A stretch of DNA of 64,000 nucleotides from the NCBI RefSeq assembly GCF_001406815.1, contig NZ_CVRR01000006.1:1-64000 (forward strand). Reading direction: 5' to 3'. Shown here one piece after another: positions 1-64,000 of this stretch. This DNA comes from Roseburia faecis (GTDB taxonomy: Bacteria; Bacillota; Clostridia; Lachnospirales; Lachnospiraceae). The position numbers and the translations under genes were made by a program. Position 1 is the stretch's first letter; every line of letters begins with the position of its first letter. Below the pieces are notes generated by a model that ran no database searches, was not told the origin of the DNA, and saw only the letters and a program-made list of their open reading frames with translations.

Positions 1-15
1 AAAAGTTAATACAAA

Positions 16-53
16 GAAACGCCAAAACCGACATTTGCCGGAATTGGCGTTTC
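16..53. terminator. hairpin downstream of IS66 relic
   Basis: GAAACGCCAA (16-25) is perfectly complementary to TTGGCGTTTC (44-53), enclosing an 18-nt loop that has its own short CCG/CGG pairing. It lies just past the 3' end of the minus-strand IS66 relic. It could be a terminator or part of the IS end; no long T-run is visible. Confidence 0.4.
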
Positions 54-92
54 TTATATTAGGGACTTATTTTACAGCCCCCATAACTGGTG

Positions 93-1073
93 TTACCTTG
101 TTTTGGTTTTTCGACAACTATCAGGCAAATCTGGTGACCACGGCATGATCTTTTCAAGAGCGTTACCTAGAACGTTGTCCCAGGGATATTTCATAAGCTC
201 TGTCAGAAGATATGGAAAATACTGATATGGCTTCAGATTGTTTGCCTTTGCGATTTCATCAATGCTGTAAAGCAGTGCAATGGCTCCTCTGATCGAATCA
301 ATGATGTGCCATGAATGCTTACCTGCACAGAATGCCTTGATACTTTTCTCGGCATCATTAAAGAATGCCCTCAAGTAAATTTCCTGATTAATAGAATAAT
401 TAATTGTTTCCTTCAGATTCGCACTACTGATGTTTTTCAGCTGTGCTGTTTGACCCGTGCGAAATAAGCATCCACAAAAGACTTTACTGATATTTATCTA
501 TTATCCAGCATCTCCTTTGCGGGTAATCTCTTAAGAATTTTCAAGATGGTACATAGCATCTATTCGCTGCACAGCTTCCGCGGCCACTTTCTGAGTTGGG
601 GTTAATGCGGCTCCTTTTCTGATGGATTTGATGAGTATTGCGAACTTCCGTCTCGCATGTGCCCAGCAGCAGCTACCTCGATATCATCACTATGTTTTGC
701 CAGCGTATGATAAGGATGGTAGCCATCGGTAATCAGTGTACCTTTATAACCCCGTAGATAATCTCGGATCACATCTTTCTGTGCACAGACTCAAGGCAGT
801 GTTCGTATAGGCGTATCATCCATCCAGTCATATCCTGCCACGGGATATTAACATCGTTTCGCAAGAATTCCTCCGACAGTCAGTTGCGCGGCACAGCGTT
901 AACACACTTGGCATTAAACACTGTAGCAGCAAGCTCCAGTGTAAGGATACTGTGAGGGAGAAGACAAGTCGGGCTTTTAGCCCGCTGATTCCACTTTTAT
1001 CACCATTAGAAACACAAATCTTAATGTGGTGTTCCAACACTTTGAATCTGGCAAGAATCCGCTCCATTGTCAA
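93..1073 (-). pseudogene. IS66-family transposase TnpC relic
   Basis: This is a decayed TnpC transposase read on the minus strand in several frames. Recognisable pieces from 5' to 3' are VLEHHIKI (about 1000-1045), a DGYHPYHTLAKH stretch followed by WAHARRKF around 640-760, and a C-terminal fragment with SIRGAIALLYSIDEIAKANNL ending at 93. The family normally has about 500 residues in one frame; here frameshifts and stops break it, so it cannot be active. Its 5' end abuts a plus-strand istB relic. A second IS66 relic lies at 11458-12586. The family call is confident; the exact 5' boundary is not. Confidence 0.8.
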
Positions 1074-1640
1074 AGTAAGTTCATTTCCGCACTATAAGGA
1101 ATTAAGGGATTTTGACTTTGAATTTCAAACATCTATTAAACCGGAAATCAGGGATTTTGAAACACTGCGTTTTTTAGAGGCCGCAGAAAATATCGTTTTT
1201 CTTGGTTCCAGTGGTGTGGGGGAAAACACATCTGGACACTTCCATCGGTATAACTGCCGCCAAGAAGCAATACAGCACCTACTTCATAAAGTGCCATGAT
1301 CTGATACAGCCGCTGAAGAAAGCAAAACTGAAAAAATGGCTGGAAACCCGGCTAAGGCACTTTTTAAGTATAAGCTGTTAAGCATTGATGAATTAGGCTA
1401 TTTACCGATTGAAAAAGATGACTGAAAGCTGTTCTTTCAGCTGATTGATCTGCGAGGTGAAAAGCAAAGCACTATTTTGACTACAAATATAAATTTTAAT
1501 TTCTGGGATGATGTATTCCATGACCCAGTCATCGCAAATGCAATCCTGGATCGAATTTTGCACCATGTACATGTAATAAACATAACCGAAAAATCTTACT
1601 AGTTAAGGGAATACATGACTCAAGACAATGAGTAAGCAAA
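1069..1640 (+). pseudogene. IS21-family IstB ATPase relic
   Basis: This is a remnant of the IS21 helper ATPase IstB. The first frame contains YKELRDFDFEF, then ENIVFLGSSGVGENTSG, where the Walker A lysine has been replaced by Glu. A frameshift near 1300 and an internal stop near 1424 follow. Later pieces carry the Walker B LLSIDELGYLPIEKDD and the C-terminal ILDRILHHVHVI. Loss of the P-loop lysine, the frameshift and the stop make it non-functional. No istA is visible, so only the helper half of the element remains. Confidence 0.75.
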
Positions 1641-1735
1641 CTTGTACATACTTAAATGATCAAAAATGTACATTTTGATGTTGACATTTATATTCTCTTT
1701 TATTTTCATTGATGCCAACCACTAGCTTATATACC

Positions 1736-2053
1736 CTATTTTTTCTTTTCATCATCCAAATTATTATTTTGAGCAATTATCGTTAAAATTTTTTCAACTT
1801 CCTCCGCTGAATATCCTGTCATATCGATTCCTTTATATTTGAATCGGCTCTTTTTATATTTTGTCAGTGCAGCTACAATAATGGGGGTCAATCCTGCAAT
1901 AACGCATGGCATAACCTCAATTAAAATTGTTATCAGCCTTATGTCGCCATTAAAAAATTCACTTTGGCTTTCCTGCATCTTACAGCCCAAGCGCTCTATT
2001 TCATCCTTTAATTCATAATCCTCTTCCGCCAATAATAAAGTTAATTTGTCCAT
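1736..2053 (-). CDS. small one-TM protein with GYS-EE-KIL tail (EACC1-like)
   Basis: This encodes 105 residues from an ATG at 2053, preceded by AAAGGCGG about nine bases upstream; an upstream in-frame start at 2110 is possible but lacks a better site. Order of parts: an acidic N-terminal helix (LLAEEDYELKDEIERL), a hydrophobic segment around residues 40-62, a basic patch (KYKKSRFKYK), then a short tail GIDMTGYSAEEVEKIL. The tail closely matches that of the protein at 7760-8035. The layout (acidic start, hydrophobic middle, basic strand-rich tail) recalls effector-associated constant components (EACC1), small partners of conflict-system effectors. That assignment is inference; no enzyme motif is seen. 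It sits between the istB relic and an IS110 copy. Confidence 0.55.
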   Translation of the reverse strand: MDKLTLLLAEEDYELKDEIERLGCKMQESQSEFFNGDIRLITILIEVMPCVIAGLTPIIVAALTKYKKSRFKYKGIDMTGYSAEEVEKILTIIAQNNNLDDEKKK

Positions 2054-2159
2054 TTTTATAATCCGCCTTTCTGCGAAAGGCACCAATGCGTCATGAAACT
2101 TGTTGGGCACTTTCGCTCTCTATTTTCTTTTTCTGTTCCCTTCTAATATTATTTACCTA

Positions 2160-2372
2160 TAAGACTGACACACTACAGAACACGTGGAGGTGAGTGGCGG
2201 GGCTGTATAGCGGCGACCTCGCATTTTTATTTGTTGTCGGTCATCCGTTAAGGCATCAAAGATTGGCGCATAACGTAGCCCGTAAACTTATCTCTTCCAA
2301 AGTCGACTCGATTTTGCCGGATGACCAGTCACTGTCAGTTTCATAACCATAACTCATCAGGAGGTACTTTTA
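2160..2372 (+). ncRNA. candidate IS110 bridge RNA region
   Basis: This is the non-coding stretch directly upstream of the IS110 transposase. It carries a small stem-loop (GGAGGT-side GAGGT 2187-2191 with ACCTC 2216-2220, inner GCT/AGC at 2202-2211) and a perfect long-range stem, GGTCATCCG (2239-2247) with CGGATGACC (2318-2326), enclosing about 70 nt. IS110 elements encode a bridge RNA in a non-coding end next to the transposase gene, made of stem-loops with internal recognition loops. Position and structure fit; RNA production is inferred. Confidence 0.45.
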
Positions 2373-3631
2373 TTGTCGTTTAAAATCCTTAAAAATAACT
2401 GCTGTGGACTTGATGTCCACAAAACCTGGATCTTTGCCTGTATCGGCATCACGGATTCCCTTAAACGTACGGAGTATAAACAAGCCCGCTTCTCTTCCTT
2501 TTCCAAAGGCCTGCAGGAGCTGTATGACTGGCTTTCTAAATACAACTGTACGGATGTCTGCATGGAATCTACCGGCAAGTACTGGATCCCTGTTTTTAAC
2601 GTCCTGGAGAAGAATAACATCTGGGTTACTCTTTCCCACCCCAAATATACCAAGCCTCAAAAAGGCAATAAGACCGACCGTAAGGATGCCCGGTGGATCT
2701 GTGATTTATATATGTGTGGAATGGTAAAGCCTTCCTTTATTCCACCTGCTGACATCCGTGAATTACGGGATTTGGTAAGATACCGTTTCAAGCTCACCTG
2801 TATGATCACCGGTGAGAAGAACCGTGCCCATAACTGTCTTACCGTTTCTAACTTTAAATTAGATGATGTCTTTTCTGATATATTTGGTAAATCTTCACGT
2901 TCCATAACGGAACAGATTTTACAACACCCCGGGGAAACTTTTGATGTAGCACCTTTTGTTGATGGCAGATGTAAAACTCCTATCGGGGAAATACAGGCTG
3001 CTGTTGATGGTGCCATATCCAAAGAACAAGCTGTAAAGCTTAGACAATGCTTAAATCACATCGATGAATTAGAAATGCACAAAGTGGAAATAGAACGGGA
3101 AATCTTTCGCTTCAGTGATAAATATGAAAGCGTTCTCTATCTTATACGAACCATACCAGGATTCGATAAGAACCCATTGACTGCTATTCAGGTGCTATCT
3201 GAAATCGGAGGTGATATGTCTGTCTTCCCCACAGCTAAAAACCTCGTATCATGGGCTGGATGTTGTCCACGTAATGATCGGAGCAATCATAAAATCAAAT
3301 TCACCAGGATTTCCCGTGCTGGTTCCTATTTTAAACCAGTTTTGGTGCAAATTGCAAATGCTAGATCAAATCTAAGAAACATCCTGAATTTACCACTCGG
3401 TATCGACGTATAAAAGCACGTCGTGGTCACAAGAAAGCCATTATTGCCATCTGTCGTATGATCCTGACCGCTATCTGGCACATACTCACAGATTTGAAAC
3501 CATATACCCCAGAAGGCTTTCTTGAATCACGTCCTGTGAAGAATGAAAAAGTTCTTTCCACTTCACAAGCACTTAATCTTTTGAAACAGCGAGGCTACAT
3601 CATCAAAGATGAACCTTTAACAACTTCCTGA
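2373..3631 (+). pseudogene. IS110-family transposase, frameshifted near C-terminus
   Basis: This is a DEDD-type IS110 recombinase. The first frame runs 2373-3413 (346 residues) from a TTG start with AGGAGG at 2359-2364, eight bases upstream. The DEDD acids are visible as D14 (GLDVHK), E65 (MESTGKYW), D102 and D105 (KTDRKDAR). The C-terminal serine-recombinase-like part holds SWAGCCPRNDRS and ISRAGSYFKPVL. Around 3376-3385 the reading shifts by one base: the family-typical ending continues in another frame (HPEFTTRYRRIKARRGHKKAIIAI and on) to a stop at 3631. So the copy is recent but lost its last ~80 residues, unless the shift is a sequencing error or a programmed slip. Confidence 0.85.
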
Positions 3632-3660
3632 TTAGGTGTTGTGTATATATTCAATTTTTA

Positions 3661-3682
3661 AAACCGGCTGCTTAGGCGGTTT
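3661..3682. terminator. hairpin after IS110 transposase
   Basis: AAACCG (3661-3666) pairs with CGGTTT (3677-3682) around a 10-nt loop, about 30 bases after the IS110 reading frame ends. The following bases are only moderately T-rich. It may be a terminator or part of the element's right end. Confidence 0.4.
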
Positions 3683-3782
3683 ATTTGTCATGTCCTCTAT
3701 TTCTTAACTGGCCTCTGCTTATTTGTTTCAAACTTGTTCTCCCTTCTACCATCTCAATTTAATCTTAAAACATCTTATTTTT

Positions 3783-5735
3783 CTAATGAACAATTTCTAT
3801 ATTTTTATGCATTTCCGAATATATGTGTAATATTTCATCTATATTTAGCGCTTGAAGTATAGGATCCATCGCCATAAAATCTAGCTTTGGATTCTTCATC
3901 TGTTCCCGTTTCATTGCCAATTGCACATTTGATACTAATTCATCATGAGTAACAGCGTTACCCACGGCTTCTGCATTAACCACCCCAGTACATTGTTCTT
4001 TTCCCTTTTCCCTTTTTATATACATTCCTTTAAACTCTTTCGTTATATATCCATCCTGATACATATGAAACACTGTATATATTGCTGACTTATAGTAAAA
4101 CTCATGAATTTCATCTAATCCTTCCAAAATACATTCTATTCCATCGTTTAATTTCTTTTTGAAATCAGATTCATCCGCGAACTTCATAAACACATTAAAT
4201 AATGGCACATATTTAAGAAATTCAGGATCTATATCACGCCCTTCTTCTATCATGTACATTTCATTTAGTACACAATTTACAAAAAGCTGTACCCTACTTA
4301 TATGCCTTGATTTAATATGCTTTACCCTTCCTTCAAGAAATCTTATCATCTGTGTCACCATATGATTCGTTTCTTGTATTGTTAATATTCTGATTATTGT
4401 ATCAATTGCAAAAAAAGCATCCTCCAATTTGCAATCGTTTTCTGCTTCCAAAATATCATATAATGCCATGAAATCACAATAACTCTCTTCTATAATTTGT
4501 TCAATGTCGCCAATTCCCTCATCCCCATTATCTATCCTTTTTTGTATTTCGCTATATATATTATAAAAATGAGTCCATGACATAATTTCTGGTTTGCTTG
4601 CATTTAATAACTCATAGGCACCCTTATCGTTTCCTATCTCCTCCGTCAATTCCTGAATAATCAAATGGCTTCTTTTATTTATTCCCCCTGCAACCGAATT
4701 CCATATGTCATCGTTTCCTTGTTCTCCTATTCCCATTTCTCCAAAATACCAAGCAGCTAATTTATTGAGAGGTACATTATTTTCACGTTCTAACTCTATA
4801 TGATGTATCTCATGTGCCATTAAAAAAATCCCGCTTTCTCTCATCAGCACCGCTTTCCATGCAGCTATCCCCCCTCTCTTAAACAGGTTATATTGTTTTT
4901 CTCTTACCCAAATTTTCGTTTCTCTTCTATACAATATATTTGACTGCTCAATATAATGAAACGCGGCATCATAATATTCATGTACAAACAATACATCTGC
5001 CATAATTGCATATATATCTTTAATAATAATCTCGTAATTTATTTTTCTTTCATAAGCATATTCCAAAAAATCTTCCGGATCAATTCCATTTGCTGTGGCC
5101 CATTTAATATATTCTTTGGGATCCTCTTTTTCCAATTGTTCTACTAATTCCGGTCGTTTAAATCTTCCCAACGAATCTTCATTTGTAAGTAATGCTGAAA
5201 TAATAACCTTTGTGAAATCACAAATTTGACTGTAACTTAAAATTATTGTTTTTTCACCATCTATAGTTAAATATTCAGATGTCTTTTCTAAATCGGAGAC
5301 CCATTTTATGCTAGCCATCTCTTTATCCAAGCCACATCTCTTATAAATTTCTTTAGCACATTCTGTTAGATCATCAAATAATTCTATAATATGATAAAAC
5401 GCCTTAAAATCTTTGACCAATTCATCGTATTTCGTTTCCGCGGATGAAAAAGGTTTTATAGTATCACTTACCTTCGCCTCAAAATTTTCTTCCAATCCAT
5501 CAAAAATCTCTCTTAACTTTTCTGTACTGCAAACCTCACATTTATTAACTAATTCATTTACTAATTTTCTCCATTCTTTCAGCGAAAAATTTTCTGTTTT
5601 TTCTAAAAAATCACATTTAATGGCAGATAATATATTCGATGAAATAATATGTCTAGTATTTTTCAAATAATCTCTAATTTCATCAGAACTATAAGTACAC
5701 CAAGGATATGCTATATATTTAGGCTTCTCACTCAT
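3783..5735 (-). CDS. putative HEXXH zinc metalloprotease, 650 aa
   Basis: This is a large soluble protein with no signal peptide or clear membrane segment. Residues 308-312 read HEIHH inside the hydrophobic helix GIFLMAHEIHHIELE, a textbook zincin HEXXH site. About 105 residues later, IIEESYCDFMALYDIL (around 414-429) is a good candidate for the third-ligand helix (EExxxD), as in gluzincins and Lit/peptidase-U49-like proteases. The N-terminal 300 residues are helical and acidic and match nothing I recognise. The gene is very AT-rich compared with the chromosome core and stands alone between an IS110 copy and transposase relics, which points to horizontal transfer. A role as a host-targeting or defence effector is inference. 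Confidence 0.6.
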   Translation of the reverse strand: MSEKPKYIAYPWCTYSSDEIRDYLKNTRHIISSNILSAIKCDFLEKTENFSLKEWRKLVNELVNKCEVCSTEKLREIFDGLEENFEAKVSDTIKPFSSAETKYDELVKDFKAFYHIIELFDDLTECAKEIYKRCGLDKEMASIKWVSDLEKTSEYLTIDGEKTIILSYSQICDFTKVIISALLTNEDSLGRFKRPELVEQLEKEDPKEYIKWATANGIDPEDFLEYAYERKINYEIIIKDIYAIMADVLFVHEYYDAAFHYIEQSNILYRRETKIWVREKQYNLFKRGGIAAWKAVLMRESGIFLMAHEIHHIELERENNVPLNKLAAWYFGEMGIGEQGNDDIWNSVAGGINKRSHLIIQELTEEIGNDKGAYELLNASKPEIMSWTHFYNIYSEIQKRIDNGDEGIGDIEQIIEESYCDFMALYDILEAENDCKLEDAFFAIDTIIRILTIQETNHMVTQMIRFLEGRVKHIKSRHISRVQLFVNCVLNEMYMIEEGRDIDPEFLKYVPLFNVFMKFADESDFKKKLNDGIECILEGLDEIHEFYYKSAIYTVFHMYQDGYITKEFKGMYIKREKGKEQCTGVVNAEAVGNAVTHDELVSNVQLAMKREQMKNPKLDFMAMDPILQALNIDEILHIYSEMHKNIEIVH

Positions 5736-5824
5736 TTTCCACGCTTTCCTTCCACATTATATATACAATAAAAGTTTCATAGTGCCAATGCAATGAACTA
5801 CGATCTTATTGAAACTGCTAAAAC

Positions 5825-5880
5825 CAGTTACCCTACAGAAATGCAATTTTTTGTCGTGTTACTCACAACTGAGGGTTTAC
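5825..5880 (+). repeat. solo IS66 right-end relic
   Basis: This segment, starting at CCAGTTACCCTACAG and ending GAGGGTTTAC, is a diverged copy of 12531-12586, which ends the second IS66 relic. IS66 termini commonly begin GTAAGC when read inward, and this end reads GTAAAC. The rest of 5736-6124 has no gene that I can support; it does contain a 12-bp palindrome AGTTATATAACT at 5966-5977. Confidence 0.55.
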
Positions 5881-6124
5881 TTTTTCTCTAATATATATCT
5901 CATCATCAATTTTTAGTACTTTTTCCCCATATTTATAATTATATAACTTTCCAACCACAATGTAAAGTTATATAACTGTAAAGGACTGCATAAATTTACC
6001 TTCGGAGACAATAGAACAGAGTTCTCCCACGACGTGCAGATAAAGCAGTAAGCATGACTTATGGATTTAATATACATCTTTTATACCCAACTATAAACGA
6101 GCAAATTTGAAAAATTGCACAAAA

Positions 6125-7211
6125 CTACACTGCCAATTTCATAAACGAGTCAAAGTCATCGCTTTCCCTTGCACATTGAAACAGATACCGATACTGTTCC
6201 TGTTGGATAATATCGTGTATCCGTTGATATCTGTTTTCAAAAAAGCATGATTCTTTTGCCCCTGTAACACATATATGATATGCCAGTGACATCAGTAGCC
6301 AGTACCGCCGGATTCCCTGGCAGAACGTATCTTGTAGCTGCCCAGAGCCAGTTTATCCTTCCACTTTCAGAAAAATGCTTCGATTTGCCACCGGCATACA
6401 ACAGGACAGGATTTCATCGGTTGATAATGATACAGCGGTGCTGAGAAAAGCCCGCAATGCTTTCGGATTTCCAAATGCTTTTTCCGAGTAGCTCAAAAGA
6501 ACAACAGTATTTTCGATACCATTAAGTTTTCCTTCATACCGATACACATAGTAATTTTTGCGTTTAACTGTCACAAGGTTAAAATCTGAATATGTTACTG
6601 AACAGAAGGGCAGCGAATTCGCTGAGTTTCTTCCTGATCCTGAATGGATAAATCGTCCGGTTCGTTTTTAATGCACCAATCGTATGAAATCCTCTTTCCG
6701 CAAAGGCACTAATTATTTTTTCAGAAACATACCAGCAGTTGCAGAGAAAATAGGACGTTACCGGAGAAACCGGTAATTCCTCTGCAATGTTTTGCACAAT
6801 GTCGATTTTGGAAAAGGATTTATTGTACAAAACAAAAGCATAATTCAAGACTATGCCGTTGTAGGAAAGCATGACAGCAACAGCCTGATACCCATAATTC
6901 TGTTTTCCTTTTAAATGGAACTGGTGGAAATACGCATCTTCAATTGGATGCAGAGCCCGTGACAAAGGCTTTGTCTATGAAGCGATCGTATTATCCACAA
7001 TGCAGAAAACAGGCTTTCCGGTACGTAATGCTTCTGAATAAATAATTTCAATGACAGAACGTTTTAAAGTATCTGTAAGTAATGAGCCATCCCATTTCCC
7101 AAAGTTGAGAAAATGGGCAACCGTAGTCCTGTGACAGGAGCTGTTTTTAGCAAAGTCCGTGGTTTTTCCGTGATATCCTGTGACCAGAATGCTCATAAGA
7201 TGATTTATCAC
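6125..7211 (-). pseudogene. DDE transposase relic (IS4/IS701-like)
   Basis: A DDE transposase on the minus strand is broken into at least three frames. Fragments include MINHLMSILVTGYHGKTTDF (start), then FCIVDNTIAS, RALHPIEDAYFHQFHLKGKQNYGYQAVAV, YFLCNCWYVSEKII, TVKRKNYYVYRYEGKLNGIE, and a C-terminal RRYWLLMSLAYHICVTGAKE ending near 6125. This order matches single-frame transposases of about 350-400 residues common in Lachnospiraceae. Stops and frameshifts near 6350, 6575 and 6970 make it inactive. I am confident it is a transposase relic but not of the exact IS family. Confidence 0.75.
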
Positions 7212-7251
7212 CCAGTTAGAATAAAATTTGCAAAGGTTAAATGCTTATTTC

Positions 7252-7300
7252 GCATACTATTGCAAATTGACGTTATACTTTTTTTGTAGTATGCTATATA
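7252..7300 (+). promoter_or_regulatory. promoter with flanking 8-bp inverted repeat
   Basis: TTGACG (7267-7272) is followed after 17 bp by TATGCT (7290-7295), within a TATATATA tract. A perfect inverted repeat, GCATACTA (7252-7259) and TAGTATGC (7287-7294), brackets the -35 element and overlaps the -10, placing a likely operator on this promoter. It drives the two-gene unit at 7332-8035. Confidence 0.5.
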
Positions 7301-7331
7301 TATAAATAATTTCTACGAACTGAGGTGAAAA

Positions 7332-7763
7332 ATGTCAAGTTCCAAAAATGATTTAGCAGATAAAGAAAAGAACAATGATGAAATGATTGACTGGTGGGTT
7401 GGAACTGTTATCTTGGCTTTTTTCCCAATGATTATATCTATTATAACAAGCCTTTGTAGGTATGGAAGTGTTGATCTAAACCGTATGTTTGGAGATGGTG
7501 AACTAATTCTATCAGCATTTTTGATTACAACTCCTTCCTTGATCAATTTTTATAAAGAAAACATTTATCAACAAGGATCTAAAGTGCTATTTTACTTATT
7601 ACTATTTACAGCTTTCTTTCAATTGGTTGCATATACTTCTATTAAAACCAATTCATCCAACGAACCTACAGTTGTATATATTACCTCCGCTTTATGTGTG
7701 TTTTCTTCAGTAATTATTTCATGGCTGGGAGAAAAAATATGCAAAGGAGGACTTAGCAAATGA
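7332..7763 (+). CDS. small four-TM membrane protein
   Basis: This encodes 143 residues with a charged N-terminus (about 20 residues, KEKNNDEMIDWW) followed by four hydrophobic segments at roughly residues 22-42, 56-72, 84-102 and 112-130. No catalytic motif is visible and I recognise no family. Start: ATG after GAGGTG, spaced seven bases. It overlaps the next gene by four bases (ATGA), a sign of translational coupling, so the two products probably act together in the membrane. The unit has its own promoter and lies between two transposase genes. Base composition is AT-rich like the other island cargo. Function unknown. Confidence 0.6.
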   Translation: MSSSKNDLADKEKNNDEMIDWWVGTVILAFFPMIISIITSLCRYGSVDLNRMFGDGELILSAFLITTPSLINFYKENIYQQGSKVLFYLLLFTAFFQLVAYTSIKTNSSNEPTVVYITSALCVFSSVIISWLGEKICKGGLSK

Positions 7764-8035
7764 ACTTAATTGATTTATTCACAGATGTTCTTCCTATTTT
7801 TTCGGCCTTGTTAAGCCTAATAGCTTCCATCATTACTTTGGTATTTACCAAACGGATTAACAAAAAGAAAGATGATGTTAACAAAGTTACCCTTAAACTA
7901 AATAATAAAAAAATTAATGTTGACGGATATAGTGAAGAAGAACTAATGAAAATCCTCTCAAATGTTATGAAAGAAGAAAAACTTCAAAAGGAGCAGTTCG
8001 GCAAAACGGAAACTGAGAATTCATCTAAAAATTAA
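7760..8035 (+). CDS. small one-TM protein with GYS-EE-KIL tail (EACC1-like)
   Basis: This encodes 91 residues, started by the ATG overlapping the previous stop, with AGGAGG about nine bases upstream. Residues 8-30 (VLPIFSALLSLIASIITLVF) form one membrane helix; a basic stretch (KRINKKKDD) and a short strand (VTLKLNNKKINV) follow, then DGYSEEELMKILSNVMKEEK. The last part matches the tail of the protein at 1736-2053 (GYS-EE-KIL at the same distance after the basic strand). Such small membrane-plus-tail proteins resemble EACC1-type constant components of effector systems; this is inference from layout. The four-TM protein is its coupled partner. Confidence 0.55.
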   Translation: MNLIDLFTDVLPIFSALLSLIASIITLVFTKRINKKKDDVNKVTLKLNNKKINVDGYSEEELMKILSNVMKEEKLQKEQFGKTETENSSKN

Positions 8036-8217
8036 TATTTATCAAAAGTTTGAACTATCTAAAAACATGAAGATATGTTGTTACGGTTAGCAACTTACAG
8101 GGAACAGATAACAAATCTGTTAAAGATATGAATATTCAGTTGAAGAAATAGGCTTTGGACTTACTGTTGTGTCTCTTCGGGGATATAGGGATTGAAATTG
8201 TGCTGTTATTTGGAGGC

Positions 8218-9692
8218 GAGGGTGCGGACATTTTCTTGGACTATCTAAGTGACCAATCCAAGTCTATGTCTGTACTCTATAGGACTCAAATATCCTAATG
8301 ATTTTTTTATTCTTTTTTCATTATACCAATAAAGATAATCATTTAAAATACCAATAAATTCTGAGATGTTTACCCCAGACCAATCTGCATTATAGAACAT
8401 CTCATTTTTAATTCTTCCAAATACGCCCTCGCAGGCAGAATTATCAGGTGAACAGCCTTTCTTTGACATTGATCGTATGAAACCATTTTTCTCCATCCTG
8501 TCAATCCAGCCTGGCCAGCGGTAGTGTACGCCTCTGTCTGAATGTATGATTGGTTTTTCTCCTACAGATAGTAATTTAGCTGCATCGTCAAGCATAGAAT
8601 TGACAAGTAATGCATCTGGAGAAGTGCTTATATTCCAATTGACAAGTAAGCCATCAAAACAATCTACTATAGGCGATAAATAAACCTTTCCTGCCGGAAT
8701 TGCAAACTCGGTTATATCTGTTAACCACTTTTCGTTAGGTTTAGATGCAGAAAAATTTCTGTTAATTAGATTATCTACTGCTGGAGATATTTCACCTTGA
8801 TAGGAATTATATTTACGAGTTCGTTTGATTTTTACTACAAGTTGTTCTTCTTTCATAATCCTACGAATAACTTTTTCTGAGACAATTATATTTTCACGCT
8901 TAAGTAGGGCGTGAATTCGTCTGTAACCATATCGACCTTTATTCTCTGTAAATAATTCAATGACTCTAACACGTAAAAGTGTATATTTATCTTCTTTTTG
9001 TAGGGATTGTTCCTGATAATAATAACTACTTTTTGATAATTGTAATTTCTGTAATAATAATGGCAGTGGGTATCTATTTTTCAAGACATCGATTATCACC
9101 GCCTTCTCTCTGTTGCTGAGAGCACTCTGATCGATGTCTGGGTCTTTTTTTAATACATTTATCGTTTCTTTAAGAATGTCTATTTCTAATTGCATATCTT
9201 GCATTTGAGCCTTCAACTGATTTATTTCATCAGAAGAAATATCTGTACTTGAAACAGAACCTTCTACTAATGTTCCCGGAGTAATGTTTTTGTGATTCAT
9301 AAGACCTAATGTACCTTCTTTTAAATAACGTTTTCGCCATTGATAAATACTAGCTCTACTATACCCAATGTCTTCTGAAACATATTTTATATTTTCTCCG
9401 AGTTCATAGCAACGGTGAATTGCATCTAATTTTACTTCTAATGGAGGATTGCGAGGATGATCAGGAGGATTATCAATTACAGGGTATTCTCTCCTTGTTT
9501 TGGGTGGGGTATTTTCTTCAGCAATCCATGTGTACAGATTTCTACGTGTTGGATACCCTAGAATCCTAATAGTTTCAGTTACAGACTCTGTTTGATGATA
9601 TATCCGTAGTGCAATATCCTTTTGTTCTTTTGAATACATAAAAAGGCTCCTTTCGAAGCCCTATAGTAGTCCAGAATTTTGTCCGCACCCTC
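8218..9692 (-). mobile_element. IS3-family insertion sequence, apparently complete
   Basis: Terminal inverted repeats are visible: GAGGGTGCGGACA at 8218-8230 and its exact reverse complement at 9680-9692, with weaker pairing continuing inward (TGGACTA on both ends). They enclose one intact transposase frame. I see no convincing target-site duplication outside the repeats. It is the only element here whose gene and both ends look whole, so probably the youngest. Confidence 0.8.
8245..9639 (-). CDS. IS3-family transposase, single-frame
   Basis: This transposase has 464 residues. The N-terminal part carries two helix-turn-helix units (about 1-40 and 70-110, the second with IGYSRASIYQWRKRY), then a coiled stretch (about 135-165) and the HTH_21-type SYYY-RYGYRRIHALL region. 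The rve catalytic core follows: D308 (WLTDIT), D368 (IIHSDRG) and E404 (SACEGVFGR), 35 residues apart as in the DDE(35)E signature. Most IS3 elements split this into orfA and orfB joined by a -1 frameshift; here both parts lie in one continuous frame. All catalytic residues are present, so it may be active. Confidence 0.9.
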   Translation of the reverse strand: MYSKEQKDIALRIYHQTESVTETIRILGYPTRRNLYTWIAEENTPPKTRREYPVIDNPPDHPRNPPLEVKLDAIHRCYELGENIKYVSEDIGYSRASIYQWRKRYLKEGTLGLMNHKNITPGTLVEGSVSSTDISSDEINQLKAQMQDMQLEIDILKETINVLKKDPDIDQSALSNREKAVIIDVLKNRYPLPLLLQKLQLSKSSYYYQEQSLQKEDKYTLLRVRVIELFTENKGRYGYRRIHALLKRENIIVSEKVIRRIMKEEQLVVKIKRTRKYNSYQGEISPAVDNLINRNFSASKPNEKWLTDITEFAIPAGKVYLSPIVDCFDGLLVNWNISTSPDALLVNSMLDDAAKLLSVGEKPIIHSDRGVHYRWPGWIDRMEKNGFIRSMSKKGCSPDNSACEGVFGRIKNEMFYNADWSGVNISEFIGILNDYLYWYNEKRIKKSLGYLSPIEYRHRLGLVT

Positions 9693-10069
9693 CCGTCATT
9701 TTGTTAGCTGAAATATTGAATTTTCAATGTGCGAATCCCATTTTAGGTGTGGGAAGTTTTAGTTTATTATTCTCAGTCAAATGAGCCACTGACATGGATA
9801 TTTTTCTACATCTGGTGTTAAACATAGATGATTAGGGTATACGAAGTAAAATGTCATTATTTTTCGTTTTACATGACCTTGTGTATCCCCTCCCTTCTAT
9901 GGCCGTCAACCTCCCATGTCTAACAGGATTTGGGTACTTTCCAGCTTAACCTCTTGATTACTTCTTTATCGTGGCTGGGATCAGGTGTCAAGGGTAGAAC
10001 CGTTCCACGGCACTTTGTGCCCTTGATAACTTATTCCAACCGCGATACACTTGCAATAAGGTTCAGTAG
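9693..10069. other. gap between IS3 element and IS110 relic
   Basis: No gene can be supported here. The stretch contains only a short inverted repeat (GTAAAA 9846-9851, TTTTAC 9867-9872) and probably the non-coding 3' flank of the decayed IS110 that follows on the minus strand. Confidence 0.4.
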
Positions 10070-11349
10070 TTATGCTACCTGCAGCATCTGTTTTTGTGGT
10101 CTTCTGATGTCACTTATCATCTTTGCTCCATCGTAATCAACTCTCGTTGTCAGGATCTTATATGCGATTTTCAAAAACTTACATGCCACTGCAACAAGCG
10201 ATTGTTTCTTCTTTTTTAAAGGATTCTCTTCCCAGTGCGTGTAATAGTAGTGCAGTTCTTTAAACTCTTCATTCTTACCTACAAGAGACAGCGATGCTTC
10301 AAACAGTAAATATCTCAGCTTTTTTCATCCCCGTCAGCTTATCCGGGTTTCTCCCTGATGCTTCCCTGAACTATCCTCTACCAACGCATATCCAGCTAAT
10401 TTCTGTATCTGTTTCGAATTATCAAAACGTCTTATGTCTCCGGCTTCAACTGCTAATCCCGATATTGTTTTTATTCCTACTCCCTCTATCTGGAGCATTT
10501 TTTCTACATATGGAATCTCTTTTACCAGTTCATCTATAAGTTCTACTAGTTCTTCCATTCGTTTGCTGTATCTCTCATAGTCTGACAAAAGTTTTTTATT
10601 TCCATACATGCTGTAGTCAGACCTTCCCGGCTTCCAATGCTGTGCTCTGCAGCTTCCACAAGCTTTATTGCTCTTTTCTTTCCTGCACCTCGCAGCTTGG
10701 CATCCCGCTAGATTTTGTTAACCCCATCCACACCTAACGCGCTGATATCAGCAGTCAGTGGCGCCTGTTCCGGCATCGTCAATCTACTTTTAGATTCACT
10801 TTTTCATAAGCGTCTTTATACTCTGGAAAATAAGTGCCAAACTATCTTGCAATCCTGTTCAAAATCCTTGTGAGTTCCTCCTGTGTCTGAAATTTCAGAT
10901 TTGAAGCACTCCTGAGTTCTGCATAGACTCCTTCCGGAAGGTATGGATAAGTAAATCGCCCATCTTTGATCAGTCCTGCAATTACTTTTGGATCTTTTCG
11001 GTCATTCTTTGATGGGTTATTATCATCAAGTTCCTTTGACTGCTTTACATGATACTGGTTGACGAGTACCGGCTTTCTGTCTTTATCCTGTAAAAACTTT
11101 CCAAGATCAAACCAGTAGTGTCCTGTAGGTTCCATGCCTGGCACCAATTCCTCCTTGCCATTGTCTTTTGCGGTGTCCTGCATCAATTCTAAAAAACTGG
11201 CAAATTCAGCTTCTGTGTTGCTAAATTAGGAAAGCTTTCTTCGAGTACTCATAACCTCTCCCGTCAAAAGCCCTTGAATAAACGGTTTCGCTGCCTACAT
11301 CAATACCTACGACTAAAGTGTATTCATTTCTTCGTAAATCCTCGACCAC
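10070..11349 (-). pseudogene. second IS110-family transposase relic
   Basis: This minus-strand IS110 transposase differs from the one at 2373. It begins near a GTG at 11349 (VEDLRRNEYTLVVGIDVGSE, first catalytic Asp), then frameshifts. The next block (10842-11186) holds MEPTGHYWFDLGKFLQ, NPSKNDRKDPKVIAGLIKDGRF and YAELRSASNL, covering the E and DxxD part of the DEDD set. A further frame (10334-10609) has MLQIEGVGIKTISGLAVEAGDI and LAGYALVEDSSG, and the end reads KMISDIRRPQKQMLQVA to a stop at 10070. At least three frame breaks make it inactive. Confidence 0.8.
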
Positions 11350-11457
11350 AAGTACCTTATCATGATATCATATTTTTGAGAAAATATCTCTTGTATCGTA
11401 TAGCTCGAATCGTGCGATTCGCGCAATTCGTCCAATAAATACTCGGAAGTATCTCTC

Positions 11458-12507
11458 ATGAACACGAAACAAAAATTACACCAGCTTCGTATGAACGAAT
11501 GGACTACCCGTTTTTCAAATCAGAAAACAAGCGGGCTGACTATCAAAGAATGGTGCAATCAAAACAACTTATCCATTCACACTTACAACTACTGGAAACA
11601 TGCTCTGAAAGAAGAACTCGCCAGTCAGGTTCTCCCGGACATTGTTCCAATCGTTATCCCTGAAACACCTGCATCTCCTGCTCCAATCGTATCTAACGAT
11701 TCGGCTCTAACAAATTGCGTGATTCGCTCGATCGCAAAACTTACATACAATAACATCTCCATCGAATTCGATTCTGACATTTCAGAAGCATTTCTGGTAA
11801 CCATCATTAAGGCGGTCCGCCATGCTTAAAGATGCTGATCTCGACGGTCTGCCTGCGATCACCGGCTTCCGGATGAAGAACTGGCCAGACTTTTTCCTCA
11901 CAGATACAAAGGACTTCCGGACGAGATCTATCGCTGGCTTCACATCATCCATGCAAACGAGACACCTGTTAAGGTGATGCGTATTGATAACAACAAGATC
12001 AAAAACGGAAGGAAAACCTACATGTGGGTATACCGTAACCGCCCAACTGAAAAGGCCAGGTCGTCGATCGTTCTCTTTGACTGGCAGAGAGTGCGATGAT
12101 CTGACCATCGGCGGCTAGCGGATATACGCAAGGCGTCCCAACTTTATGAAATCCCTCAATAGCATGATTGGAAAAGCATTGCCCTATAGGAATCCTATCT
12201 CCTCACTTTCTTGAATGATGGCGATGTTCCTACGGATAATAAGTATGCAGAACAGGCAATTCATCCTTTTGATCGTAAGAACTTCATTTTGATTGAGACC
12301 TCAAACGGAGCCCGTGTCAGTGCAATGATCTACAGTATTGTTGAGACTGCGAAAGCCAATTACCTGAATGTTTATCAATACTTCGAATTACTTCTCCCTG
12401 AGATTCCAATGCACATGAATGACGCAAATCTAAAATTCATGGATGAACTTCTTCCAGGGACACCACGTGTCCAGGAGAACTGTCCAAGTCGTTTTAAGAA
12501 ATCTTAA
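11458..12507 (+). pseudogene. IS66-family element relic (tnpA, fragments of tnpC)
   Basis: The first 123 residues (11458-11829) are an intact-looking TnpA accessory protein (MNEWTTRFSNQKTSGLTIKEWC, NYWKHAL). TnpB is essentially missing. From about 11822 on come scattered TnpC pieces: LPDEIYRWLHIIHANETPVKVM, KTYMWVYRNRP and, after a deletion, DNKYAEQAIHPFDRKNFILIETSNGA to VETAKANYLNVYQYFELLL, ending at 12507. The catalytic core between these pieces has been deleted, so the element cannot move alone. It has lost more of its core than the relic at 93-1073, but its ends are better preserved. Confidence 0.8.
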
Positions 12508-12530
12508 TTATATATATCAAAATCAGCTTA

Positions 12531-12586
12531 ACCCTACAGTAATGCAGGGGGGTACTTTGTCGTGGTACTCACAATTGAGGGCTTAC
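12531..12586 (+). repeat. IS66 right end
   Basis: Following the tnpC relic, this segment ends GAGGGCTTAC, i.e. GTAAGC read inward, the usual start of IS66 inverted repeats. It is about 75% similar by eye to 5825-5880. The 12587-12808 stretch after it holds nothing I can support. Confidence 0.55.
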
Positions 12587-12808
12587 CAATCCGTCGTCTT
12601 CCCAGACCAGGCCTTTGATACTACATGCATATCGCAAATCAGAACAAATATTCTCACAAAGAAATTCTATTTTCACGGACGCTTCTCCATTCATTTACTT
12701 CAATGTTAATAATACAAATTGTTCTTTCAGCCAGTTACAATTTTTCGAAGTAAATACAAGCCCTTATCACTTTCATGGTTGCATTTACTATAAAATTTTA
12801 TCTAATTT

Positions 12809-14419
12809 CTAACCATCTTTATCCAAAGTTGACACTATGTGAACAGATATATTCAATAACATATTTTCTTGCATTTGATAACGAATTTTTTTCATCAACT
12901 GGCTGGTAATTTCCGTCAAATTTTCTATTTCTGTTTTATCTGATATTATTTTTTTGCACATTTCATTTGCACATGCTTCTATTGCAATAGATATTTTTTC
13001 CCTTTTATACCAGGTTTGTTGAAAGAACACTGGATACCGTACAGAATTATATGCCCAATTTACGATATCAGATACTTGATGAAAGTTTTGATAAGTTATA
13101 TATTCATCACAAATCATTTTTGATTCTTCATTTTTAATATTCATTCTTTTCCCCTGATATCCAGCAAAAAAGAGAGCATGATATATAGATGTTGGCCTAT
13201 TTTGCGCAAATTCTTTTAAGAATAAATTCATTACATCCAAATTTTTATCATATCTATAATTTATTTTCGCGAAATTGCAAGCAAGCAAAAATTCCAAAAT
13301 CGACCTATGTGCAAAATATAATCTATCATCATTTCGATTAAACAAAGAACGATTTCTTTTTCCATCAATATAATCTATATATGAAGTATTCGTTATTTTT
13401 TTTAGTTCATTAACATATATATAATAGTCACCTCTTTCTGGAAAAACTTTATACATATATACAGCAGCTTCATTAATTAGTTTTTCTAATGTATATCTTA
13501 CATTTTCCGTTCGCAGAGATTTATTTTTTTTAGAAATGAAGAATGCTTCTCTTTTTATCCAGTTTTCAACAATCTCATTATAAATATTCAACAGTCCATG
13601 ATACGAACCTTTTTTTATTATCAACAAATCCATGTAACTAATAATAACAGGTCTACATGCCAGATTCCCACACTTATAAATAATTCTACGTGCTTTTATA
13701 TATTTATCAATTCGAAATTTATACTTTCTTATCAAATAAAAAATAACGTCCAAATGTGTAAAATCACAAATATGAAATATTTCATATTTTTCATTTTGAA
13801 GTGTAAGTACCCGATCTATGCCAATATCCCTATTTAAAAATTGATCATTATCAAAAAAGTTATTACGTGATGTAATAATCACCTTTGGAAACCATTTTGT
13901 TTTTTCCTCCAGCATTTCAAAAAAAGCTTGTGGATTTTTATTTGCTTCAGAAGCTTCATCAAAGGCATCCAACAATAATATAGTAGCTCCTTTATTTTCT
14001 ATTGCATCAATCAAATCTAATGAATTTGATAATTTTAGGGGAACATATTCGATGTCATAGTTTCTTTTAAAAAATTTACATTTAAATATTGCATACAAAT
14101 TCACTAAAAATGTTGATTTTCCTGTCCCCGCCTCTCCTAAAATTAAAATAAATTGTTTCCGACCTTTTATAAGCACTTGGTTTATAAATTTATTAAATCC
14201 ATATATTTTTCTATTTTTCTTTAGACGGCTTTTTACAAAATAATGGGTATAATTCCAAAATTCTTCCTCACTTAAAGAAAGAGGACGTATTTTCTTCAAT
14301 ATTCTAATTATATATATACGATAAAAAATATATATAATTTGTGCAATCGTATACAATGCAGCTATATTTGACAATAATTTTGTAATATCTATTTTATGTA
14401 AAATATGTAGTATGTTCAA
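12809..14419 (-). CDS. membrane-anchored NACHT-family STAND NTPase
   Basis: This encodes 536 residues from a TTG start with AAAGG seven bases upstream. One hydrophobic helix lies at about residues 16-40. The NACHT core follows: Walker A GEAGTGKS at 95-102, Walker B ILLLDAFDEA at 147-156 and the sensor strand IITSR at 181-185. A winged-helix-like region follows, with YFAHRSILEFLLACNFA, the F-HRS-E-LLA block typical of NACHT proteins. STAND NTPases are signalling switches in phage defence and programmed death. This one is short, with no C-terminal sensor repeats and no fused effector, so partners may be encoded elsewhere. It is strongly AT-rich and isolated between an IS66 relic and Rpn-like relics. 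The fold is confident; the role is inferred. Confidence 0.75.
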   Translation of the reverse strand: MNILHILHKIDITKLLSNIAALYTIAQIIYIFYRIYIIRILKKIRPLSLSEEEFWNYTHYFVKSRLKKNRKIYGFNKFINQVLIKGRKQFILILGEAGTGKSTFLVNLYAIFKCKFFKRNYDIEYVPLKLSNSLDLIDAIENKGATILLLDAFDEASEANKNPQAFFEMLEEKTKWFPKVIITSRNNFFDNDQFLNRDIGIDRVLTLQNEKYEIFHICDFTHLDVIFYLIRKYKFRIDKYIKARRIIYKCGNLACRPVIISYMDLLIIKKGSYHGLLNIYNEIVENWIKREAFFISKKNKSLRTENVRYTLEKLINEAAVYMYKVFPERGDYYIYVNELKKITNTSYIDYIDGKRNRSLFNRNDDRLYFAHRSILEFLLACNFAKINYRYDKNLDVMNLFLKEFAQNRPTSIYHALFFAGYQGKRMNIKNEESKMICDEYITYQNFHQVSDIVNWAYNSVRYPVFFQQTWYKREKISIAIEACANEMCKKIISDKTEIENLTEITSQLMKKIRYQMQENMLLNISVHIVSTLDKDG

Positions 14420-14491
14420 TCTTCATCCTTTCACGGCTGATAATCTTTTATATTTCTTGTAACAATATATATTTTTTCAAGATGTTTTTAT

Positions 14492-14745
14492 GTCAACACT
14501 GGAATCTCTCATTTCCGTATTTCATTGATCTAATTCAGATCTTTCTAGTCACAGACGTAATCTTATTTCCCCTGCAAGTATTCATCAATACCATCTGCAA
14601 TCTTATTCTGGTACTCATCGGTTGCCATTTTTTAATCTTCTTCCTATTCTCTATTAATAAGTTTGTTTATTTTTACAATTTTATCTCAAAAATATATTTT
14701 TATACTATCTCCGTCATCATCAGTAGTCAATCCAATTCTGTTTTA
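14492..14745 (-). pseudogene. remnant of PD-(D/E)XK (Rpn-like) gene, copy A
   Basis: Bases 14492-14560 are a diverged copy of the 3' end of the genes at 14845 and 16128 (compare AACACTGGAATCTCTC with AACACCGGAACTTTTC, then a shared TTGATCT-CAGATC pattern). Bases up to 14745 resemble the region between the third copy's start and its upstream hairpin. The middle of the gene is deleted. An open frame on the plus strand here (14482-14805) is low-complexity and not convincing. Confidence 0.5.
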
Positions 14746-14747
14746 AT

Positions 14748-14799
14748 AAGAAAAAGTGATAATATATTCTTTTTTTGTCATACATCATCACTTTTTCTT
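14748..14799. terminator. bidirectional hairpin, diverged twin of 17245-17294
   Basis: AAGAAAAAGTGAT (14748-14760) pairs exactly with 14787-14799. The loop side still shows traces of the longer stem (GATAATATAT against TACATC) that is perfect in the hairpin at 17245-17294. T-tracts occur on both strands. Confidence 0.6.
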
Positions 14800-14844
14800 A
14801 CTTAAATATTCTATTTTTATTTAATACGGGTATTTCAAATTAAT

Positions 14845-15436
14845 TTAACTCAGAACTGGAACTCTTCCTTCCAATATTGCGTTGATCTCATCCAGATCCT
14901 TACCTGTGATGGATGCAATGTTTTCCGTGGACATTCCACTACGGTTCATTTTAAGAATAATTTTTGCTTCTCCTACAACTTCTCCCATAGCTTTACCTCG
15001 CACTTCCCCTTCGGATTCTCCCAGCTTTCTGGCAGCACTTACTTCACGTTCGATGTCATCCTTCATCAATTCTCTCAACGCATCACACATATTCGCATCC
15101 CTCCTTATTTCACGATACAACTCATCATTTGCCCTGACACTTACCTGTAACACAGCCTCTACATTCTGCCGGTCACGCGATGTATTCATTCCTTCTGCTT
15201 TTCTCAGGAATTCCTCCACGTCTTCTTTCTTTGCATGATTTGACAAAATCCTCAAACTCCGATGCTCTCCCGGCTCTAATTCCTGTGTCACAATAATCTG
15301 CACTGGAAACGGCAGATGTTCTGTCACATAATAAATTCCCGGATATTTTTCTTCTATGTTTATGTCCATACTTCTGCAATGTCAAAAACATTTTCTCCGG
15401 TCGGGTTGCTCTGAAAATAGATACTGTCAGTTCATT
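14845..15436 (-). pseudogene. PD-(D/E)XK (Rpn-like) gene, copy B, 5'-truncated and frameshifted
   Basis: The open frame 14845-15369 is almost identical to residues 133-295 of the gene at 16128-17015 (KYPGIYYVTEHLPFPVQIIV to ILEGRVPVLS). Upstream, MFLTLQKYGHK shifts frame by one base at about 15365, and homology stops abruptly at about 15436, just after the codons for NELTVS. The nuclease core (D45, E72, K74 in copy C) is therefore missing. It retains an extra GEVRGKAMGEV repeat relative to copy C. Probably a dead duplicate. Confidence 0.75.
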
Positions 15437-15473
15437 GATTGGATATCACTTTCTTTGTTTAACTACTTAGCCA

Positions 15474-15836
15474 TCACCTAGATAACAGTTTATTCAATTT
15501 CTTATCAAATGTTTTGATATCATATTTCTTTACACAACTATACGCATATAAAATACAGTCCACAAAGTCTAAATTATTTTCCGCATATGCGTCAAGTCCT
15601 ACCTGAATAACTTCTTTTTCTGCAACTGTCACTTCTGACAAAAATTCCATCAATGCATCCCTAATCTTATTTCCATCAACAGAATATACGCCCTTTAATA
15701 CATATACAACTTCCGCAATAACCTCAATTGGAACCATTGTAACTTCTGTTTTTATAATACTTTCAGCTTCTCTTGCCATTGCCTCATTATCATTCAGAAG
15801 ATATCTTAAAATAACGTTTGCATCAAGCACTACCAT
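15474..15836 (-). CDS. PIN-domain ribonuclease toxin (VapC-like)
   Basis: This 120-residue PIN domain has all four expected acids: D5 (LDANVILRYLL), E42 (AEVVYVL), D93 (DFVDCIL) and D111 (TFDKKL). PIN toxins cut RNA with bound Mg and are held inactive by a partner antitoxin. The gene overlaps the 3' end of the antitoxin gene by 14 bases, the usual antitoxin-first order. The pair lies between copies B and C of the Rpn-like gene, so it may have been inserted into, or carried with, that duplication. The family is confident; the target is unknown. Confidence 0.85.
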   Translation of the reverse strand: MVVLDANVILRYLLNDNEAMAREAESIIKTEVTMVPIEVIAEVVYVLKGVYSVDGNKIRDALMEFLSEVTVAEKEVIQVGLDAYAENNLDFVDCILYAYSCVKKYDIKTFDKKLNKLLSR

Positions 15837-16071
15837 GCTTTTCTGTCACCGCCTTTTCCCAAGCATATTGTTCTTTCTCTTGTAAGCTGGGATCTGCATA
15901 TTGAGCCAATATCCCTCTCGCTGATTTTTTTTCATCTTTTGAATCTGATTCATCCATAAATTCGTCCAAAACTGTTATAATCAATTTTTGATTTTTCTTT
16001 GCATGAATTTTTTCTAAAGTTCGAACCATGTTTCCGTCATAGTATCCCTGCAAAGCCAACATACCAGTCAC
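15823..16071 (-). CDS. antitoxin of PIN-domain toxin
   Basis: This 82-residue protein is encoded directly before and overlapping the PIN toxin. The N-terminal half (MTGMLALQGYYDGNMVRTLEKIHAKKNQKLIITVLDEF) looks like the beta-helix dimer region of small antitoxins. The acidic and flexible C-terminal half (ARGILAQYADPSLQEKEQYAWEKAV) is the kind of segment that wraps the toxin. No signal peptide. It is expected to neutralise the toxin and repress its own operon. Assignment rests on gene order, size and the ADPSL-E-AWE ending common to PIN partners in Firmicutes. Confidence 0.75.
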   Translation of the reverse strand: MTGMLALQGYYDGNMVRTLEKIHAKKNQKLIITVLDEFMDESDSKDEKKSARGILAQYADPSLQEKEQYAWEKAVTEKHGSA

Positions 16072-16127
16072 CTCCCCTTCTTAATTCCATACCTCTGCAC
16101 GTTCAAGTATAAATTTCTTCTTTTAAT

Positions 16128-17015
16128 TTACCCCAACACCGGAACTTTTCCTTCCAGTATTGCATGGATCTCATCCAGATCCTTGCCTGTGATGGATGCA
16201 ATGTTTTCCGGCGACATTCCGCTGTGGTTCATTTTAAGAATAATTTTTGCTTCTCCTACAACTTCTCCCATTGCTTTACCTTCCGATTCTCCCAGTTTTC
16301 TGGCATCTTCCAGATCATCCTTCATCAGTTCTCTCAACGCATCACACATATTCGCATCCCTCCTTATTTCACGATATAACTCATCATTTGCTTTAACACT
16401 TACCTGTAACACAGCCTCAACATTCTGCCGATCACGCGGTGTGTTCATTTCTTCTGCTTTTCTCAGGAATTCTTCCACATCTTCTTTCTTTGCATGATTT
16501 GACAAAATTCTCAAACTTCGATGCTCTCCCGGCTCTAATTCCTGTGTCACAATAATCTGCGCTGGAAACGGTAAATGTTCTGTCACATAATAAATTCCCG
16601 GATATTTTTCTTCTATTTTATGTCCATACTTCTGCAATGTCAAAAACATTTTCTCCGGTCGGGTTGCTCTGAAAATAGATACTGTCAGTTCATTGATTGG
16701 AACTGCATCTACACGTTCTCCATAGCCTTTGTACAGACATGCATATCCGACTGTCTTATAAAAATCATCAATAGTCAGTGCATCTTCCGGGCTCTTATAC
16801 TCGATCACATTATATTTTTTCATGATATGACCGATTTCATTCTTAATTCGTCTGTCACTTTCTTCTTTTATAATAAGAAGATCAATGCGGATTGGTTCTT
16901 TGCTCAGATTGTATTCCGGCTTTAACTCCAGCCGTTCAATATCTTCGTGGAATTCGAGCCCCGCGGCAGCGCAAAATGCCGGATGCCACTGGAGCTTATC
17001 TGGTGCATTTTTCAA
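16128..17015 (-). CDS. PD-(D/E)XK nuclease / Rpn-like transposase-family protein, copy C
   Basis: This 295-residue protein has a PD-(D/E)XK core: D45 (IRIDLLII), then E72-x-K74 (VIEYKSPED), and DDFYKTVGYACLYK. This family (Rpn / PDDEXK transposase) contains recombination-promoting nucleases and defence-linked proteins. The C-terminus has small GKAMGEV-VGEAK repeats and an LxxMNxSGMSPENIASITGKDLDEI helix pair. It is the only whole copy of three in tandem; the others are at 14492 and 14845. Upstream is a perfect hairpin at 17245-17294 that insulates it from rmlC. Nuclease motif confident, biological role not. Confidence 0.75.
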   Translation of the reverse strand: MKNAPDKLQWHPAFCAAAGLEFHEDIERLELKPEYNLSKEPIRIDLLIIKEESDRRIKNEIGHIMKKYNVIEYKSPEDALTIDDFYKTVGYACLYKGYGERVDAVPINELTVSIFRATRPEKMFLTLQKYGHKIEEKYPGIYYVTEHLPFPAQIIVTQELEPGEHRSLRILSNHAKKEDVEEFLRKAEEMNTPRDRQNVEAVLQVSVKANDELYREIRRDANMCDALRELMKDDLEDARKLGESEGKAMGEVVGEAKIILKMNHSGMSPENIASITGKDLDEIHAILEGKVPVLG

Positions 17016-17244
17016 ATTGCTTCCTCCTGTTTGTGTGAATCACGATTCCGCAACATCGCAATTTGTTTTCGTGCACAAATGCTTAGTTTTCACCTCTTTC
17101 CTTTTCGATTTTCCCTCCGCAATCTTTTCCTGTCTTTATGATAACCTATTTATTTTTCTCCATCAAGCAGTTTCTTGTATCCCGAACACCCAAAATAATC
17201 TCATCGTTACTGTTCGCATCAAATTGTTAACGGAATCAATTATT

Positions 17245-17294
17245 AAAAAGAAGTGATGATGTATTGTTTTTCATATACATCATCACTTCTTTTT
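17245..17294. terminator. bidirectional terminator closing the rml operon
   Basis: There is a perfect 20-bp stem (17245-17264 with 17275-17294) and a 10-nt loop, flanked by A and T tracts. It lies about 28 bases after the rmlC stop on the minus strand and can also stop transcription leaving the island. A diverged twin lies at 14748-14799. Confidence 0.85.
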
Positions 17295-17322
17295 ACTTTC
17301 TTATGTTGTTTTTAGATATTTC

Positions 17323-17922
17323 TTATTTTTCCTCTAATCCAGGCCACTTCTGGTCTTTCTCCGAAAGTGTCAGCGGTGTCCCATCTGCCATACAATATCC
17401 TTCCGCCGACGGGATTCCGCGATACCCACCTGTCACATCCGGCCACCGGATACCGATCTTTGGGTCATTCCATGCCAGGCCGCCCTCGTCGTTCGGATGC
17501 CAGAAGTCATTGACTTTGTAACAGAACTCTGCCTCATCGGACAGGACCAGAAAGCCATGCGCAAAGCCTTCCGGAATCAAAAACTGCTTTTTGTTTTCCT
17601 CGGAAAGTTCCACTCCGTACCATTTTCCATAGGTTGCGGAACCTTCCCGCAGATCCACTGCCACATCAAACACGCTGCCGCGCACAGCGCGCACGAGTTT
17701 GCACTGCGGATAGTTGATCTGGAAATGCAGTCCGCGCAATACGCCTTTGACGGACATGGACTGGTTATCCTGTACAAACTGGATATCGAATCCGGCTTCT
17801 TTCATTTCCCGTTCATTGTAGGTCTCCATAAAGTATCCGCGGGCATCCCCGTGTACGGCCGGTGTAATCACACACAGCCCTTCGATACCGCCGACATTTT
17901 TTTCAACTGTTATCTGTCCCAC
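17323..17922 (-). CDS. rmlC: dTDP-4-dehydrorhamnose 3,5-epimerase
   Basis: RmlC converts dTDP-4-keto-6-deoxyglucose to its L-lyxo epimer, the third step of dTDP-L-rhamnose synthesis. The cupin core is clear: GDARGYFMETYNE, LRGLHFQ with the catalytic His, GSVFDVAVDLREGSATYGKW and FLIPEGFAHGFLVLSDEAEFCYK. The GTG at 17922 is the better start: AGAGG lies eight bases upstream and the product then begins MGQITVEK, as in homologues. The ATG at 17940 has no usable ribosome site. It is the last gene of rmlBDAC and is followed by a strong terminator. About 199 residues, normal length. Confidence 0.93.
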   Translation of the reverse strand: MGQITVEKNVGGIEGLCVITPAVHGDARGYFMETYNEREMKEAGFDIQFVQDNQSMSVKGVLRGLHFQINYPQCKLVRAVRGSVFDVAVDLREGSATYGKWYGVELSEENKKQFLIPEGFAHGFLVLSDEAEFCYKVNDFWHPNDEGGLAWNDPKIGIRWPDVTGGYRGIPSAEGYCMADGTPLTLSEKDQKWPGLEEK

Positions 17923-17987
17923 TGTTTTTTCCTCTTTCATGCTAATTTGTATCTATTCAGAACCCCCTCAGAATAGTTACGCTGATT

Positions 17988-18872
17988 TTAATATTTCACT
18001 CTGCCCTCTGCGACTGCTTTCAAATGCTCTCCATACGGACTCTTTCCGTAGCGTGCGGCCGAGTCCATCAGTTTTTCCTTTGTGATCCACTGATTGATAT
18101 ATGCGATTTCTTCCGGCGCGGAAATGGTCACACCCTGACGGTGCTCGATCATCTGCACAAATGCTGCCGCATCCAACAGACTGTCCATCGTTCCGGTATC
18201 CAGCCATGCAAACCCACGTCCGAGCAGCTGCACATTTAAGTTTTTCTGCTGCAGATACAGGTCATTTAAGGTGGTGATCTCCAGTTCGCCACGGGCGGAT
18301 GGCTGCACCTGTTTTGCCATTTTGCTCACGCCTGCCGGATAGAAATACAGTCCGGTCACGGCATAGTTGCTCTTTGGCTGTGCCGGTTTTTCTTCAATGG
18401 ATACGGCTTTTCCGTTCGCATCGAAATCCACGACACCGAAACGCTCCGGATCGTTGACATAATAGCCAAAGACGGTTGCCTGTCCCTCTTGTGCATCCTT
18501 TGCGGCATTGCGCAGAATTTTTCCGAATCCGTTTCCGTAGAAAATGTTGTCGCCGAGTACCATGGCACAGGCATCCTCTCCGATAAATTCCTCTCCAAGC
18601 AAAAATGCCTGTGCAAGTCCGTCCGGGGACGGCTGCACTTTGTAGGACAGATGAAGCCCGAACTGATTTCCATCCCCCAAAAGTGCTTCAAATCTCGGGG
18701 TATCTTCCTGCGTGGAAATAACTAAAATATCACGGATGCCTGCCAGCATCAGTGTAGACAGCGGATAATAAATCATCGGTTTGTCATATACCGGAAGCAA
18801 TTGTTTACTGGTTACCATCGTCAGCGGATACAGCCGTGTCCCTGCGCCGCCTGCCAATATAATTCCCTTCAT
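17988..18872 (-). CDS. rmlA: glucose-1-phosphate thymidylyltransferase
   Basis: RmlA joins dTTP and glucose-1-phosphate to make dTDP-glucose, the entry step of the rhamnose pathway. The 294 residues start [18 protein letters not shown], the nucleotide-binding signature, followed by [25 protein letters not shown], the [12 protein letters not shown] metal-site motif and [17 protein letters not shown]. The ribosome site (AGGGGGA) lies inside the end of rmlD, one base before this start, so the genes are translationally linked. Length and motifs are typical of the long (RmlA) type. Confidence 0.96.
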
Positions 18873-18873
18873 C

Positions 18874-19776
18874 TTAAAGTTCCCCCTGTCGCTTTAATTC
18901 CTGCAGATACCGCCCCAGTGCGTCCTGCCAGGTTGGAAGCGGTGTAAATCCATTTTCTTTCAGTTTCTTTTTTTCCAGTCTGCTGTTAAACGGACGCGCT
19001 GCCTTTGACAGACCGTATTCCGCGGTTGTCACAGGCTGCACTTCGGTAGCGAGTCCTGCCTGCCGGTAAATTTCTTTTGTAAAATCATACCAGGAGATGT
19101 AGCCACCTTCGTTTGTCGCATGATAATAACCATATTTTTCGGTTTCCATCATGTCAACAAGCAGTCTTGCCAGATCGTAAGTATAGGTTGGTGTGCCGAT
19201 CTGGTCATTTACCACGCACACCTGTGGGTGATTTTTCGCTACCTGCAACATGGTTTTGATAAAATTCTTTCCATTTAATCCAAATACCCAAGCGATACGA
19301 ACGATGAAATACTTTTCCAGTGTCTGTGCCACTGCCAGTTCCCCACCAAGTTTCGTCTGTCCGTATACGTTAAGCGGTGCGTATGCTTTGCAGTCCGGCT
19401 CCCACGGAGTCTCGCCCTGTCCGTCAAACACATAGTCGGTACTGATATAGATCATTTTGGCATCTGCTTTTTTCGCTGCGTCCGCAATATGTTTCGTTCC
19501 ATCTACGTTGATGGCTCTGACTTTTGCCTGATTTTCTTCGTCCTCTGCTGCATCCACAGCGGTCCATGCCGCACAGTGCACGATGGCATCCGGCTGTACT
19601 TGCATGATTGTCTGTTCCACTGCTGCCGCATCGGTGATGTCCAGCGGCACATACGATGCACAGGATTCCAGTGTCGGTGCAATATCCGAACCGACTGCCT
19701 GATGTCCGCGCTTTGTCAGTTCGTTTACCACATCATGTCCCAGCTGTCCGGCAACGCCTGTCACGAATACTTTCAT
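18874..19776 (-). CDS. rmlD: dTDP-4-dehydrorhamnose reductase
   Basis: RmlD makes the final NAD(P)H-dependent reduction to dTDP-L-rhamnose. It has a Rossmann start ([17 protein letters not shown]), the SDR catalytic motif with [10 protein letters not shown] and a YGQTKLGGE Tyr-xxx-Lys pair, and [14 protein letters not shown] near the end, typical of the family. I chose the ATG at 19776, about ten bases after AAAGG; a longer frame to 19812 would overlap rmlB and has no site. 300 residues. It sits 16 bases after rmlB and abuts rmlA. Confidence 0.95.
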
Positions 19777-19792
19777 ATTTATATGCCTTTCT

Positions 19793-20818
19793 TTATATCC
19801 CTTTTTTCCCATACATTTCTTTATAGTAATTTTGATACTCTCCGTTTACGATATTCTCCCACCATTCCTTATGATCCAGATACCACTGGATGGTCAGGCG
19901 GATACCATCTTTAAACATCGTCTCCGGCAGCCAGCCCAGCTCGTTGTGAATCTTGGTCGGATCGATGGCATAGCGCATATCGTGTCCTTTTCTGTCCTGC
20001 ACATGCTCGATCAGACTCTCCGGCTTGCCAAGATATTCACAGATGAGTTTTACGATATCAATATTTTTCATCTCATTGTGTCCACCAATGTTGTAGACTT
20101 CTCCGACGGTTCCGTTGCGCAGGATCAGGTCAATCGCCTTACAGTGATCCCCGACATACAGCCAGTCGCGCACATTGAGTCCCTCTCCGTATACCGGAAG
20201 CGGCTTATCTGCCAGCGCATTTGCAATCATAAGCGGAATGAGTTTTTCCGGGAACTGGTATGGGCCGTAGTTGTTGGAACAGCGGCTGATCGTCACCGGC
20301 AGGCCGTACGTTCTGTGATATGCCATAACAAGCAGATCCGCAGATGCCTTGGAAGTGCTGTAAGGACTGGAGGTGTGGATCGGTGTATCCTCATGGAAGA
20401 ACAGATCCGGACGGTCCAGTGGCAGATCTCCGTATACCTCATCCGTGGATACCTGATGATACCGTGAAATACCATACTTCCTGCATGCGTCCATCAGCAC
20501 GGAAGTACCGATAATATTGGTCTGCAAAAAGACTTCCGGATTCTCAATGGAGCGGTCCACATGGGACTCCGCTGCAAAATTGACGATCACATCCGGTTTT
20601 TCTTCCTCAAAAAGGGTATATACTCCCGGACGGTCGCAGATATCGAGTTTTACGAAACGAAAATTCGGCTGATCCATCACCGGTGCAAGCGTGGACAGAT
20701 TGCCCGCATAGGTCAGGGAATCCAGACAAACAATGCGATCCTGCGGATGTTCCTTTAACATATAGAAAATAAAGTTGCTGCCGATGAAACCGGCACCGCC
20801 CGTTACAATAATGGTCAT
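19793..20818 (-). CDS. rmlB: dTDP-glucose 4,6-dehydratase
   Basis: RmlB is an SDR that oxidises, dehydrates and reduces dTDP-glucose to the 4-keto-6-deoxy sugar. It begins MTIIVTGGAGFIGSNFIFYML (NAD-binding) and contains NFAAESHVDRSIENP, the STDEVYGDL segment and the YSTSKASADLLVMAYHRTYGLP catalytic Tyr/Lys, all usual for the family. The second ATG (20818) is eight bases from AGGAGG and is preferred over the ATG at 20824, which is only two bases away. First gene of rmlBDAC; its promoter has MerR-type geometry. 341 residues. Confidence 0.96.
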   Translation of the reverse strand: MTIIVTGGAGFIGSNFIFYMLKEHPQDRIVCLDSLTYAGNLSTLAPVMDQPNFRFVKLDICDRPGVYTLFEEEKPDVIVNFAAESHVDRSIENPEVFLQTNIIGTSVLMDACRKYGISRYHQVSTDEVYGDLPLDRPDLFFHEDTPIHTSSPYSTSKASADLLVMAYHRTYGLPVTISRCSNNYGPYQFPEKLIPLMIANALADKPLPVYGEGLNVRDWLYVGDHCKAIDLILRNGTVGEVYNIGGHNEMKNIDIVKLICEYLGKPESLIEHVQDRKGHDMRYAIDPTKIHNELGWLPETMFKDGIRLTIQWYLDHKEWWENIVNGEYQNYYKEMYGKKGI

Positions 20819-20863
20819 GAGCATTTCCTCCTGTGTGCATTTACGATTTCTATATTTATTTCC

Positions 20864-20894
20864 ATTATAAAAGGTGACGCTAGGTCACCTTCAA
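20864..20894 (-). promoter_or_regulatory. rmlBDAC promoter with MerR-type 19-bp spacer and dyad operator
   Basis: Read on the minus strand, -35 TTGAAG (20889-20894) is separated by 19 bp from a perfect -10 TATAAT (20864-20869). Inside the spacer is a perfect dyad, AAGGTGAC (20871-20878 on plus) with GTCACCTT (20884-20891), five bases apart. An overlong 19-20 bp spacer holding the operator is the defining geometry of promoters untwisted by MerR-family activators. A MerR-type protein is encoded immediately upstream. The dyad could also act as a weak terminator for that gene. Confidence 0.75.
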
Positions 20895-20917
20895 GTCTTT
20901 TTTATAGATTTTTCTAA

Positions 20918-22096
20918 TTATTTTCTGCACAGGAAGATTCCGGCATCTTTTGTGATATAAAATCCATCTGCCACGCGGGCAGAAACAAATTCCCGGAACT
21001 CTTTGTACTGGTTCAAAAGCAGCTGGTTCTGATTTCCGTGACAGGAAAGAATATAGGAAATCAGCGGTTCTGCTTCCGCTATTTCAATCGCATCCTCGTA
21101 TCTTCGCATCTGAATTTCCGAAAAATACGGTGCTAACAGGTTTTCTCCGTTTTCAAGCCCGAACCGCTCATACAGCACCTCCGCTGACAAAACGATTTCT
21201 TTATGGAACTGCTGCACCAGATCGGTAATTTCCCGCATATGCTGCTTTCCGTAGGTACTGCATAGAAACCGTCCCCCATTTTTTAAGACCCTCCGACATT
21301 CTGCAAGCACCTGTGGGATATCTTCACAGTAAAACAGCACATGATCCGCGATCACAAGATCAAACATTTCCTCCTCGTAAGGAATTTTTTCGCAGTCAAA
21401 TTTTTTATAGGAAAAACGGCTGTCCTCTCCCAGTGCACGCCGGGCATCCTTTAGCATTCCTTCTGATTTGTCCGAGAGAACGACCCATAGATCCGCAGGC
21501 AGCTGTTCTCTGTTTTCAGTCCATAATGCTCCATTTCCACAGCCGAGCTCCAGAATCCGCATCCCCGGCTGCAGATTACACTGCTGCATAATCCACGGAA
21601 ACCACCCCTGCGGATTGACGGAATACTCCCTGTGCAGGCGAATCCGGGCGGAAATATTTGCCGCATTCTGGTACTGGTTTTTCAGGCTTCGTTCTACTGC
21701 CGTCAAATGGATCAGATCCAGCATACTGTTCCAGTCAATCGCCTGTTCCGTCTGGATGGCTTCTATGGTGCGGTCAATTGCCTCATCCATCGCCTGCATT
21801 TCGTCCATTTTCTGCCGCAGCAGCTTCTTCTGTATCCGCATGGATTCAAGAAGATACTGCTGATCTGCCGAGGCAAGTGTCATCTCCCGGATATCTTCCA
21901 GCGAAAATCCCAGATATTTTAATAAAAGGATCTGCTGGAGTTTTGCCAGATCTGCATCCGTATACAGCCGCGCTCCTGCGGCAGTCCGTGCACTTGGTTT
22001 TAAAATATTCTGTTTATCATAATACCGAATCGCGCGAAGTGTCACATGTGCTTTTTTTGCAAATTGTCCGGATGTGTAATACGCATCCTTTTTCAT
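20918..22096 (-). CDS. MerR-family regulator fused to SAM-dependent methyltransferase
   Basis: This 392-residue protein has a MerR DNA-binding domain at residues 1-75 (YYTSGQFAKKAHVTLRAIRYYDKQNIL, then LGFSLEDIREM), a dimer coiled coil at about 80-125, and a class I methyltransferase domain from about 160. Motif I is ILELGCGNG (181-189); FDLVIADHVLFYC and VLKNGGRFLCSTYG follow. MerR C-terminal domains sense the inducer, so the methyltransferase fold may act as a SAM or metabolite sensor or modify a toxic compound. The ATG lies directly after the stop of the hydrogenase-like gene, so the two are co-expressed. A MerR-type promoter lies just past its 3' end. Confidence 0.85.
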   Translation of the reverse strand: MKKDAYYTSGQFAKKAHVTLRAIRYYDKQNILKPSARTAAGARLYTDADLAKLQQILLLKYLGFSLEDIREMTLASADQQYLLESMRIQKKLLRQKMDEMQAMDEAIDRTIEAIQTEQAIDWNSMLDLIHLTAVERSLKNQYQNAANISARIRLHREYSVNPQGWFPWIMQQCNLQPGMRILELGCGNGALWTENREQLPADLWVVLSDKSEGMLKDARRALGEDSRFSYKKFDCEKIPYEEEMFDLVIADHVLFYCEDIPQVLAECRRVLKNGGRFLCSTYGKQHMREITDLVQQFHKEIVLSAEVLYERFGLENGENLLAPYFSEIQMRRYEDAIEIAEAEPLISYILSCHGNQNQLLLNQYKEFREFVSARVADGFYITKDAGIFLCRK

Positions 22097-24019
22097 CTAC
22101 AGTTCTTTCACCTCATCCCGCATTTCTTCTGTCATATTCTGTACATAGGTCGTCTGGGAAGAAATTTCTTCCGTGTTTGCGGCAATCGTTGACACTTTCT
22201 GCGTCATGGTATTCATGCTTTCTACCAGATCTTTGATCGAATCCATGCTCTGTGTAATCTTTGGAAGAATTGCCTCGGCTTTCTGGTCGTTCTGTGTCAG
22301 AAGATCCTTCGTGGAATCAGACAGTGTACGGATTTCCTCCGCTACCACTGCAAAGCCTCTTCCGTTCTCACCGGCACGCGCCGCCTCAATGGAGGCATTG
22401 AGCGAAAGCAGATTTGTCTGTCCTGCAATGGCAGAAATATCTTCATTGCTCTTTTTATATACACTGATGAAATCCGACATAATGCGGATGGATTCATTCA
22501 GTTCATCGCACAGGCGGGAAATATCCTGAATATACTGTGCCAGATTGGTTGCTTCATTTGCAGACTCCTCATTTGCCGTATTCAATTCTGCAATGTTATC
22601 ACTCAGGGTAATAAACCGGTCTGTGATATCTGTAATCTTCTGCTGGCGGATTTCCTGTTCCGTCCGCTCCTGATCGCGAAGTTCTGCAATCTTTTTTGTC
22701 TCTTCCTCTGCCATGCCCCGCACATAGTGCACACAGTTTTCTTTTACGTTGACTCCATTGTGGATGGCACGTACCATGTTGGTGCAGCTTGAATATCCAC
22801 AGGATTCGCAGTCCCTGTGCTGTTCCTCATAGGTATCTTTTTTCATTTCTGCAAACAGGCGGTTCTTCTCCTGTTCGGACGGTTCCTCAATATGTACTGC
22901 GCGATTGGTGTAGCTGCGCATAAAATCGTTGATGTCCAGCTTTCCAAAAGCGTCCATGAAGTTTTTCAGACGTTCCTCCGGTGTCAGTGTATCTGCCCAC
23001 GGACTCCTGCTTTTGCTCTTCCTGCCAAAGTGTGCCTTCTCCTGTTTTGCACTGGTTTTGCTGTTCCGCAGTTTTGCGATTGTCAGCATGACATCATCGG
23101 TTCCCCGTTTCGGATCTGTGGCAGTTCCGTAGAGACAGCCCTTCGCGCAATTTAAGATATCTACCATAAACGGAAGTTCTTTATTCTGCTGAATGCGTTT
23201 TGTATAGGAACGCAGATATTCATATGCCTCATGCTCGCCTTCTACCTGACGCACTACCTGCTCTTTTCCAAGAAAATGTTCTACATTCTCCCTCAATCCA
23301 CCAGGCATCGGATACAAAGACCCCAGTCCATATTCCAGTTCATCGGTATATGGTTCACATCCTTCATAATCGTTTCCGATATACTTCATCATCTTTTCAA
23401 AAGTTACATTATAAGAAACATATCCGCCGCAATTTGGATCGGTAATCTCTAATTTTTTGGCAATACACGGACTGATAAAAGCGATTTCATCTGTGACCTG
23501 CATGTATTTTTTCATATAAATAGCAGTACACATCATCGGACTGTGTACCGGCATCAGACGCGGAATCAGCTCCGGTATATATTTTTCCACATAGGTGACT
23601 ACTGCCGGACACGGCTGGGAAATGCCCCCGAAAAATTTGTGTTCCGTAATGTATTTGAGATATCCCCAGGTTGTGATATCCGCACCGAACGATACACTGC
23701 AGATATGGTTGACTCCCTTACTCTTTAAATATCCCAGCACACGCTGGTATTCTTTGGGATAATTTGCCAGAAATGCCGGTGCCAGTATCACGGAAATTTT
23801 CTTTCCCGATGCAAGGTCTTCAAAGAAGCGGTCCGTATCATCATAATAGTCTCTCGCTTCATGTGGGCAGACATCAAAGCATTCCCCACATGCAATACAT
23901 TTGTCCGGGTCTACCGTTACATAACCTTCCTGCGTTGCAATATTTGCCGTAAGTACAGGACAGCCCCGCACGCATTTGTTGCATCCGGTGCATAAATCAT
24001 TTGTGTAAATCAGTTCCAT
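22097..24019 (-). CDS. sensory [FeFe]-hydrogenase-like protein fused to MCP signalling domain
   Basis: 640 residues. Two ferredoxin clusters (C10, C13, C16, C20 and C41, C44, C47, C51) are followed by an H-cluster domain with the four expected cysteines: C137 (SQPCPAVV), C185 (SPCIAKK), and C291 and C295 ([10 protein letters not shown]). The proton-relay Cys that precedes the first ligand in catalytic enzymes is Pro136 here, as expected for sensory rather than turnover forms. A further Cys-rich Fe-S motif ([15 protein letters not shown]) lies near residues 405-435. The C-terminal third is a chemoreceptor signalling domain ([33 protein letters not shown]). No membrane segments. Likely a cytoplasmic H2 or redox chemoreceptor; the ligand is inferred. 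Start ATG with AAGGAG. Confidence 0.82.
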
Positions 24020-24072
24020 AAACGCACTCCTTATTATGATTTTTGTATAAACCCCACCCCTATATGCTTATA

Positions 24073-24101
24073 ATTTTATTACTTTTTACCATATTTGTCC
24101 A
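24073..24101 (-). promoter_or_regulatory. promoter of hydrogenase-MCP/merR unit
   Basis: On the minus strand TGGACA (24096-24101) is followed after 17 bp by TAAAAT (24073-24078), each five of six to consensus. It lies about 55 bases before the start codon of the hydrogenase-like gene. Confidence 0.55.
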
Positions 24102-24265
24102 GTGTAACCTTGCTTTTTCCGTTATTTTTATCAAAACACAAATGGTTGTCTATGATTTTTTGCAGACTGGATTTATATTTTTTTCCCATTTTGGATATAT
24201 ACACACCGATAGATCGCACTATACTAGGATACAAAGAACTATTTTCACCAATTCGGAGGTTTTCC

Positions 24266-25129
24266 ATGAAAAAAGCAGCTGTTATCCATGATCTGTCCGG
24301 TTTCGGAAAGTGTTCGCTCACGGCAGCGATTCCGGTATTATCCGCGCTGGGCGTGCAGTGTTGTCCGGTTGCAACAGCCGTACTGACCGGCCAGACCGGT
24401 TATCCCTGTTATCACTGTACCGATCTGACCGCTATGTTACCGGACTATATCGATGCCTGGGGGAAAAATAACGCACATTTTGATGCCATCTACAGCGGAT
24501 TTCTGACCGGGGCGAAACAGATTTCGCAGGTGCTTGATTTCATCCGCTATTTTCGGGAAGAACATACGCTTCTTCTGGTTGACCCTGTTATGGGGGATGA
24601 CGGAAATGCTTATCCGTTTTTTACTCCGGGGCTGTTAAATGGAATGAAAGAACTGACGCTTGAAGCAGACGTGATCACACCGAATCTGACGGAAGCCTGT
24701 CTGCTGGCAGACATCCCGGAAGATGCCTTACTTCATTGCAGGACAAACACGGATCTGCTAAAACTGGCAGAAGATGTGGCCCAGCGTCTGCAAAAAAAGG
24801 TACCACACCCCCAGGATGTCGTGATCACCGGTGTCAAATGCCGTGGCGAGAAACATCCCGTCATTTATAATATTGCTGCCACTGCAAATGGAATTTACCG
24901 GCACGAATCGCCGTTTTTTGACCGGAGTTTTTCCGGAACCGGGGATCTGTTTGCCTCTGTATTGTGTGGCTGCCGCACAAAGGGCATGTGCACGGAAGAT
25001 GCGATTCTGCTTGCAGGGAAATTCTTATCCCACAGTATCGGGGATACCATGAAAGAAAATACACCGGGACGCGATGGCGTTAATTTCGAGAAATTTCTTA
25101 TTGACCTGATTGCAGATTCAAACGTGTAA
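24266..25129 (+). CDS. pdxK: pyridoxamine/pyridoxal kinase
   Basis: This kinase phosphorylates pyridoxal, pyridoxine or pyridoxamine in vitamin B6 salvage. The 287-residue ribokinase-fold protein starts MKKAAVIHDLSGFGKCSLTAA, has TAVLTGQTGYP, LVDPVMGDDGNAYP and ITPNLTEACLLA, and ends with the anion-hole and catalytic Asp motif FSGTGDLFASVLCGC. CGGAGG lies seven bases before the chosen ATG; the frame remains open upstream but has no better start. Monocistronic or followed by the radical SAM gene 66 bases on. PLP would serve CysK and the two cysteine desulfurases in this window. Confidence 0.92.
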   Translation: MKKAAVIHDLSGFGKCSLTAAIPVLSALGVQCCPVATAVLTGQTGYPCYHCTDLTAMLPDYIDAWGKNNAHFDAIYSGFLTGAKQISQVLDFIRYFREEHTLLLVDPVMGDDGNAYPFFTPGLLNGMKELTLEADVITPNLTEACLLADIPEDALLHCRTNTDLLKLAEDVAQRLQKKVPHPQDVVITGVKCRGEKHPVIYNIAATANGIYRHESPFFDRSFSGTGDLFASVLCGCRTKGMCTEDAILLAGKFLSHSIGDTMKENTPGRDGVNFEKFLIDLIADSNV

Positions 25130-25195
25130 AAAACGGTAAACCCGGAAACGAATTTCGCAATTGACTAATCCATACGATAGAAAGAAGGAATTGTT

Positions 25196-25801
25196 ATGGC
25201 AAAAATTTTATATGTGTATAATGATCAGGTATATGCAAATATCACAAATAAATGTGACTGCAACTGTACGTTCTGTATCCGTAAACAGTTTGATGGTGTG
25301 GGTGATGCGGATACCCTCTGGCACAAAGCAGAGCCTTCTTTAAGTGAGATTATTGCCGCAATTGATGCCTTTGATTTCACCGGCTACAAAGAATTTGTTT
25401 TCTGTGGCTATGGGGAACCGACCTGTGCACTGGAGAATCTGATCGCCAGTGCCAGATATGTCAAAGAAAAAACAGGTCTCCCGATCCGTGTCAATTCCAA
25501 TGGTCTGGGAAACCTATATTATAAACGTGACATTGTACCACAGCTGGCAGAAGTGGTAGATAGTATCTCCATCAGCTTAAATGAGGCAACTGCAGAAAAG
25601 TATGAAAAAGTAACCCGCCCATCCTTCCCCCATGCTTATGAAGCAATGCTTGATTTTGCAGAGGAATGTGGAAAACTCATCCCACACACGCAGCTGTCGA
25701 TCGTGGATATTCTTCCGGAAGAAGACATTAAGGCGTGTCAGCGCATCGCCGACAGCCGCGGTGTCCATCTGAAAGTACGTCCGTGGGAGCACAGTGCATA
25801 A
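25196..25801 (+). CDS. TatD-linked radical SAM protein
   Basis: 201 residues. CxxxCxxC radical-SAM cluster site in NKCDCNCTFCIRKQFDG near residue 20, then FCGYGEPTCALE (the GGEP-like SAM-binding strand) and VNSNGLGNL. The short length and the absence of a full C-terminal half match the small radical SAM family usually encoded next to or fused with TatD nucleases. The reaction is unknown. No tatD is visible beside it here, which is unusual. Good ribosome site AGAAGGAA before the ATG. Its 3' end faces the alarmone synthetase gene. Confidence 0.75.
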   Translation: MAKILYVYNDQVYANITNKCDCNCTFCIRKQFDGVGDADTLWHKAEPSLSEIIAAIDAFDFTGYKEFVFCGYGEPTCALENLIASARYVKEKTGLPIRVNSNGLGNLYYKRDIVPQLAEVVDSISISLNEATAEKYEKVTRPSFPHAYEAMLDFAEECGKLIPHTQLSIVDILPEEDIKACQRIADSRGVHLKVRPWEHSA

Positions 25802-25843
25802 AGAAGTTACCGTTCTCATGCTTACCTGTGAGCACCAGCGGCA

Positions 25844-26617
25844 TTACAGTCCCAGCACATCCAGAAGGATCTGTTCATCTTTCTTTTGTTTCTGTGGATG
25901 CTGTAATTCCGCATCTGCCAGGCGGGTACGGATATTCTGCATCCGCTGGTCCAGATCTGCACTGATCTGTGCACATTCGCTCAGTTCCTGTGCCAGACGC
26001 TCGGTTTCATCTGCCGGAACATTCTTTTTGTACCGCACTTTGTGCTCCAGACTCGCCCAGAAATCCATGGCAATGGTGCGAAGCTGTACTTCAACTTTCA
26101 TTTCCCGTTTCTCATTCTGTAAAAAAATCGGTACTGCAACGATCAGATGCAGGCTACGGTATCCGTTTTCCTTCGGATGCTTGATATAATCTTTCTGTTC
26201 GATCAGACGGATATCATCCTGCTGAAGCAGGCAGTCCGCCAGCAGATAGATATCTTCCGGGAAAGAGCACACAACCCGGATTCCTGCTATATCATTGATG
26301 TTCTGTTCAATCGCCGAAAGCGTCAACGGAATATTTTTCCGGCGCACTTTGCGCACGATTCCGTCCAGCGATTTCACACGTGTCTTGATGGACTCGATCG
26401 GATTACGGTCATATTCCAGCGAAAATTGTTCGTTTAACACTTTAAACTTCGTTTCTACTTCCATGATTGCGCACTTGTAATATGCCATCATTGTATCCAG
26501 CGGTTTTGTATTTTCCTGCACAAAATCCAAAAATTCATCAGACATCAGACGGTTACGGACAAGGTTTTCCGCTGCCTGCTGCAGCTGCGCATTTACTACT
26601 TTACTTAATTCGTTCAT
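25844..26617 (-). CDS. relQ: small alarmone synthetase (RelQ/YjbM-like)
   Basis: This makes (p)ppGpp from ATP and GTP or GDP. 257 residues with only the RelA/SpoT synthetase domain and no hydrolase or regulatory domains. Motifs: RVKSLDGIVRKVRRKN, IEQNINDIAGIRVVCSFPEDIYLL, DYIKHPKENGYRSLHLIV (the substrate-binding Tyr and basic loop) and VEVQLRTIAMDFWASLEHKVRYK with the catalytic Glu. Length and the C-terminal helical tail agree with the RelQ class. Standing alone between a radical SAM gene and a large non-coding repeat. AGGAAAT precedes the start. Confidence 0.9.
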   Translation of the reverse strand: MNELSKVVNAQLQQAAENLVRNRLMSDEFLDFVQENTKPLDTMMAYYKCAIMEVETKFKVLNEQFSLEYDRNPIESIKTRVKSLDGIVRKVRRKNIPLTLSAIEQNINDIAGIRVVCSFPEDIYLLADCLLQQDDIRLIEQKDYIKHPKENGYRSLHLIVAVPIFLQNEKREMKVEVQLRTIAMDFWASLEHKVRYKKNVPADETERLAQELSECAQISADLDQRMQNIRTRLADAELQHPQKQKKDEQILLDVLGL

Positions 26618-26676
26618 ATCTATTTCCTCTTTTTCTCCTGTAATTTTCTATATAAATAATTGTGAAATTCTTAGTT

Positions 26677-27171
26677 CCGGCGGACTCCCGTGTGGTGGCT
26701 CCGGCTGCGGCCTCTCCGATACGCACGAATTAGACAGAATCTTAAAATTTGCGAAAGTGATTGCGTGGCTCTAATTTTGTGTCCGGGCAATGTTTCGACA
26801 GCGGCGCGGTTTGTGTCCGTCTGCCAAGGATGCGCTCAGAATTTCTAGTCTGCCTAAGCGGAGCACTTCAAAAATTTTATGGCGCCCGCTCCCGGTTATG
26901 TCTCCCTACGGACTTTTTTGAATGACCTTAAATAAATGTGGTCGCAAACACGACCCGCGGGCACAGTATTTTGAAGCACTCCGCTAAGGCAGACACGAAA
27001 TCCTTCGGACGCGTCCTTGGCAGACGGACACAAACCGCGCCGCTGTCGAAACTTGAACGAACACAAATCATCAAAGGAGTCACGCAGTCACTTTCTGCAA
27101 ATTCTTGATTCTGGATATTGAGTGCGTATCGGAGAGGCCGCAGCCGGAGCCACCACACGGGAGTCCGCCGG
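26677..27171. repeat. large imperfect inverted repeat, ~495 bp
   Basis: Two ~200-bp arms face each other around a ~95-bp centre. The outer 50 bp (26677-26726 and 27122-27171) are perfectly complementary, as are 38 bp further in (26793-26830 and 27014-27051). A third block (26849-26873 with 26969-26993) pairs with three mismatches. The sequence between blocks is diverged but still alignable. The arms are GC-richer than the flanks. Neither strand gives a convincing gene; the frame 26928-27188 is a by-product of the repeat. The rest of 26618-27338 holds only the cysK terminator. Nature unknown. Confidence 0.85.
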
Positions 27172-27198
27172 AGCACAAACTTTCCCAATTGTTTTAAA

Positions 27199-27236
27199 TA
27201 AAAAGAACTTCACGGAAATAAATTTCCATGAAGCTC
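27199..27236 (-). terminator. cysK terminator
   Basis: On the minus strand GCTTCATGGAAAT and ATTTCCGTGAAG form a near-perfect 12-13 bp stem with a 2-nt loop, followed by TTCTTTTTATTT. It lies about 100 bases after the cysK stop. Confidence 0.75.
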
Positions 27237-27338
27237 TCCGCACATGGACTTTCCTTTCTGGTTTCCACATGCCTTTATTATAATGGATTCATCCGCAAAA
27301 CGGAATAAATAAAGTCTGAACTTTTTCCGAATTTTATC

Positions 27339-28271
27339 TTAATCCTTGAACAGATCGGTAGAATAATAACGGTCTCCGCTGTCCGGAAGAAGCGCTACAA
27401 CTGTCTTACCCTTAAACTCCGGTCTCTTTGCTACTTCGATGGCAGCCTTTAATGCTGCTCCGGAAGAAATACCTACCAGCACGCCTTCCTCTTTTGCAAT
27501 ATATTTGGAATACTCGAAAGAGTCTTCATTGGAAACCGGGATTACTTCGTCGTAAATCTTGGTATCGAGTGTGTTTGGAATAAATCCGGCTCCGATACCC
27601 TGGATCTTATGTGGACCTGCCTTTCCGGTAGACAATACTGCAGATGTCTCAGGCTCTACGGCAACGATCTTTACATCCGCGTTCTGGGATTTTAAATACT
27701 CACCAACACCTGTGATGGTTCCGCCTGTACCGACACCGGCTACAAATGCATCGACTTTTCCATCCGTATCTTCCCAGATCTCCGGTCCGGTTGTCTTCTT
27801 GTGTGCTGCCGGGTTTGCAGGGTTCTCAAACTGCTCCGGAATGAAGCTGTCTGCGATCTCTTTGTGAAGTTCCTCTGCCTTTGCGATGGCTCCCTTCATA
27901 CCCTTGCTTCCATCGGAAAGAACAAGTTCTGCACCATATGCCTTGATGATGTTACGACGCTCAATACTCATGGTCTCCGGAAGAACGATGATCAGGCGGT
28001 ATCCCTTTGCTGCTGCGATTGCCGCAAGACCGATACCTGTATTTCCGGATGTCGGCTCGATAATGGTGGAGCCCGGTTTTAATTTTCCGTCCTTCTCTGC
28101 CTGCTCAATCATCTCTTTTGCAATACGGTCCTTAACAGATCCTGCCGGGTTAAAGTACTCCAGCTTTGCAAGAAGTCTTGCCTCAAGGCCAAACTTCTTC
28201 TCGATGTGTTTAAACTCTACCAGTGGTGTGTGTCCGATCAGTTCCAATGTTCCTTCATAAATATTTGCCAT
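27339..28271 (-). CDS. cysK: cysteine synthase A (O-acetylserine sulfhydrylase)
   Basis: CysK makes cysteine from O-acetylserine and sulfide using PLP. 310 residues: [11 protein letters not shown] carries the PLP lysine, [12 protein letters not shown] the substrate loop, [16 protein letters not shown] the phosphate-binding loop, and [11 protein letters not shown] the PLP pyridine-nitrogen serine. The start at 28271 (MANIYEG) is eight bases from GGAGG; an in-frame TTG at 28286 would overlap that site. Monocistronic, with a near-consensus promoter carrying an Rrf2-like motif. It supplies cysteine to the neighbouring SUF and ISC desulfurases. No T-box is visible in the leader. Confidence 0.95.
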
Positions 28272-28324
28272 TTTATTATCCTCCAATTTACTCTCTCTGA
28301 TTTAATCCCTTATTTTCATACTTC

Positions 28325-28379
28325 TTTAGTAGGAATTATCTGTTGTTATGAATATACACCCTTTCCCAAACGCTGTCAA
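28325..28379 (-). promoter_or_regulatory. cysK promoter with Rrf2-like operator
   Basis: On the minus strand TTGACA (28374-28379), 17 bp, TATATT (28351-28356). Just downstream, across the expected transcription start, the plus strand reads TTAGTAGGAAT (28326-28336), identical over 11 bases to the left part of the palindrome in the isc promoter at 39851-39870. This suggests shared control by an Rrf2-family repressor (CymR- or IscR-like). Confidence 0.65.
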
Positions 28380-28567
28380 CTACTTTTTACGATATTATTT
28401 TATACCCCTAAAAAAATACACGACACTCCTTATATTTTACTCCGCTTTGCCACAATTAAGACTCCAAAATTTTAACAGAGCCAGAAACTGCACAAAATTC
28501 GTAACGTATCCTATAAGAAGCATCGTGTATTTTTATCTATATGTGTATGAAAAGCCCTCCGACTTTA

Positions 28568-29026
28568 TTACTCGTCATCCTCATCGTCATCATCGTCCGC
28601 ATCCTCACCGAGCAAAGCCTCTTTTAAAGTTCTCCAGCCAAGGACTGCACACTTCACACGCGCCGGCATATGGGCGATATCGCGGAGTGCCGATGCCTCC
28701 TCAAGAGAATCAATCTCCTCCTCGCTGGCATCGCCTTTGATCATTTTCATAAAGATTTTCCCCATCTGCAGGGCCTCTTCTTTTTTCTTTCCGACAATCA
28801 TGCCAAGCATGATATCTGCGGAAGCCTGGGAAATCGCGCATCCGTCCCCGACAAATGCACCATCGGTAATCGTGTCGCCATCCGTCTTTAATTTCAGGAA
28901 AATATCATCCCCACAGCTCGGGTTGACACCCTCAAGCACAATATCCGCATCCGGCAGATCATGTTTAAACTCCGGGCGCACGTTGTGCTCCGTTAAGATT
29001 TCATTATAAAAACTTCTATTTTCCAT
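28568..29026 (-). CDS. sufU: SUF scaffold / sulfur-transfer protein
   Basis: SufU accepts persulfide sulfur from SufS in Gram-positive Fe-S assembly. 152 residues, U-type fold, with the three zinc/sulfur cysteines in NPSCGDD, GDGCAISQASADIM and RVKCAVLGWRTLKEAL, and the insertion between the second and third cysteine that separates SufU from IscU. The tail is highly acidic (EDADDDDDEDDE), more than usual. It overlaps sufS by 11 bases. Last gene of rrf2-sufCBDSU. Confidence 0.93.
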   Translation of the reverse strand: MENRSFYNEILTEHNVRPEFKHDLPDADIVLEGVNPSCGDDIFLKLKTDGDTITDGAFVGDGCAISQASADIMLGMIVGKKKEEALQMGKIFMKMIKGDASEEEIDSLEEASALRDIAHMPARVKCAVLGWRTLKEALLGEDADDDDDEDDE

Positions 29027-30251
29027 ATCCCATTCGCTCCCTTATACTTGCGATGCTTGCTACAAATTGATCGGCTTCTTCTTCGGTATTGTAAAACATA
29101 AAGCTTGCCCGTGTGGCGGAACTGATACCCAGATAATTCAAAAGCGGCTGCGCACAATGATGTCCGGCACGCACACAGATGCCATCGGCAATTAAAATCT
29201 CGCTCACATCGTGTGGATGCACGTCATCAATGGTAAATGTAAGAATTCCGGTGTGTTCTTCGGCCCGGTCAGATCCAAGTACATGCACATGTGGAAGTTC
29301 TTTCAATCCGTCAAACGCACGCTTTGTCACGGCAAGTTCCCGCTCCTGCATCACGTCAAAGCCAACAGACTGTGCGTATTTTATGGCAGCATGCAGTGCT
29401 ATGGCACCGGCAGCATTTACGGTTCCCGCCTCGAACTTATGCGGAAGTTCTGCGTATTTTGCGCTCTCGCGGGTCACGGATTCGATCATCTCTCCACCGG
29501 AAAGAAACGGCGGCATTTTCTTTAACAGTTTTTTCTTTCCATATAACACACCAATTCCCATCGGTCCGAAAATTTTATGTCCGGAAAATGCAAAGAAGTC
29601 TGCATCCAGCTCCTGCACATTGACCGGCATATGCGGGGTGCTCTGTGCCCCATCCACCACGATAATGGCATTTTTTTCATGTGCCATGGCTGCGATCTCT
29701 TTGATTGGATTGATCCGCCCAAGGACATTGGAAACCTGTGTGATTGCGACGATCTTCGTCTTTTCTGTAATCTGTTCCCGCACCTGATCCAGATCGAGAG
29801 ATCCATCCGGGCGGCACTCGATAAACCGCAGTTTTGCTCCTGTCTGTCGGGCGACCATCTGCCATGGCAGAAGATTGCTGTGGTGCTCCATGATGGAGAC
29901 AAGAATTTCGTCCCCTTCTTTTACATTGGTTAAACCATAACTGTACGCTACAAGGTTCATACTCTCGGTCGTGTTTCTTGTAAAAATAATTTCCCGCGCG
30001 GATTTGGCTCCGATAAAATCACGCACGCCTTTTCTGGCATTTTCATACAGTTCGGTTGCTTCCACACTCAGCGGATAATTTCCACGCAGCGGATTTGCAT
30101 TGTGTTTCAGGTAAAAATCGCGTTCTGCATCAATGACACACTGTGGACGCTGGGAAGTTGCCGCATTGTCGATATAGATCCATTCCCTGCCATCGACTGT
30201 ATTTTCCCCGATTTCTGACAGCAGTGGAAAGTCCTTGCGATAATCGGTCAT
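29016..30251 (-). CDS. sufS: cysteine desulfurase SufS
   Basis: This PLP enzyme releases sulfur from cysteine for SUF cluster assembly. 411 residues, class V fold, group II type: IYIDNAATSQRP start, TRNTTESMNLVAYSYG, DGAQSTPHMPV with the PLP Asp, FSGHKIFGPMGIGVLYG with the PLP lysine, and RAGHHCAQPLLNYLG with the catalytic cysteine on a short loop. The ATG at 30251 follows the sufD stop by one base and has GGGGAGG seven bases upstream, inside the sufD end. A farther start at 30278 would overlap sufD. Confidence 0.95.
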   Translation of the reverse strand: MTDYRKDFPLLSEIGENTVDGREWIYIDNAATSQRPQCVIDAERDFYLKHNANPLRGNYPLSVEATELYENARKGVRDFIGAKSAREIIFTRNTTESMNLVAYSYGLTNVKEGDEILVSIMEHHSNLLPWQMVARQTGAKLRFIECRPDGSLDLDQVREQITEKTKIVAITQVSNVLGRINPIKEIAAMAHEKNAIIVVDGAQSTPHMPVNVQELDADFFAFSGHKIFGPMGIGVLYGKKKLLKKMPPFLSGGEMIESVTRESAKYAELPHKFEAGTVNAAGAIALHAAIKYAQSVGFDVMQERELAVTKRAFDGLKELPHVHVLGSDRAEEHTGILTFTIDDVHPHDVSEILIADGICVRAGHHCAQPLLNYLGISSATRASFMFYNTEEEADQFVASIASIRERMGYGK

Positions 30252-30252
30252 G

Positions 30253-31161
30253 CTACACCTCCCCGAGTTCTTCGTCAATCATTCTGGCAAAGCTGTCGTC
30301 TTTGATGATTCCTTTCAGGCGGTCAATGTTTGCTCTTGCCATAATATTTTCCGCGTGCTCTTTGTCGATTCCGCGGCTGGCAAAATAAAACATGGTATCC
30401 TCATCAAGTTCCCCAATCGTTGCACCGTGATTACCAACGACATTTTCCTCGGAGCATAAGATCACCGGAACGGTTTTATTCTCCACATCATCGCCAAGCA
30501 TCAGTACATTTTCCAGCTCGTTTCCGACAGAATCGGAAGAGCCGGTCTTAAAATCAATCGTTCCACGGAAGATCTTCTTTGCACCGTCGCGCAGGGCACC
30601 GCCCACGTTGATCTCACTCTCTGTATGCTTTCCAAAGTGGTTGACCACTTCATTCATGTCGATGATATGTGTGTGCTGCCCGATATAGCCGATATCGCTC
30701 CTAAAGCTGCTCGCATCGCCGTTTAAGTTGATGGTCGTATCGGAATAGATATCTCCTTTTCCGAGATAAATCTGTACCAGCTCGATACGGGCATTTTTTG
30801 CACATTCTCCCTCAATCTGATTGTACACAAGAGAATTTTCTGCTGTGTGCTGCAGCTGCACCAGACGCACCCGTGCATGTTCTTCCACCGAAAGGCTTGT
30901 CCTTACGGCAAGTTTTTCCTCTGTCTGATAATCCATAAACACGGTCACCTGCTTACCTGCCGGTGCTATGATATGGATCTTTTTGCTGCTGTATCTTCCC
31001 TCTCCGGTAATGGAAAAGCGTACCTCTTCGGTGCTTCCCGCTGTCACGGTTTCCTCCGGAAGTTCTGTTGTATGTTCTTTGTCCCACGGAAGCTTGGTCT
31101 CGTTGACATGTAACCAATACCAGGTCTTCGATGGAAGTTTATTGATTGTCATTTCTGTCAT
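30253..31161 (-). CDS. sufD: SUF scaffold component SufD
   Basis: SufD pairs with SufB in the SufBC2D cluster-building complex. 302 residues, a short form lacking the long N-terminal region seen in proteobacteria. The SufBD beta-helix core is present: DTTINLNGDASSFRSDIGYIGQHTHIIDMNEVVNHFGKHT, then FRGTIDFKTGSSDSVGNELENVLMLGDDVENKTVPVILC and GNHGATIGELDEDTMFYFASRGIDKEHA, with the conserved HGA-ig-l-d motif. It lies ten bases after sufB. Confidence 0.93.
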   Translation of the reverse strand: MTEMTINKLPSKTWYWLHVNETKLPWDKEHTTELPEETVTAGSTEEVRFSITGEGRYSSKKIHIIAPAGKQVTVFMDYQTEEKLAVRTSLSVEEHARVRLVQLQHTAENSLVYNQIEGECAKNARIELVQIYLGKGDIYSDTTINLNGDASSFRSDIGYIGQHTHIIDMNEVVNHFGKHTESEINVGGALRDGAKKIFRGTIDFKTGSSDSVGNELENVLMLGDDVENKTVPVILCSEENVVGNHGATIGELDEDTMFYFASRGIDKEHAENIMARANIDRLKGIIKDDSFARMIDEELGEV

Positions 31162-31171
31162 TGTTCTCCTC

Positions 31172-32578
31172 CTAACCTATGCTTCCCTTCATCTCCAGCC
31201 GGATCAGGTTGTTCATCTCAACCGCGTACTCGACCGGAAGTTCCTTGGATACGTTGTCTGCAAATCCACTGACTAAAAGTGCCCGGGCATCTTCTTCCGT
31301 CATGCCTCGTGACATCAGGTAAAAGACGGCATCGTCGCTGATGCTTCCGATTTTTGCCTCATGCCCCACAGCGGCATCTTTCGTGCGGATATCCATTGCC
31401 GGAATCGTGTCGGAACGGGACTCGGAATCCAACATCAGGGACTGACAGGATACGGCGGATTTTGATCCTTTCGCATTCTTTGCCACGACCACGCTGCTTC
31501 GGAAGGTACTGATTCCACCGTCTTTGCTGATGGAACGGGTATTCATATAGGAGCTGGTGTTTGGTGCGGCATGTACGACTTTTGCACCGGTATCCAGATT
31601 CTGTCCATGTCCGGCAAATGTCACACCGGTAAATTCCATTTTGGCACCCTCACCCTTTAATACGCTCATCGGGTACAGACAGCCCACATGGGAACCAAAC
31701 GATCCGGAAACCCACTCAATCGTTCCGCCTTCCTCGACGGAAGCACGCTTGGTATTTAAGTTGTACATATTCTTGGACCAGTTTTCGATCGTGGAATAAC
31801 GAAGCTTTGCATTTTTCTTGACGAACAGCTCTACACAGCCCGCATGCAGGTTGGCTACGTTATATTTCGGAGCCGAACATCCCTCGATGAAATGAAGGCT
31901 CGCGCCCTCGTCCACGATGATCAGTGTATGCTCAAACTGACCGGCTCCTTTGGCATTCAACCGGAAATAAGACTGCAGCGGAATGGACACGTGCACGCCC
32001 TTTGGCACATAGACGAACGAACCACCGGACCATACGGCTCCGTGCAGTGCTGCAAACTTATGGTCATGCGGGGTGACAAGTTTCATGAAATACTTGTGTA
32101 CCATGTCCGCATATTCTCCTTTTAAGGCGCTTTCCATATCGGTGTAGACAACGCCCTGTGCGGCAACCTCGTCTTTGACATTGTGATATACCAGCTCGGA
32201 ATCGTACTGGGCACCGACACCGGCTAAGGATTTCCGCTCGGCCTGCGGGATTCCCAGACGCTCAAATGTCTCTTTGATGTCTTCCGGCACATCCTTCCAG
32301 GATGCCTGCATTTTGGAATGTGGACGGACATAGGTGGCAATGTGATCCATGTCTAGTCCCTCAATTGACGGTCCCCAGTCCGGAACCGGCATCTCATTGT
32401 AAATCTGTAAGGACTCCAGGCGGAACTGCTGCATCCATGCCGGATCGCCCTTTTCTTTGGAAAGCTGCTCCACGATCTGTGGGGTCAGACCTTCTTTCAT
32501 TCTGTATGCATCTTTTTCCTCATCGCGGATATCATAGATGCTGCGGTCGATATCTTCTACCTGACTCTTTTCTCTCAT
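31172..32578 (-). CDS. sufB: SUF scaffold protein SufB
   Basis: SufB is the main scaffold on which the SUF Fe-S cluster forms. 468 residues, the family's usual length, from the ATG at 32578 (MREKSQVEDIDRSIYDIRDEEKDAYRMKEGLTP), eight bases from AAAGGTG. Recognisable parts are GGSFVYVPKGVHVSIPLQSYFR, EGCSAPKY with a conserved Cys, KRASVEEGGTIEWVSGSFGSH, and the C-terminal HEAKIGSISDDAVFYLMSRGM. An in-frame start 57 bases upstream would overlap sufC and is less likely. Confidence 0.95.
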   Translation of the reverse strand: MREKSQVEDIDRSIYDIRDEEKDAYRMKEGLTPQIVEQLSKEKGDPAWMQQFRLESLQIYNEMPVPDWGPSIEGLDMDHIATYVRPHSKMQASWKDVPEDIKETFERLGIPQAERKSLAGVGAQYDSELVYHNVKDEVAAQGVVYTDMESALKGEYADMVHKYFMKLVTPHDHKFAALHGAVWSGGSFVYVPKGVHVSIPLQSYFRLNAKGAGQFEHTLIIVDEGASLHFIEGCSAPKYNVANLHAGCVELFVKKNAKLRYSTIENWSKNMYNLNTKRASVEEGGTIEWVSGSFGSHVGCLYPMSVLKGEGAKMEFTGVTFAGHGQNLDTGAKVVHAAPNTSSYMNTRSISKDGGISTFRSSVVVAKNAKGSKSAVSCQSLMLDSESRSDTIPAMDIRTKDAAVGHEAKIGSISDDAVFYLMSRGMTEEDARALLVSGFADNVSKELPVEYAVEMNNLIRLEMKGSIG

Positions 32579-32594
32579 TTCGCACGCACCTTTC

Positions 32595-33341
32595 TTACTG
32601 TTCAAATTCCTCAAAACCGTTTTCGTTGATCTCATCTACTAAGGAAGCGTCTCCGTTTTTCACGACTTTTCCTTCGTCCATGACATGAGTTACATCCACA
32701 TGCAATGACTCTAAAATTCGTGTGCTGTGGGTGATAATCAAAAGACTTCCCTTGCATTTTTCTTTATAAAGCTGGATTCCTTTGGATACGGTACGGACAG
32801 CATCCACATCCAGTCCGGAGTCGGTCTCGTCAAGAATTGCAAGCTTTGGCTCTAACATAAGCATCTGCAAAATCTCTGCTTTTTTCTTCTCACCACCGGA
32901 AAAGCCGACATTTAAATCACGCTCTGCATAGGACTCGTCCATGGAAAGAAGTTTCATGGTCTCGGTCAGTTTTTTCTTGAAATCCCACAGACGGACACGC
33001 TTTCCGGTCTTCTGCTCGAGTGCATTACGGATAAATGCGCTCAATGTCACCCCCGGAACTTCCAGCGGATTCTGGAAGGAGAGGAAGATTCCTTTTTTCG
33101 CACGCTCATTCACCGGCATCTCTGTGATGTCCTCTCCGTCAAAAAAGATCTGTCCGGATGTGATGGCATATTTCGGATGCCCGGTGATGGCATAGCCCAG
33201 GGTGGATTTTCCGGTTCCGTTCGGTCCCATCAGAACATGCACTTCGTCTTTTCCGACTTCTAAATTTACTCCGTGTAATATTTCTTTATCTTCAACGTTT
33301 ACGTGCAGATCTTTGATCTCTAATAAGTTTTTTTCAGACAT
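32595..33341 (-). CDS. sufC: SUF ATPase SufC
   Basis: SufC is the ABC-type ATPase that drives the SufBCD complex in the cytosol. 248 residues from the ATG at 33341, eight bases after GGAGG. Walker A is GPNGTGKST, the Q-loop SFQNPLEVPGV, the signature VGFSGGEKKKAEIL, Walker B LAILDETDSGLD, and the switch His ITHSTRIL. No membrane partner is encoded, as expected for Suf. It lies 29 bases after rrf2. Confidence 0.96.
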   Translation of the reverse strand: MSEKNLLEIKDLHVNVEDKEILHGVNLEVGKDEVHVLMGPNGTGKSTLGYAITGHPKYAITSGQIFFDGEDITEMPVNERAKKGIFLSFQNPLEVPGVTLSAFIRNALEQKTGKRVRLWDFKKKLTETMKLLSMDESYAERDLNVGFSGGEKKKAEILQMLMLEPKLAILDETDSGLDVDAVRTVSKGIQLYKEKCKGSLLIITHSTRILESLHVDVTHVMDEGKVVKNGDASLVDEINENGFEEFEQ

Positions 33342-33370
33342 TTGTATTTCCTCCATATAAAACATGTTGT

Positions 33371-33796
33371 TTAACTTTCACAGGAATGCGTCTTCTGTGA
33401 AATCATATCCTCAAGGGTATGCTTCTCAAGGTAATCATTGATCACAGCTTCTAGTCCCTGCCAGAACGGAAGTGTGGTACACTCTGCGGTGCTCTCGCAC
33501 TTTTTTCCACCTTCACACAGGCACGCGACCGGAGCTAAATTTCCTTCGATCAGTTGAAGGATCTCAATTACTTTATATTCCAACGGTTGTTTGATCAGAC
33601 GGTAACCGCCACCCTTTCCGCTGGCACTCTCAAGCATCTTCCCTTTTGTCAGTATGGTCATAATACTTTCAAGATATTTCAGGGAAATGCCCTGCCTTGT
33701 GGCAATTTCTTTGACCGGAATGAATTCCCCGGAATTGTGCTGCGCAAGATCGACCATCACACGCAGTGCATATCTGCTTTTTGCGGATATCATCAT
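33371..33796 (-). CDS. Rrf2-family Fe-S-type regulator of the suf operon
   Basis: 141 residues. A winged-helix domain at the N-terminus (ISAKSRYALRVMVDLAQ, ISLKYLESIMTILTKG, GKGGGYRL) is followed by a dimer helix and the cluster-type cysteines CLCEGGKKCESTAEC near residues 90-105. Such proteins hold an Fe-S cluster and switch target genes with cluster supply. It is the first gene of rrf2-sufCBDSU and so probably autoregulated through the promoter at 33860-33888. GAGGTGG precedes the two possible ATGs. A second Rrf2 protein leads the isc cluster. Confidence 0.92.
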   Translation of the reverse strand: MMISAKSRYALRVMVDLAQHNSGEFIPVKEIATRQGISLKYLESIMTILTKGKMLESASGKGGGYRLIKQPLEYKVIEILQLIEGNLAPVACLCEGGKKCESTAECTTLPFWQGLEAVINDYLEKHTLEDMISQKTHSCES

Positions 33797-33859
33797 ATCG
33801 TTTTACCACCTCGTTTCATGAAATACGACCGCAGCGTATTCCGTGAGTTCTACGGTGTG

Positions 33860-33890
33860 ATTATAAGCCTACTCCCCTACTATGTAAATA
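33860..33890 (-). promoter_or_regulatory. suf operon promoter with TAGTAGG motif
   Basis: On the minus strand TTTACA (33883-33888), 17 bp, TATAAT (33860-33865). The spacer begins ATAGTAGGGGAGTAGG, holding two GTAGG words; together with CCCTA just upstream it forms an imperfect dyad over the -35. Nine of the ten bases ACATAGTAGG agree with the start of the isc operator. Confidence 0.7.
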
Positions 33891-34020
33891 GGGAAATGTG
33901 GAAAATCATGTTTTTCTTCCAGTACAAATTGCTGTTTAACTGCGTGGTCTGGGATCTTTTGTTTTTCAGAGGGACGGATTTGCGGTGGATTGTTCTAAAT
34001 ATAAGTTTTTTCGATGCGAC

Positions 34021-34187
34021 GGAAGAAGGGGGACATTCTCTTTCTCCAGAAAAATTTACAAGTCAGCGCCGATGTTGATTTCAGGTTAATTTGACAAAGG
34101 TTTTACTTTTATGCTATTAACGTTACATGATGGAACTACGGCGCAGTTGTAAATTTGTTCTTCCGAAAGAAATGTCCCCCTTCTTCC
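34021..34187. repeat. MITE-like element with 17-bp perfect inverted ends
   Basis: GGAAGAAGGGGGACATT (34021-34037) is the exact reverse complement of 34171-34187, 133 bp apart. Weaker inverted homology continues inward on both sides (AAATTTACAA then GCGCCG). No coding frame inside. Size, ends and lack of genes fit a miniature inverted-repeat element or a long-stem RNA. Confidence 0.65.
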
Positions 34188-34386
34188 TGTAGATAGGAAA
34201 ACTATAAGTAAAAGAATGATGTCCGCAAATCCTGTCTGTGGAACAAACATAAAGGCACCAGAACCTGCAGTTAAAGGGACGCCTCAAAAGCAGCTACGAA
34301 TGCCATGAACTGGAATAAGCATAAAAATACCCTGTTAAATCACTTGATGATAAGGCCGGGTATCTATAGATGAAAAATTAAAGGTT

Positions 34387-34505
34387 TAGGTGACGGTTTT
34401 CCGAAATTTTAAGGCTTGAAATCAGGAAATGTCACCTATATAGTAAAAATTGTTTCTCCAGATACCAGTTTTTTAGAAAAAGCGGTACCTGGAGAAGCAA
34501 TTTTT
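34387..34505. repeat. two adjacent intergenic hairpins
   Basis: Hairpin one: TAGGTGAC (34387-34394) with GTCACCTA (34431-34438), plus TTTCC/GGAAA inside. Hairpin two: 34445-34466 pairs with 34484-34505 over about 20 bp (AAAAATTG, TTCTCCAG, TACC) with two mismatches and a 17-nt loop. The second has A and T tracts at its ends and could terminate transcription both ways. Confidence 0.65.
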
Positions 34506-34690
34506 GATCTATAGAGACTTTCCGGTATCTGAATGTTAAATTTTCAATATATAGGTACCGCAATGGTATCTTTTACATGAATTTTATTGGTATAGATACC
34601 ACGATGGCATCTTTTACTGAATTTTATTGATATAGGTATCACGATGATCTTTCCTATGAATTTTGATTATATAGAAATCTTCCTTTATTT
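34499..34690. repeat. ~40-bp degenerate tandem repeats, about five units
   Basis: Units start with AATTTT at 34499, 34539, 34580, 34620 and 34659 (periods 40, 41, 40, 39), each followed by TATAG and a GATACC- or GGTATC-like word. Divergence between units is considerable. No cas genes, and the units directly abut, so this is not a CRISPR array. Confidence 0.65.
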
Positions 34691-34811
34691 ATAATTTGAT
34701 AATATCCATTCATATAAATACTTCAATAGAACTATTGTTTCACAAAATACCATCAATGAAATTTCCATCTATAATTTCTGGTGCGCAAAAAACGGTATTT
34801 TCTATAAAATG

Positions 34812-34843
34812 AAAAAAGACCCACGAATCTCTCATGAGTCTTT
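34812..34843 (-). terminator. terminator of the Ig-like protein gene
   Basis: On the minus strand AAAGACTCATGA and TCGTGGGTCTTT form a 12-bp stem with few mismatches and a 5-nt loop, followed by a T-run (TTTTTTCATTTT). It lies about 25 bases after the stop. Confidence 0.75.
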
Positions 34844-34868
34844 CTCCATTTTAGTTTTTTTGCAAAAT

Positions 34869-36410
34869 TTATTTATTTTTTACAGTGACTTTGCACTTAT
34901 TTGTGATACCGTTAGATTTTACAGTAATGGTAACTTTTCCTGCTTTCTTTGCCTTGATCACACCCTTGGAAGATACGGCTGCGATCTTAGTATTCGAAGA
35001 TTTGTAAGTTACTTTTCCAATGCTTCCCTTTACGCTCAACTTCGCAGTCTTACCTTTTTTCAGGGTTACTGTCTTTTTGTTTAAGGTTGGATTTTTAACG
35101 GTAATTTTTACCTGTCCACTTACACCGTTGTTAGTTGCGGTGATGATAACAGAGCCTTTCTTTACAGCGGTAACTTTACCGTTGGCATCTACTTTGGCTA
35201 CCTTCGGGTTGCTGCTGGTGTAGGTTGTAATTCCGCTTCCGGATACGACATTTGCAAGGATATTGGTCTTACCCTTTACGTACAGTGTGGTATTTTCGCT
35301 GACAACTGCAACTTTTGTGTCACGCTTGATATAGCTGATGGAAGAACCGTCCGGAGTCTCAAAGGTAAGGATGGTTGCCTCACCTTTCTTTGTGATGGCA
35401 TACTTGCTGGCCTTTGTAAGTTTCTCACTGTCGGTTGAGATGTATACACCACTGCTTACATCTTCTTTTCCATCATTGTCATATGCATAAAATGTAAATG
35501 GACTCTCGGTATATGTTCCGGTTCCATTCGGATCGAAATACGTCACTCCGGTTCCGTCCGCTTTCAGTTCACAATACATTTTTGCGTTTTTATACTGCGG
35601 ATTGCTGGCATATGCGGACATATCTGCATCCCAGACACCTGCTAAAACGCTCTGCTGTGCTGCGGTATCTGCATTCTTCATTTCTGCAAGATTTTCGGTA
35701 CAGAATAAAGCGATGCAGTTTTGGATCATCTGCTCGTTTTTCTCTGTCAGTGCACTCTTTAAGATACCGGAGCCTACCCAGTTTGCATATTTTCCGGTGT
35801 TGAGTTTTAACAGTTCTGTCAGATCGCTGCCGTAACGGAATTCAATGTGATAGGTTGTTGCCGGAGTATCCGGGCAGAGGAATACATACTTAAACTCATC
35901 CTCGTTTTTGTCTGTGCTCTGGAATACATAACCTTCCATCACACCGCTGAGTGCATCTTTTTTCAAAAACTTATACGTATGGGAAACTTTTTTGCTGTCG
36001 CTTGTGGTAAATTCTACTTTGCCACCGTCCTGGAAAGAAACTTCCTTTACATCATTGATAAATCCACAGTAAAATGCATTTGGATCTGCTTTGTCACCGT
36101 AGGTCGTAGAACCCACGGAAGCCTTCAGCGTCTTTACGGCTTCTGCTACAGCACTTCCTCCGACAACGGCTGCTGCGTCATCGTTCCAATACTTATTGTA
36201 TTTTACATCAAATAATGCATCCTTGAACAACTGGATGTAATCGCCTTTTACTGCGGTAAATAATTTATCCGCCTTGGAGCTGTCGGACTCCTCTGTCGGG
36301 ATCGTTGGTACACTTGTGTTGGTGCCTGCCGCCATAACCGGTGCTGCAGATGTTCCTGCTACCGTAATGGACAATAACAGTGCGAGTAATGCTTTGCGCA
36401 TCTTTTTCAT
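34869..36410 (-). CDS. secreted protein with two C-terminal BIG2 (Ig-like) domains
   Basis: 513 residues. A signal peptide (KKMRKALLALLLSITVAGTSAAPVMA, cut near residue 27) means export. Residues ~40-370 form an unrecognised region with DVKYNKYWNDD, YCGFINDVKEV and a stretch resembling a lipocalin-like sheet. Two bacterial Ig-like group 2 domains end the protein: TTLYVKGKTNILA-SSNPKVAKVDANGKVTAVKKGSVIITATNNG and the second with SSNTKIAAVSSKGVIKAKKAGKVTITVKSNG. No sortase motif or anchor; BIG2 may bind the cell wall or polymer. Its own promoter region and terminator make it monocistronic. Function unknown. Confidence 0.8.
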   Translation of the reverse strand: MKKMRKALLALLLSITVAGTSAAPVMAAGTNTSVPTIPTEESDSSKADKLFTAVKGDYIQLFKDALFDVKYNKYWNDDAAAVVGGSAVAEAVKTLKASVGSTTYGDKADPNAFYCGFINDVKEVSFQDGGKVEFTTSDSKKVSHTYKFLKKDALSGVMEGYVFQSTDKNEDEFKYVFLCPDTPATTYHIEFRYGSDLTELLKLNTGKYANWVGSGILKSALTEKNEQMIQNCIALFCTENLAEMKNADTAAQQSVLAGVWDADMSAYASNPQYKNAKMYCELKADGTGVTYFDPNGTGTYTESPFTFYAYDNDGKEDVSSGVYISTDSEKLTKASKYAITKKGEATILTFETPDGSSISYIKRDTKVAVVSENTTLYVKGKTNILANVVSGSGITTYTSSNPKVAKVDANGKVTAVKKGSVIITATNNGVSGQVKITVKNPTLNKKTVTLKKGKTAKLSVKGSIGKVTYKSSNTKIAAVSSKGVIKAKKAGKVTITVKSNGITNKCKVTVKNK

Positions 36411-36530
36411 AATTCTTCTCCTTTCAAAGTTCCGCAGTTAGTCTATTGTAACTGCTGTTAGTCTGTTTATTCTATGATAGTCTTTTCCCTATGTTATGTC
36501 AAGAAGGCAAAACAAAAATGGATATCATGT

Positions 36531-36563
36531 AAAAAAGGAGAGATACAAAATCATGATCTCTCC
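36531..36563 (-). terminator. isc-mnmA operon terminator
   Basis: On the minus strand GGAGAGAT and ATCTCTCC (36556-36563 and 36537-36544) pair perfectly around an 11-nt loop and are followed by TTTTTT. It lies eight bases past the mnmA stop. Confidence 0.85.
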
Positions 36564-36571
36564 AAGAATTT

Positions 36572-37651
36572 TTATTTGGTTTCAATTGTTCCACCGCACA
36601 GCACATGATCGTCCTGATAAAAGACAGCAGCCTGGCCAGGCGTCATGGCACGCTGCGGTTCATCAAACTGTGCCAGCAGTGTTCCGTCCGGCTGCGGATA
36701 CAGCGTACACGGTGCACCTGCATGCGAGTAGCGGATTTTACCGATAGCCTTGACCGGCCCGGTCAACTTTTCTTCTGCCATATAATTGATATTATCCACA
36801 TGACAGTCACGAGAAAACAGGCTTTCGGACTTGCAAAGCACGACTTCGTTTGTCTGTGGGCGAAGTTCCTTGACAAAAATAGGCGTGGATGAAGAAATAC
36901 CAAGACCCTTGCGCTGCCCGATCGTGTAATGAATCAGCCCGCGGTGCTGTCCCATAATGTTTCCTTCTTCATCGACAAAATTACCCGGTTTGCTTTCTTT
37001 TCCGGTCTCCTGTGTAATAAAAGAGGCATAATCATGATCCGGTACAAAACAGATATCCTGACTATCATGCTTTGTGGCAACCGGAAGTCCGATCTCCTCT
37101 GCAATCTGGCGGATATGTGGCTTATCGTAATCGCCCACCGGCATAAGTGTATGGGAAAGCTGCTCCTGCGTCAGATTGTAAAGTGCATAGGTCTGATCCT
37201 TTGCCGCTGTGACGGAATTACGGATCGTGTAACGCCCGTTTGGAAGCTGCATGATACGCGCATAGTGCCCGGTGGCAATGTAATCTGCACCGATCTCTAA
37301 CGAACGGTGCAGCAGGGATTCCCACTTGACGTAGCGGTTGCAGGCAATGCACGGATTGGGCGTGCGTGCCTTTTCGTATTCGGATACAAAATAATCAATG
37401 ACATATTTATGGAAATCTTCCTTGAAGTTCATCACATAATACGGAATTTCCAGACGCTCTGCCACACGGCGGGCATCATCTACCGCGGAAAGTCCGCAGC
37501 AGCCGCCCTCCTGTGACTGCACAAAGACATCTTCATCCTGCCAGATCTGCATGGTGACACCGATCACATCGTATCCCTGTTCCTTTAAAAGATAGGCTGC
37601 CACGGAGGAATCCACACCTCCGGACATGCCTACAACTACTTTTTCTTTCAT
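36572..37651 (-). CDS. mnmA: tRNA-uridine 2-sulfurtransferase
   Basis: MnmA thiolates the wobble uridine (s2U34) of Lys, Glu and Gln tRNAs. 359 residues: PP-loop GMSGGVDSSVAAYLL at the N-terminus, catalytic pair NPCIACNRYVKW and DSQDICFVPDHDY, and the C-terminal barrel LYPQPDGTLLAQFDEPQRAMTPGQAAVFYQ. It begins one base after iscU ends, in the usual Firmicute order rrf2-iscS-iscU-mnmA, where IscS hands persulfide sulfur to MnmA. A terminator follows directly. Confidence 0.96.
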   Translation of the reverse strand: MKEKVVVGMSGGVDSSVAAYLLKEQGYDVIGVTMQIWQDEDVFVQSQEGGCCGLSAVDDARRVAERLEIPYYVMNFKEDFHKYVIDYFVSEYEKARTPNPCIACNRYVKWESLLHRSLEIGADYIATGHYARIMQLPNGRYTIRNSVTAAKDQTYALYNLTQEQLSHTLMPVGDYDKPHIRQIAEEIGLPVATKHDSQDICFVPDHDYASFITQETGKESKPGNFVDEEGNIMGQHRGLIHYTIGQRKGLGISSSTPIFVKELRPQTNEVVLCKSESLFSRDCHVDNINYMAEEKLTGPVKAIGKIRYSHAGAPCTLYPQPDGTLLAQFDEPQRAMTPGQAAVFYQDDHVLCGGTIETK

Positions 37652-38095
37652 TTAATACTCCTCTTCCGGAGCCTCTTCCTTCTCACTGATATCGTTGACC
37701 GGACGCTCTAATCCCTCGATCTTGATATTGTGTTTCTCTGCATAATCCCATAAAGCAGCATGAATTGCTTCCTCTGCCAGCAGGGAGCAATGCACCTTCA
37801 CTGGTGGAAGTCCGTCGAGTGCTTCCATAACGGCCTTGTTGGTTACCTGCAGTGCTTCCTGGATCGTCTTGCCCTTTACAAGCTCGGTTGCCATACTGCT
37901 GGTTGCCACTGCTGCACCGCAGCCGAAAGTTTTAAATTTTGCCTCCTGGATGATGCCATTGTCATCAATATCCAGGTACATACGCATGATGTCTCCGCAC
38001 TTTGCATTTCCAACAGTGCCAACACCACTTGGGTTCTCAATCTCTCCTACGTTTCTTGGGTTATTAAAATGGTCCATTACCTTTTCGCTGTACAT
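37652..38095 (-). CDS. iscU: Fe-S scaffold protein IscU (NifU-like)
   Basis: 147 residues. The cluster scaffold for the ISC route. Cysteines are in GNAKCGDIMRM, TFGCGAAVATSSMAT and KVHCSLLAEEAIHAAL, the three cluster ligands with the Asp-after-Cys typical of IscU. The ATG at 38095 is seven bases after AAGGAGAG; a start 21 bases farther has no site. An acidic, proline-containing tail (EKEEAPEEEY) extends past the family end. It lies between iscS and mnmA. A second scaffold of the SufU type is encoded at 28568. Confidence 0.94.
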   Translation of the reverse strand: MYSEKVMDHFNNPRNVGEIENPSGVGTVGNAKCGDIMRMYLDIDDNGIIQEAKFKTFGCGAAVATSSMATELVKGKTIQEALQVTNKAVMEALDGLPPVKVHCSLLAEEAIHAALWDYAEKHNIKIEGLERPVNDISEKEEAPEEEY

Positions 38096-38122
38096 TTTGT
38101 TTCTCTCCTTCTGCAAAATATT

Positions 38123-39304
38123 CTATCCGTTTTTCCGCACAAAATCCTCATACAGAGGAGACATGCTGCGCAGACGTTCGATAATTGCCTTCAATTTATC
38201 TACCGTATAATCAATATCTTCCATGGTTGTCTTCTCGGAAAGTGTCAGACGAAGACTTCCATGTGCAATCTCGTGTGGCAGTCCGATTGCTAAAAGCACG
38301 TGTGACGGATCTAATGATCCGGATGTGCAGGCGCTTCCGCTGCTGCCACAAATGCCCGCCTGATCGAGAAGGATCAGCATGGATTCTCCCTCGATAAACC
38401 GGAAACAGAAGTTGGCATTATTTGGAAGACGGTCGGTACGGTCTCCGTTTAAGCGGGTGTACGGGATCTCTGCAAGCACACGCTCGATCAGATGATCACG
38501 CAGTTTTACTTCATACTCCGTGTTCTTTTCCATATTGGCAACTGCAAGTTCCGCTGCTTTTCCAATTCCAACGATACCCGGAACATTGTGTGTGCCGGCA
38601 CGGCGCTGACGTTCCTGTGCTCCGCCGTGAATGAAAGAACGGATCTTTACGCCTTTGCGGATATACATGACTCCGATTCCCTTTGGTCCGTTGATCTTGT
38701 GACCGCTGGCACTGAGCATGTCAATATTCATCTCGTCCACGTTGATCGGCACATGTGCAAATGCCTGTACCGCATCGGTATGGAACAGTACCCCGTGTTT
38801 CTTTGCAATCGCACCGATTTCCTTCAGTGGCTCGATGGTTCCGATCTCGTTGTTTGCTGCCATGACAGAGATGAGAATTGTATCCGGACGGATGGCTGCC
38901 TCAAGCTCGTCCAGCTTAATCTTACCATTTTCATCCACACCGACATAAGTCACTTCAAATCCGTGCAGTTCCAGCCACTGTGCTGTGTGCAGGATCGCAT
39001 GGTGCTCGATCGCGGATGTGATAATGTGCTTTCCCTTGCTGCTGTATGCCTCTGCGGTTGCTTTGAGTGCCCAGTTATCGGACTCGCTTCCGCCTCCGGT
39101 GAAATAAATTTCCTCGGTCTTTGCCCCGATCACATCTGCGATCTGCTTTCTTGCTTTTGCAACCGCACGCTCCGACTCTCCTGCAAAGCTGTAAATAGCT
39201 GCCGGATTACCGTAATGCTCCGTAAAATACGGGAGCATCGCATCAAGAACTTCCGGATATACCTGTGTGGTAGCCGCATTGTCCAGATAGATTAATTTAC
39301 TCAT
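38123..39304 (-). CDS. iscS: cysteine desulfurase IscS/NifS type
   Basis: 393 residues, group I desulfurase providing sulfur for IscU and MnmA. YLDNAATTQVYPEVLDAM start, TGGGSESDNWALK, HTDAVQAFAHVPI with the PLP Asp, SASGHKINGPKGIGVMYIRKG with the PLP lysine, GGAQERQRRAGTHNV, and the flexible catalytic loop GSSGSACTSGSLDPSHVLLAIG with the persulfide cysteine, distinct from the SufS loop. It has weak ribosome-site bases (GAAGAG) and lies 66 bases after the second rrf2. Confidence 0.95.
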   Translation of the reverse strand: MSKLIYLDNAATTQVYPEVLDAMLPYFTEHYGNPAAIYSFAGESERAVAKARKQIADVIGAKTEEIYFTGGGSESDNWALKATAEAYSSKGKHIITSAIEHHAILHTAQWLELHGFEVTYVGVDENGKIKLDELEAAIRPDTILISVMAANNEIGTIEPLKEIGAIAKKHGVLFHTDAVQAFAHVPINVDEMNIDMLSASGHKINGPKGIGVMYIRKGVKIRSFIHGGAQERQRRAGTHNVPGIVGIGKAAELAVANMEKNTEYEVKLRDHLIERVLAEIPYTRLNGDRTDRLPNNANFCFRFIEGESMLILLDQAGICGSSGSACTSGSLDPSHVLLAIGLPHEIAHGSLRLTLSEKTTMEDIDYTVDKLKAIIERLRSMSPLYEDFVRKNG

Positions 39305-39370
39305 ACTCTTCCTACTTTCTTTTCTTTTTTAATAAGGAGCACATCGCATGAGATATCTCTTCGAGATACC

Positions 39371-39808
39371 TCATATCACATAATCCCCATTTTTTTCTCT
39401 CTGCCAGTCAACCAGATCCTGCAATGTGATATGATCCACAACACTGCAGATGGCATCATTGATCTTTTTCCAGAGAATCAGGGTAACACATTCTTCCCGT
39501 TTCTCACAGTCAACATCGTCTCCCTCGTCGAGGCATGCAACCGGTGCCAGCGATCCCTCGGTCAGGCGGAGAATCATTCCAACCGTATACTCCTCCGGTG
39601 CTTTACGCAGCAGATATCCCCCCTGCGCTCCTCGCACACTACGCACATAACCGGCACGGTTTAAAACAGAAATGATCTGCTCCAGATATTTGTCAGAAAT
39701 CTCCTGCCGTCTCGCAACATCTTTTAAACTGATCGGCGCTCCTGTGTTGTTCAATGCCAGATCCAGCATCAGTCTCATGGCATATCTGCCTTTTGTTGAA
39801 ATTTTCAT
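39371..39808 (-). CDS. iscR: Rrf2-family regulator (IscR-like) of the isc cluster
   Basis: 145 residues from the ATG at 39808 (MKISTKGRYAMRLMLDLAL), the usual family start; a frame running to 39880 covers the promoter and is spurious. The winged helix holds DKYLEQIISVLNRAGYVRSVRGAQGGY. Three cysteines (CLDEGDDVDCEKREEC) near residue 90-105 fit Fe-S binding, unlike the cysteine-free CymR. It is first in rrf2-iscS-iscU-mnmA and its own promoter contains a perfect palindrome, so autorepression is likely. The gene symbol is by analogy. Confidence 0.88.
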   Translation of the reverse strand: MKISTKGRYAMRLMLDLALNNTGAPISLKDVARRQEISDKYLEQIISVLNRAGYVRSVRGAQGGYLLRKAPEEYTVGMILRLTEGSLAPVACLDEGDDVDCEKREECVTLILWKKINDAICSVVDHITLQDLVDWQREKNGDYVI

Positions 39809-39850
39809 GATAATATATCTCTTCTTTCTTAAAAATGTACAGAGTTTAAA

Positions 39851-39900
39851 ACTTAGTATTCCTACTAAGTTACTATACATTGATAAGATAGATTTGTCAA
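39851..39900 (-). promoter_or_regulatory. isc promoter with 20-bp Rrf2 operator
   Basis: On the minus strand TTGACA (39895-39900), 17 bp, TATAGT (39872-39877). Two bases downstream lies ACTTAGTAGGAATACTAAGT (39851-39870), 8-bp perfect half-sites around GGAA, covering the likely transcription start. This is a repressor position. The same TTAGTAGGAAT core recurs at cysK, and TAGTAGG at suf. Confidence 0.8.
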
Positions 39901-39907
39901 TCTATTA

Positions 39908-41770
39908 TCAATCGATATTTTTCCTGCTTTCTTTGCGCATTTGTTTCTGGCGGTACATATTCTGATCGGCAAGTGACAAATACTCATCTATAGTCTCTTC
40001 TCCCCCCGCAAACGTCAGCTCTACACCGATACTGATCATAATGTTTTCCTTGGTCAGCCGGCTCTGCACACGATCCGTGTACTGTTGTGCCTTTTCGGAA
40101 GTCGCATATGGGAAAAATCCGATGAACTCATCGCCTCCGTATCTGCATACATATCCCTGCTGTGGGCATTCCTCCTCCAGAACCTGCGCAATTCTTATCA
40201 GTACCTGATCTCCAAATTCATGTCCATATGTGTCATTCACAGATTTAAAATCATCCGCATCCACAAAGACAAGCGCACATGCTATTCCCTTTTCCTGATA
40301 CTTTGCAAATGCCGGACGGATAATGTCCGTATACGCAATCCGGTTACAGATACCGGTCAGCGGATCCCTGTTGTACAGCATCTGGAGTTTGTTTGCTGCA
40401 TTCTCCAGCTGTTTTTGCTTAAACTGCGTTTCCAGTGTCTTTACAATCGTGCTGTGAATGTCATAATAATATGGATTATCATACAGAAAGCGTCCGTTTT
40501 TCATTACCAGATAGCCAACCGACTGTTCCCGGAAATGAATCGGGGTAAACAGATAGGCATTCTGACTTCCTGTTTCTTCCAGATGGCGGTTCAGTTCCCC
40601 GACACTGGCAAATGCCATTCTCTTATGGTTCTCAAATCCATCTGCCACCACAAGATTCTTTTCATCATAGCCTTCCACCGGAAAATCCGTATCCTCATCG
40701 GCCGCAAACAGCTTGCGATCCACCACAAAATATACCCCGTCACATCTCAGTTTCTGGAAATAGTCAACAATATATTCAAAAATTTCCCGGAAACCATTGC
40801 ACCTTGCCATCTGCGCTTCCAATTCCACGAGAAGGGAATCATCTTCATCTTTTTTGACCGTTGCAACAATCTTTTCCCTTAAATATTCGCGGTAGTTTAC
40901 CATGCCGTTATTCGGACAGCCACAGCTTTCTCCGTAAATACAGGTAACCGGAATATAGTTGCGTTCTTCCACCGGTTTTCCTTCCCAGATACGGAGCAGT
41001 ACATCCACACAAAGCTTTCCGATCTCCTCCCGGTCCTGAAATACAGTCGTAATCTGCGGACGGAAATAGGCTGCCTTATCCAGATTATCAAAGCCCGTCA
41101 CCAGAAAATCGTCCGGTACGCGGTACCCCCACTGTTCTGCCTCTGCACAGATTCCTGCCGCAATATTGTCATTTGCACAGACAAACACATCCGGAAGTTT
41201 CGAGCCGCTATGGACATACTCCCGCATATAGTTCACGCCGGTCTCATAGTCGTAATCCCCACATAAAATCGGATTGTCATCCAATGTCATTCCATATTTT
41301 TTCAGGCATTCGCAGTACGCAGCAACACGTTCAAAATTTCCGAAAGCATCTTCCGGGCCTCCGGCAAAAACAAATCTGCGGCATCCATGCACTTCGTATA
41401 AATGTGTCATAAGTTCACGGATCGGACGCCGGTTATCTGCGCCTACATAATAAAATCCGCTGATATACCAGTCCAGGGAAAGAACCGGAACCCCGCAATT
41501 CTGCAGGCGTTCTACAATCTTTTCTTTTTGCCAGACATCCACAATATTGCTTCCATCCAGTATAATTCCATCAAACGCTGACAGATCCGGCAGATTATAA
41601 ATATTATATTCGCCCGTATTATGCAATGCATCTTTGCTCCAATTGCCATAACAATTGTACTGATACAAAGCAATATCCTCATCCAGTTCCCGAATTCTCC
41701 GAATGATTCCATCTACCCAGGCATACGTGATCATCCGGCGCCAGCCGTCTGATATCAATGCTATTTTTTT
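39908..41770 (-). CDS. diguanylate cyclase with LacI-type ligand-binding domain
   Basis: About 620 residues. The N-terminal ~290 form a periplasmic-binding-protein-like sensor of the LacI/GalR type without its DNA-binding helix (KKIALISDGWRRMITYAWVDGI, FAGGPEDAFGNFERVAAYCECL, FVCANDNIAAGICAEAEQWGYRVPDDFLVTGFDN). A linker, possibly GAF-like, follows (VYFVVDRKLFAADED). The C-terminal 165 residues are a GGDEF domain with the active-site loop CRYGGDEFIGFF. No signal peptide or membrane helix, so the sugar-type sensor is cytosolic. The TTG at 41770 with GGGAGG is the likely start; another TTG lies 24 bases upstream. Makes c-di-GMP, probably in response to a small ligand. Confidence 0.85.
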   Translation of the reverse strand, partial: KKIALISDGWRRMITYAWVDGIIRRIRELDEDIALYQYNCYGNWSKDALHNTGEYNIYNLPDLSAFDGIILDGSNIVDVWQKEKIVERLQNCGVPVLSLDWYISGFYYVGADNRRPIRELMTHLYEVHGCRRFVFAGGPEDAFGNFERVAAYCECLKKYGMTLDDNPILCGDYDYETGVNYMREYVHSGSKLPDVFVCANDNIAAGICAEAEQWGYRVPDDFLVTGFDNLDKAAYFRPQITTVFQDREEIGKLCVDVLLRIWEGKPVEERNYIPVTCIYGESCGCPNNGMVNYREYLREKIVATVKKDEDDSLLVELEAQMARCNGFREIFEYIVDYFQKLRCDGVYFVVDRKLFAADEDTDFPVEGYDEKNLVVADGFENHKRMAFASVGELNRHLEETGSQNAYLFTPIHFREQSVGYLVMKNGRFLYDNPYYYDIHSTIVKTLETQFKQKQLENAANKLQMLYNRDPLTGICNRIAYTDIIRPAFAKYQEKGIACALVFVDADDFKSVNDTYGHEFGDQVLIRIAQVLEEECPQQGYVCRYGGDEFIGFFPYATSEKAQQYTDRVQSRLTKENIMISIGVELTFAGGEETIDEYLSLADQNMYRQKQMRKESRKNID

Positions 41771-41930
41771 CAATTGTCCTCCCCCATATACCAATTCATG
41801 CCGATATGTTTAATTTATCACAAAAAACCAAAGGCTTCAATGCTGTTCTATACAAAAAACATGTATCCTTTGTGATTTTTCACTTTTTATGATATGATAG
41901 GAGTCTAGACTTTAGAAAAGAGGATATTTT

Positions 41931-42194
41931 ATGGCAAAAGGAACTGCTGGGAAAAACTATTGGGCACTTCTTTTGATGATTCTCGCAGGTGTTGTACTGG
42001 GTGGCTTTATCGGTCAGCTTAGTGCCGGTGTTCCGGCTCTCCGCTGGCTGAATTACGGACAGACCTTTGGTCTTTCCAACCCACTGGTACTTGATCTGGG
42101 AATTCTGGTGCTCACATTTGGATTAACCATAAAAATAACGATCGCCGGCATCATCGGAATTGTGCTGGCGATCCTGATTTATCGATTCCTGTAA
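41931..42194 (+). CDS. DUF4321 small membrane protein
   Basis: 87 residues with two hydrophobic hairpins: residues 11-30 (ALLLMILAGVVLGGFIGQL) and 52-86 (LVLDLGILVLTFGLTIKITIAGIIGIVLAILIYRFL). The GLSNPLVLDLGILVLTFG block is the hallmark of DUF4321, a clostridial family of unknown role often found near cell-shape genes. GAGGA precedes the ATG by seven bases and an AT-rich TATGAT sequence lies about 40 bases upstream. It converges with the patatin gene. Confidence 0.8.
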   Translation: MAKGTAGKNYWALLLMILAGVVLGGFIGQLSAGVPALRWLNYGQTFGLSNPLVLDLGILVLTFGLTIKITIAGIIGIVLAILIYRFL

Positions 42195-42201
42195 CAGGTG
42201 C

Positions 42202-43050
42202 TTATTTCAGGAAACGCTCGAGACTGCGCATATGCTCCTTCATCGTCTCCCGTCCCATGCGGTAGGCGGCAAGGAGTCTCTGCCGGTCTCTTTCTACTTT
42301 GCTGACTTCTATCTTTTTTGGCGGACGAATGACAAACAATTCCCCACGTTCTTCTTTTTCCCTGATATATTCCAGTTCTTCGTTGTAATGCTCATGCCGG
42401 TGTTCCATGGCATCAATCATCGCCGGATACCTGCGAAGCGATACTTTCGCCAGCGGCATCAGCTGATTCTTTTTTTTCACATAATCCCGCGGCTGCGTCA
42501 GAACCACTACCGTTTTATCAAACCCAAGTTCCTGCATTTTCTGCACCGGAATAGAATCTGCTACGCCTCCATCAAGCAATTCATATCCGTCTACACAGAC
42601 CGGCTTTGACACAATCGGCATGGATGCCGATGCTCTCATCCATTCCATTTCTGTCTTATCACACCGATCCACTTTTTTGTAAAGAGCTTTCCCGGTTTTG
42701 GCATCTGTCACCACCACGTAAAAATCCATCGGATTCTTGCGGTAAGCCTCATAATCAAATGGGTCAAGATGCTCTGGGATATCATGATAACAGAACTGTT
42801 CCCCGAACATATCCCCTGTTTTCAAAAATGTGCGCAGTCCCGCATACTGCGGTTTATTGCAGTACGCTGCATTGTAACGAATGACGCGTCCCGGCTGACT
42901 AGACTTATAATTACAGCCAAACACTGCCCCTGCTGACACGCCCATCGCTCCGTCAAATGTTATCTGATGCTCCATCATCACGTCGATGACTCCGGCGGTG
43001 AACATTCCACGCATGGCTCCGCCTTCCATGACCAGTCCTTTTTTCATCAT
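42202..43050 (-). CDS. patatin-like phospholipase
   Basis: 282 residues with the Ser-Asp dyad of patatins: the oxyanion loop LVMEGGAMRGMFTAGV, nucleophile elbow GVSAG (Ser39), and DGG (Asp159) in LLDGGVADSIPV. Expected to hydrolyse acyl esters of lipids on the cytoplasmic side. The C-terminal quarter is basic and helical (RREKEERGELFVIRPPKKIEVSKVERDRQRL type). No signal peptide. Close homologues are common and uncharacterised in Firmicutes. It shares an upstream region of about 185 bases with the divergent AI-2E transporter gene. Confidence 0.88.
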   Translation of the reverse strand: MMKKGLVMEGGAMRGMFTAGVIDVMMEHQITFDGAMGVSAGAVFGCNYKSSQPGRVIRYNAAYCNKPQYAGLRTFLKTGDMFGEQFCYHDIPEHLDPFDYEAYRKNPMDFYVVVTDAKTGKALYKKVDRCDKTEMEWMRASASMPIVSKPVCVDGYELLDGGVADSIPVQKMQELGFDKTVVVLTQPRDYVKKKNQLMPLAKVSLRRYPAMIDAMEHRHEHYNEELEYIREKEERGELFVIRPPKKIEVSKVERDRQRLLAAYRMGRETMKEHMRSLERFLK

Positions 43051-43235
43051 CGAATCCCTTCTTTAAATAAGCAATACTTTTTGATTCTATCATCTGTTTT
43101 GTATTCTAGCTTTCTTTCTCCATGATTTCAAGGGGCGAAACCATGATTCTACCTTAACATTTCCTTATTTTTACATAATCCCGCTTTCTTCTGCCCAAAC
43201 TAATAAATATTTGTAGAGGAAAAGGAGTATGCCCT

Positions 43236-44273
43236 ATGTATGGTTCACTATTTTATGTATTGCCCATTCTGGCAGTAATTGCAAAAACTGTTTTCCGCGC
43301 AGTCCTTCCCTTACTGATCGGCTGTATGATTGCCTATGTAGTTAATATCCTTATGTGTTTTTACGAAAAAGGATATGCAAGAATATGCCGTATGGCAGCC
43401 ATTGCGCCCTTACAGCGTCCCCTATGTATGACACTCTCCTACCTTTCGCTTGTGCTTGTGATCCTGATCTTATGGTGGATGATCGTCCCTCAGCTGTTAT
43501 CCTGCATCCGGATCATCGCAACCGATTTCCCCCAGGTTTTAGAATTACTGTGTGAGTGGGCAAACGAACATCTGCAAATGGATCTTGGCATGGGAAACGA
43601 AATCCGGGCATGGATGAATGAACCCTTTTGCTGGGATACACTGATTGTAAAAATCCCCCGTCTGGCAAAAGGCATGAAAACTTCCCTGGAGAAACTTGGC
43701 AGCTGGCTTTTAATTTTTCTGCCGGGACTGATGTTTTCTTTTTATCTGCTTGCTGCCAAAGAATCCCTCTTACGGATGGGCAGTTCCCTGATCGACCGGT
43801 GTTTCGGTGTTTTCCAAGGGAAAAAAATACGTTACGTACTGACGGTTCTCAATCAGTCCTTCCATCATTTTCTGGCAGGGCAAACCATAGAGGCCGTAAT
43901 CCTCGGTATGCTTTGTACCATCGGCATGTGGATTCTGCGTCTCCCCTATGCTGCCATGATCGGTTGTCTGGTAGGTGTAACCGCGTTGCTACCGGTCATC
44001 GGAGCTTATATCGGTGCCGCAGCCGGTGCGTGTATGCTTCTTACGGTTTCCCCGGTAAAAGCACTGGTATTTCTTATCTTTTTAACGATTCTCCAGCAGA
44101 TCGAAGGCAATTTTATCTATCCCCGTGTGGTCGGACATTCCATCGGGCTGCCCGGCATCTGGGTACTTGCCGCAGTCATTGTCGGCGGTGGGGCATTCGG
44201 TATCTGGGGAATCCTGTTTGCCGTGCCACTTGCAGCAGCCATCTACCGGCTGCTCCGTCCCTCAATCAATTAA
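43236..44273 (+). CDS. AI-2E family transporter
   Basis: 345 residues, multi-spanning. Hydrophobic pairs at the N-terminus (residues 5-40 and 62-85), a soluble middle (about 90-145) and a C-terminal bundle with VLNQSFHHFLAGQTIEAVILGMLCTIGM, GVTALLPVIGAYIGAAAG, and LQQIEGNFIYPRVVGHSIGLPGIWVLAAVIVGGGAFGIWGILFAVPLAA, the family signature. Members export AI-2 or exchange ions (Na/H); the substrate cannot be told. AAAGGAG precedes the ATG. A terminator hairpin follows its stop. Confidence 0.88.
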   Translation: MYGSLFYVLPILAVIAKTVFRAVLPLLIGCMIAYVVNILMCFYEKGYARICRMAAIAPLQRPLCMTLSYLSLVLVILILWWMIVPQLLSCIRIIATDFPQVLELLCEWANEHLQMDLGMGNEIRAWMNEPFCWDTLIVKIPRLAKGMKTSLEKLGSWLLIFLPGLMFSFYLLAAKESLLRMGSSLIDRCFGVFQGKKIRYVLTVLNQSFHHFLAGQTIEAVILGMLCTIGMWILRLPYAAMIGCLVGVTALLPVIGAYIGAAAGACMLLTVSPVKALVFLIFLTILQQIEGNFIYPRVVGHSIGLPGIWVLAAVIVGGGAFGIWGILFAVPLAAAIYRLLRPSIN

Positions 44274-44298
44274 AGCCGTGCAGCAACGCTGCACGGCT
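44274..44298. terminator. bidirectional terminator between AI-2E and lacI-type genes
   Basis: AGCCGTGCAGC (44274-44284) pairs perfectly with GCTGCACGGCT (44288-44298) around a 3-nt loop. It directly follows the plus-strand gene and lies 20 bases past the stop of the minus-strand regulator. Confidence 0.8.
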
Positions 44299-44317
44299 TC
44301 TTAAAAATAAGCAGAAA

Positions 44318-45319
44318 TCAAATAGAGCTTACGCTCTCTGTGTTTTTTAAACTAAATGGAACCAGTTCATGTGTGGCCGGTTTGTTGAGATCAATCATGC
44401 CAAACAACAGATCAATACTTTTTCTGGCAATCTTTTCATACCCCTGACAAACCGTCACAATCTTTGGATTATAATAATCTGCAAGAAGTGTTCCGTCAAA
44501 TCCGATCACCGAGATATCCTCCGGTACCCGCAGACCCGCATCAAAAATTGCGCGCATGGCACCAACTGCCATCACATCACTCATGGCAAAAACCGCTGTA
44601 ATGGATCTTTTGGAAGCCAGCATCCGGTTCATGGCATTGTATGCACTCTCATATGAGAACCGCGCTACCGCATAACTTTCTTCCTCAAATTCACAGCCAT
44701 GTTTTATAAAGCTGCGCTTCGCTCCTGCTTTACGATATTTACTTGGGGAAGATAATGCCATATCTCCCCCGATAACAGCAACATCGCGATGTCCGTGATC
44801 AAACAGATAATCAACCGCCATCTCCGCAGCTGCCATATCATCTGTTGAAACCGATGCAAGATTCCGAAATCCCAGTTTATCCGCCCGATCTGTCACCAGC
44901 ACACACGGAACATTGACCAGTTCAAATTCTTCATGAAAGTACTGTATATTACCTCCAAGGAACAAAATCCCCATTGGCTTATGTTCCCTGCACATCCGCA
45001 CAGCCTCTTTCACTTCATCTGCATCTTCATCCAGATAATGCACCCGCAGAGAATAATCCGATCCCTCGATAGTATCCTGAATTACCTCTATGATATTTGT
45101 AAACAGCATATTCGAAGTACCTTTTACGAGAATCAGAATACTCTGGCTCACAGTCTGTTTTAAATGCTTGGCATTGTTATTTGGTACAAACTGGTAAGCT
45201 TCCACAATTCGCATAATGCGGTCACGGGCTTCTTCGCTGACATCTCTTCTTCCATTCAGGACACGGGAAACCGTACTGACAGAATATCCTGCCTCTTTCG
45301 CAATATCTACAATTGTCAT
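44318..45319 (-). CDS. LacI-family transcriptional repressor
   Basis: 333 residues. The DNA-binding domain MTIVDIAKEAGYSVSTVSRVLNGRRDVSEEARDRI is followed by the hinge FVPNNNAKHLKQ and a periplasmic-binding-like sugar sensor (ILFLGGNI, CVLVTDRADKLGFRNLASVSTDD, FAMSDVMAVGAMRAIFDAGLRVPEDISVIGFDG). It is the last gene after a sugar-type ABC operon and most likely represses that operon through two AACGTT-centred operators in the promoter upstream of the binding-protein gene, releasing them on binding the transported sugar. GAGGTGA precedes the ATG. Confidence 0.92.
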   Translation of the reverse strand: MTIVDIAKEAGYSVSTVSRVLNGRRDVSEEARDRIMRIVEAYQFVPNNNAKHLKQTVSQSILILVKGTSNMLFTNIIEVIQDTIEGSDYSLRVHYLDEDADEVKEAVRMCREHKPMGILFLGGNIQYFHEEFELVNVPCVLVTDRADKLGFRNLASVSTDDMAAAEMAVDYLFDHGHRDVAVIGGDMALSSPSKYRKAGAKRSFIKHGCEFEEESYAVARFSYESAYNAMNRMLASKRSITAVFAMSDVMAVGAMRAIFDAGLRVPEDISVIGFDGTLLADYYNPKIVTVCQGYEKIARKSIDLLFGMIDLNKPATHELVPFSLKNTESVSSI

Positions 45320-45356
45320 TCCTTCACCTCGTATATACAGACGAAATGTCTATTTT

Positions 45357-46265
45357 CTAGCCCTTGACAGCACCTGCAAGAACTCCTTCTATTATATATT
45401 TCTGGCACGCAATATAAAAGATAATAATTGGCAGAATTGCAAGAACAAGTACCGCCATCATGGCACCCCAGTCGATCTGTCCATGACTCTGTTTCAGAAA
45501 CTGGATTGCGATCGGAATGGTTTTATACTTATTAATATTCAACACCAGACTCGGCAGAAGGTAATCATTCCATACCCACATCGCCTCAAGGATTGCTACC
45601 GTTACCGTCGTTGGCTTTAAAATTGGAAAAACCACCTTAAAAAAGGTCTGTAATGGTGTACATCCATCAATCATTGCAGCTTCTTCAATTTCCAGGGAAA
45701 TTCCCTTTACAAAGCCGGTAAACATGAAAACGGCCAGCCCCGCTCCAAATCCCAGATATACAACAATAATTCCAAGAGGATTGGACAGATGTAAAAGGTT
45801 TGCAAATTTTGATAACGTAAACATTACCATCTGGAATGGAACAATCATAGAAAACAGACACAGTACATAAATTGTTTTCGTCACTTTTGTATGGACTCTG
45901 GTAATATACCATGCACACATGGAGCAGCAGATAATAATCAATGCAACCGACCCTACTGTAATAAACAGGGAAATCCCAAAACTGTTCCAGAAATTTGTCT
46001 TACGGATACCGTTGGAATAGTTCAGCCAGCCACAGAATGCACGTTCAACACCATGGATAAATTTATCCCAGCCAGCGGAAAGCGGCTCTGTTCCAAGTGT
46101 AAACGGATGTCTGAAAATAAAGGCTTTTCTTTTAAAGGAATTTAAAAGGACTACCAGAATTGGTGCAATCCATAAAATGCTGATAACCGTAAATGCCAGT
46201 GTCCAGATCCAGCCATGTTTTGCCTGACGGACAGCACTTACCTGATTGTTATTCTTTTTAGCCAT
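45357..46265 (-). CDS. carbohydrate ABC transporter permease (MalG type)
   Basis: 302 residues, six membrane helices and the EAA loop EIEEAAMIDGCTPLQTFFKVVFPILKP, which couples to the ATPase. Typical MalG features: an N-terminal helix (WIWTLAFTVISILWIAPILVVLLNSFK) and the C-terminal IIIFYIACQKYIIEGVLAGAVKG ending that caps many CUT1 permeases. It shares one base with the preceding permease gene. No ATPase gene is in this operon, so a shared MsmK-type ATPase encoded elsewhere is expected. Confidence 0.92.
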   Translation of the reverse strand: MAKKNNNQVSAVRQAKHGWIWTLAFTVISILWIAPILVVLLNSFKRKAFIFRHPFTLGTEPLSAGWDKFIHGVERAFCGWLNYSNGIRKTNFWNSFGISLFITVGSVALIIICCSMCAWYITRVHTKVTKTIYVLCLFSMIVPFQMVMFTLSKFANLLHLSNPLGIIVVYLGFGAGLAVFMFTGFVKGISLEIEEAAMIDGCTPLQTFFKVVFPILKPTTVTVAILEAMWVWNDYLLPSLVLNINKYKTIPIAIQFLKQSHGQIDWGAMMAVLVLAILPIIIFYIACQKYIIEGVLAGAVKG

Positions 46266-47122
46266 TAGTCCTGCACCTCCTTGCTTGTGGTCAGTTTATT
46301 CTGAATCAGCGCAATAACTGCAACCAGAATAAAGAAGATAACCGCTTTGGCCTGACCAACGCCCTGCCATCCGGTCGTGCCGTACATTGTGTCATAAATA
46401 TTTAATGCCAGAAGCTGTGACATCTTAGCCGGATTACCACCGGTCAGAGCGAAGTTCTGATCAAATAACTTAAATCCATTGGTCAGCGTCAGGAATGTAC
46501 AAATGGTGATCGTCGGCATCAGCATCGGAAGTGTTACATACCGGAGCAGCTGCCAGGAATTTGCACCATCAATCTTTGCCGCCTCGATTAATTCTCCCGG
46601 AATATTCTGGATTCCTGCAATATAGATAATCATCATATATCCGATCTGCTGCCAGCATACTACAATAATCATACCCCAGAACGCATACCACTGTGTGGAT
46701 ACGATTGTCTTGGAGAAATTGGATAATACGCTGTTAAAAATCATTAACCAGATATAACTGAGTACGATACCACCAATCAGGTTGGGCAGGAAAAATACGG
46801 TACGGAAAAGATTGGTACCCCTGATGCCTTTGGTAAGTGCCATCGCAATGAGAAATGAAATCACATTGATGATCAGCACCGATACAACCGTAAATAACGC
46901 TGTATACCATAATGAATGAATAAATGTTGTGTCTAACTTTCCGTTTACAAAAAAGATTCTCGAATAATTCTGTAACCCTTTCCATTTCCAGTCTGTAACG
47001 GTTGTGAACTTACAAAAAGATAAGAAAATTCCATATACAAACGGTACAATAAATCCAATTGCAAACGCAATCATTGTCGGAAGCAGAAAAATCGGGAAAT
47101 ATTTTTTAATTGCTTTTTCCAT
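46265..47122 (-). CDS. carbohydrate ABC transporter permease (MalF type)
   Basis: 285 residues, six membrane helices. FLLPTMIAFAIGFIVPFVYGIFLSF forms the first; NLFRTVFFLPNLIGGIVLSYIWLMIFN and the EAA loop GELIEAAKIDGANSWQLLRYVTLPMLMP follow. The partner of the MalG-type permease, forming the channel of a CUT1-class sugar importer. Ribosome site GAAAGGAA before the ATG. A strong hairpin at 47193-47218 separates it from the binding-protein gene, probably lowering permease output relative to the binding protein. Confidence 0.92.
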   Translation of the reverse strand: MEKAIKKYFPIFLLPTMIAFAIGFIVPFVYGIFLSFCKFTTVTDWKWKGLQNYSRIFFVNGKLDTTFIHSLWYTALFTVVSVLIINVISFLIAMALTKGIRGTNLFRTVFFLPNLIGGIVLSYIWLMIFNSVLSNFSKTIVSTQWYAFWGMIIVVCWQQIGYMMIIYIAGIQNIPGELIEAAKIDGANSWQLLRYVTLPMLMPTITICTFLTLTNGFKLFDQNFALTGGNPAKMSQLLALNIYDTMYGTTGWQGVGQAKAVIFFILVAVIALIQNKLTTSKEVQD

Positions 47123-47192
47123 AATACATTCCTTTCACTAACTGCAGCCCCTGCCAGTACCAGCCTGCACTGCAGGTGCTTCTTTTAAAAAA

Positions 47193-47218
47193 GGAGTAAG
47201 CGGCATGCCACTTACCCC
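47193..47218 (-). terminator. intercistronic hairpin between binding protein and permease genes
   Basis: On the minus strand GGGGTAAGTGGC pairs with GCCGCTTACTCC, with one mismatch, and is followed by TTTTTT. Its position inside an operon suggests partial termination or mRNA end protection, favouring the binding protein. Confidence 0.75.
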
Positions 47219-47236
47219 TTTTCCCATCATCTTTGA

Positions 47237-48631
47237 TTACTGTGCATCATCTTCATGGGCGATCTTCCACTGATTTGCCCATCCATCAACAAATGCGGTC
47301 TTTACAGCATCCCACTCACCTTCACCTGCGGTATAGGCAGTCAGGGCAGAAACAACATCCGCTCTCCAGTCATCTACGTTTGGAGTAGCATTGAAGCTCC
47401 ATGCTACAGATGTTTTTCCGTCAGTCATTAACTTGTTTGCAGCCTGTGCAAATGCATTCTTTGTCTCGTAATCACCTGTAAATGTATCATATGGAGCAGT
47501 AAGTCCCATCTGATTTGTAATGGCATCACGTCCCTCGTCAGAAGTGATTACCCAGTTTAAGAACTCAAGTGTTGCATCAATATCTTCCTGAGATGCCTTT
47601 GCGTTCACTGCCCAGTAGTTCTCAGTACCAACACAAAGTCCTTCATTCTCATCATCTACACCAAAGTAAATTGGCATCATGGATAAGTCATCTGCTGTAA
47701 CGACATATCCGTTCTCCTCGTTTGTTAACGGAGAGAACTCCCAGTCACCATTCTGGTAGAAGACTGCCTCTCCCATACCAAACTCAGACTCTGCATTTAA
47801 TGCACCGGAATTTAATGTCTTAGGATCTGCTGCGGAATCAGATACATACATATCCCATACGTTTTTGAAGTTATCAAGATAAGTTCCCTTAATGGACTCT
47901 TCCCCGGCTGTAAGGTCACATCCATCATCCTTGAACTCATAGTACAGTGGCATATTGGCAAGATGTCCGGCAAATCTCCAGGAAGATCCGTCATCCAGTC
48001 CTGCGGAAGCAAATGCCTCTGTCAGGTCAGTTCCAAGTTCTTTATTGATGTCATCAATACGGGAATTGATGTCATCTGCAACTTTCTTTAAAGTATCAAA
48101 GTTGTTAATCTCATCTACCGAAGAAACTACAGCACCATCCATGCCACAGTATCCTTCCAGAATTGTCTTGTTGTAGATCAGGCCGTAGCACTCATAGCAG
48201 TTTGCAATGGCAGCTACCTTATCATCAGAGTTGATTACAAGAGACTTATCTGTCAGATGCTTGTAAAGTTCAGAGTCCTTCAGATCATATGTATAATCGT
48301 TCCATGTCTGTGCTGCGGAAGAATTTCCCACATTGAAGATGGTAGGTGCATCTGACTTTGCCATCTCGGACTGTAATGTTGTGTTGTACTGTCCGTCTGC
48401 TGCAGTAAGCACATTTACCTCTACACCGGTCTGATCGGTATAGGTCTCTGCCAGATCCTGCCAGGCTTCGTCTGTCTCTGGTTTAAAGTTTAACATGTAA
48501 ACCTTTCCAGAACTCTTGCTGGTCTTGTCTCCACCCTGTGTGGATGTGCCACCCTTATCGCTTCCGCATCCTGCGAATGCTGTGACAACCATTGCGGCAA
48601 CCATTAATGCTGATACAATTTTCTTTTTCAT
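47237..48631 (-). CDS. sugar ABC transporter substrate-binding lipoprotein
   Basis: 464 residues. Lipobox signal MKKKIVSALMVAAMVVTAFAGCGSDKGG, with Cys at residue 22 the lipid-anchored first residue. The mature part is a CUT1-type (family 1) extracellular solute-binding protein: FKPETDEAWQDLAETYTDQTGVEVNVLTA, APTIFNVGNSSAAQTW, GEAVFYQNGDWEF, and LEFLNWVITSDEGRDAITNQMGLTAPYDTF. Rich in Asp and Glu with a Trp-rich C-terminus, suiting an oligosaccharide ligand, but the ligand cannot be named. First gene of the operon; TTTAGGAGGGTG is a very strong ribosome site. Confidence 0.93.
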   Translation of the reverse strand: MKKKIVSALMVAAMVVTAFAGCGSDKGGTSTQGGDKTSKSSGKVYMLNFKPETDEAWQDLAETYTDQTGVEVNVLTAADGQYNTTLQSEMAKSDAPTIFNVGNSSAAQTWNDYTYDLKDSELYKHLTDKSLVINSDDKVAAIANCYECYGLIYNKTILEGYCGMDGAVVSSVDEINNFDTLKKVADDINSRIDDINKELGTDLTEAFASAGLDDGSSWRFAGHLANMPLYYEFKDDGCDLTAGEESIKGTYLDNFKNVWDMYVSDSAADPKTLNSGALNAESEFGMGEAVFYQNGDWEFSPLTNEENGYVVTADDLSMMPIYFGVDDENEGLCVGTENYWAVNAKASQEDIDATLEFLNWVITSDEGRDAITNQMGLTAPYDTFTGDYETKNAFAQAANKLMTDGKTSVAWSFNATPNVDDWRADVVSALTAYTAGEGEWDAVKTAFVDGWANQWKIAHEDDAQ

Positions 48632-48693
48632 ATTTTCACCCTCCTAAAATAAATACGTTCGTAGAGTTACCGTCCATACGGCAGCCCCTGGTC

Positions 48694-48768
48694 GAAAACG
48701 TTCACGGCAATGTTTCCGGTAACGTTTTCAGTAAGCAGAGTATACACCTTTTTTGCACAGTTTCGCAA
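48694..48768 (-). promoter_or_regulatory. ABC operon promoter with two LacI operators
   Basis: On the minus strand TTGCGA (48763-48768), 18 bp, TATACT (48739-48744). Downstream are two AACGTT-centred palindromes: TGAAAACGTTACC (centre 48723/48724) and GTGAACGTTTTCGA (centre 48699/48700), 24 bp apart and close to the TGAAAACGTTTTCA LacI-family consensus. Both lie just past the transcription start, a repressing position. The LacI-type gene at the end of this operon is the obvious candidate to bind. Confidence 0.72.
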
Positions 48769-48847
48769 GTGTTATTCTCATTTTTGTGAAATAAGTAAGT
48801 TTTCCTCTCTATTTTTCGTGCATATTGCACAACACTTTTCCCTTTGC

Positions 48848-48897
48848 TTGACATGTATAGGCTGTCGATATATACTTTCATGTATAGACTGTCTATA
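48848..48897 (+). promoter_or_regulatory. padR promoter with duplicated operator
   Basis: TTGACA (48848-48853), 17 bp, TATACT (48871-48876). Two similar 15-bp palindromes: TATAGGCTGTCGATA (48856-48870) in the spacer and the perfect TATAGACTGTCTATA (48883-48897) across the likely start site, centres 27 bp apart. Duplicate sites over a promoter fit dimeric autorepression by the PadR protein encoded next. Confidence 0.75.
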
Positions 48898-48927
48898 GTA
48901 CTTATCACTGAAAGGAGGTCATATACC

Positions 48928-49263
48928 ATGGGTATTGACAAAAATCTCGTACAGGGAAGCATGGCATTGCTGCTTCTGCGCCTTTTGGAAACGAAAGATA
49001 TGTATGGCTACGAAATGATTGAAGCTCTTCGCAGCAAATCCAACAACGTCTTTGAACTGAAAGCCGGCACCCTGTACCCACTGCTCCACTCTCTGGAGAG
49101 CAAGGGCTATGTGCGGTCCTATGAGGATGCCTCTTCCGGGAAAAAACGCAGATATTACCAGCTGACAGAGGCCGGTCGGCATCATTCTTCCGAAAAAAAG
49201 CAGGAATGGATGGCTTATCAGGCTGCTGTAAGCAATGTGTTAAGTTTTGAAGGAGGAATCTGA
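48928..49263 (+). CDS. PadR-family transcriptional regulator
   Basis: 111 residues: MGIDKNLVQGSMALLLLRLLETKDMYGYEMIEALRSKS is the family's start, ELKAGTLYPLLHSLESKGYV the recognition helix region, and SSGKKRRYYQLTEAGR the wing. The C-terminal helix is short, as in PadR group 2. AAGGAGG lies nine bases before the ATG. Its stop overlaps, by position, the ribosome site region of the next gene, so the two form one unit. PadR proteins of this type usually repress the membrane protein encoded beside them; the operator pair in the promoter supports autorepression. Confidence 0.92.
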   Translation: MGIDKNLVQGSMALLLLRLLETKDMYGYEMIEALRSKSNNVFELKAGTLYPLLHSLESKGYVRSYEDASSGKKRRYYQLTEAGRHHSSEKKQEWMAYQAAVSNVLSFEGGI

Positions 49264-49264
49264 T

Positions 49265-50608
49265 ATGGAGGAAAAAGAATATCTGCAGACCCTGGGCGAA
49301 CAGATTTTAAACCCACATGCACGTACCCATGTGCTGGAAGAAATTAAGGAACACATTGACGAACAGATGCAGGATTATATAGATACAGGAATGTCTCCGG
49401 ACGCAGCAGAAAAAGAAGCTGTCCGGCAGATGGGAGACCCGGTTGCAGCCGGCACGGAATTAAACCGGATCCATCGTCCCCGGTTTCCGGGTGTTTTGTT
49501 CGGCATTGCGGTGGTTCTTACATTATCCGGAATTTTCATGCAATATATCCTGTATGGCTCTGAACCACTTAACACCACCTATTCCAACACCGCGTTTATG
49601 CAGCATGCCGTTTTCTATCAGGTGATTGGCTTCGGCATTATTCTGTTTGGGATGTTCAGCAATTACATGTGTTTATCAAAATACAGCTGGTTTTTATACG
49701 GTCTGTTTTTGGGATTCGCGCTGCTCGCCTGCTTCTTTCCGGGCACGTTCTCTTTCTGGCAGACCCGTACCTTTAGCTATTATCTGTGTCTGCTGTATCC
49801 ACTGTCCTATGCACTGCTGCTATACTCCAACCGGGAAAAAGGATGGAAAACCATTGTCTGGCTGCATGTGCTGTCACTCCTGTTTTTCGGAGCGATCCTA
49901 AGCCACACCAGTGGTTTTGTATGGCCGCCGGTTCTGGCATTTGTTTTTCTGTCCGTCCTGCTGTCCGGAATCTGTATCCAAAAAAGGATTCTGCCCGGTT
50001 CCAAAAAGGTTCTCTGGTGCTGGACACTTCTTCCTTATATCGGAATCGCAGCTTTGGCAGGCAGCCTGTTTTTACGTCCGCAAACCTATCTGTATGACCG
50101 CCTGTTGACTGCACTCGGACTGCAGCATACTGACGACGGACCTGGCTTTACGAGACTTGCCCTGCAGTATGAACAGACACGTTTTTCCCTGTTCGGTGGA
50201 AGTTCTGTCAGTGACCGTCTTCCACGGGAAGAACTTTACTCTACCTATCTGCTGCACAGTATTTTTCTGTGGTTCGGCATTGCGGCCGGCATTTTAATCA
50301 TCGCTGCACTTGCCTTTTTTGCGCTGTACAGCATGCACTGTGCGCTGCGGCAGAGCAACCGTCTGGCAATGCTGCTTGGTACTGCTGCCAGCGGAGTCCT
50401 TCTCCTTGAGCTGTTCAACTATGTACTGACGAACTTTGGCATCAATCTGTTTTATACCGCCTCTGTTCCGTTCTTATCTTACGGACTTACCGGCACAGTT
50501 GCCAATTCCATTCTGGTGGGGATTCTGCTAGGAATCATCCGGAACCGGAATGTGTTGTATGAAAAAGAATCCGGCCCAGCCGTAATTCCGGATACCGGAA
50601 CGGTTTAA
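49265..50608 (+). CDS. permease-prefix / FtsW-RodA-like membrane protein
   Basis: 447 residues. The first ~70 form a soluble prefix (LGEQILNPHARTHVLEEIKEHIDEQMQDYIDTGMSPDAAEKEAVRQMGDP), the permease-prefix-like helical unit common in PadR partners. Ten or so membrane helices follow. The last third (NLFYTASVPFLSYGLTGTVANSILVGILLGIIRN) matches the conserved PFLSYG-S-N region of SEDS proteins such as FtsW, RodA and SpoVE, which polymerise peptidoglycan glycan strands. Other SEDS catalytic residues are not obvious, so it could be a degenerate or stress-related member. Start at 49265 follows GGAGG by eight bases, two bases after padR. Confidence 0.72.
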   Translation: MEEKEYLQTLGEQILNPHARTHVLEEIKEHIDEQMQDYIDTGMSPDAAEKEAVRQMGDPVAAGTELNRIHRPRFPGVLFGIAVVLTLSGIFMQYILYGSEPLNTTYSNTAFMQHAVFYQVIGFGIILFGMFSNYMCLSKYSWFLYGLFLGFALLACFFPGTFSFWQTRTFSYYLCLLYPLSYALLLYSNREKGWKTIVWLHVLSLLFFGAILSHTSGFVWPPVLAFVFLSVLLSGICIQKRILPGSKKVLWCWTLLPYIGIAALAGSLFLRPQTYLYDRLLTALGLQHTDDGPGFTRLALQYEQTRFSLFGGSSVSDRLPREELYSTYLLHSIFLWFGIAAGILIIAALAFFALYSMHCALRQSNRLAMLLGTAASGVLLLELFNYVLTNFGINLFYTASVPFLSYGLTGTVANSILVGILLGIIRNRNVLYEKESGPAVIPDTGTV

Positions 50609-50615
50609 ACAGCAA

Positions 50616-50671
50616 ACGGCATAGCCTATGATCCCTGCAATATGTACTGGATCACAGCTATGCCGTTTTTA
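50616..50671 (+). terminator. padR operon terminator
   Basis: ACGGCATAGC (50616-50625) pairs perfectly with GCTATGCCGT (50657-50666), with an inner GATCC/GGATC pairing, and is followed by TTTTATCTTGTTTT. Confidence 0.85.
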
Positions 50672-50696
50672 TCTTGTTTTATTTCCGTAGTAAAAG

Positions 50697-50745
50697 AAAA
50701 ATCGGGTGAGCTGGCGGCTTCTTTGCCACCGGATCATCCGATTTT
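50697..50745 (-). terminator. terminator of the 43-aa gene
   Basis: On the minus strand AATCGG and CCGATT close a stem with an inner GGTGGC/GCCGCC pairing, followed by TTTTTCTTTT. It directly follows the small frame ending at 50744. Confidence 0.7.
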
Positions 50746-50875
50746 AGTATCTGCCTGTTACAAATCGCAGGAAGGATACCGGTTTGCGTCCACAGCTCTT
50801 CGTCCGTTTCACGTAATCCTTGTAATACTGAACTACCTGAGCAAAGGACATGGTTGGATCGATTGCATACATCAT
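50744..50875 (-). CDS. small basic protein, 43 aa
   Basis: A short frame begins MMYAIDPTMSFAQVVQYYKDY and continues to VSFLRFVTGRY at the stop. AAAGGAGGTG lies five bases before the first of two ATGs, a near-perfect ribosome site, and a terminator hairpin follows at 50697-50745, so all parts of a gene are present. The product is basic (KRTKSCGRKP), probably one amphipathic helix plus a charged tail. I do not recognise a family. Both flanks are terminators, so it is a separate transcript. Confidence 0.65.
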   Translation of the reverse strand: MMYAIDPTMSFAQVVQYYKDYVKRTKSCGRKPVSFLRFVTGRY

Positions 50876-51030
50876 CGATACACCTCCTTTTTTATTTTGG
50901 TGTGCGCCCTTCTCAATTATCTTATGTCATATGGGCTGATATGTTCGAAATGATTTTCTCATTTCTTGTATACATTATAGCACCATCTTTGGTAGTTTTC
51001 AACAAAAATAACGTAAATTTTTTGTGCAAA

Positions 51031-51420
51031 TCACATATTGCTTTTGTAAATATTGCTCATAAATAAATGTTCCCGCAACAATTCTTTCTGCGTCCTCTCT
51101 GCTGTCCAGAAAATATTATTGCCTGTGATTACAGCTTTTAGTGCAATTGGTTCCACACCCGACTTTTTATATTCTGCCAGAAATACATCCACCTGATCCG
51201 AATTCATTTCCGAAAAAATCAGCATTTCTGCCGGAAATTCCGGACCGTCATATTTTTTTGCCTCTCTGGTAAATCCCTGTATCTGCGCCAGCGTGCCCAG
51301 TTTCTGGGAATAATCCTTGCGGGCAACATCTATGATACGGATGCCTAATGTCCTGCATACATTCTGAACCACTGCGTATTTATCCCGGTTTATACGAAAA
51401 AGTAATATTGTCTGTGCCAT
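51031..51420 (-). CDS. DUF3783 family protein
   Basis: 129 residues: TILLFRINRDKYAVVQNVCRTLGIRIIDVARKDYSQKLGTLA, a ferredoxin-like alpha/beta start, then FPAEMLIFSEMNSDQVDVFLAEYKKSGVEPIALKAVITGNNIFWTAERTQKELLREH, the block that defines DUF3783 (small cytosolic proteins of unknown function in Clostridia). No membrane segment. It lies after the DUF3877-like gene on the same strand, 45 bases on, so the two may be co-expressed. Confidence 0.8.
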   Translation of the reverse strand: MAQTILLFRINRDKYAVVQNVCRTLGIRIIDVARKDYSQKLGTLAQIQGFTREAKKYDGPEFPAEMLIFSEMNSDQVDVFLAEYKKSGVEPIALKAVITGNNIFWTAERTQKELLREHLFMSNIYKSNM

Positions 51421-51465
51421 AATTTTCTCCCTGCTGATCCGCTGCCTTATCTGTGTCTGTTTTCA

Positions 51466-51999
51466 TCAGACTCCAAACTCCCTGTAATCCTCCGGCAAAA
51501 AACGATGGTAAATGATATGGATTCCCTCATCCTTAAAACAATAATAATAGGGATCTTCCTCATCCTCCGCAAACCGGAACATCCAGTCGAATTCCCCATT
51601 TTCGATCTTCTGACATTCCACATGGGACGAATGTTTACAGAACAGTTCCCGGATCTCCTGCATGGTACAGCCATGCCTGCCAACCAGTTCCACCAGTTCC
51701 CGGATAAATTCATCCGGCTTTTCATGCTCATGGACATATACACTTCCCTGTTCCGGAATATAAAAACAGAAACGCTCTTTTTTTGCCGTCACACCTACAT
51801 CCCCGAGTTTCTCCTGCCAGGTTTCCGGCAGATGCTGCAGGCGATGAAGCATTTGTTCTTCTCTCTCCTGCACGTCAAAAAAGTGATTCAGAGAGGACAG
51901 GGGATAGTATAACCGGATGGCTTCTTTTCGAAATCCCAGTTTTGCCTGTTCCTCTTTGATCGTGTCCGTCAGACTTTTTTCCAGCCGCTCGTATCCCAT
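51466..51999 (-). CDS. DUF3877-like protein
   Basis: 177 residues from the ATG at 51999 (MGYERLEKSLTDTIKEEQAKLGFRKEAIRLYYPLSSLNHFF), five bases after AGGAGG; longer frames to 52134 overlap the phosphatase gene. Other features: EREEQMLHRLQHLPETWQEKLGDVGVTAKKERFCFYIPEQGSVYVHEH, and HSSHVECQKIENGEFDWMFRFAEDEEDPYYYCFKDEG near the end. This looks like the clostridial DUF3877 family, recalled from its start and length rather than searched. No catalytic motif is evident. Soluble, function unknown. Confidence 0.65.
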   Translation of the reverse strand: MGYERLEKSLTDTIKEEQAKLGFRKEAIRLYYPLSSLNHFFDVQEREEQMLHRLQHLPETWQEKLGDVGVTAKKERFCFYIPEQGSVYVHEHEKPDEFIRELVELVGRHGCTMQEIRELFCKHSSHVECQKIENGEFDWMFRFAEDEEDPYYYCFKDEGIHIIYHRFLPEDYREFGV

Positions 52000-52039
52000 C
52001 CTGTCCTCCTGTACCCATAACTGCATGATAAAATCTGCT

Positions 52040-52654
52040 TTACCGATCCTGCAGCAGAATCTGCCGTGTCTTGGGATCATCCGGCGGTAGATTGCAGTGC
52101 AGGACATGAAATTCTCCGGTCTGTGACCCTTCAATCACATTGATTGCCCCATTGTAGAGTCTTGTCTTTCCGGTTCCGATCTCATGATTCGTAAGCCCTG
52201 CCAGAAGCACATTGATTGCCGCTCCATGGGATACCGCAGCCACTGCCTGATGCCCCGTTGCCGCAAGAAGCTCTATCGCACGCTCCATGCGTTTCTGCAC
52301 ATCGGCAAACGGCTCCATTCCTTCGACATGGTCGCCTGCCGCAAGTGCAAAATACTCTTTTTTATCTTTTACCAGTTGTCCGGAAAACGGACCAAGATCC
52401 CGCTCAATCAGCTCCTGCATCGGCTCTACACCGTCTCTGCTTAACCCGATCTGTGCAGCAATCTCCTCCCCTGTGCAGTGTGCACGTTTCAGTGGGCTTG
52501 TATACACAGCTTCTATCCCCAGTCCCTGCAGCGTCTGCCCACAGCGTACTGCCTGTGCAATTCCTGCCGCATTCAGTTCTATATCTTCCCTTCCCTGAAA
52601 ACGGTTGATATGATTCCAGTCCGTTTCTCCGTGCCTGATTAAATATATTTTCAT
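52040..52654 (-). CDS. histidine phosphatase family protein (phosphoglycerate mutase-like)
   Basis: 204 residues with the RHG start MKIYLIRHGETDWNHINRFQG (catalytic His8), the second arginine in TSPLKRAHCTGE, the acid ERDLGPFSG and the second His in AAVSHGAAINVLLAG. A broad-specificity phosphatase; the substrate cannot be told. The ATG overlaps the stop of the AgcS gene by four bases, so the two share a transcript. A second member of this family with a cobalamin-type context lies at 62295. Confidence 0.88.
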   Translation of the reverse strand: MKIYLIRHGETDWNHINRFQGREDIELNAAGIAQAVRCGQTLQGLGIEAVYTSPLKRAHCTGEEIAAQIGLSRDGVEPMQELIERDLGPFSGQLVKDKKEYFALAAGDHVEGMEPFADVQKRMERAIELLAATGHQAVAAVSHGAAINVLLAGLTNHEIGTGKTRLYNGAINVIEGSQTGEFHVLHCNLPPDDPKTRQILLQDR

Positions 52655-54066
52655 TTTTTATGTTTACCAGCCTCAAAAAATTTCTTTGTCTCATATACAA
52701 CCACACCATTTAAAGCAAACAGCGCAATCATATTCGGCAGTGCCATCAGACCATTGAAAATATCGGCAATTGTCCAGACAGCACTTACCGTCATATACGG
52801 TCCGATAAATACTGCCAGAATATAAATCCAGCGGAACACCATTACTTTTTTCATATTTCCACCGGTCAGATATTCCAGACATCTCTCACTGTAATAATCC
52901 CATCCAAGAATCGTTGTAAAGGCAAAAAATACCAGACACATCATCAGGACAAAAGAAGATACCACATGAGGGAACGGAAGTCCGTTCTGGAACGCATATG
53001 TAGTAACCTGAACGCCCTCGAGTCCATCCACCTGCCATGCTCCGGTCAGTACAATGGAAAGTCCGGTCAGTGTACAGATCACAATCGTGTCAATAAATGT
53101 ACCTGTCATGCTGACAAGTCCCTGACGCACCGGCTCATGTGTCTGTGCTGCTGCCGCTGCGATCGGCGCACTACCAAGTCCTGCCTCGTTTGAGAAAATG
53201 CCCCTTGCAACACCGTTTTGCATGGCAACAAACATACTGCCTACCACACCACCGGTGACTGCACGCGGATGAAATGCGCCCTGCACAACCGTAACAACCG
53301 CTGCAGGGACTTTTGTAATATTACAGATAATTAAAATCAATGCAAATACAAAATATGCAACTGCCATAAACGGAACAACAATCTGGCTGACACTTGCTAT
53401 ACGCTTGATTCCGCCAATCAACACGGCACCCACGCAAAATGCAAGGATCAGGGAAGCGATTACAACCGTCCAGGAATAAGTTCCGATTCCCGGAATTGCC
53501 ATGGTATGAACCTTATTCGGGTCAAAAAAGTTCTGGATGGCACTGGCTATACCGTTCACCTGGCTGAATGTTCCGATTCCGAACAGACCTACACAGACTC
53601 CAAAAAAGGCAAAAATCTTTGCAAGCCATTTCCATTTCGATCCCATTCCCTGTTCAATATAGTAGAACGGACCACCCAGACTGTGTCCGTCTTTGTCAAC
53701 TACACGGTATTTAATGGCAAGTAATCCTTCGGAAAATTTTGTTGCCATTCCGAAAAATGCCGCCACAATCATCCAGAACAATGCCCCCGGACCGCCTGCG
53801 CATACCGCAGTTGCCACGCCGACAATGTTTCCCGTACCGATCGTTGCACTCAGTGCCGTACATAAAGCCGCAAAACTGGATATTTCTCCCTTGCCGCCCT
53901 CTTCATTTTTGATCATCCACTTGAGTGCCAGCGGAAGCCTGCGCATCTGCAGGACTCCCAGACGCACGGTCAGTAAGATACCACCGCAGAGGATCAATAC
54001 CATAAGCGGGACTCCCCAGACGAAGTTGTCCACGGTCTTTAAAAATGCATTGATTGTTGTCCACAT
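52651..54066 (-). CDS. sodium:alanine symporter (AgcS family)
   Basis: 471 residues, about eleven membrane helices. Family blocks visible: GGKGEISSFAALCTALSATIGTGNIVGVATAVCAGGPGALFWMIVAAFFGMATKFSEG, AIKYR-V-KDGHSLGGPFYYIEQGMG, and NGVARGIFSNEAGLGSAPIAAAAAQTHEPVRQGLVSMTGTFIDTIVICTLTGL. Imports alanine or glycine with Na+. GGAGAAAAATT precedes the ATG. Its upstream region is shared with the divergent FIST gene. Usual length for the family. Confidence 0.95.
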   Translation of the reverse strand: MWTTINAFLKTVDNFVWGVPLMVLILCGGILLTVRLGVLQMRRLPLALKWMIKNEEGGKGEISSFAALCTALSATIGTGNIVGVATAVCAGGPGALFWMIVAAFFGMATKFSEGLLAIKYRVVDKDGHSLGGPFYYIEQGMGSKWKWLAKIFAFFGVCVGLFGIGTFSQVNGIASAIQNFFDPNKVHTMAIPGIGTYSWTVVIASLILAFCVGAVLIGGIKRIASVSQIVVPFMAVAYFVFALILIICNITKVPAAVVTVVQGAFHPRAVTGGVVGSMFVAMQNGVARGIFSNEAGLGSAPIAAAAAQTHEPVRQGLVSMTGTFIDTIVICTLTGLSIVLTGAWQVDGLEGVQVTTYAFQNGLPFPHVVSSFVLMMCLVFFAFTTILGWDYYSERCLEYLTGGNMKKVMVFRWIYILAVFIGPYMTVSAVWTIADIFNGLMALPNMIALFALNGVVVYETKKFFEAGKHKK

Positions 54067-54208
54067 AATTTTTCTCCTTATTTTCCTTTTTCAAAAGGCT
54101 TTTCCTGCGTACAAATGTGCTTTGTACGCGCACATTAAAAATTATACGCAAAACAGGAAACAAGTGCAAGAAAAAAATCATTTTTGTCGGTGAAAACATA
54201 AAATTCTG

Positions 54209-54237
54209 TTGCTATTTTAAATCAAAAAAAATATACT
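54209..54237 (+). promoter_or_regulatory. FIST-MCP promoter
   Basis: TTGCTA (54209-54214), 17 bp mostly A, TATACT (54232-54237), 37 bases before the start codon. The A-rich spacer is unusual and may bend. No dyad is obvious. Confidence 0.5.
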
Positions 54238-54274
54238 ATAAGAAAAACAGATCAGATTTAAGGGGGAATTTTCC

Positions 54275-55363
54275 ATGAAAACATTCATCGGCACAGGTGT
54301 GGGACAGCCGGAAGCTGCCGTGCATCAGGCAGTACAGGGACTTACATCCCCAAGTGCAATTCTTTTTATGGCTTCTTATGAACATTTCAAAGAAACTGCC
54401 TCACGCTTAAAAGAACTTTTTCCGGATACTCCGTGTATCGGAACGATCGGAACCAGACTCGTAAACGGACAGGTGAATGATTCCGGTCTTGCGGTTCTTG
54501 GATTTTTTTCTGATGTGAAGATCCGCTGTGGTATCATCACCGAAGCCAGCCGTTGTCCGGTTGCGGGCACAACGCAGCTTCTGAAGCAGATTGCAGAGAT
54601 TTCTCCCGGCACAGACGATACGGTATGCGTGGAATATTGTACCGGCTCCGAAGAAAAGCTGGTAACCACGTTTACATCCTGTCTGGAAACAAAGGGCATC
54701 CATCTGGCAGGAGGCACCGTTTTCGGTGTCCCGGACGGCAAACCTCCGGTCGTTGCATATAACGGAGAATTATATGAAGATGCCTGCGTCTATGCACTGA
54801 TCAAAAATACAACCGGAAAAATACGTGTATACAAAGAAAACATCTATGAAAAAACATCGGCTCAGAGTCACTTTGCCACAAAAGTCGATGTGTCCCGTAA
54901 AGCACTCATCGAACTTGACGGCAGACCCGCCGCAGACGTATACAGCGCAGAACTTGGCATTCCCCGTGATAAAATCGTCGACAACGTACTGGTCAATCCT
55001 ATGGGACGTGCGGTGGGCGATCAGGTTTTTATCTCTTCCATGAACGGAATGGATGCAAACGGCACACTGACCAACTACAAACGAATCAATAAAAACGACT
55101 GCATTTATTTCTTAAGCCTCGGTGACTACAAAGCAACGGAACAGCAGACACGCCAACAGATCCAGCAGGACGCATCCCATATTTCCCTGGTTTTATCCAT
55201 TGACTGTATCTACCGGTACCTGCTCTACGAAAAAGAGGGATATTTTTCTACATATGCAAAAGACATGGCAGTTCTCGGACCACACCTTGGCATTGTCGGC
55301 GGTGGCGAACAGTATAATAACCAGCATGTAAACCAGACGATGGTCTGCGTGGTATTTGAATAG
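54275..55363 (+). CDS. FIST-domain sensory protein
   Basis: 362 residues with FIST_N (residues ~20-210: SPSAILFMASYEHFKETASRLKELFPDTPCIGTIGTR, SGLAVLGFFSDVKIRCGI, LAGGTVFGVPDG) and FIST_C (~215-350: ALIELDGRPAADVYSAELGI, VLVNPMGRAVGDQVFISSMNGMDANGTLTNYKRINKNDCIYFLS, and ILGPHLGIVGGGEQYNNQHVNQTMVCVVF-like end). No enzyme output domain and no membrane helix. FIST proteins sense small molecules; some bind heme and sense NO. It is 12 bases from a soluble MCP gene, so it probably supplies the input for that chemoreceptor. AGGGGGAA precedes the ATG. Confidence 0.88.
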   Translation: MKTFIGTGVGQPEAAVHQAVQGLTSPSAILFMASYEHFKETASRLKELFPDTPCIGTIGTRLVNGQVNDSGLAVLGFFSDVKIRCGIITEASRCPVAGTTQLLKQIAEISPGTDDTVCVEYCTGSEEKLVTTFTSCLETKGIHLAGGTVFGVPDGKPPVVAYNGELYEDACVYALIKNTTGKIRVYKENIYEKTSAQSHFATKVDVSRKALIELDGRPAADVYSAELGIPRDKIVDNVLVNPMGRAVGDQVFISSMNGMDANGTLTNYKRINKNDCIYFLSLGDYKATEQQTRQQIQQDASHISLVLSIDCIYRYLLYEKEGYFSTYAKDMAVLGPHLGIVGGGEQYNNQHVNQTMVCVVFE

Positions 55364-55375
55364 GAGGAACTTTTT

Positions 55376-56347
55376 ATGTTTGGAAAAAAGAAAACCACAG
55401 GAGCCGCAACACCTGTTCCACAGGTTTCCAATAAAAAGAAAGTAGAAGATTATCTGACATCCATGTCTTTTCTCAGCCATTTTGTCATTGACAAAAAGGA
55501 ATCTCTCGTAGAAGAAGAGATCAAGACCGTGCGCGAGATTGATAAAGTAAAAGACTCTTACACCGATGTCATTGAACACAATGCCTCGATCCGCGAAGCT
55601 GTTGATTCCCTGCAAAAAGAATTCGGGAAAATCGGAGAAATTTCCAGACAATTTACAGATGTAATCACCGGTGTGACCAGCGTATCCGATGATGCCATGC
55701 AGGATATCCGTGATCTGAAAGAAAGCTCTGCCAAAGTGGAAACGCAGTTCGCAGAGATTCATAAAATCTACGATGAATTTCAGGCCCGCTTTGATGAAAT
55801 CCATGCAACCATGCAAAACATTGTCGGCATTGCAAACCAGACCAACCTGCTGGCATTAAATGCTTCCATCGAAGCGGCCCGTGCCGGTGAACACGGAAAA
55901 GGATTTGCCGTTGTTGCAGATGAAGTCACAAAACTTTCCATTGGCATCAAAGAACTGGTGGGTGATGTAAACAAAAGTATGGAAGGTTTGCAGACAAGCT
56001 CCGAAAATCTGACGCATTCTCTGCTGGATGTACAGGATGCACTGGATGCTTCCCGCACACAGATGGACACAACCGAAAATATCTTTTCCCATATCAATGA
56101 TTCTGTGTCCGGCGTAGAAAATGTTCACCGCGGCATCAATGAGGTTGTGGAAAACTGCAGCGGACAGGTGGATCAGCTCCGGGAAGACATGGAAGCCCAT
56201 GAAACCCGTTATGCCCAGGTTCAGTCCGATATTGACGGCTTAAAGAGCCTGATGACAGAAAAGGGATTTATCTATGAGGACATTTCCAATATGATGGAAC
56301 AGGCTGATCCATTGATCGAAAATATCAAAACGGAATTAAACAAATAA
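55376..56347 (+). CDS. soluble methyl-accepting chemotaxis protein
   Basis: 323 residues, all helical, no membrane segment. The signalling tip is [40 protein letters not shown], about residues 140-185; the flanking coiled coils carry the possible methylation helices. The N-terminal ~60 residues (basic start, [28 protein letters not shown]) may dock the FIST partner. TAGGAGGAAC ribosome site. Ends six bases from the convergent glpK stop. It would relay FIST input to the CheA kinase. Confidence 0.9.
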
Positions 56348-56353
56348 ATCTCA

Positions 56354-57853
56354 TTATTCCCCATCTTCTGCCCAGAGCCGTGCGCACCGCACGGCTCTCT
56401 GCCATCCCCTGAGCAGCTTTTTGCGCTCCCCTGCGTCCATTACCGGTTCAAACCTTCGTCCCAGCTGCCAGTTTTCCCGGATTTCATCCCTATCTTTCCA
56501 GTAACCTGCCGCAAGTCCTGCCAGATATGCCGCTCCGAGTGCTGTTGTCTCAATACATTCCGGTCGAAGTACTGCCGCATCAATGATATCTGCCTGAAAC
56601 TGTACAAGCATGTTATTTGCACTGGCTCCTCCGTCCACACGCAGACCATTCAGCGTCACGCCGGCATCCTCTTCCATGGCGTGAATGACATCTTTCGCCT
56701 GATAGGCAATAGACTCTAATGTCGCACGGATAAAATGTTCCTTTTTGCATCCCCGTGTCAGCCCGACAATCGTTCCGCGCGCATACGGATTCCAATACGG
56801 TGCCCCCATGCCGGCAAATGCAGGAACAATATAAACACCATTGGAATCCGGGACTCTCTTGGCATATTCCTCGGACTGTCCTGCGGTACGGATCATACGC
56901 ATCCCGTCCCTCAGCCACTGGATGGCCGCCCCTGCCACAAAAACACTTCCCTCAAGTGCATATTCCACTTCCCCTGCAGTACCCGCAGCAATGGTCGTAA
57001 GCAGTCCATGTCTGGAAATGATTGGTTCCTTTCCGGTATGCATCAAAAGAAAACAACCGGTTCCATAGGTATTTTTTACATCTCCTTTTTCAAAACAGCA
57101 CTGTCCGAACAATGCCGCCTGCTGGTCTCCTGCCACACCCATCACAGGAATTTTACCGCCAAAAATCTGCTCCTGTGTCTCTCCGAAGAAACCACTCGAC
57201 GGCCGCACTTCCGGCAGCATTTCTTTGGGAATGCGAAACAGCTCTAATATCTCTTCCTCCCAGCAGCATCTGTGTATGTCAAACAACATGGTTCTTGCCG
57301 CATTCGTATAATCCGTGACATGCACCGCTCCCTTGGTCAGATTCCAGATCAGCCATGTATCCACCGTGCCAAACAAAAGTTCCCCTTTTTCTGCCGCCTC
57401 ACGCGCGCCTTTCACATGATCAAGAATCCATGCGATCTTGCTTGCGGAAAAATAAGCATCCGGCACCAGACCTGTCCGCTTCTGCAGCATCGGTCCATAT
57501 CCTTTTTCTTTCAGTTCATCAATCTGTTCTGCCGTGCGCCGGCACTGCCAGACGATCGCATTGTATACGGGTTCCCCGGTCTTTTTATCCCAGACGATTG
57601 TGGTTTCGCGCTGGTTTGTGATGCCAATGGCACGGATATTTTTGGATGATGCCCCGATATTCGCCATTGCCTCTATGGCAACCGACATCTGGGAGGACCA
57701 GATTTCCCTCGGATTCTGCTCTACCCAGCCCGGCTGCGGGTAAATCTGTGTAAATTCTTTCTGTGCCATCGTGACGATTTTTCCTGCATGATCAAACAGG
57801 ATACAGCGGGAACTTGTCGTTCCCTGATCCAGTGCCATAATATATTCTTTCAT
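56354..57853 (-). CDS. glpK: glycerol kinase
   Basis: Phosphorylates glycerol to glycerol-3-phosphate. 499 residues, FGGY family: [19 protein letters not shown] at the start, [31 protein letters not shown] (glycerol-binding Arg-Glu), [36 protein letters not shown], and [19 protein letters not shown]. The ATG at 57853 is preferred over an in-frame start 18 bases upstream. No glpF or glpD neighbours. An 11-bp perfect hairpin (56374-56398) sits inside the last codons, possibly also ending the convergent MCP transcript. Confidence 0.96.
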
Positions 57854-58030
57854 AATCTGTAATCCCCCCATATGATTTTCCTATAGCTTTTCTTTTTCCT
57901 ATTTTACTGCATATTCCCATTTATCACCAGTTCATTTTCTCGTCAATTGTGGTTTTAACAACATATTTTCCATTTGCTTTCTGATAAATTACTTCTTGCT
58001 TACAAAATAAAATCAAAGGAGTATCTTATT

Positions 58031-59692
58031 ATGGAACATAAAATGTTTTGCTATCAGTGTCAGGAAACCGCAGGATGCAGCGGCTGTACCCAGATGGGTG
58101 TCTGCGGCAAAAAGCCGGAAGTAGCAGCTATGCAGGATCTGCTCGTCTATGTGAGCAAGGGATTATCCGCGGTCACAACCCAGCTGCGCAAAGAAGGAAC
58201 AAAGGTTTCAGAAGAAACCAACCATTTGATCACCTGGAATCTGTTTACCACCATCACAAATGCCAACTTCGACAATGAGGCGATCATCGCACGGATTCAT
58301 AACACTCTGTCCGTGCGCCGCACACTCATTTTACAGGTAAAAGATACCTCAGGTCTGCCGGAAGCTGCTTTCTGGGATATAAAAACAAAAGATGGCTCTG
58401 ACGCATCGGATGATGTGCTCTTTGCCAAGGCAAAAGAGGCAGGGGTTCTCTCCACAAAAGACGAGGACATCCGCAGTCTGCGTGAACTGATCACTTACGG
58501 ATTAAAAGGTTTGTCCGCTTACTCCAAGCACGCCAATGTACTGCTTTCGGATGATCCGGAAATTGATGCCTTCCTGCAGCGGGCACTCGCTGCAACACTG
58601 GATGATTCCCTCACAGCCGATGACCTGGTCGCACTCACACTGGAAACCGGAAACTATGGTGTCAGAGGCATGGCGATGCTCGATACTGCAAATACCGGTG
58701 CCTATGGCAATCCTGAAATTACCAGAGTGAATATCGGTGTGGGAAAAAATCCGGGAATTCTTGTCTCCGGTCATGATTTAAAAGATCTGGAAATGCTTCT
58801 GGAACAGACACAGGGAACCGGTGTAGATGTGTATACACACTCAGAAATGCTTCCTGCCCACTACTACCCGGCATTCAAAAAATATCCGAACTTTGTCGGA
58901 AATTACGGAAATGCATGGTGGAAACAAAAAGAAGAATTTGAACGTTTCCACGGGCCAATTCTGATGACGACCAACTGTATTGTTCCACCAAAGGACAGCT
59001 ACAAAGACCGGCTGTACACCACCGGTGCTGCCGGCTATCCGGGATGCACACACATTGATGGCGAAATCGGTGCACAGAAGGATTTCTCGGCACTGATCGA
59101 ACAGGCGAAACACTGTTCTGCTCCGGAAGAACTCGAGCACGGTGAAATCATTGGTGGCTTTGCCCACAATCAGGTACTTGCACTTGCCAGCCAGATTGTT
59201 GAGGCCGTCAACTCCGGCGCGATCAAAAAATTTGTCGTCATGGCAGGATGCGATGGACGGGCAAACTCCCGCAATTACTATACGGATTTTGCCAGAGCAC
59301 TTCCAAAAGATGCGGTTATTTTGACTGCCGGCTGTGCCAAATACAAATATAATAAACTGAATCTCGGCGATATCAACGGAATACCGCGTGTCCTTGATGC
59401 CGGACAGTGTAACGATTCCTACTCTCTGGCTGTGATTGCCCTGAAACTGAAGGAAGTATTCGGTCTCGATGATATCAACGATCTGCCGATCGTCTACAAC
59501 ATTGCATGGTATGAGCAAAAAGCAGTGATTGTGCTGCTGGCACTGTTGGCACTGGGTGTAAAAAATATCCACCTGGGACCGACCCTTCCGGCATTCCTTT
59601 CCCCGAATGTGGCAAAGATCCTCACGGACACGTTTGGCATTGCCGGAATTGGTACCGTAGAAGATGATTTAAAACTGTTTTTTGGCAAATAA
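58031..59692 (+). CDS. hcp: hybrid-cluster protein (hydroxylamine / NO reductase type)
   Basis: 553 residues. N-terminal [4Fe-4S] motif [27 protein letters not shown] with four cysteines, then the three-helix domains and hybrid-cluster ligands in the second half: [42 protein letters not shown] and [18 protein letters not shown]. Hcp reduces hydroxylamine and NO and works in nitrosative stress. The ATG at 58031, nine bases after AAAGGAG, is correct; an upstream extension to 57974 is not homologous. No Hcr partner is beside it. It is flanked by chemoreceptor genes. Confidence 0.95.
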
Positions 59693-59802
59693 TCCACAAA
59701 GTCTGTTTTTTGTCTGTTTTCCTTTGACAAACGGTATTTATGAGAGGTATGATTATTATACAATTTAACGATTTTGCATATTTGGCAGAAGGAGAACATT
59801 AC

Positions 59803-61287
59803 ATGAACGAAAAACAGTATTTACGAGCCAACAAGCGGGTATTTCTCGCTGTCACCATTATCTTTGCGTATATCACGCTGACCATGCTTGCTGCACTGGC
59901 GGCCAGCCACGGGGATCACTTTGTCCGGATTATGATCCAGTGTCTGGTTTCGGTCGGTGTGATTATCCTTTCCGCACTGGGCTATCTGACCCGAAAGAAA
60001 ACGCACACCTGTGCCATCATCCTGACAACCGCCATGATGGTCGGTTATGCAGCTGTTGCTTTACTAAATACCACGGAAGGGACATGGGCTTACGCGCTTC
60101 CCCTCATTATTGCCGCCATGGTTTATCTGAATGAACGGCTTATGAAAATAATAAACAGCGTATTTCTGCTGGTAAATATCGTTCGTCTGATGCTCAGTTT
60201 TGCCCCACACGCATCTGCTGCACTGGCCAACAAGGTGCTGGCACTGTTTGTCCTGCTTCTTGTTGCATACGCTTCTATCAGTATTACACGGATGCTTGTG
60301 CTTTTCTTTGATGAAAACATGACGGAAATTACAGAAGCTGCGGATAAGCAGAAGAAAAACCACGATCAGATGCTTCTCGTTGCCGAAAATATTTCCCGGC
60401 ATTTTGAAGAAGCAATGACTGTGCTTGACAGTTTGGAAAACAGTATTGAGGTCAGCCACAGTTCTATTCAGGAAATTGCAGACAGCACCGAAAGCACCGC
60501 TGAAGCCATCCAGAAACAGGCGGTTATGTGTTCCAATATTCAGGGCAACACCGATGCGGCAGAAGCCGGCATCCACCAGATGATTGAAGCCGCACATGAA
60601 ACGGATGCTACTGTAAAATCCGGTGCACAGGTCGTCCTGGAATTAAAGGAACAGGCACAGAACGTGGAAGAAGCCAGCAATATCACGGTACAGGTCATCC
60701 AGAGCCTGACTTCAAAAGTCGAGGATGTCCAGAGCTTTGTCGGATCCATTATTGAAATTTCCAACCAGACAAATCTGCTTGCCTTAAATGCTTCCATTGA
60801 GGCTGCGCGTGCCGGGGAAGCCGGAAAAGGGTTTGCTGTGGTGGCCGATGAAATCCGCCAGCTTTCCGAACAGACAAAAAATGCCTCTGCCAACATTACA
60901 GAAATTATCGACAAATTAAACGATGACACAAAACGTGCCAACGAAAGTATCGAAAACTCAGTTGCTTCCGTAGAAAAGCAGAACGAACTGATTGAGAATA
61001 CACGGGAGAAATTCGGCAATGTCGGTGAAACCGTTGAACGCCTGATGGAAGATATCCATACGGCAGAAGAAAATATCCAGAAAATCCTTGATGCCACGAA
61101 TGTTATTTCCGATAATATTACCCACCTCTCCGCCACCGGTGAGGAAGTGGCTGCCTCTTCCACCGAAGGGCTGCGTATGGCAGATTCCACGGTGGACAAT
61201 ATGAAGGGCTGTAAAAAAGTTCTGGAGAATATTTACATGCTTGCAGAAGATATGAAAGATTCCGTAGAGCACAAAGAACTCGGATAA
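59803..61287 (+). CDS. membrane methyl-accepting chemotaxis protein
   Basis: 494 residues. Five or six membrane helices in the first ~185 residues ([99 protein letters not shown]) and no periplasmic ligand domain, so sensing may be in or at the membrane. The cytoplasmic part has the signalling tip [45 protein letters not shown]. The ATG at 59803, eight bases after AAGGAG, is chosen over an earlier start at 59740. It lies 110 bases after hcp on the same strand. Confidence 0.9.
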
Positions 61288-61298
61288 CTCTGTCTGAC

Positions 61299-61336
61299 AA
61301 AAAGCCGGACGCCGTTTACACAACGTCCGGCTTTTT
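61299..61336. terminator. bidirectional terminator between MCP and cbiB
   Basis: AAAAAGCCGGACG (61299-61311) is exactly complementary to CGTCCGGCTTTTT (61324-61336), with a 12-nt loop and T-tracts on both strands, between convergent genes. Confidence 0.9.
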
Positions 61337-61341
61337 AATGT

Positions 61342-62298
61342 TTACAGAAAATACAAAAGTGACAGGCAAACGGCCATGCCAAGGAATGCCATCCGGTACA
61401 ACAGCACATTCGCACACCGGATATCTTCCGGTTTCACCGGACGCAGGGCATCCCCTATCGTCGGTTTCTTTACAGTCTTTCCAAAATAACTGGCATCCCC
61501 TGCCAGCTGGATGCCAAGGCTTCCCGCACAGGCACTCTCGGTCTGCGCAGAATTCGGGCTGGCATGTTTCCGGCTGTCCCTTCTCCAGATCTTCCATGCC
61601 CCGGTCCCGCTAAAACGCTTCCCCGGAAGGAAGCTTGCCACGATCATAAGCAGTGCCGCCACGCGGGATGGGATGAAATTTACCACATCATCCAGCTTTG
61701 CCGCAAATCTTCCAAAATACAGGTTCTTTTCATTCTTATATCCCACCATGGAATCCATGGTATTCACCGCCTTATAGGCAAATCCAAGCACCGGTCCGCC
61801 GACTGCCAGATAAATCATCGGCGCAATCACACCGTCGGATGCATTTTCCGCAACGGTCTCAATTGCTGCCTTTGCCACACCTGTTTCATCCAGTTGTTCC
61901 GTATCACGCCCAACGATCATGGACACTGCCTTTCGCGCTGCCGGCAGATTCTGCTTTTGCAGCTGCTCATATACCTTCATGCTTTCCACTTTCAGACACT
62001 TTGTAGCAAGAATCTGATAGGTCATAATGGCTTCCACGGCACAGCCAATCGCCGGATGCAGCCCGTATGCCCCCTCAAGGATAACGGCGGTTACACCGGT
62101 TGTCCATGCGATAACAATCACAACCATCGCAAACCCGCGCAGAAATTTTTTTGTGTCTGACAGTTCCTTTTTATTCAGTTTTTCCAGTGATGCGATCAGA
62201 TTACCAATCAGACGGATCGAATGGGGCAGCCAGTGCGGATCGCCAAACAACAGATCCAGCACAAACCCAAGAAACATCGCAAAGAAATGATAACTCAT
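61342..62298 (-). CDS. cbiB: adenosylcobinamide-phosphate synthase
   Basis: CbiB (CobD) joins cobyric acid to aminopropanol phosphate, attaching the lower-ligand arm. 318 residues, membrane protein: [31 protein letters not shown] start with the FGDP motif, then [81 protein letters not shown]-like block. It overlaps the phosphatase gene by four bases. With the next two genes it forms a compact cobalamin-tail operon. Confidence 0.94.
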   Translation of the reverse strand: [318 protein letters not shown]

Positions 62299-62969
62299 AC
62301 TTTTTCTTTTAACTCCATTTTATTCTCTTGTAAGGACAGGCGCAGATGATAGCCCTCGGCATTTTTTACCTGATACGAAAAATAATCACCGCCACAGTAG
62401 TGCGAAAGCAGCGCCATGATCGTACCCCCGTGAACCACAGCCGCCACCGGAAGCGGCTCCTGTATCATACAGTTGTCTTCCGTTTCCTTGCATTGTGGAC
62501 ACGCTCTGTATGCCAGCTGCTGCCGGATCTGTTCCATAACCAGCTCCATCCCATCCACACATCTTGCGATAAAAGCCTCCCGGCTCTCACCTCCCGGAAA
62601 TGCCAGCGTTCCACCACTGTCAATCCATGCCTGATAGCGCGGATCTCCATTCAGCTGTGCATAATTCTTTCCTTCAAATTCTCCAAAATCCATTTCACGC
62701 CATGGATCAATTTCGATCTGTGGAATTTGCGGAAATAAAATTTCTGCGGTCTGCCGGCAGCGAAGCATGGGACTTACAAATACATATGGCATATCCCATG
62801 TCCTGCATACCTGTGCCCATTGGTCTTTTCTTTTCTCCAGCTGCTGTCTGCCGTCCTCCGAAAGCGGTTCATCCGTCTGTCTGCCAATATACCGGTGTTC
62901 TACATTTCCCAGCGTCATTCCATGCCGGATTAGATACAGTTCTATTTGATTCTCTGTCCAATTCCACAT
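62295..62969 (-). CDS. cobC: histidine phosphatase, probable alpha-ribazole phosphatase (CobC-like)
   Basis: 224 residues. RHG motif ELYLIRHGMTLGNVEHRYIGRQTDEPLSEDGRQQL, then VSPMLRCRQTAEILFP, the acid WREMDFGEFEGKNYAQLNGDPRYQAW and PVAAVVHGGTIMALLSHY with the second His. GEFEGK and the DEPLS phrase match CobC-type phosphatases that dephosphorylate alpha-ribazole phosphate. Context between cbiB and a CobU-like gene supports the role. The N-terminus (MWNWTENQI) overlaps the upstream gene by 28 bases. A closely spaced insertion (ACPQCKETEDNCM) in the middle is unusual. Confidence 0.8.
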   Translation of the reverse strand: MWNWTENQIELYLIRHGMTLGNVEHRYIGRQTDEPLSEDGRQQLEKRKDQWAQVCRTWDMPYVFVSPMLRCRQTAEILFPQIPQIEIDPWREMDFGEFEGKNYAQLNGDPRYQAWIDSGGTLAFPGGESREAFIARCVDGMELVMEQIRQQLAYRACPQCKETEDNCMIQEPLPVAAVVHGGTIMALLSHYCGGDYFSYQVKNAEGYHLRLSLQENKMELKEKV

Positions 62970-63286
62970 ACAATCCGTTCCACCCTTTCTGCTTTTGCTG
63001 CAATTTCACAAAGCAGCCGTCCCAGCCGCTCACGATATTCCCGCTCGAACGAATCAAGCGGCACAATTCCGCTGCCTACTTCATCGCAGATAATTACTGT
63101 ATCCGGATGTTTTTCCAGATAAGCCATACTTTCTGCTTCCGGGGATGGAGACTTCGGGGCACTTTCCTGCAATTTCTCTCGAAACCATTCTTCAAAATTG
63201 TCCCAGATCCGTGCTTCCGCGATGCCCCGCACCTGTGTTACATATACTTTTTTCCCCTGAGCAGTGCCGCCAATGTATAATTCCAT
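62942..63286 (-). CDS. short CobU-like protein
   Basis: 114 residues versus about 180 for CobU, which phosphorylates adenosylcobinamide and adds GMP. The N-terminal P-loop is degenerate: MELYIGGTAQGKKVYV keeps GG-GK but lacks the SGKS/SGKT form. The C-terminal half keeps the family block VIICDEVGSGIVPLDSFEREYRERLGRLLCEIAAKAERVERIVCGIGQRIK. The middle region with the GMP-attachment His is missing or much changed. It may be a reduced or regulatory relative, or a nucleotide-binding subunit. First gene of the cobU-like/cobC/cbiB operon. No cobalamin riboswitch is visible in the 140 bases upstream. Confidence 0.7.
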   Translation of the reverse strand: MELYIGGTAQGKKVYVTQVRGIAEARIWDNFEEWFREKLQESAPKSPSPEAESMAYLEKHPDTVIICDEVGSGIVPLDSFEREYRERLGRLLCEIAAKAERVERIVCGIGQRIK

Positions 63287-63361
63287 ACTTCAAACTCCAA
63301 TTAGAATTGATATAAAAATATTCTATCATATTTTTCTCATATAGTGAAAATTTGTTTTTAT

Positions 63362-63404
63362 TGCAACTATATATAGTTGCAGTTTGTTTGTTTTTGAGTA
63401 TAAT
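63362..63404 (+). promoter_or_regulatory. hicAB promoter with 20-bp palindrome
   Basis: TGCAACTATATATAGTTGCA (63362-63381) is a perfect 20-bp palindrome whose right end overlaps a possible -35 (TTGCAG). A TATAAT -10 lies at 63399-63404, 22 bases before the ATG. Likely the HicB autorepression site. Confidence 0.7.
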
Positions 63405-63426
63405 GTAATTAACAGGGGGGCATCAT

Positions 63427-63681
63427 ATGGGACAGAAAGAAAAATTAATTCAACGTCTAAAATCCAGACCAAAAGATTTTACATTTCAGGAAGCGGAAAC
63501 CCTGCTCGGATATTTAGACTATAAACGCTCAAATAAAGGAAAAACCAGTGGTTCACGCGTTGTTTTCGAAAGCACAGAACACGCAAATATATTGTTACAT
63601 AAACCACATCCAAATAACGAACTGAAAAATTATCAGATCAAACAGCTTATTACTTTTTTAGAACAGGAGGGATTATTATGA
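63427..63681 (+). CDS. hicA: HicA-family mRNA interferase toxin
   Basis: 84 residues: EKLIQRLKSRPKDFTFQEAETLLGYLDYKRSNKGKTSGSRVVFES, the dsRBD-like fold of HicA, followed by ILLHKPHPNNELKNYQIKQLITFLEQEGLL with the catalytic histidine in HKPHP. HicA cuts mRNA and is neutralised by HicB. AGGGGGGCATC ribosome site. Stop overlaps the next ATG (ATGA), so toxin and antitoxin are coupled. The order toxin then antitoxin is normal for hicAB. Confidence 0.92.
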   Translation: MGQKEKLIQRLKSRPKDFTFQEAETLLGYLDYKRSNKGKTSGSRVVFESTEHANILLHKPHPNNELKNYQIKQLITFLEQEGLL

Positions 63682-64000
63682 ATAACACAATTCAGTATAA
63701 AGGCTATGTTGGAAGTATTGAATTTTCAGAAGAAGATAAAATTTTTTACGGAAAAGTTCTCGGAATCCGTTCGTTAATCTCCTATGAAGGTGAAAATGCT
63801 ACTGAGCTGATCGATGATTTTCATCAGGCTGTAGATGATTATCTGGAATTATGTAAAAAATCCGGTCAAACACCGGAAACCGCTTTCAAGGGAAGTTTTA
63901 ATGTACGGATTTCTCCTGAGCTGCACAAAAAAGTATTTGTTTATGCAATGGCACATCAAATTTCCATGAACCGATATATCGAAGAAACACTTGCCAAATC
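63678..64000 (+). CDS. hicB: HicB-family antitoxin (partial, cut by window end)
   Basis: The frame begins MNNTIQYKGYVGSIEFSEEDKIFYGKVLGIRSLISYEGENATELIDDFHQAVDDYLE, the HicB partial RNase H-like fold, and continues with FKGSFNVRISPELHKKVFVYAMAHQISMNRYIEETLAK, a ribbon-helix-helix DNA-binding tail. It is still open at 64000. It binds HicA and should repress the operon through the 20-bp palindrome at 63362-63381. AGGAGG lies eight bases before the ATG. Confidence 0.92.
   Translation, partial: MNNTIQYKGYVGSIEFSEEDKIFYGKVLGIRSLISYEGENATELIDDFHQAVDDYLELCKKSGQTPETAFKGSFNVRISPELHKKVFVYAMAHQISMNRYIEETLAK

Follow-up and report, generated by a model that had tools for sequence, protein, structure and literature searches.

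The inverted repeat of about 540 bases that lies between cysK and a relQ-like gene in the window, by which we mean the whole 64,000-nucleotide stretch of Roseburia faecis DNA analysed here, is probably one copy of a dispersed, mobile-derived and non-coding family of palindromic DNA elements whose arms overwrite each other. The family is multi-copy and its architecture is near-fixed; its arms change together, its interior is found flipped against the flanking DNA, arm segments found in one species are absent from both arms in another, and some copies are reduced to remnants.

The Palindrome and Its Family

Inverted-repeat search of the window delimits outer arms of 118 nt at 26654-26771 and 27077-27194, which are 82% complementary, and inner arms of 43 nt at 26792-26834 and 27010-27052, which are 98% complementary. 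The repeat that an earlier note had described is thus genuine, and at ~26654-27194 it extends some 23 nt further on each side than first recorded. As that note had also said, arm-to-arm conservation is uneven in this copy, which contains perfect blocks of 51 bp (26676-26726/27122-27172) and 39 bp. The fold of the palindrome, at -367.8 kcal/mol, lies far below the shuffle mean of -163 (sd 6.2; z about -33; 0 of 100 shuffles as low), with a z of -30 for the opposite strand; any transcript of the repeat would form the giant hairpin predicted earlier. With a seed of 14, a minimum length of 25 nt and a spacing of up to 3 kb, this is the sole long, closely spaced inverted repeat within the window, where the two other inverted pairs found measure 27-32 nt at 78-85%. 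A 27-nt, 85% stem-loop is located at 14741-14811, with a related 32-nt inverted copy ~2.4 kb away (17233-17264).

Flanking the palindrome are cysK, which scores above the NCBIfam cysK cut-off, and a gene of the small GTP-diphosphokinase type. For the latter, the name relQ given previously is plausible and falls short of proof, the top family being GTPPhKinYjbM at 177 bits against a cut-off of 320 bits. Elsewhere in the genome (G000:C70:31803-32441) there is a further match that resembles a small alarmone synthetase; it shares 46% identity with the window's relQ-like protein, and one stop is reported for it.

The whole element (26654-27194, plus strand, the orientation being set by the core motif) was delimited by the inverted-repeat search, the fold and related copies. 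Its outermost parts, recognised by copy comparison, are a left terminal motif, TTGTGAAAT, at 26660-26668 (plus strand; of TTTGCGAAAC type in several other copies) and an inverted right terminal motif at 27179-27191 (minus strand). Inside these lies the 51-bp basal arm block (26676-26726, plus; partner 27122-27172, minus), identical to its partner and 33% identical to other copies. It is followed by conserved asymmetric segment 1, which reads GAATTAGACAGAAT on the left (26727-26740) and ATTCTGGATATTGA on the right (27108-27121), and by conserved asymmetric segment 3, which reads GTGTCCGGGCAATGTTTCGAC on the left (26779-26799) and GTCGAAACTTGAACGAAC on the right (27045-27062), all on the plus strand. 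The second arm block, the 38-bp block of the earlier note, occupies 26792-26834 (plus) with its partner at 27010-27052 (minus). The left core motif, TTCTAGTCTGCCTAA (26843-26857, plus), is the most conserved part of the element, and the right core motif, TAAGGCAGACACGAA (26985-26999, plus), begins beyond an apical region at 26858-26984 (plus). A terminator-like stem-loop after cysK (27202-27239, minus) belongs to the flank, ~8 bp outside the element.

As the earlier note had supposed, neither a gene nor a known RNA is apparent at the repeat. Five ORFs of the window copy gave no Pfam family (best E 0.055), on which ground a coding remnant was rejected. Rfam returned no match at gathering score for eight loci, and a permissive RNA-family scan of 26400-27500 gave three sub-threshold matches up to E 10, none convincing, the best of which (24.9 bits) is located outside the element. 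A phage element was rejected after two patterns yielded no viral contigs, and a plasmid element after no plasmid match was obtained. Two records from human faeces filed as 'Bacteriophage sp.', MT839852.1 (L099) and MT837490.1 (L100), are 98% identical to the window-genome loci L002 and L005 over 2.0 and 2.8 kb, and are mislabelled contigs of the same species as the window; one end of the first is a folded-back stretch located at the palindrome. The earlier note had allowed that the arms might be fragments of a known repeat. The arms do belong to a repeat family, yet one that matches nothing in Rfam or among plasmids, and no description of it was found in the open-access literature searched or by a term search of PMC13155455; on the strength of these Rfam and literature searches, the family is apparently undescribed.

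When the genome and its relatives were searched for copies, as had been suggested, a dispersed family emerged. The window genome (G000) contains four copies, the window copy included; of the others, L002 is 89% identical to the window copy, and L004 and L005 are 69% identical over part of their length. Elsewhere in the Lachnospiraceae, model R2 detects 11 copies in G127, two in G432 and two (one weak) in G458, with no copy in eight other genomes. In three of the nine species of another genus, g87, it returns 70 (G147), 69 (G778) and 89 (G779) matches at E ≤ 0.1, counts that possibly include opposite-strand or fragment matches; 110 g87 copies were fetched and studied. A DNA search revealed no copy in 61 other species of the window's genus and, among 397 family genomes, detected copies in G127 and G432 besides the host genome. 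A core covariance model, R1, is clear in 4 of the 397, adding G147 of a third genus; its weak matches in G063 and G148 were not recovered by R2. The order-level search, with shallow scoring, found the window genome alone among 392. Because seven candidates were scored per genome under strict filters in the family and order searches, and because the contig pattern search was unable to match g87-type cores, this distribution is a lower bound. Elements are ~505-570 bp long in the window genome and genus g67 and ~215-475 bp in g87, and some copies are remnants only.

Might the repeat be an assembly or sequencing artefact? Two G127 contigs (C68 and C104; L043 and L045) do stop inside element copies, and record MT839852 carries the terminal folded-back stretch mentioned above. 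However, the window copy is interior to its contig, the element recurs in several genomes that were assembled separately, copies B and D are present at 98% in records that come from a different sample, and the arms are imperfect and contain asymmetric conserved segments; we give an artefact almost no credence. These palindromes are probably breakpoints in short-read assemblies, which would then count too few of them.

Copy B of the window genome (L002:1479-2006) and copy f of G127 (L045), which belong to two genera, each sit immediately upstream of pth and point in opposite directions with respect to that gene; site preference, chance and shared ancestry are all candidate explanations. Long gaps upstream of pth in relatives were considered as diverged copies and rejected, since both gaps examined hold a gene, presumably glmU-like. 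The shared position beside pth, together with the conserved motifs in each arm, would suit a site kept by the host for regulation or chromosome architecture, with double-stranded DNA-binding sites in each arm and no mobile ancestry. We consider such a role highly improbable in view of the patchy distribution (clear R1 matches in 4 of the 397 family genomes), the relatives that lack the element beside the same genes, and the copies that are reduced or absent between close species. In three species of the genus, cysK and the relQ-like gene adjoin without the element, 215-389 bp apart.

Conservation Between Copies and Change at Orthologous Loci

Full-length copies in G000 and G127 share a common plan. 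A TTTGCGAAAC-type terminal motif stands outermost, followed by a variable, GC-rich and near-perfect basal stem, inside which asymmetric segments conserved across copies are separated by stems. The core motifs are spaced 125-128 nt apart in G000, G127 and G432. Among the G000 and G127 copies, successive anchor distances are 107-113, 60-63 and 48-53 on the left, 151-154 across the core, and 116-120, 66-68 and 54-56 on the right, with the outer anchors missing from copy D. Anchor spacing therefore shifts by only a few bases while the stems have diverged past recognition. In g87 even the most conserved stem is altered on both sides (GTCTGCC to GTCTTTC), with the adjoining unpaired bases kept.

The earlier note had taken the perfectly matched blocks for functional sites or paired RNA. 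Comparison of the window copy with four G127 copies and copy C reverses that expectation: the arm-matched blocks are the least conserved between copies (mean identity 0.33 and 0.47), whereas the segments that have 'drifted' between the arms are the most conserved (0.79, 0.83 and 0.90). Perfect blocks are thus a measure of arm-to-arm tracking rather than of sequence constraint. The asymmetric segments also hold one relative orientation in the aligned copies. Their conservation in a constant relative orientation indicates selection on the interior, for which arm copying alone is insufficient.

Orthologous copies in the three g87 species allow the behaviour of the arms to be followed at fixed positions. 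Thirty-five of 57 ortholog pairs qualified for comparison, having the same orientation, a core identity of at least 0.93 and an overall identity of at least 0.85. Their 3106 Watson-Crick pairs contain 39 two-sided changes, against 3.7 expected under independence, and 38 of these 39 end in another Watson-Crick pair. Since pairs inside a three-genome locus are not independent, the test was repeated with one pair per locus; the 22 loci gave 23 two-sided changes, against 2.2 expected. The outer arms have a median identity of 97% (104 usable of 110 g87 copies). Overwriting of one arm by the other is not instantaneous, as the same 35 pairs also exhibit 106 one-sided changes. At the strain level, comparison of L002 with L099 reveals few arm changes, none compensatory. 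Five ortholog pairs were viewed for unequal arm length: in four, one species has both arms shorter than the other, through either loss or gain of segments, and in the fifth the difference is asymmetric.

Alignment on the flanks shows the core reversed in 15 of the 57 ortholog pairs, representing 10 of 30 loci. These orientation calls are safe because the cores match at an identity of 0.85-1.0 one way round and of 0.61-0.69 the other way, and all 13 three-genome orientation triangles are consistent. Occurrence of the interior in both orientations is what an inverton would produce, in which a dedicated recombinase would turn the segment between the arms around and so switch neighbouring genes on and off, and several copies do adjoin gene starts. 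Set against such a switch are the ~70-90 matches per g87 genome, the lack of any promoter-like site in the window copy, and the fact that flips were observed between species only; we find it very unlikely.

Covariation and Wobble Pairs

The covariance analysis proposed in the earlier note yielded a massive signal. Alignment A3 comprises 7 full-length copies of the 11 then known. Not included are D, with its apical half alone, d and f, which are truncated at contig ends, and G432, which alignment A2 takes in. In A3, 77 of 194 pairs carry two-sided changes, and 91.4% of cells are paired, compared with at most 45.4% in slid controls; none of 500 shuffles reaches any of the five measures. Covariation of this size, beating both controls, is ordinarily taken as RNA. 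It would be explained if the family were a large structured noncoding RNA, or a set of such RNAs, with functional internal loops and with stems that covary because pairing is selected for, the likeliest strand being the one opposite the core. The near-fixed distances between the conserved loops, the single relative orientation of the asymmetric segments in aligned copies, and the depth of the fold (z -33, and -30 for the other strand) are likewise in keeping with an RNA. The near-perfect match of the arms can, however, be explained by DNA copying, and by itself is therefore no proof of paired RNA.

An RNA helix tolerates G-U but not A-C on its own strand. Among A3 pairs with at most two departures, G-U and A-C are equally frequent (22 each), whereas RNase P from eight genomes of the same family, passed through the same filter, gives 18 G-U and 3 A-C (98 and 3 over all pairs). 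All pairs of A3 together give 60 G-U and 33 A-C, a bias that is the folding program's, because folding the other strand produces the same one (62 and 35). Restriction to pairs found on both strands leaves 35 G-U and 32 A-C in A3 (22:22 filtered), compared with 17 and 0 in RNase P (14:0 filtered). The two-sided changes in A3 divide into 338 transitions and 310 transversions, compared with 206:78 in RNase P.

The g87 copies behave differently. Among both-strand pairs in the 110 copies, the core strand has 47 G-U and 96 A-C, and the opposite strand accordingly 96 G-U and 47 A-C (p 0.0001). One-sided ortholog changes in g87 are skewed in the same direction (52 A-C and 20 G-U, or 34:10 with one pair per locus), as are all pairs of a 17-core alignment (23 A-C and 8 G-U); the g87 outer arms alone are nearer even (54 A-C and 39 G-U). 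This wobble excess is about two- to threefold, far below that of RNase P, and might arise from an RNA or single-stranded DNA hairpin of the opposite strand or from strand-biased mutation, each of which would give it. The skew of pairing departures to A-C on the core strand, unlike window-type copies, was noted in the g87 copies L138-L167 and L191-L270.

Paired RNA, which the earlier note had offered as one meaning of the conserved blocks, thus fares unevenly: the giant hairpin, the covariation and the roughly 2:1 opposite-strand G-U excess in g87 speak for it, and the wobble parity of the window group speaks against it. For the window copy, a paired-RNA reading is disfavoured. The seven window-type copies lack a G-U excess on either strand, and their double changes are as often transversions as transitions. 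No promoter-like site was found in 26560-27340, the interior flips against its flanks, and the Rfam and permissive scans described above brought no convincing family. For the family as a whole, we judge a structured noncoding RNA to be unlikely, while granting the g87 asymmetry its weight.

Proposed Arm Copying and Spread, and Related Systems

We favour a mobile-derived palindromic DNA in which arm identity would be maintained mainly by arm-to-arm DNA copying rather than by selection on an RNA stem. Copying might proceed by polymerase template switching at the hairpin or by recombination between the arms, two routes that would do the same and fit these data alike. The second ingredient would be selection on the interior, most simply through recognition by whatever moves the element, possibly in single-stranded form. 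Spread of the family, as a mobile but non-autonomous element, may have depended on an enzyme acting in trans, whose targets would be the motifs at the ends and in the interior, perhaps presented by a hairpin that is extruded or single-stranded; a benefit to the host need not be invoked. Several observations stand against this explanation, namely the g87 wobble asymmetry on the opposite strand, the single asymmetric difference among the five arm-length comparisons, the lack of both a significant target duplication and a gene-carrying copy apparent in G147, the absence of clean sites in regions without a copy, and the constant relative orientation of the conserved asymmetric segments, which arm copying alone leaves unexplained. 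Selection for pairing could also raise the number of two-sided changes.

The marks of mobility are mixed. The family is multi-copy, short, dispersed and non-coding (coding having been checked in the window copy), as miniature inverted-repeat transposable elements (MITEs) are. Ends of TTTGCGAAAC type are present in most G000 and G127 copies, though not seen in D, f or G432, and ends of TTCGGATTTGTGTTC type in 35 of the 110 g87 copies; the two types show no resemblance by eye. Target-site duplication in g87, where the same number of copies (35 of 110) was usable, averages 3.57 against 3.04 in shuffled controls, with 11 of 200 shuffles as high. Duplication of a TA target, seen by eye at some ends, gained no support from the g87 test and was dropped, as was insertion beside terminators as a rule, which was visible by eye at several copies and absent at divergent-promoter sites and was set aside without a count. 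Inspection by eye of 47 terminal-motif matches in G147 brought up no gene-carrying, autonomous copy. In that genome, a pair of terminal motifs in facing orientation spans no more than 70 bp at G147:C5:31748-31817, possibly a minimal copy that lacks the core. Comparison of six copies (five loci) with eight corresponding regions brought to light no clean pre-insertion site. The copy-lacking regions contain either a remnant of the element or a short unrelated stretch, which makes loss no less likely than insertion.

Known systems resemble the family in part. Like MITEs and small mobile palindromic repeats such as Correia, RUP, ERIC/RU-1 and RPE, it is non-coding, intergenic and multi-copy, with inverted-repeat ends, foldback potential and no gene of its own found (PMC2229807). 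Unlike in those repeats, nearly all of its 505-570 bp is palindromic, its interior flips, and conservation between copies is higher in its inner unpaired segments than in its arm blocks; moreover, no target-site duplication has been shown for it and no transposase partner found. With REPINs and REP doublets, which are associated with RAYT transposases and possibly moved as single-stranded DNA, it shares extragenic, dispersed inverted repeats and predicted single-stranded DNA hairpins (PMC3116915). REPs measure 20-40 bp (PMC3733652), however, and the unit here is far longer and contains several conserved internal segments. Template switching between inverted repeats is reported to yield arm homogenisation and spacer inversion (PMC8604942) and has been put forward to account for compensatory changes of several bases (PMC8794818), features that template-switched quasipalindromes have in common with this family; quasipalindrome correction is nevertheless a mutational process, whereas the family is an element. 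The yeast inversions in PMC8604942 involve short arms, in contrast to arms of up to ~200 bp here. Long, matched arms are also kept in nematomorph mitochondrial genomes, where they reach 284 bp, but those repeats are protein-coding and mitochondrial and, in the abstract, are not described as dispersed family copies (PMC6649704). We therefore file the family as an apparently undescribed variant of palindromic intergenic repeats.

A bolder variant, proposed by analogy, is that these elements constitute a distinct class of mobile DNA that acts as a giant folded single strand, with a recombinase reading the unpaired bulges at fixed spacing on a 500-nt single-stranded DNA hairpin whose arms are regenerated from each other. 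attC sites and REP-like elements follow the same principle on a far smaller scale. We regard this variant as quite unlikely; if true, it would account for why the bulges are conserved, why their spacing is nearly constant and why the arms are free to vary yet matched, as well as for the flipping and the mild one-strand wobble preference.

Whichever route the copying takes in the mobile-derived palindrome that we favour, long palindromes, a type of sequence that is unstable in E. coli, number in the tens in the genomes of some gut bacteria, and the orthologous bacterial loci described here allow rates of arm overwriting and centre flipping to be measured. Strong covariation across ~190 base pairs that beats its controls may here be due in large part to mutual overwriting of the DNA arms, which could mislead pipelines that treat covariation as sufficient evidence of an RNA. 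Comparison of G-U with A-C and of transitions with transversions, together with inversion tests, helps to tell RNA pairing from arm overwriting.
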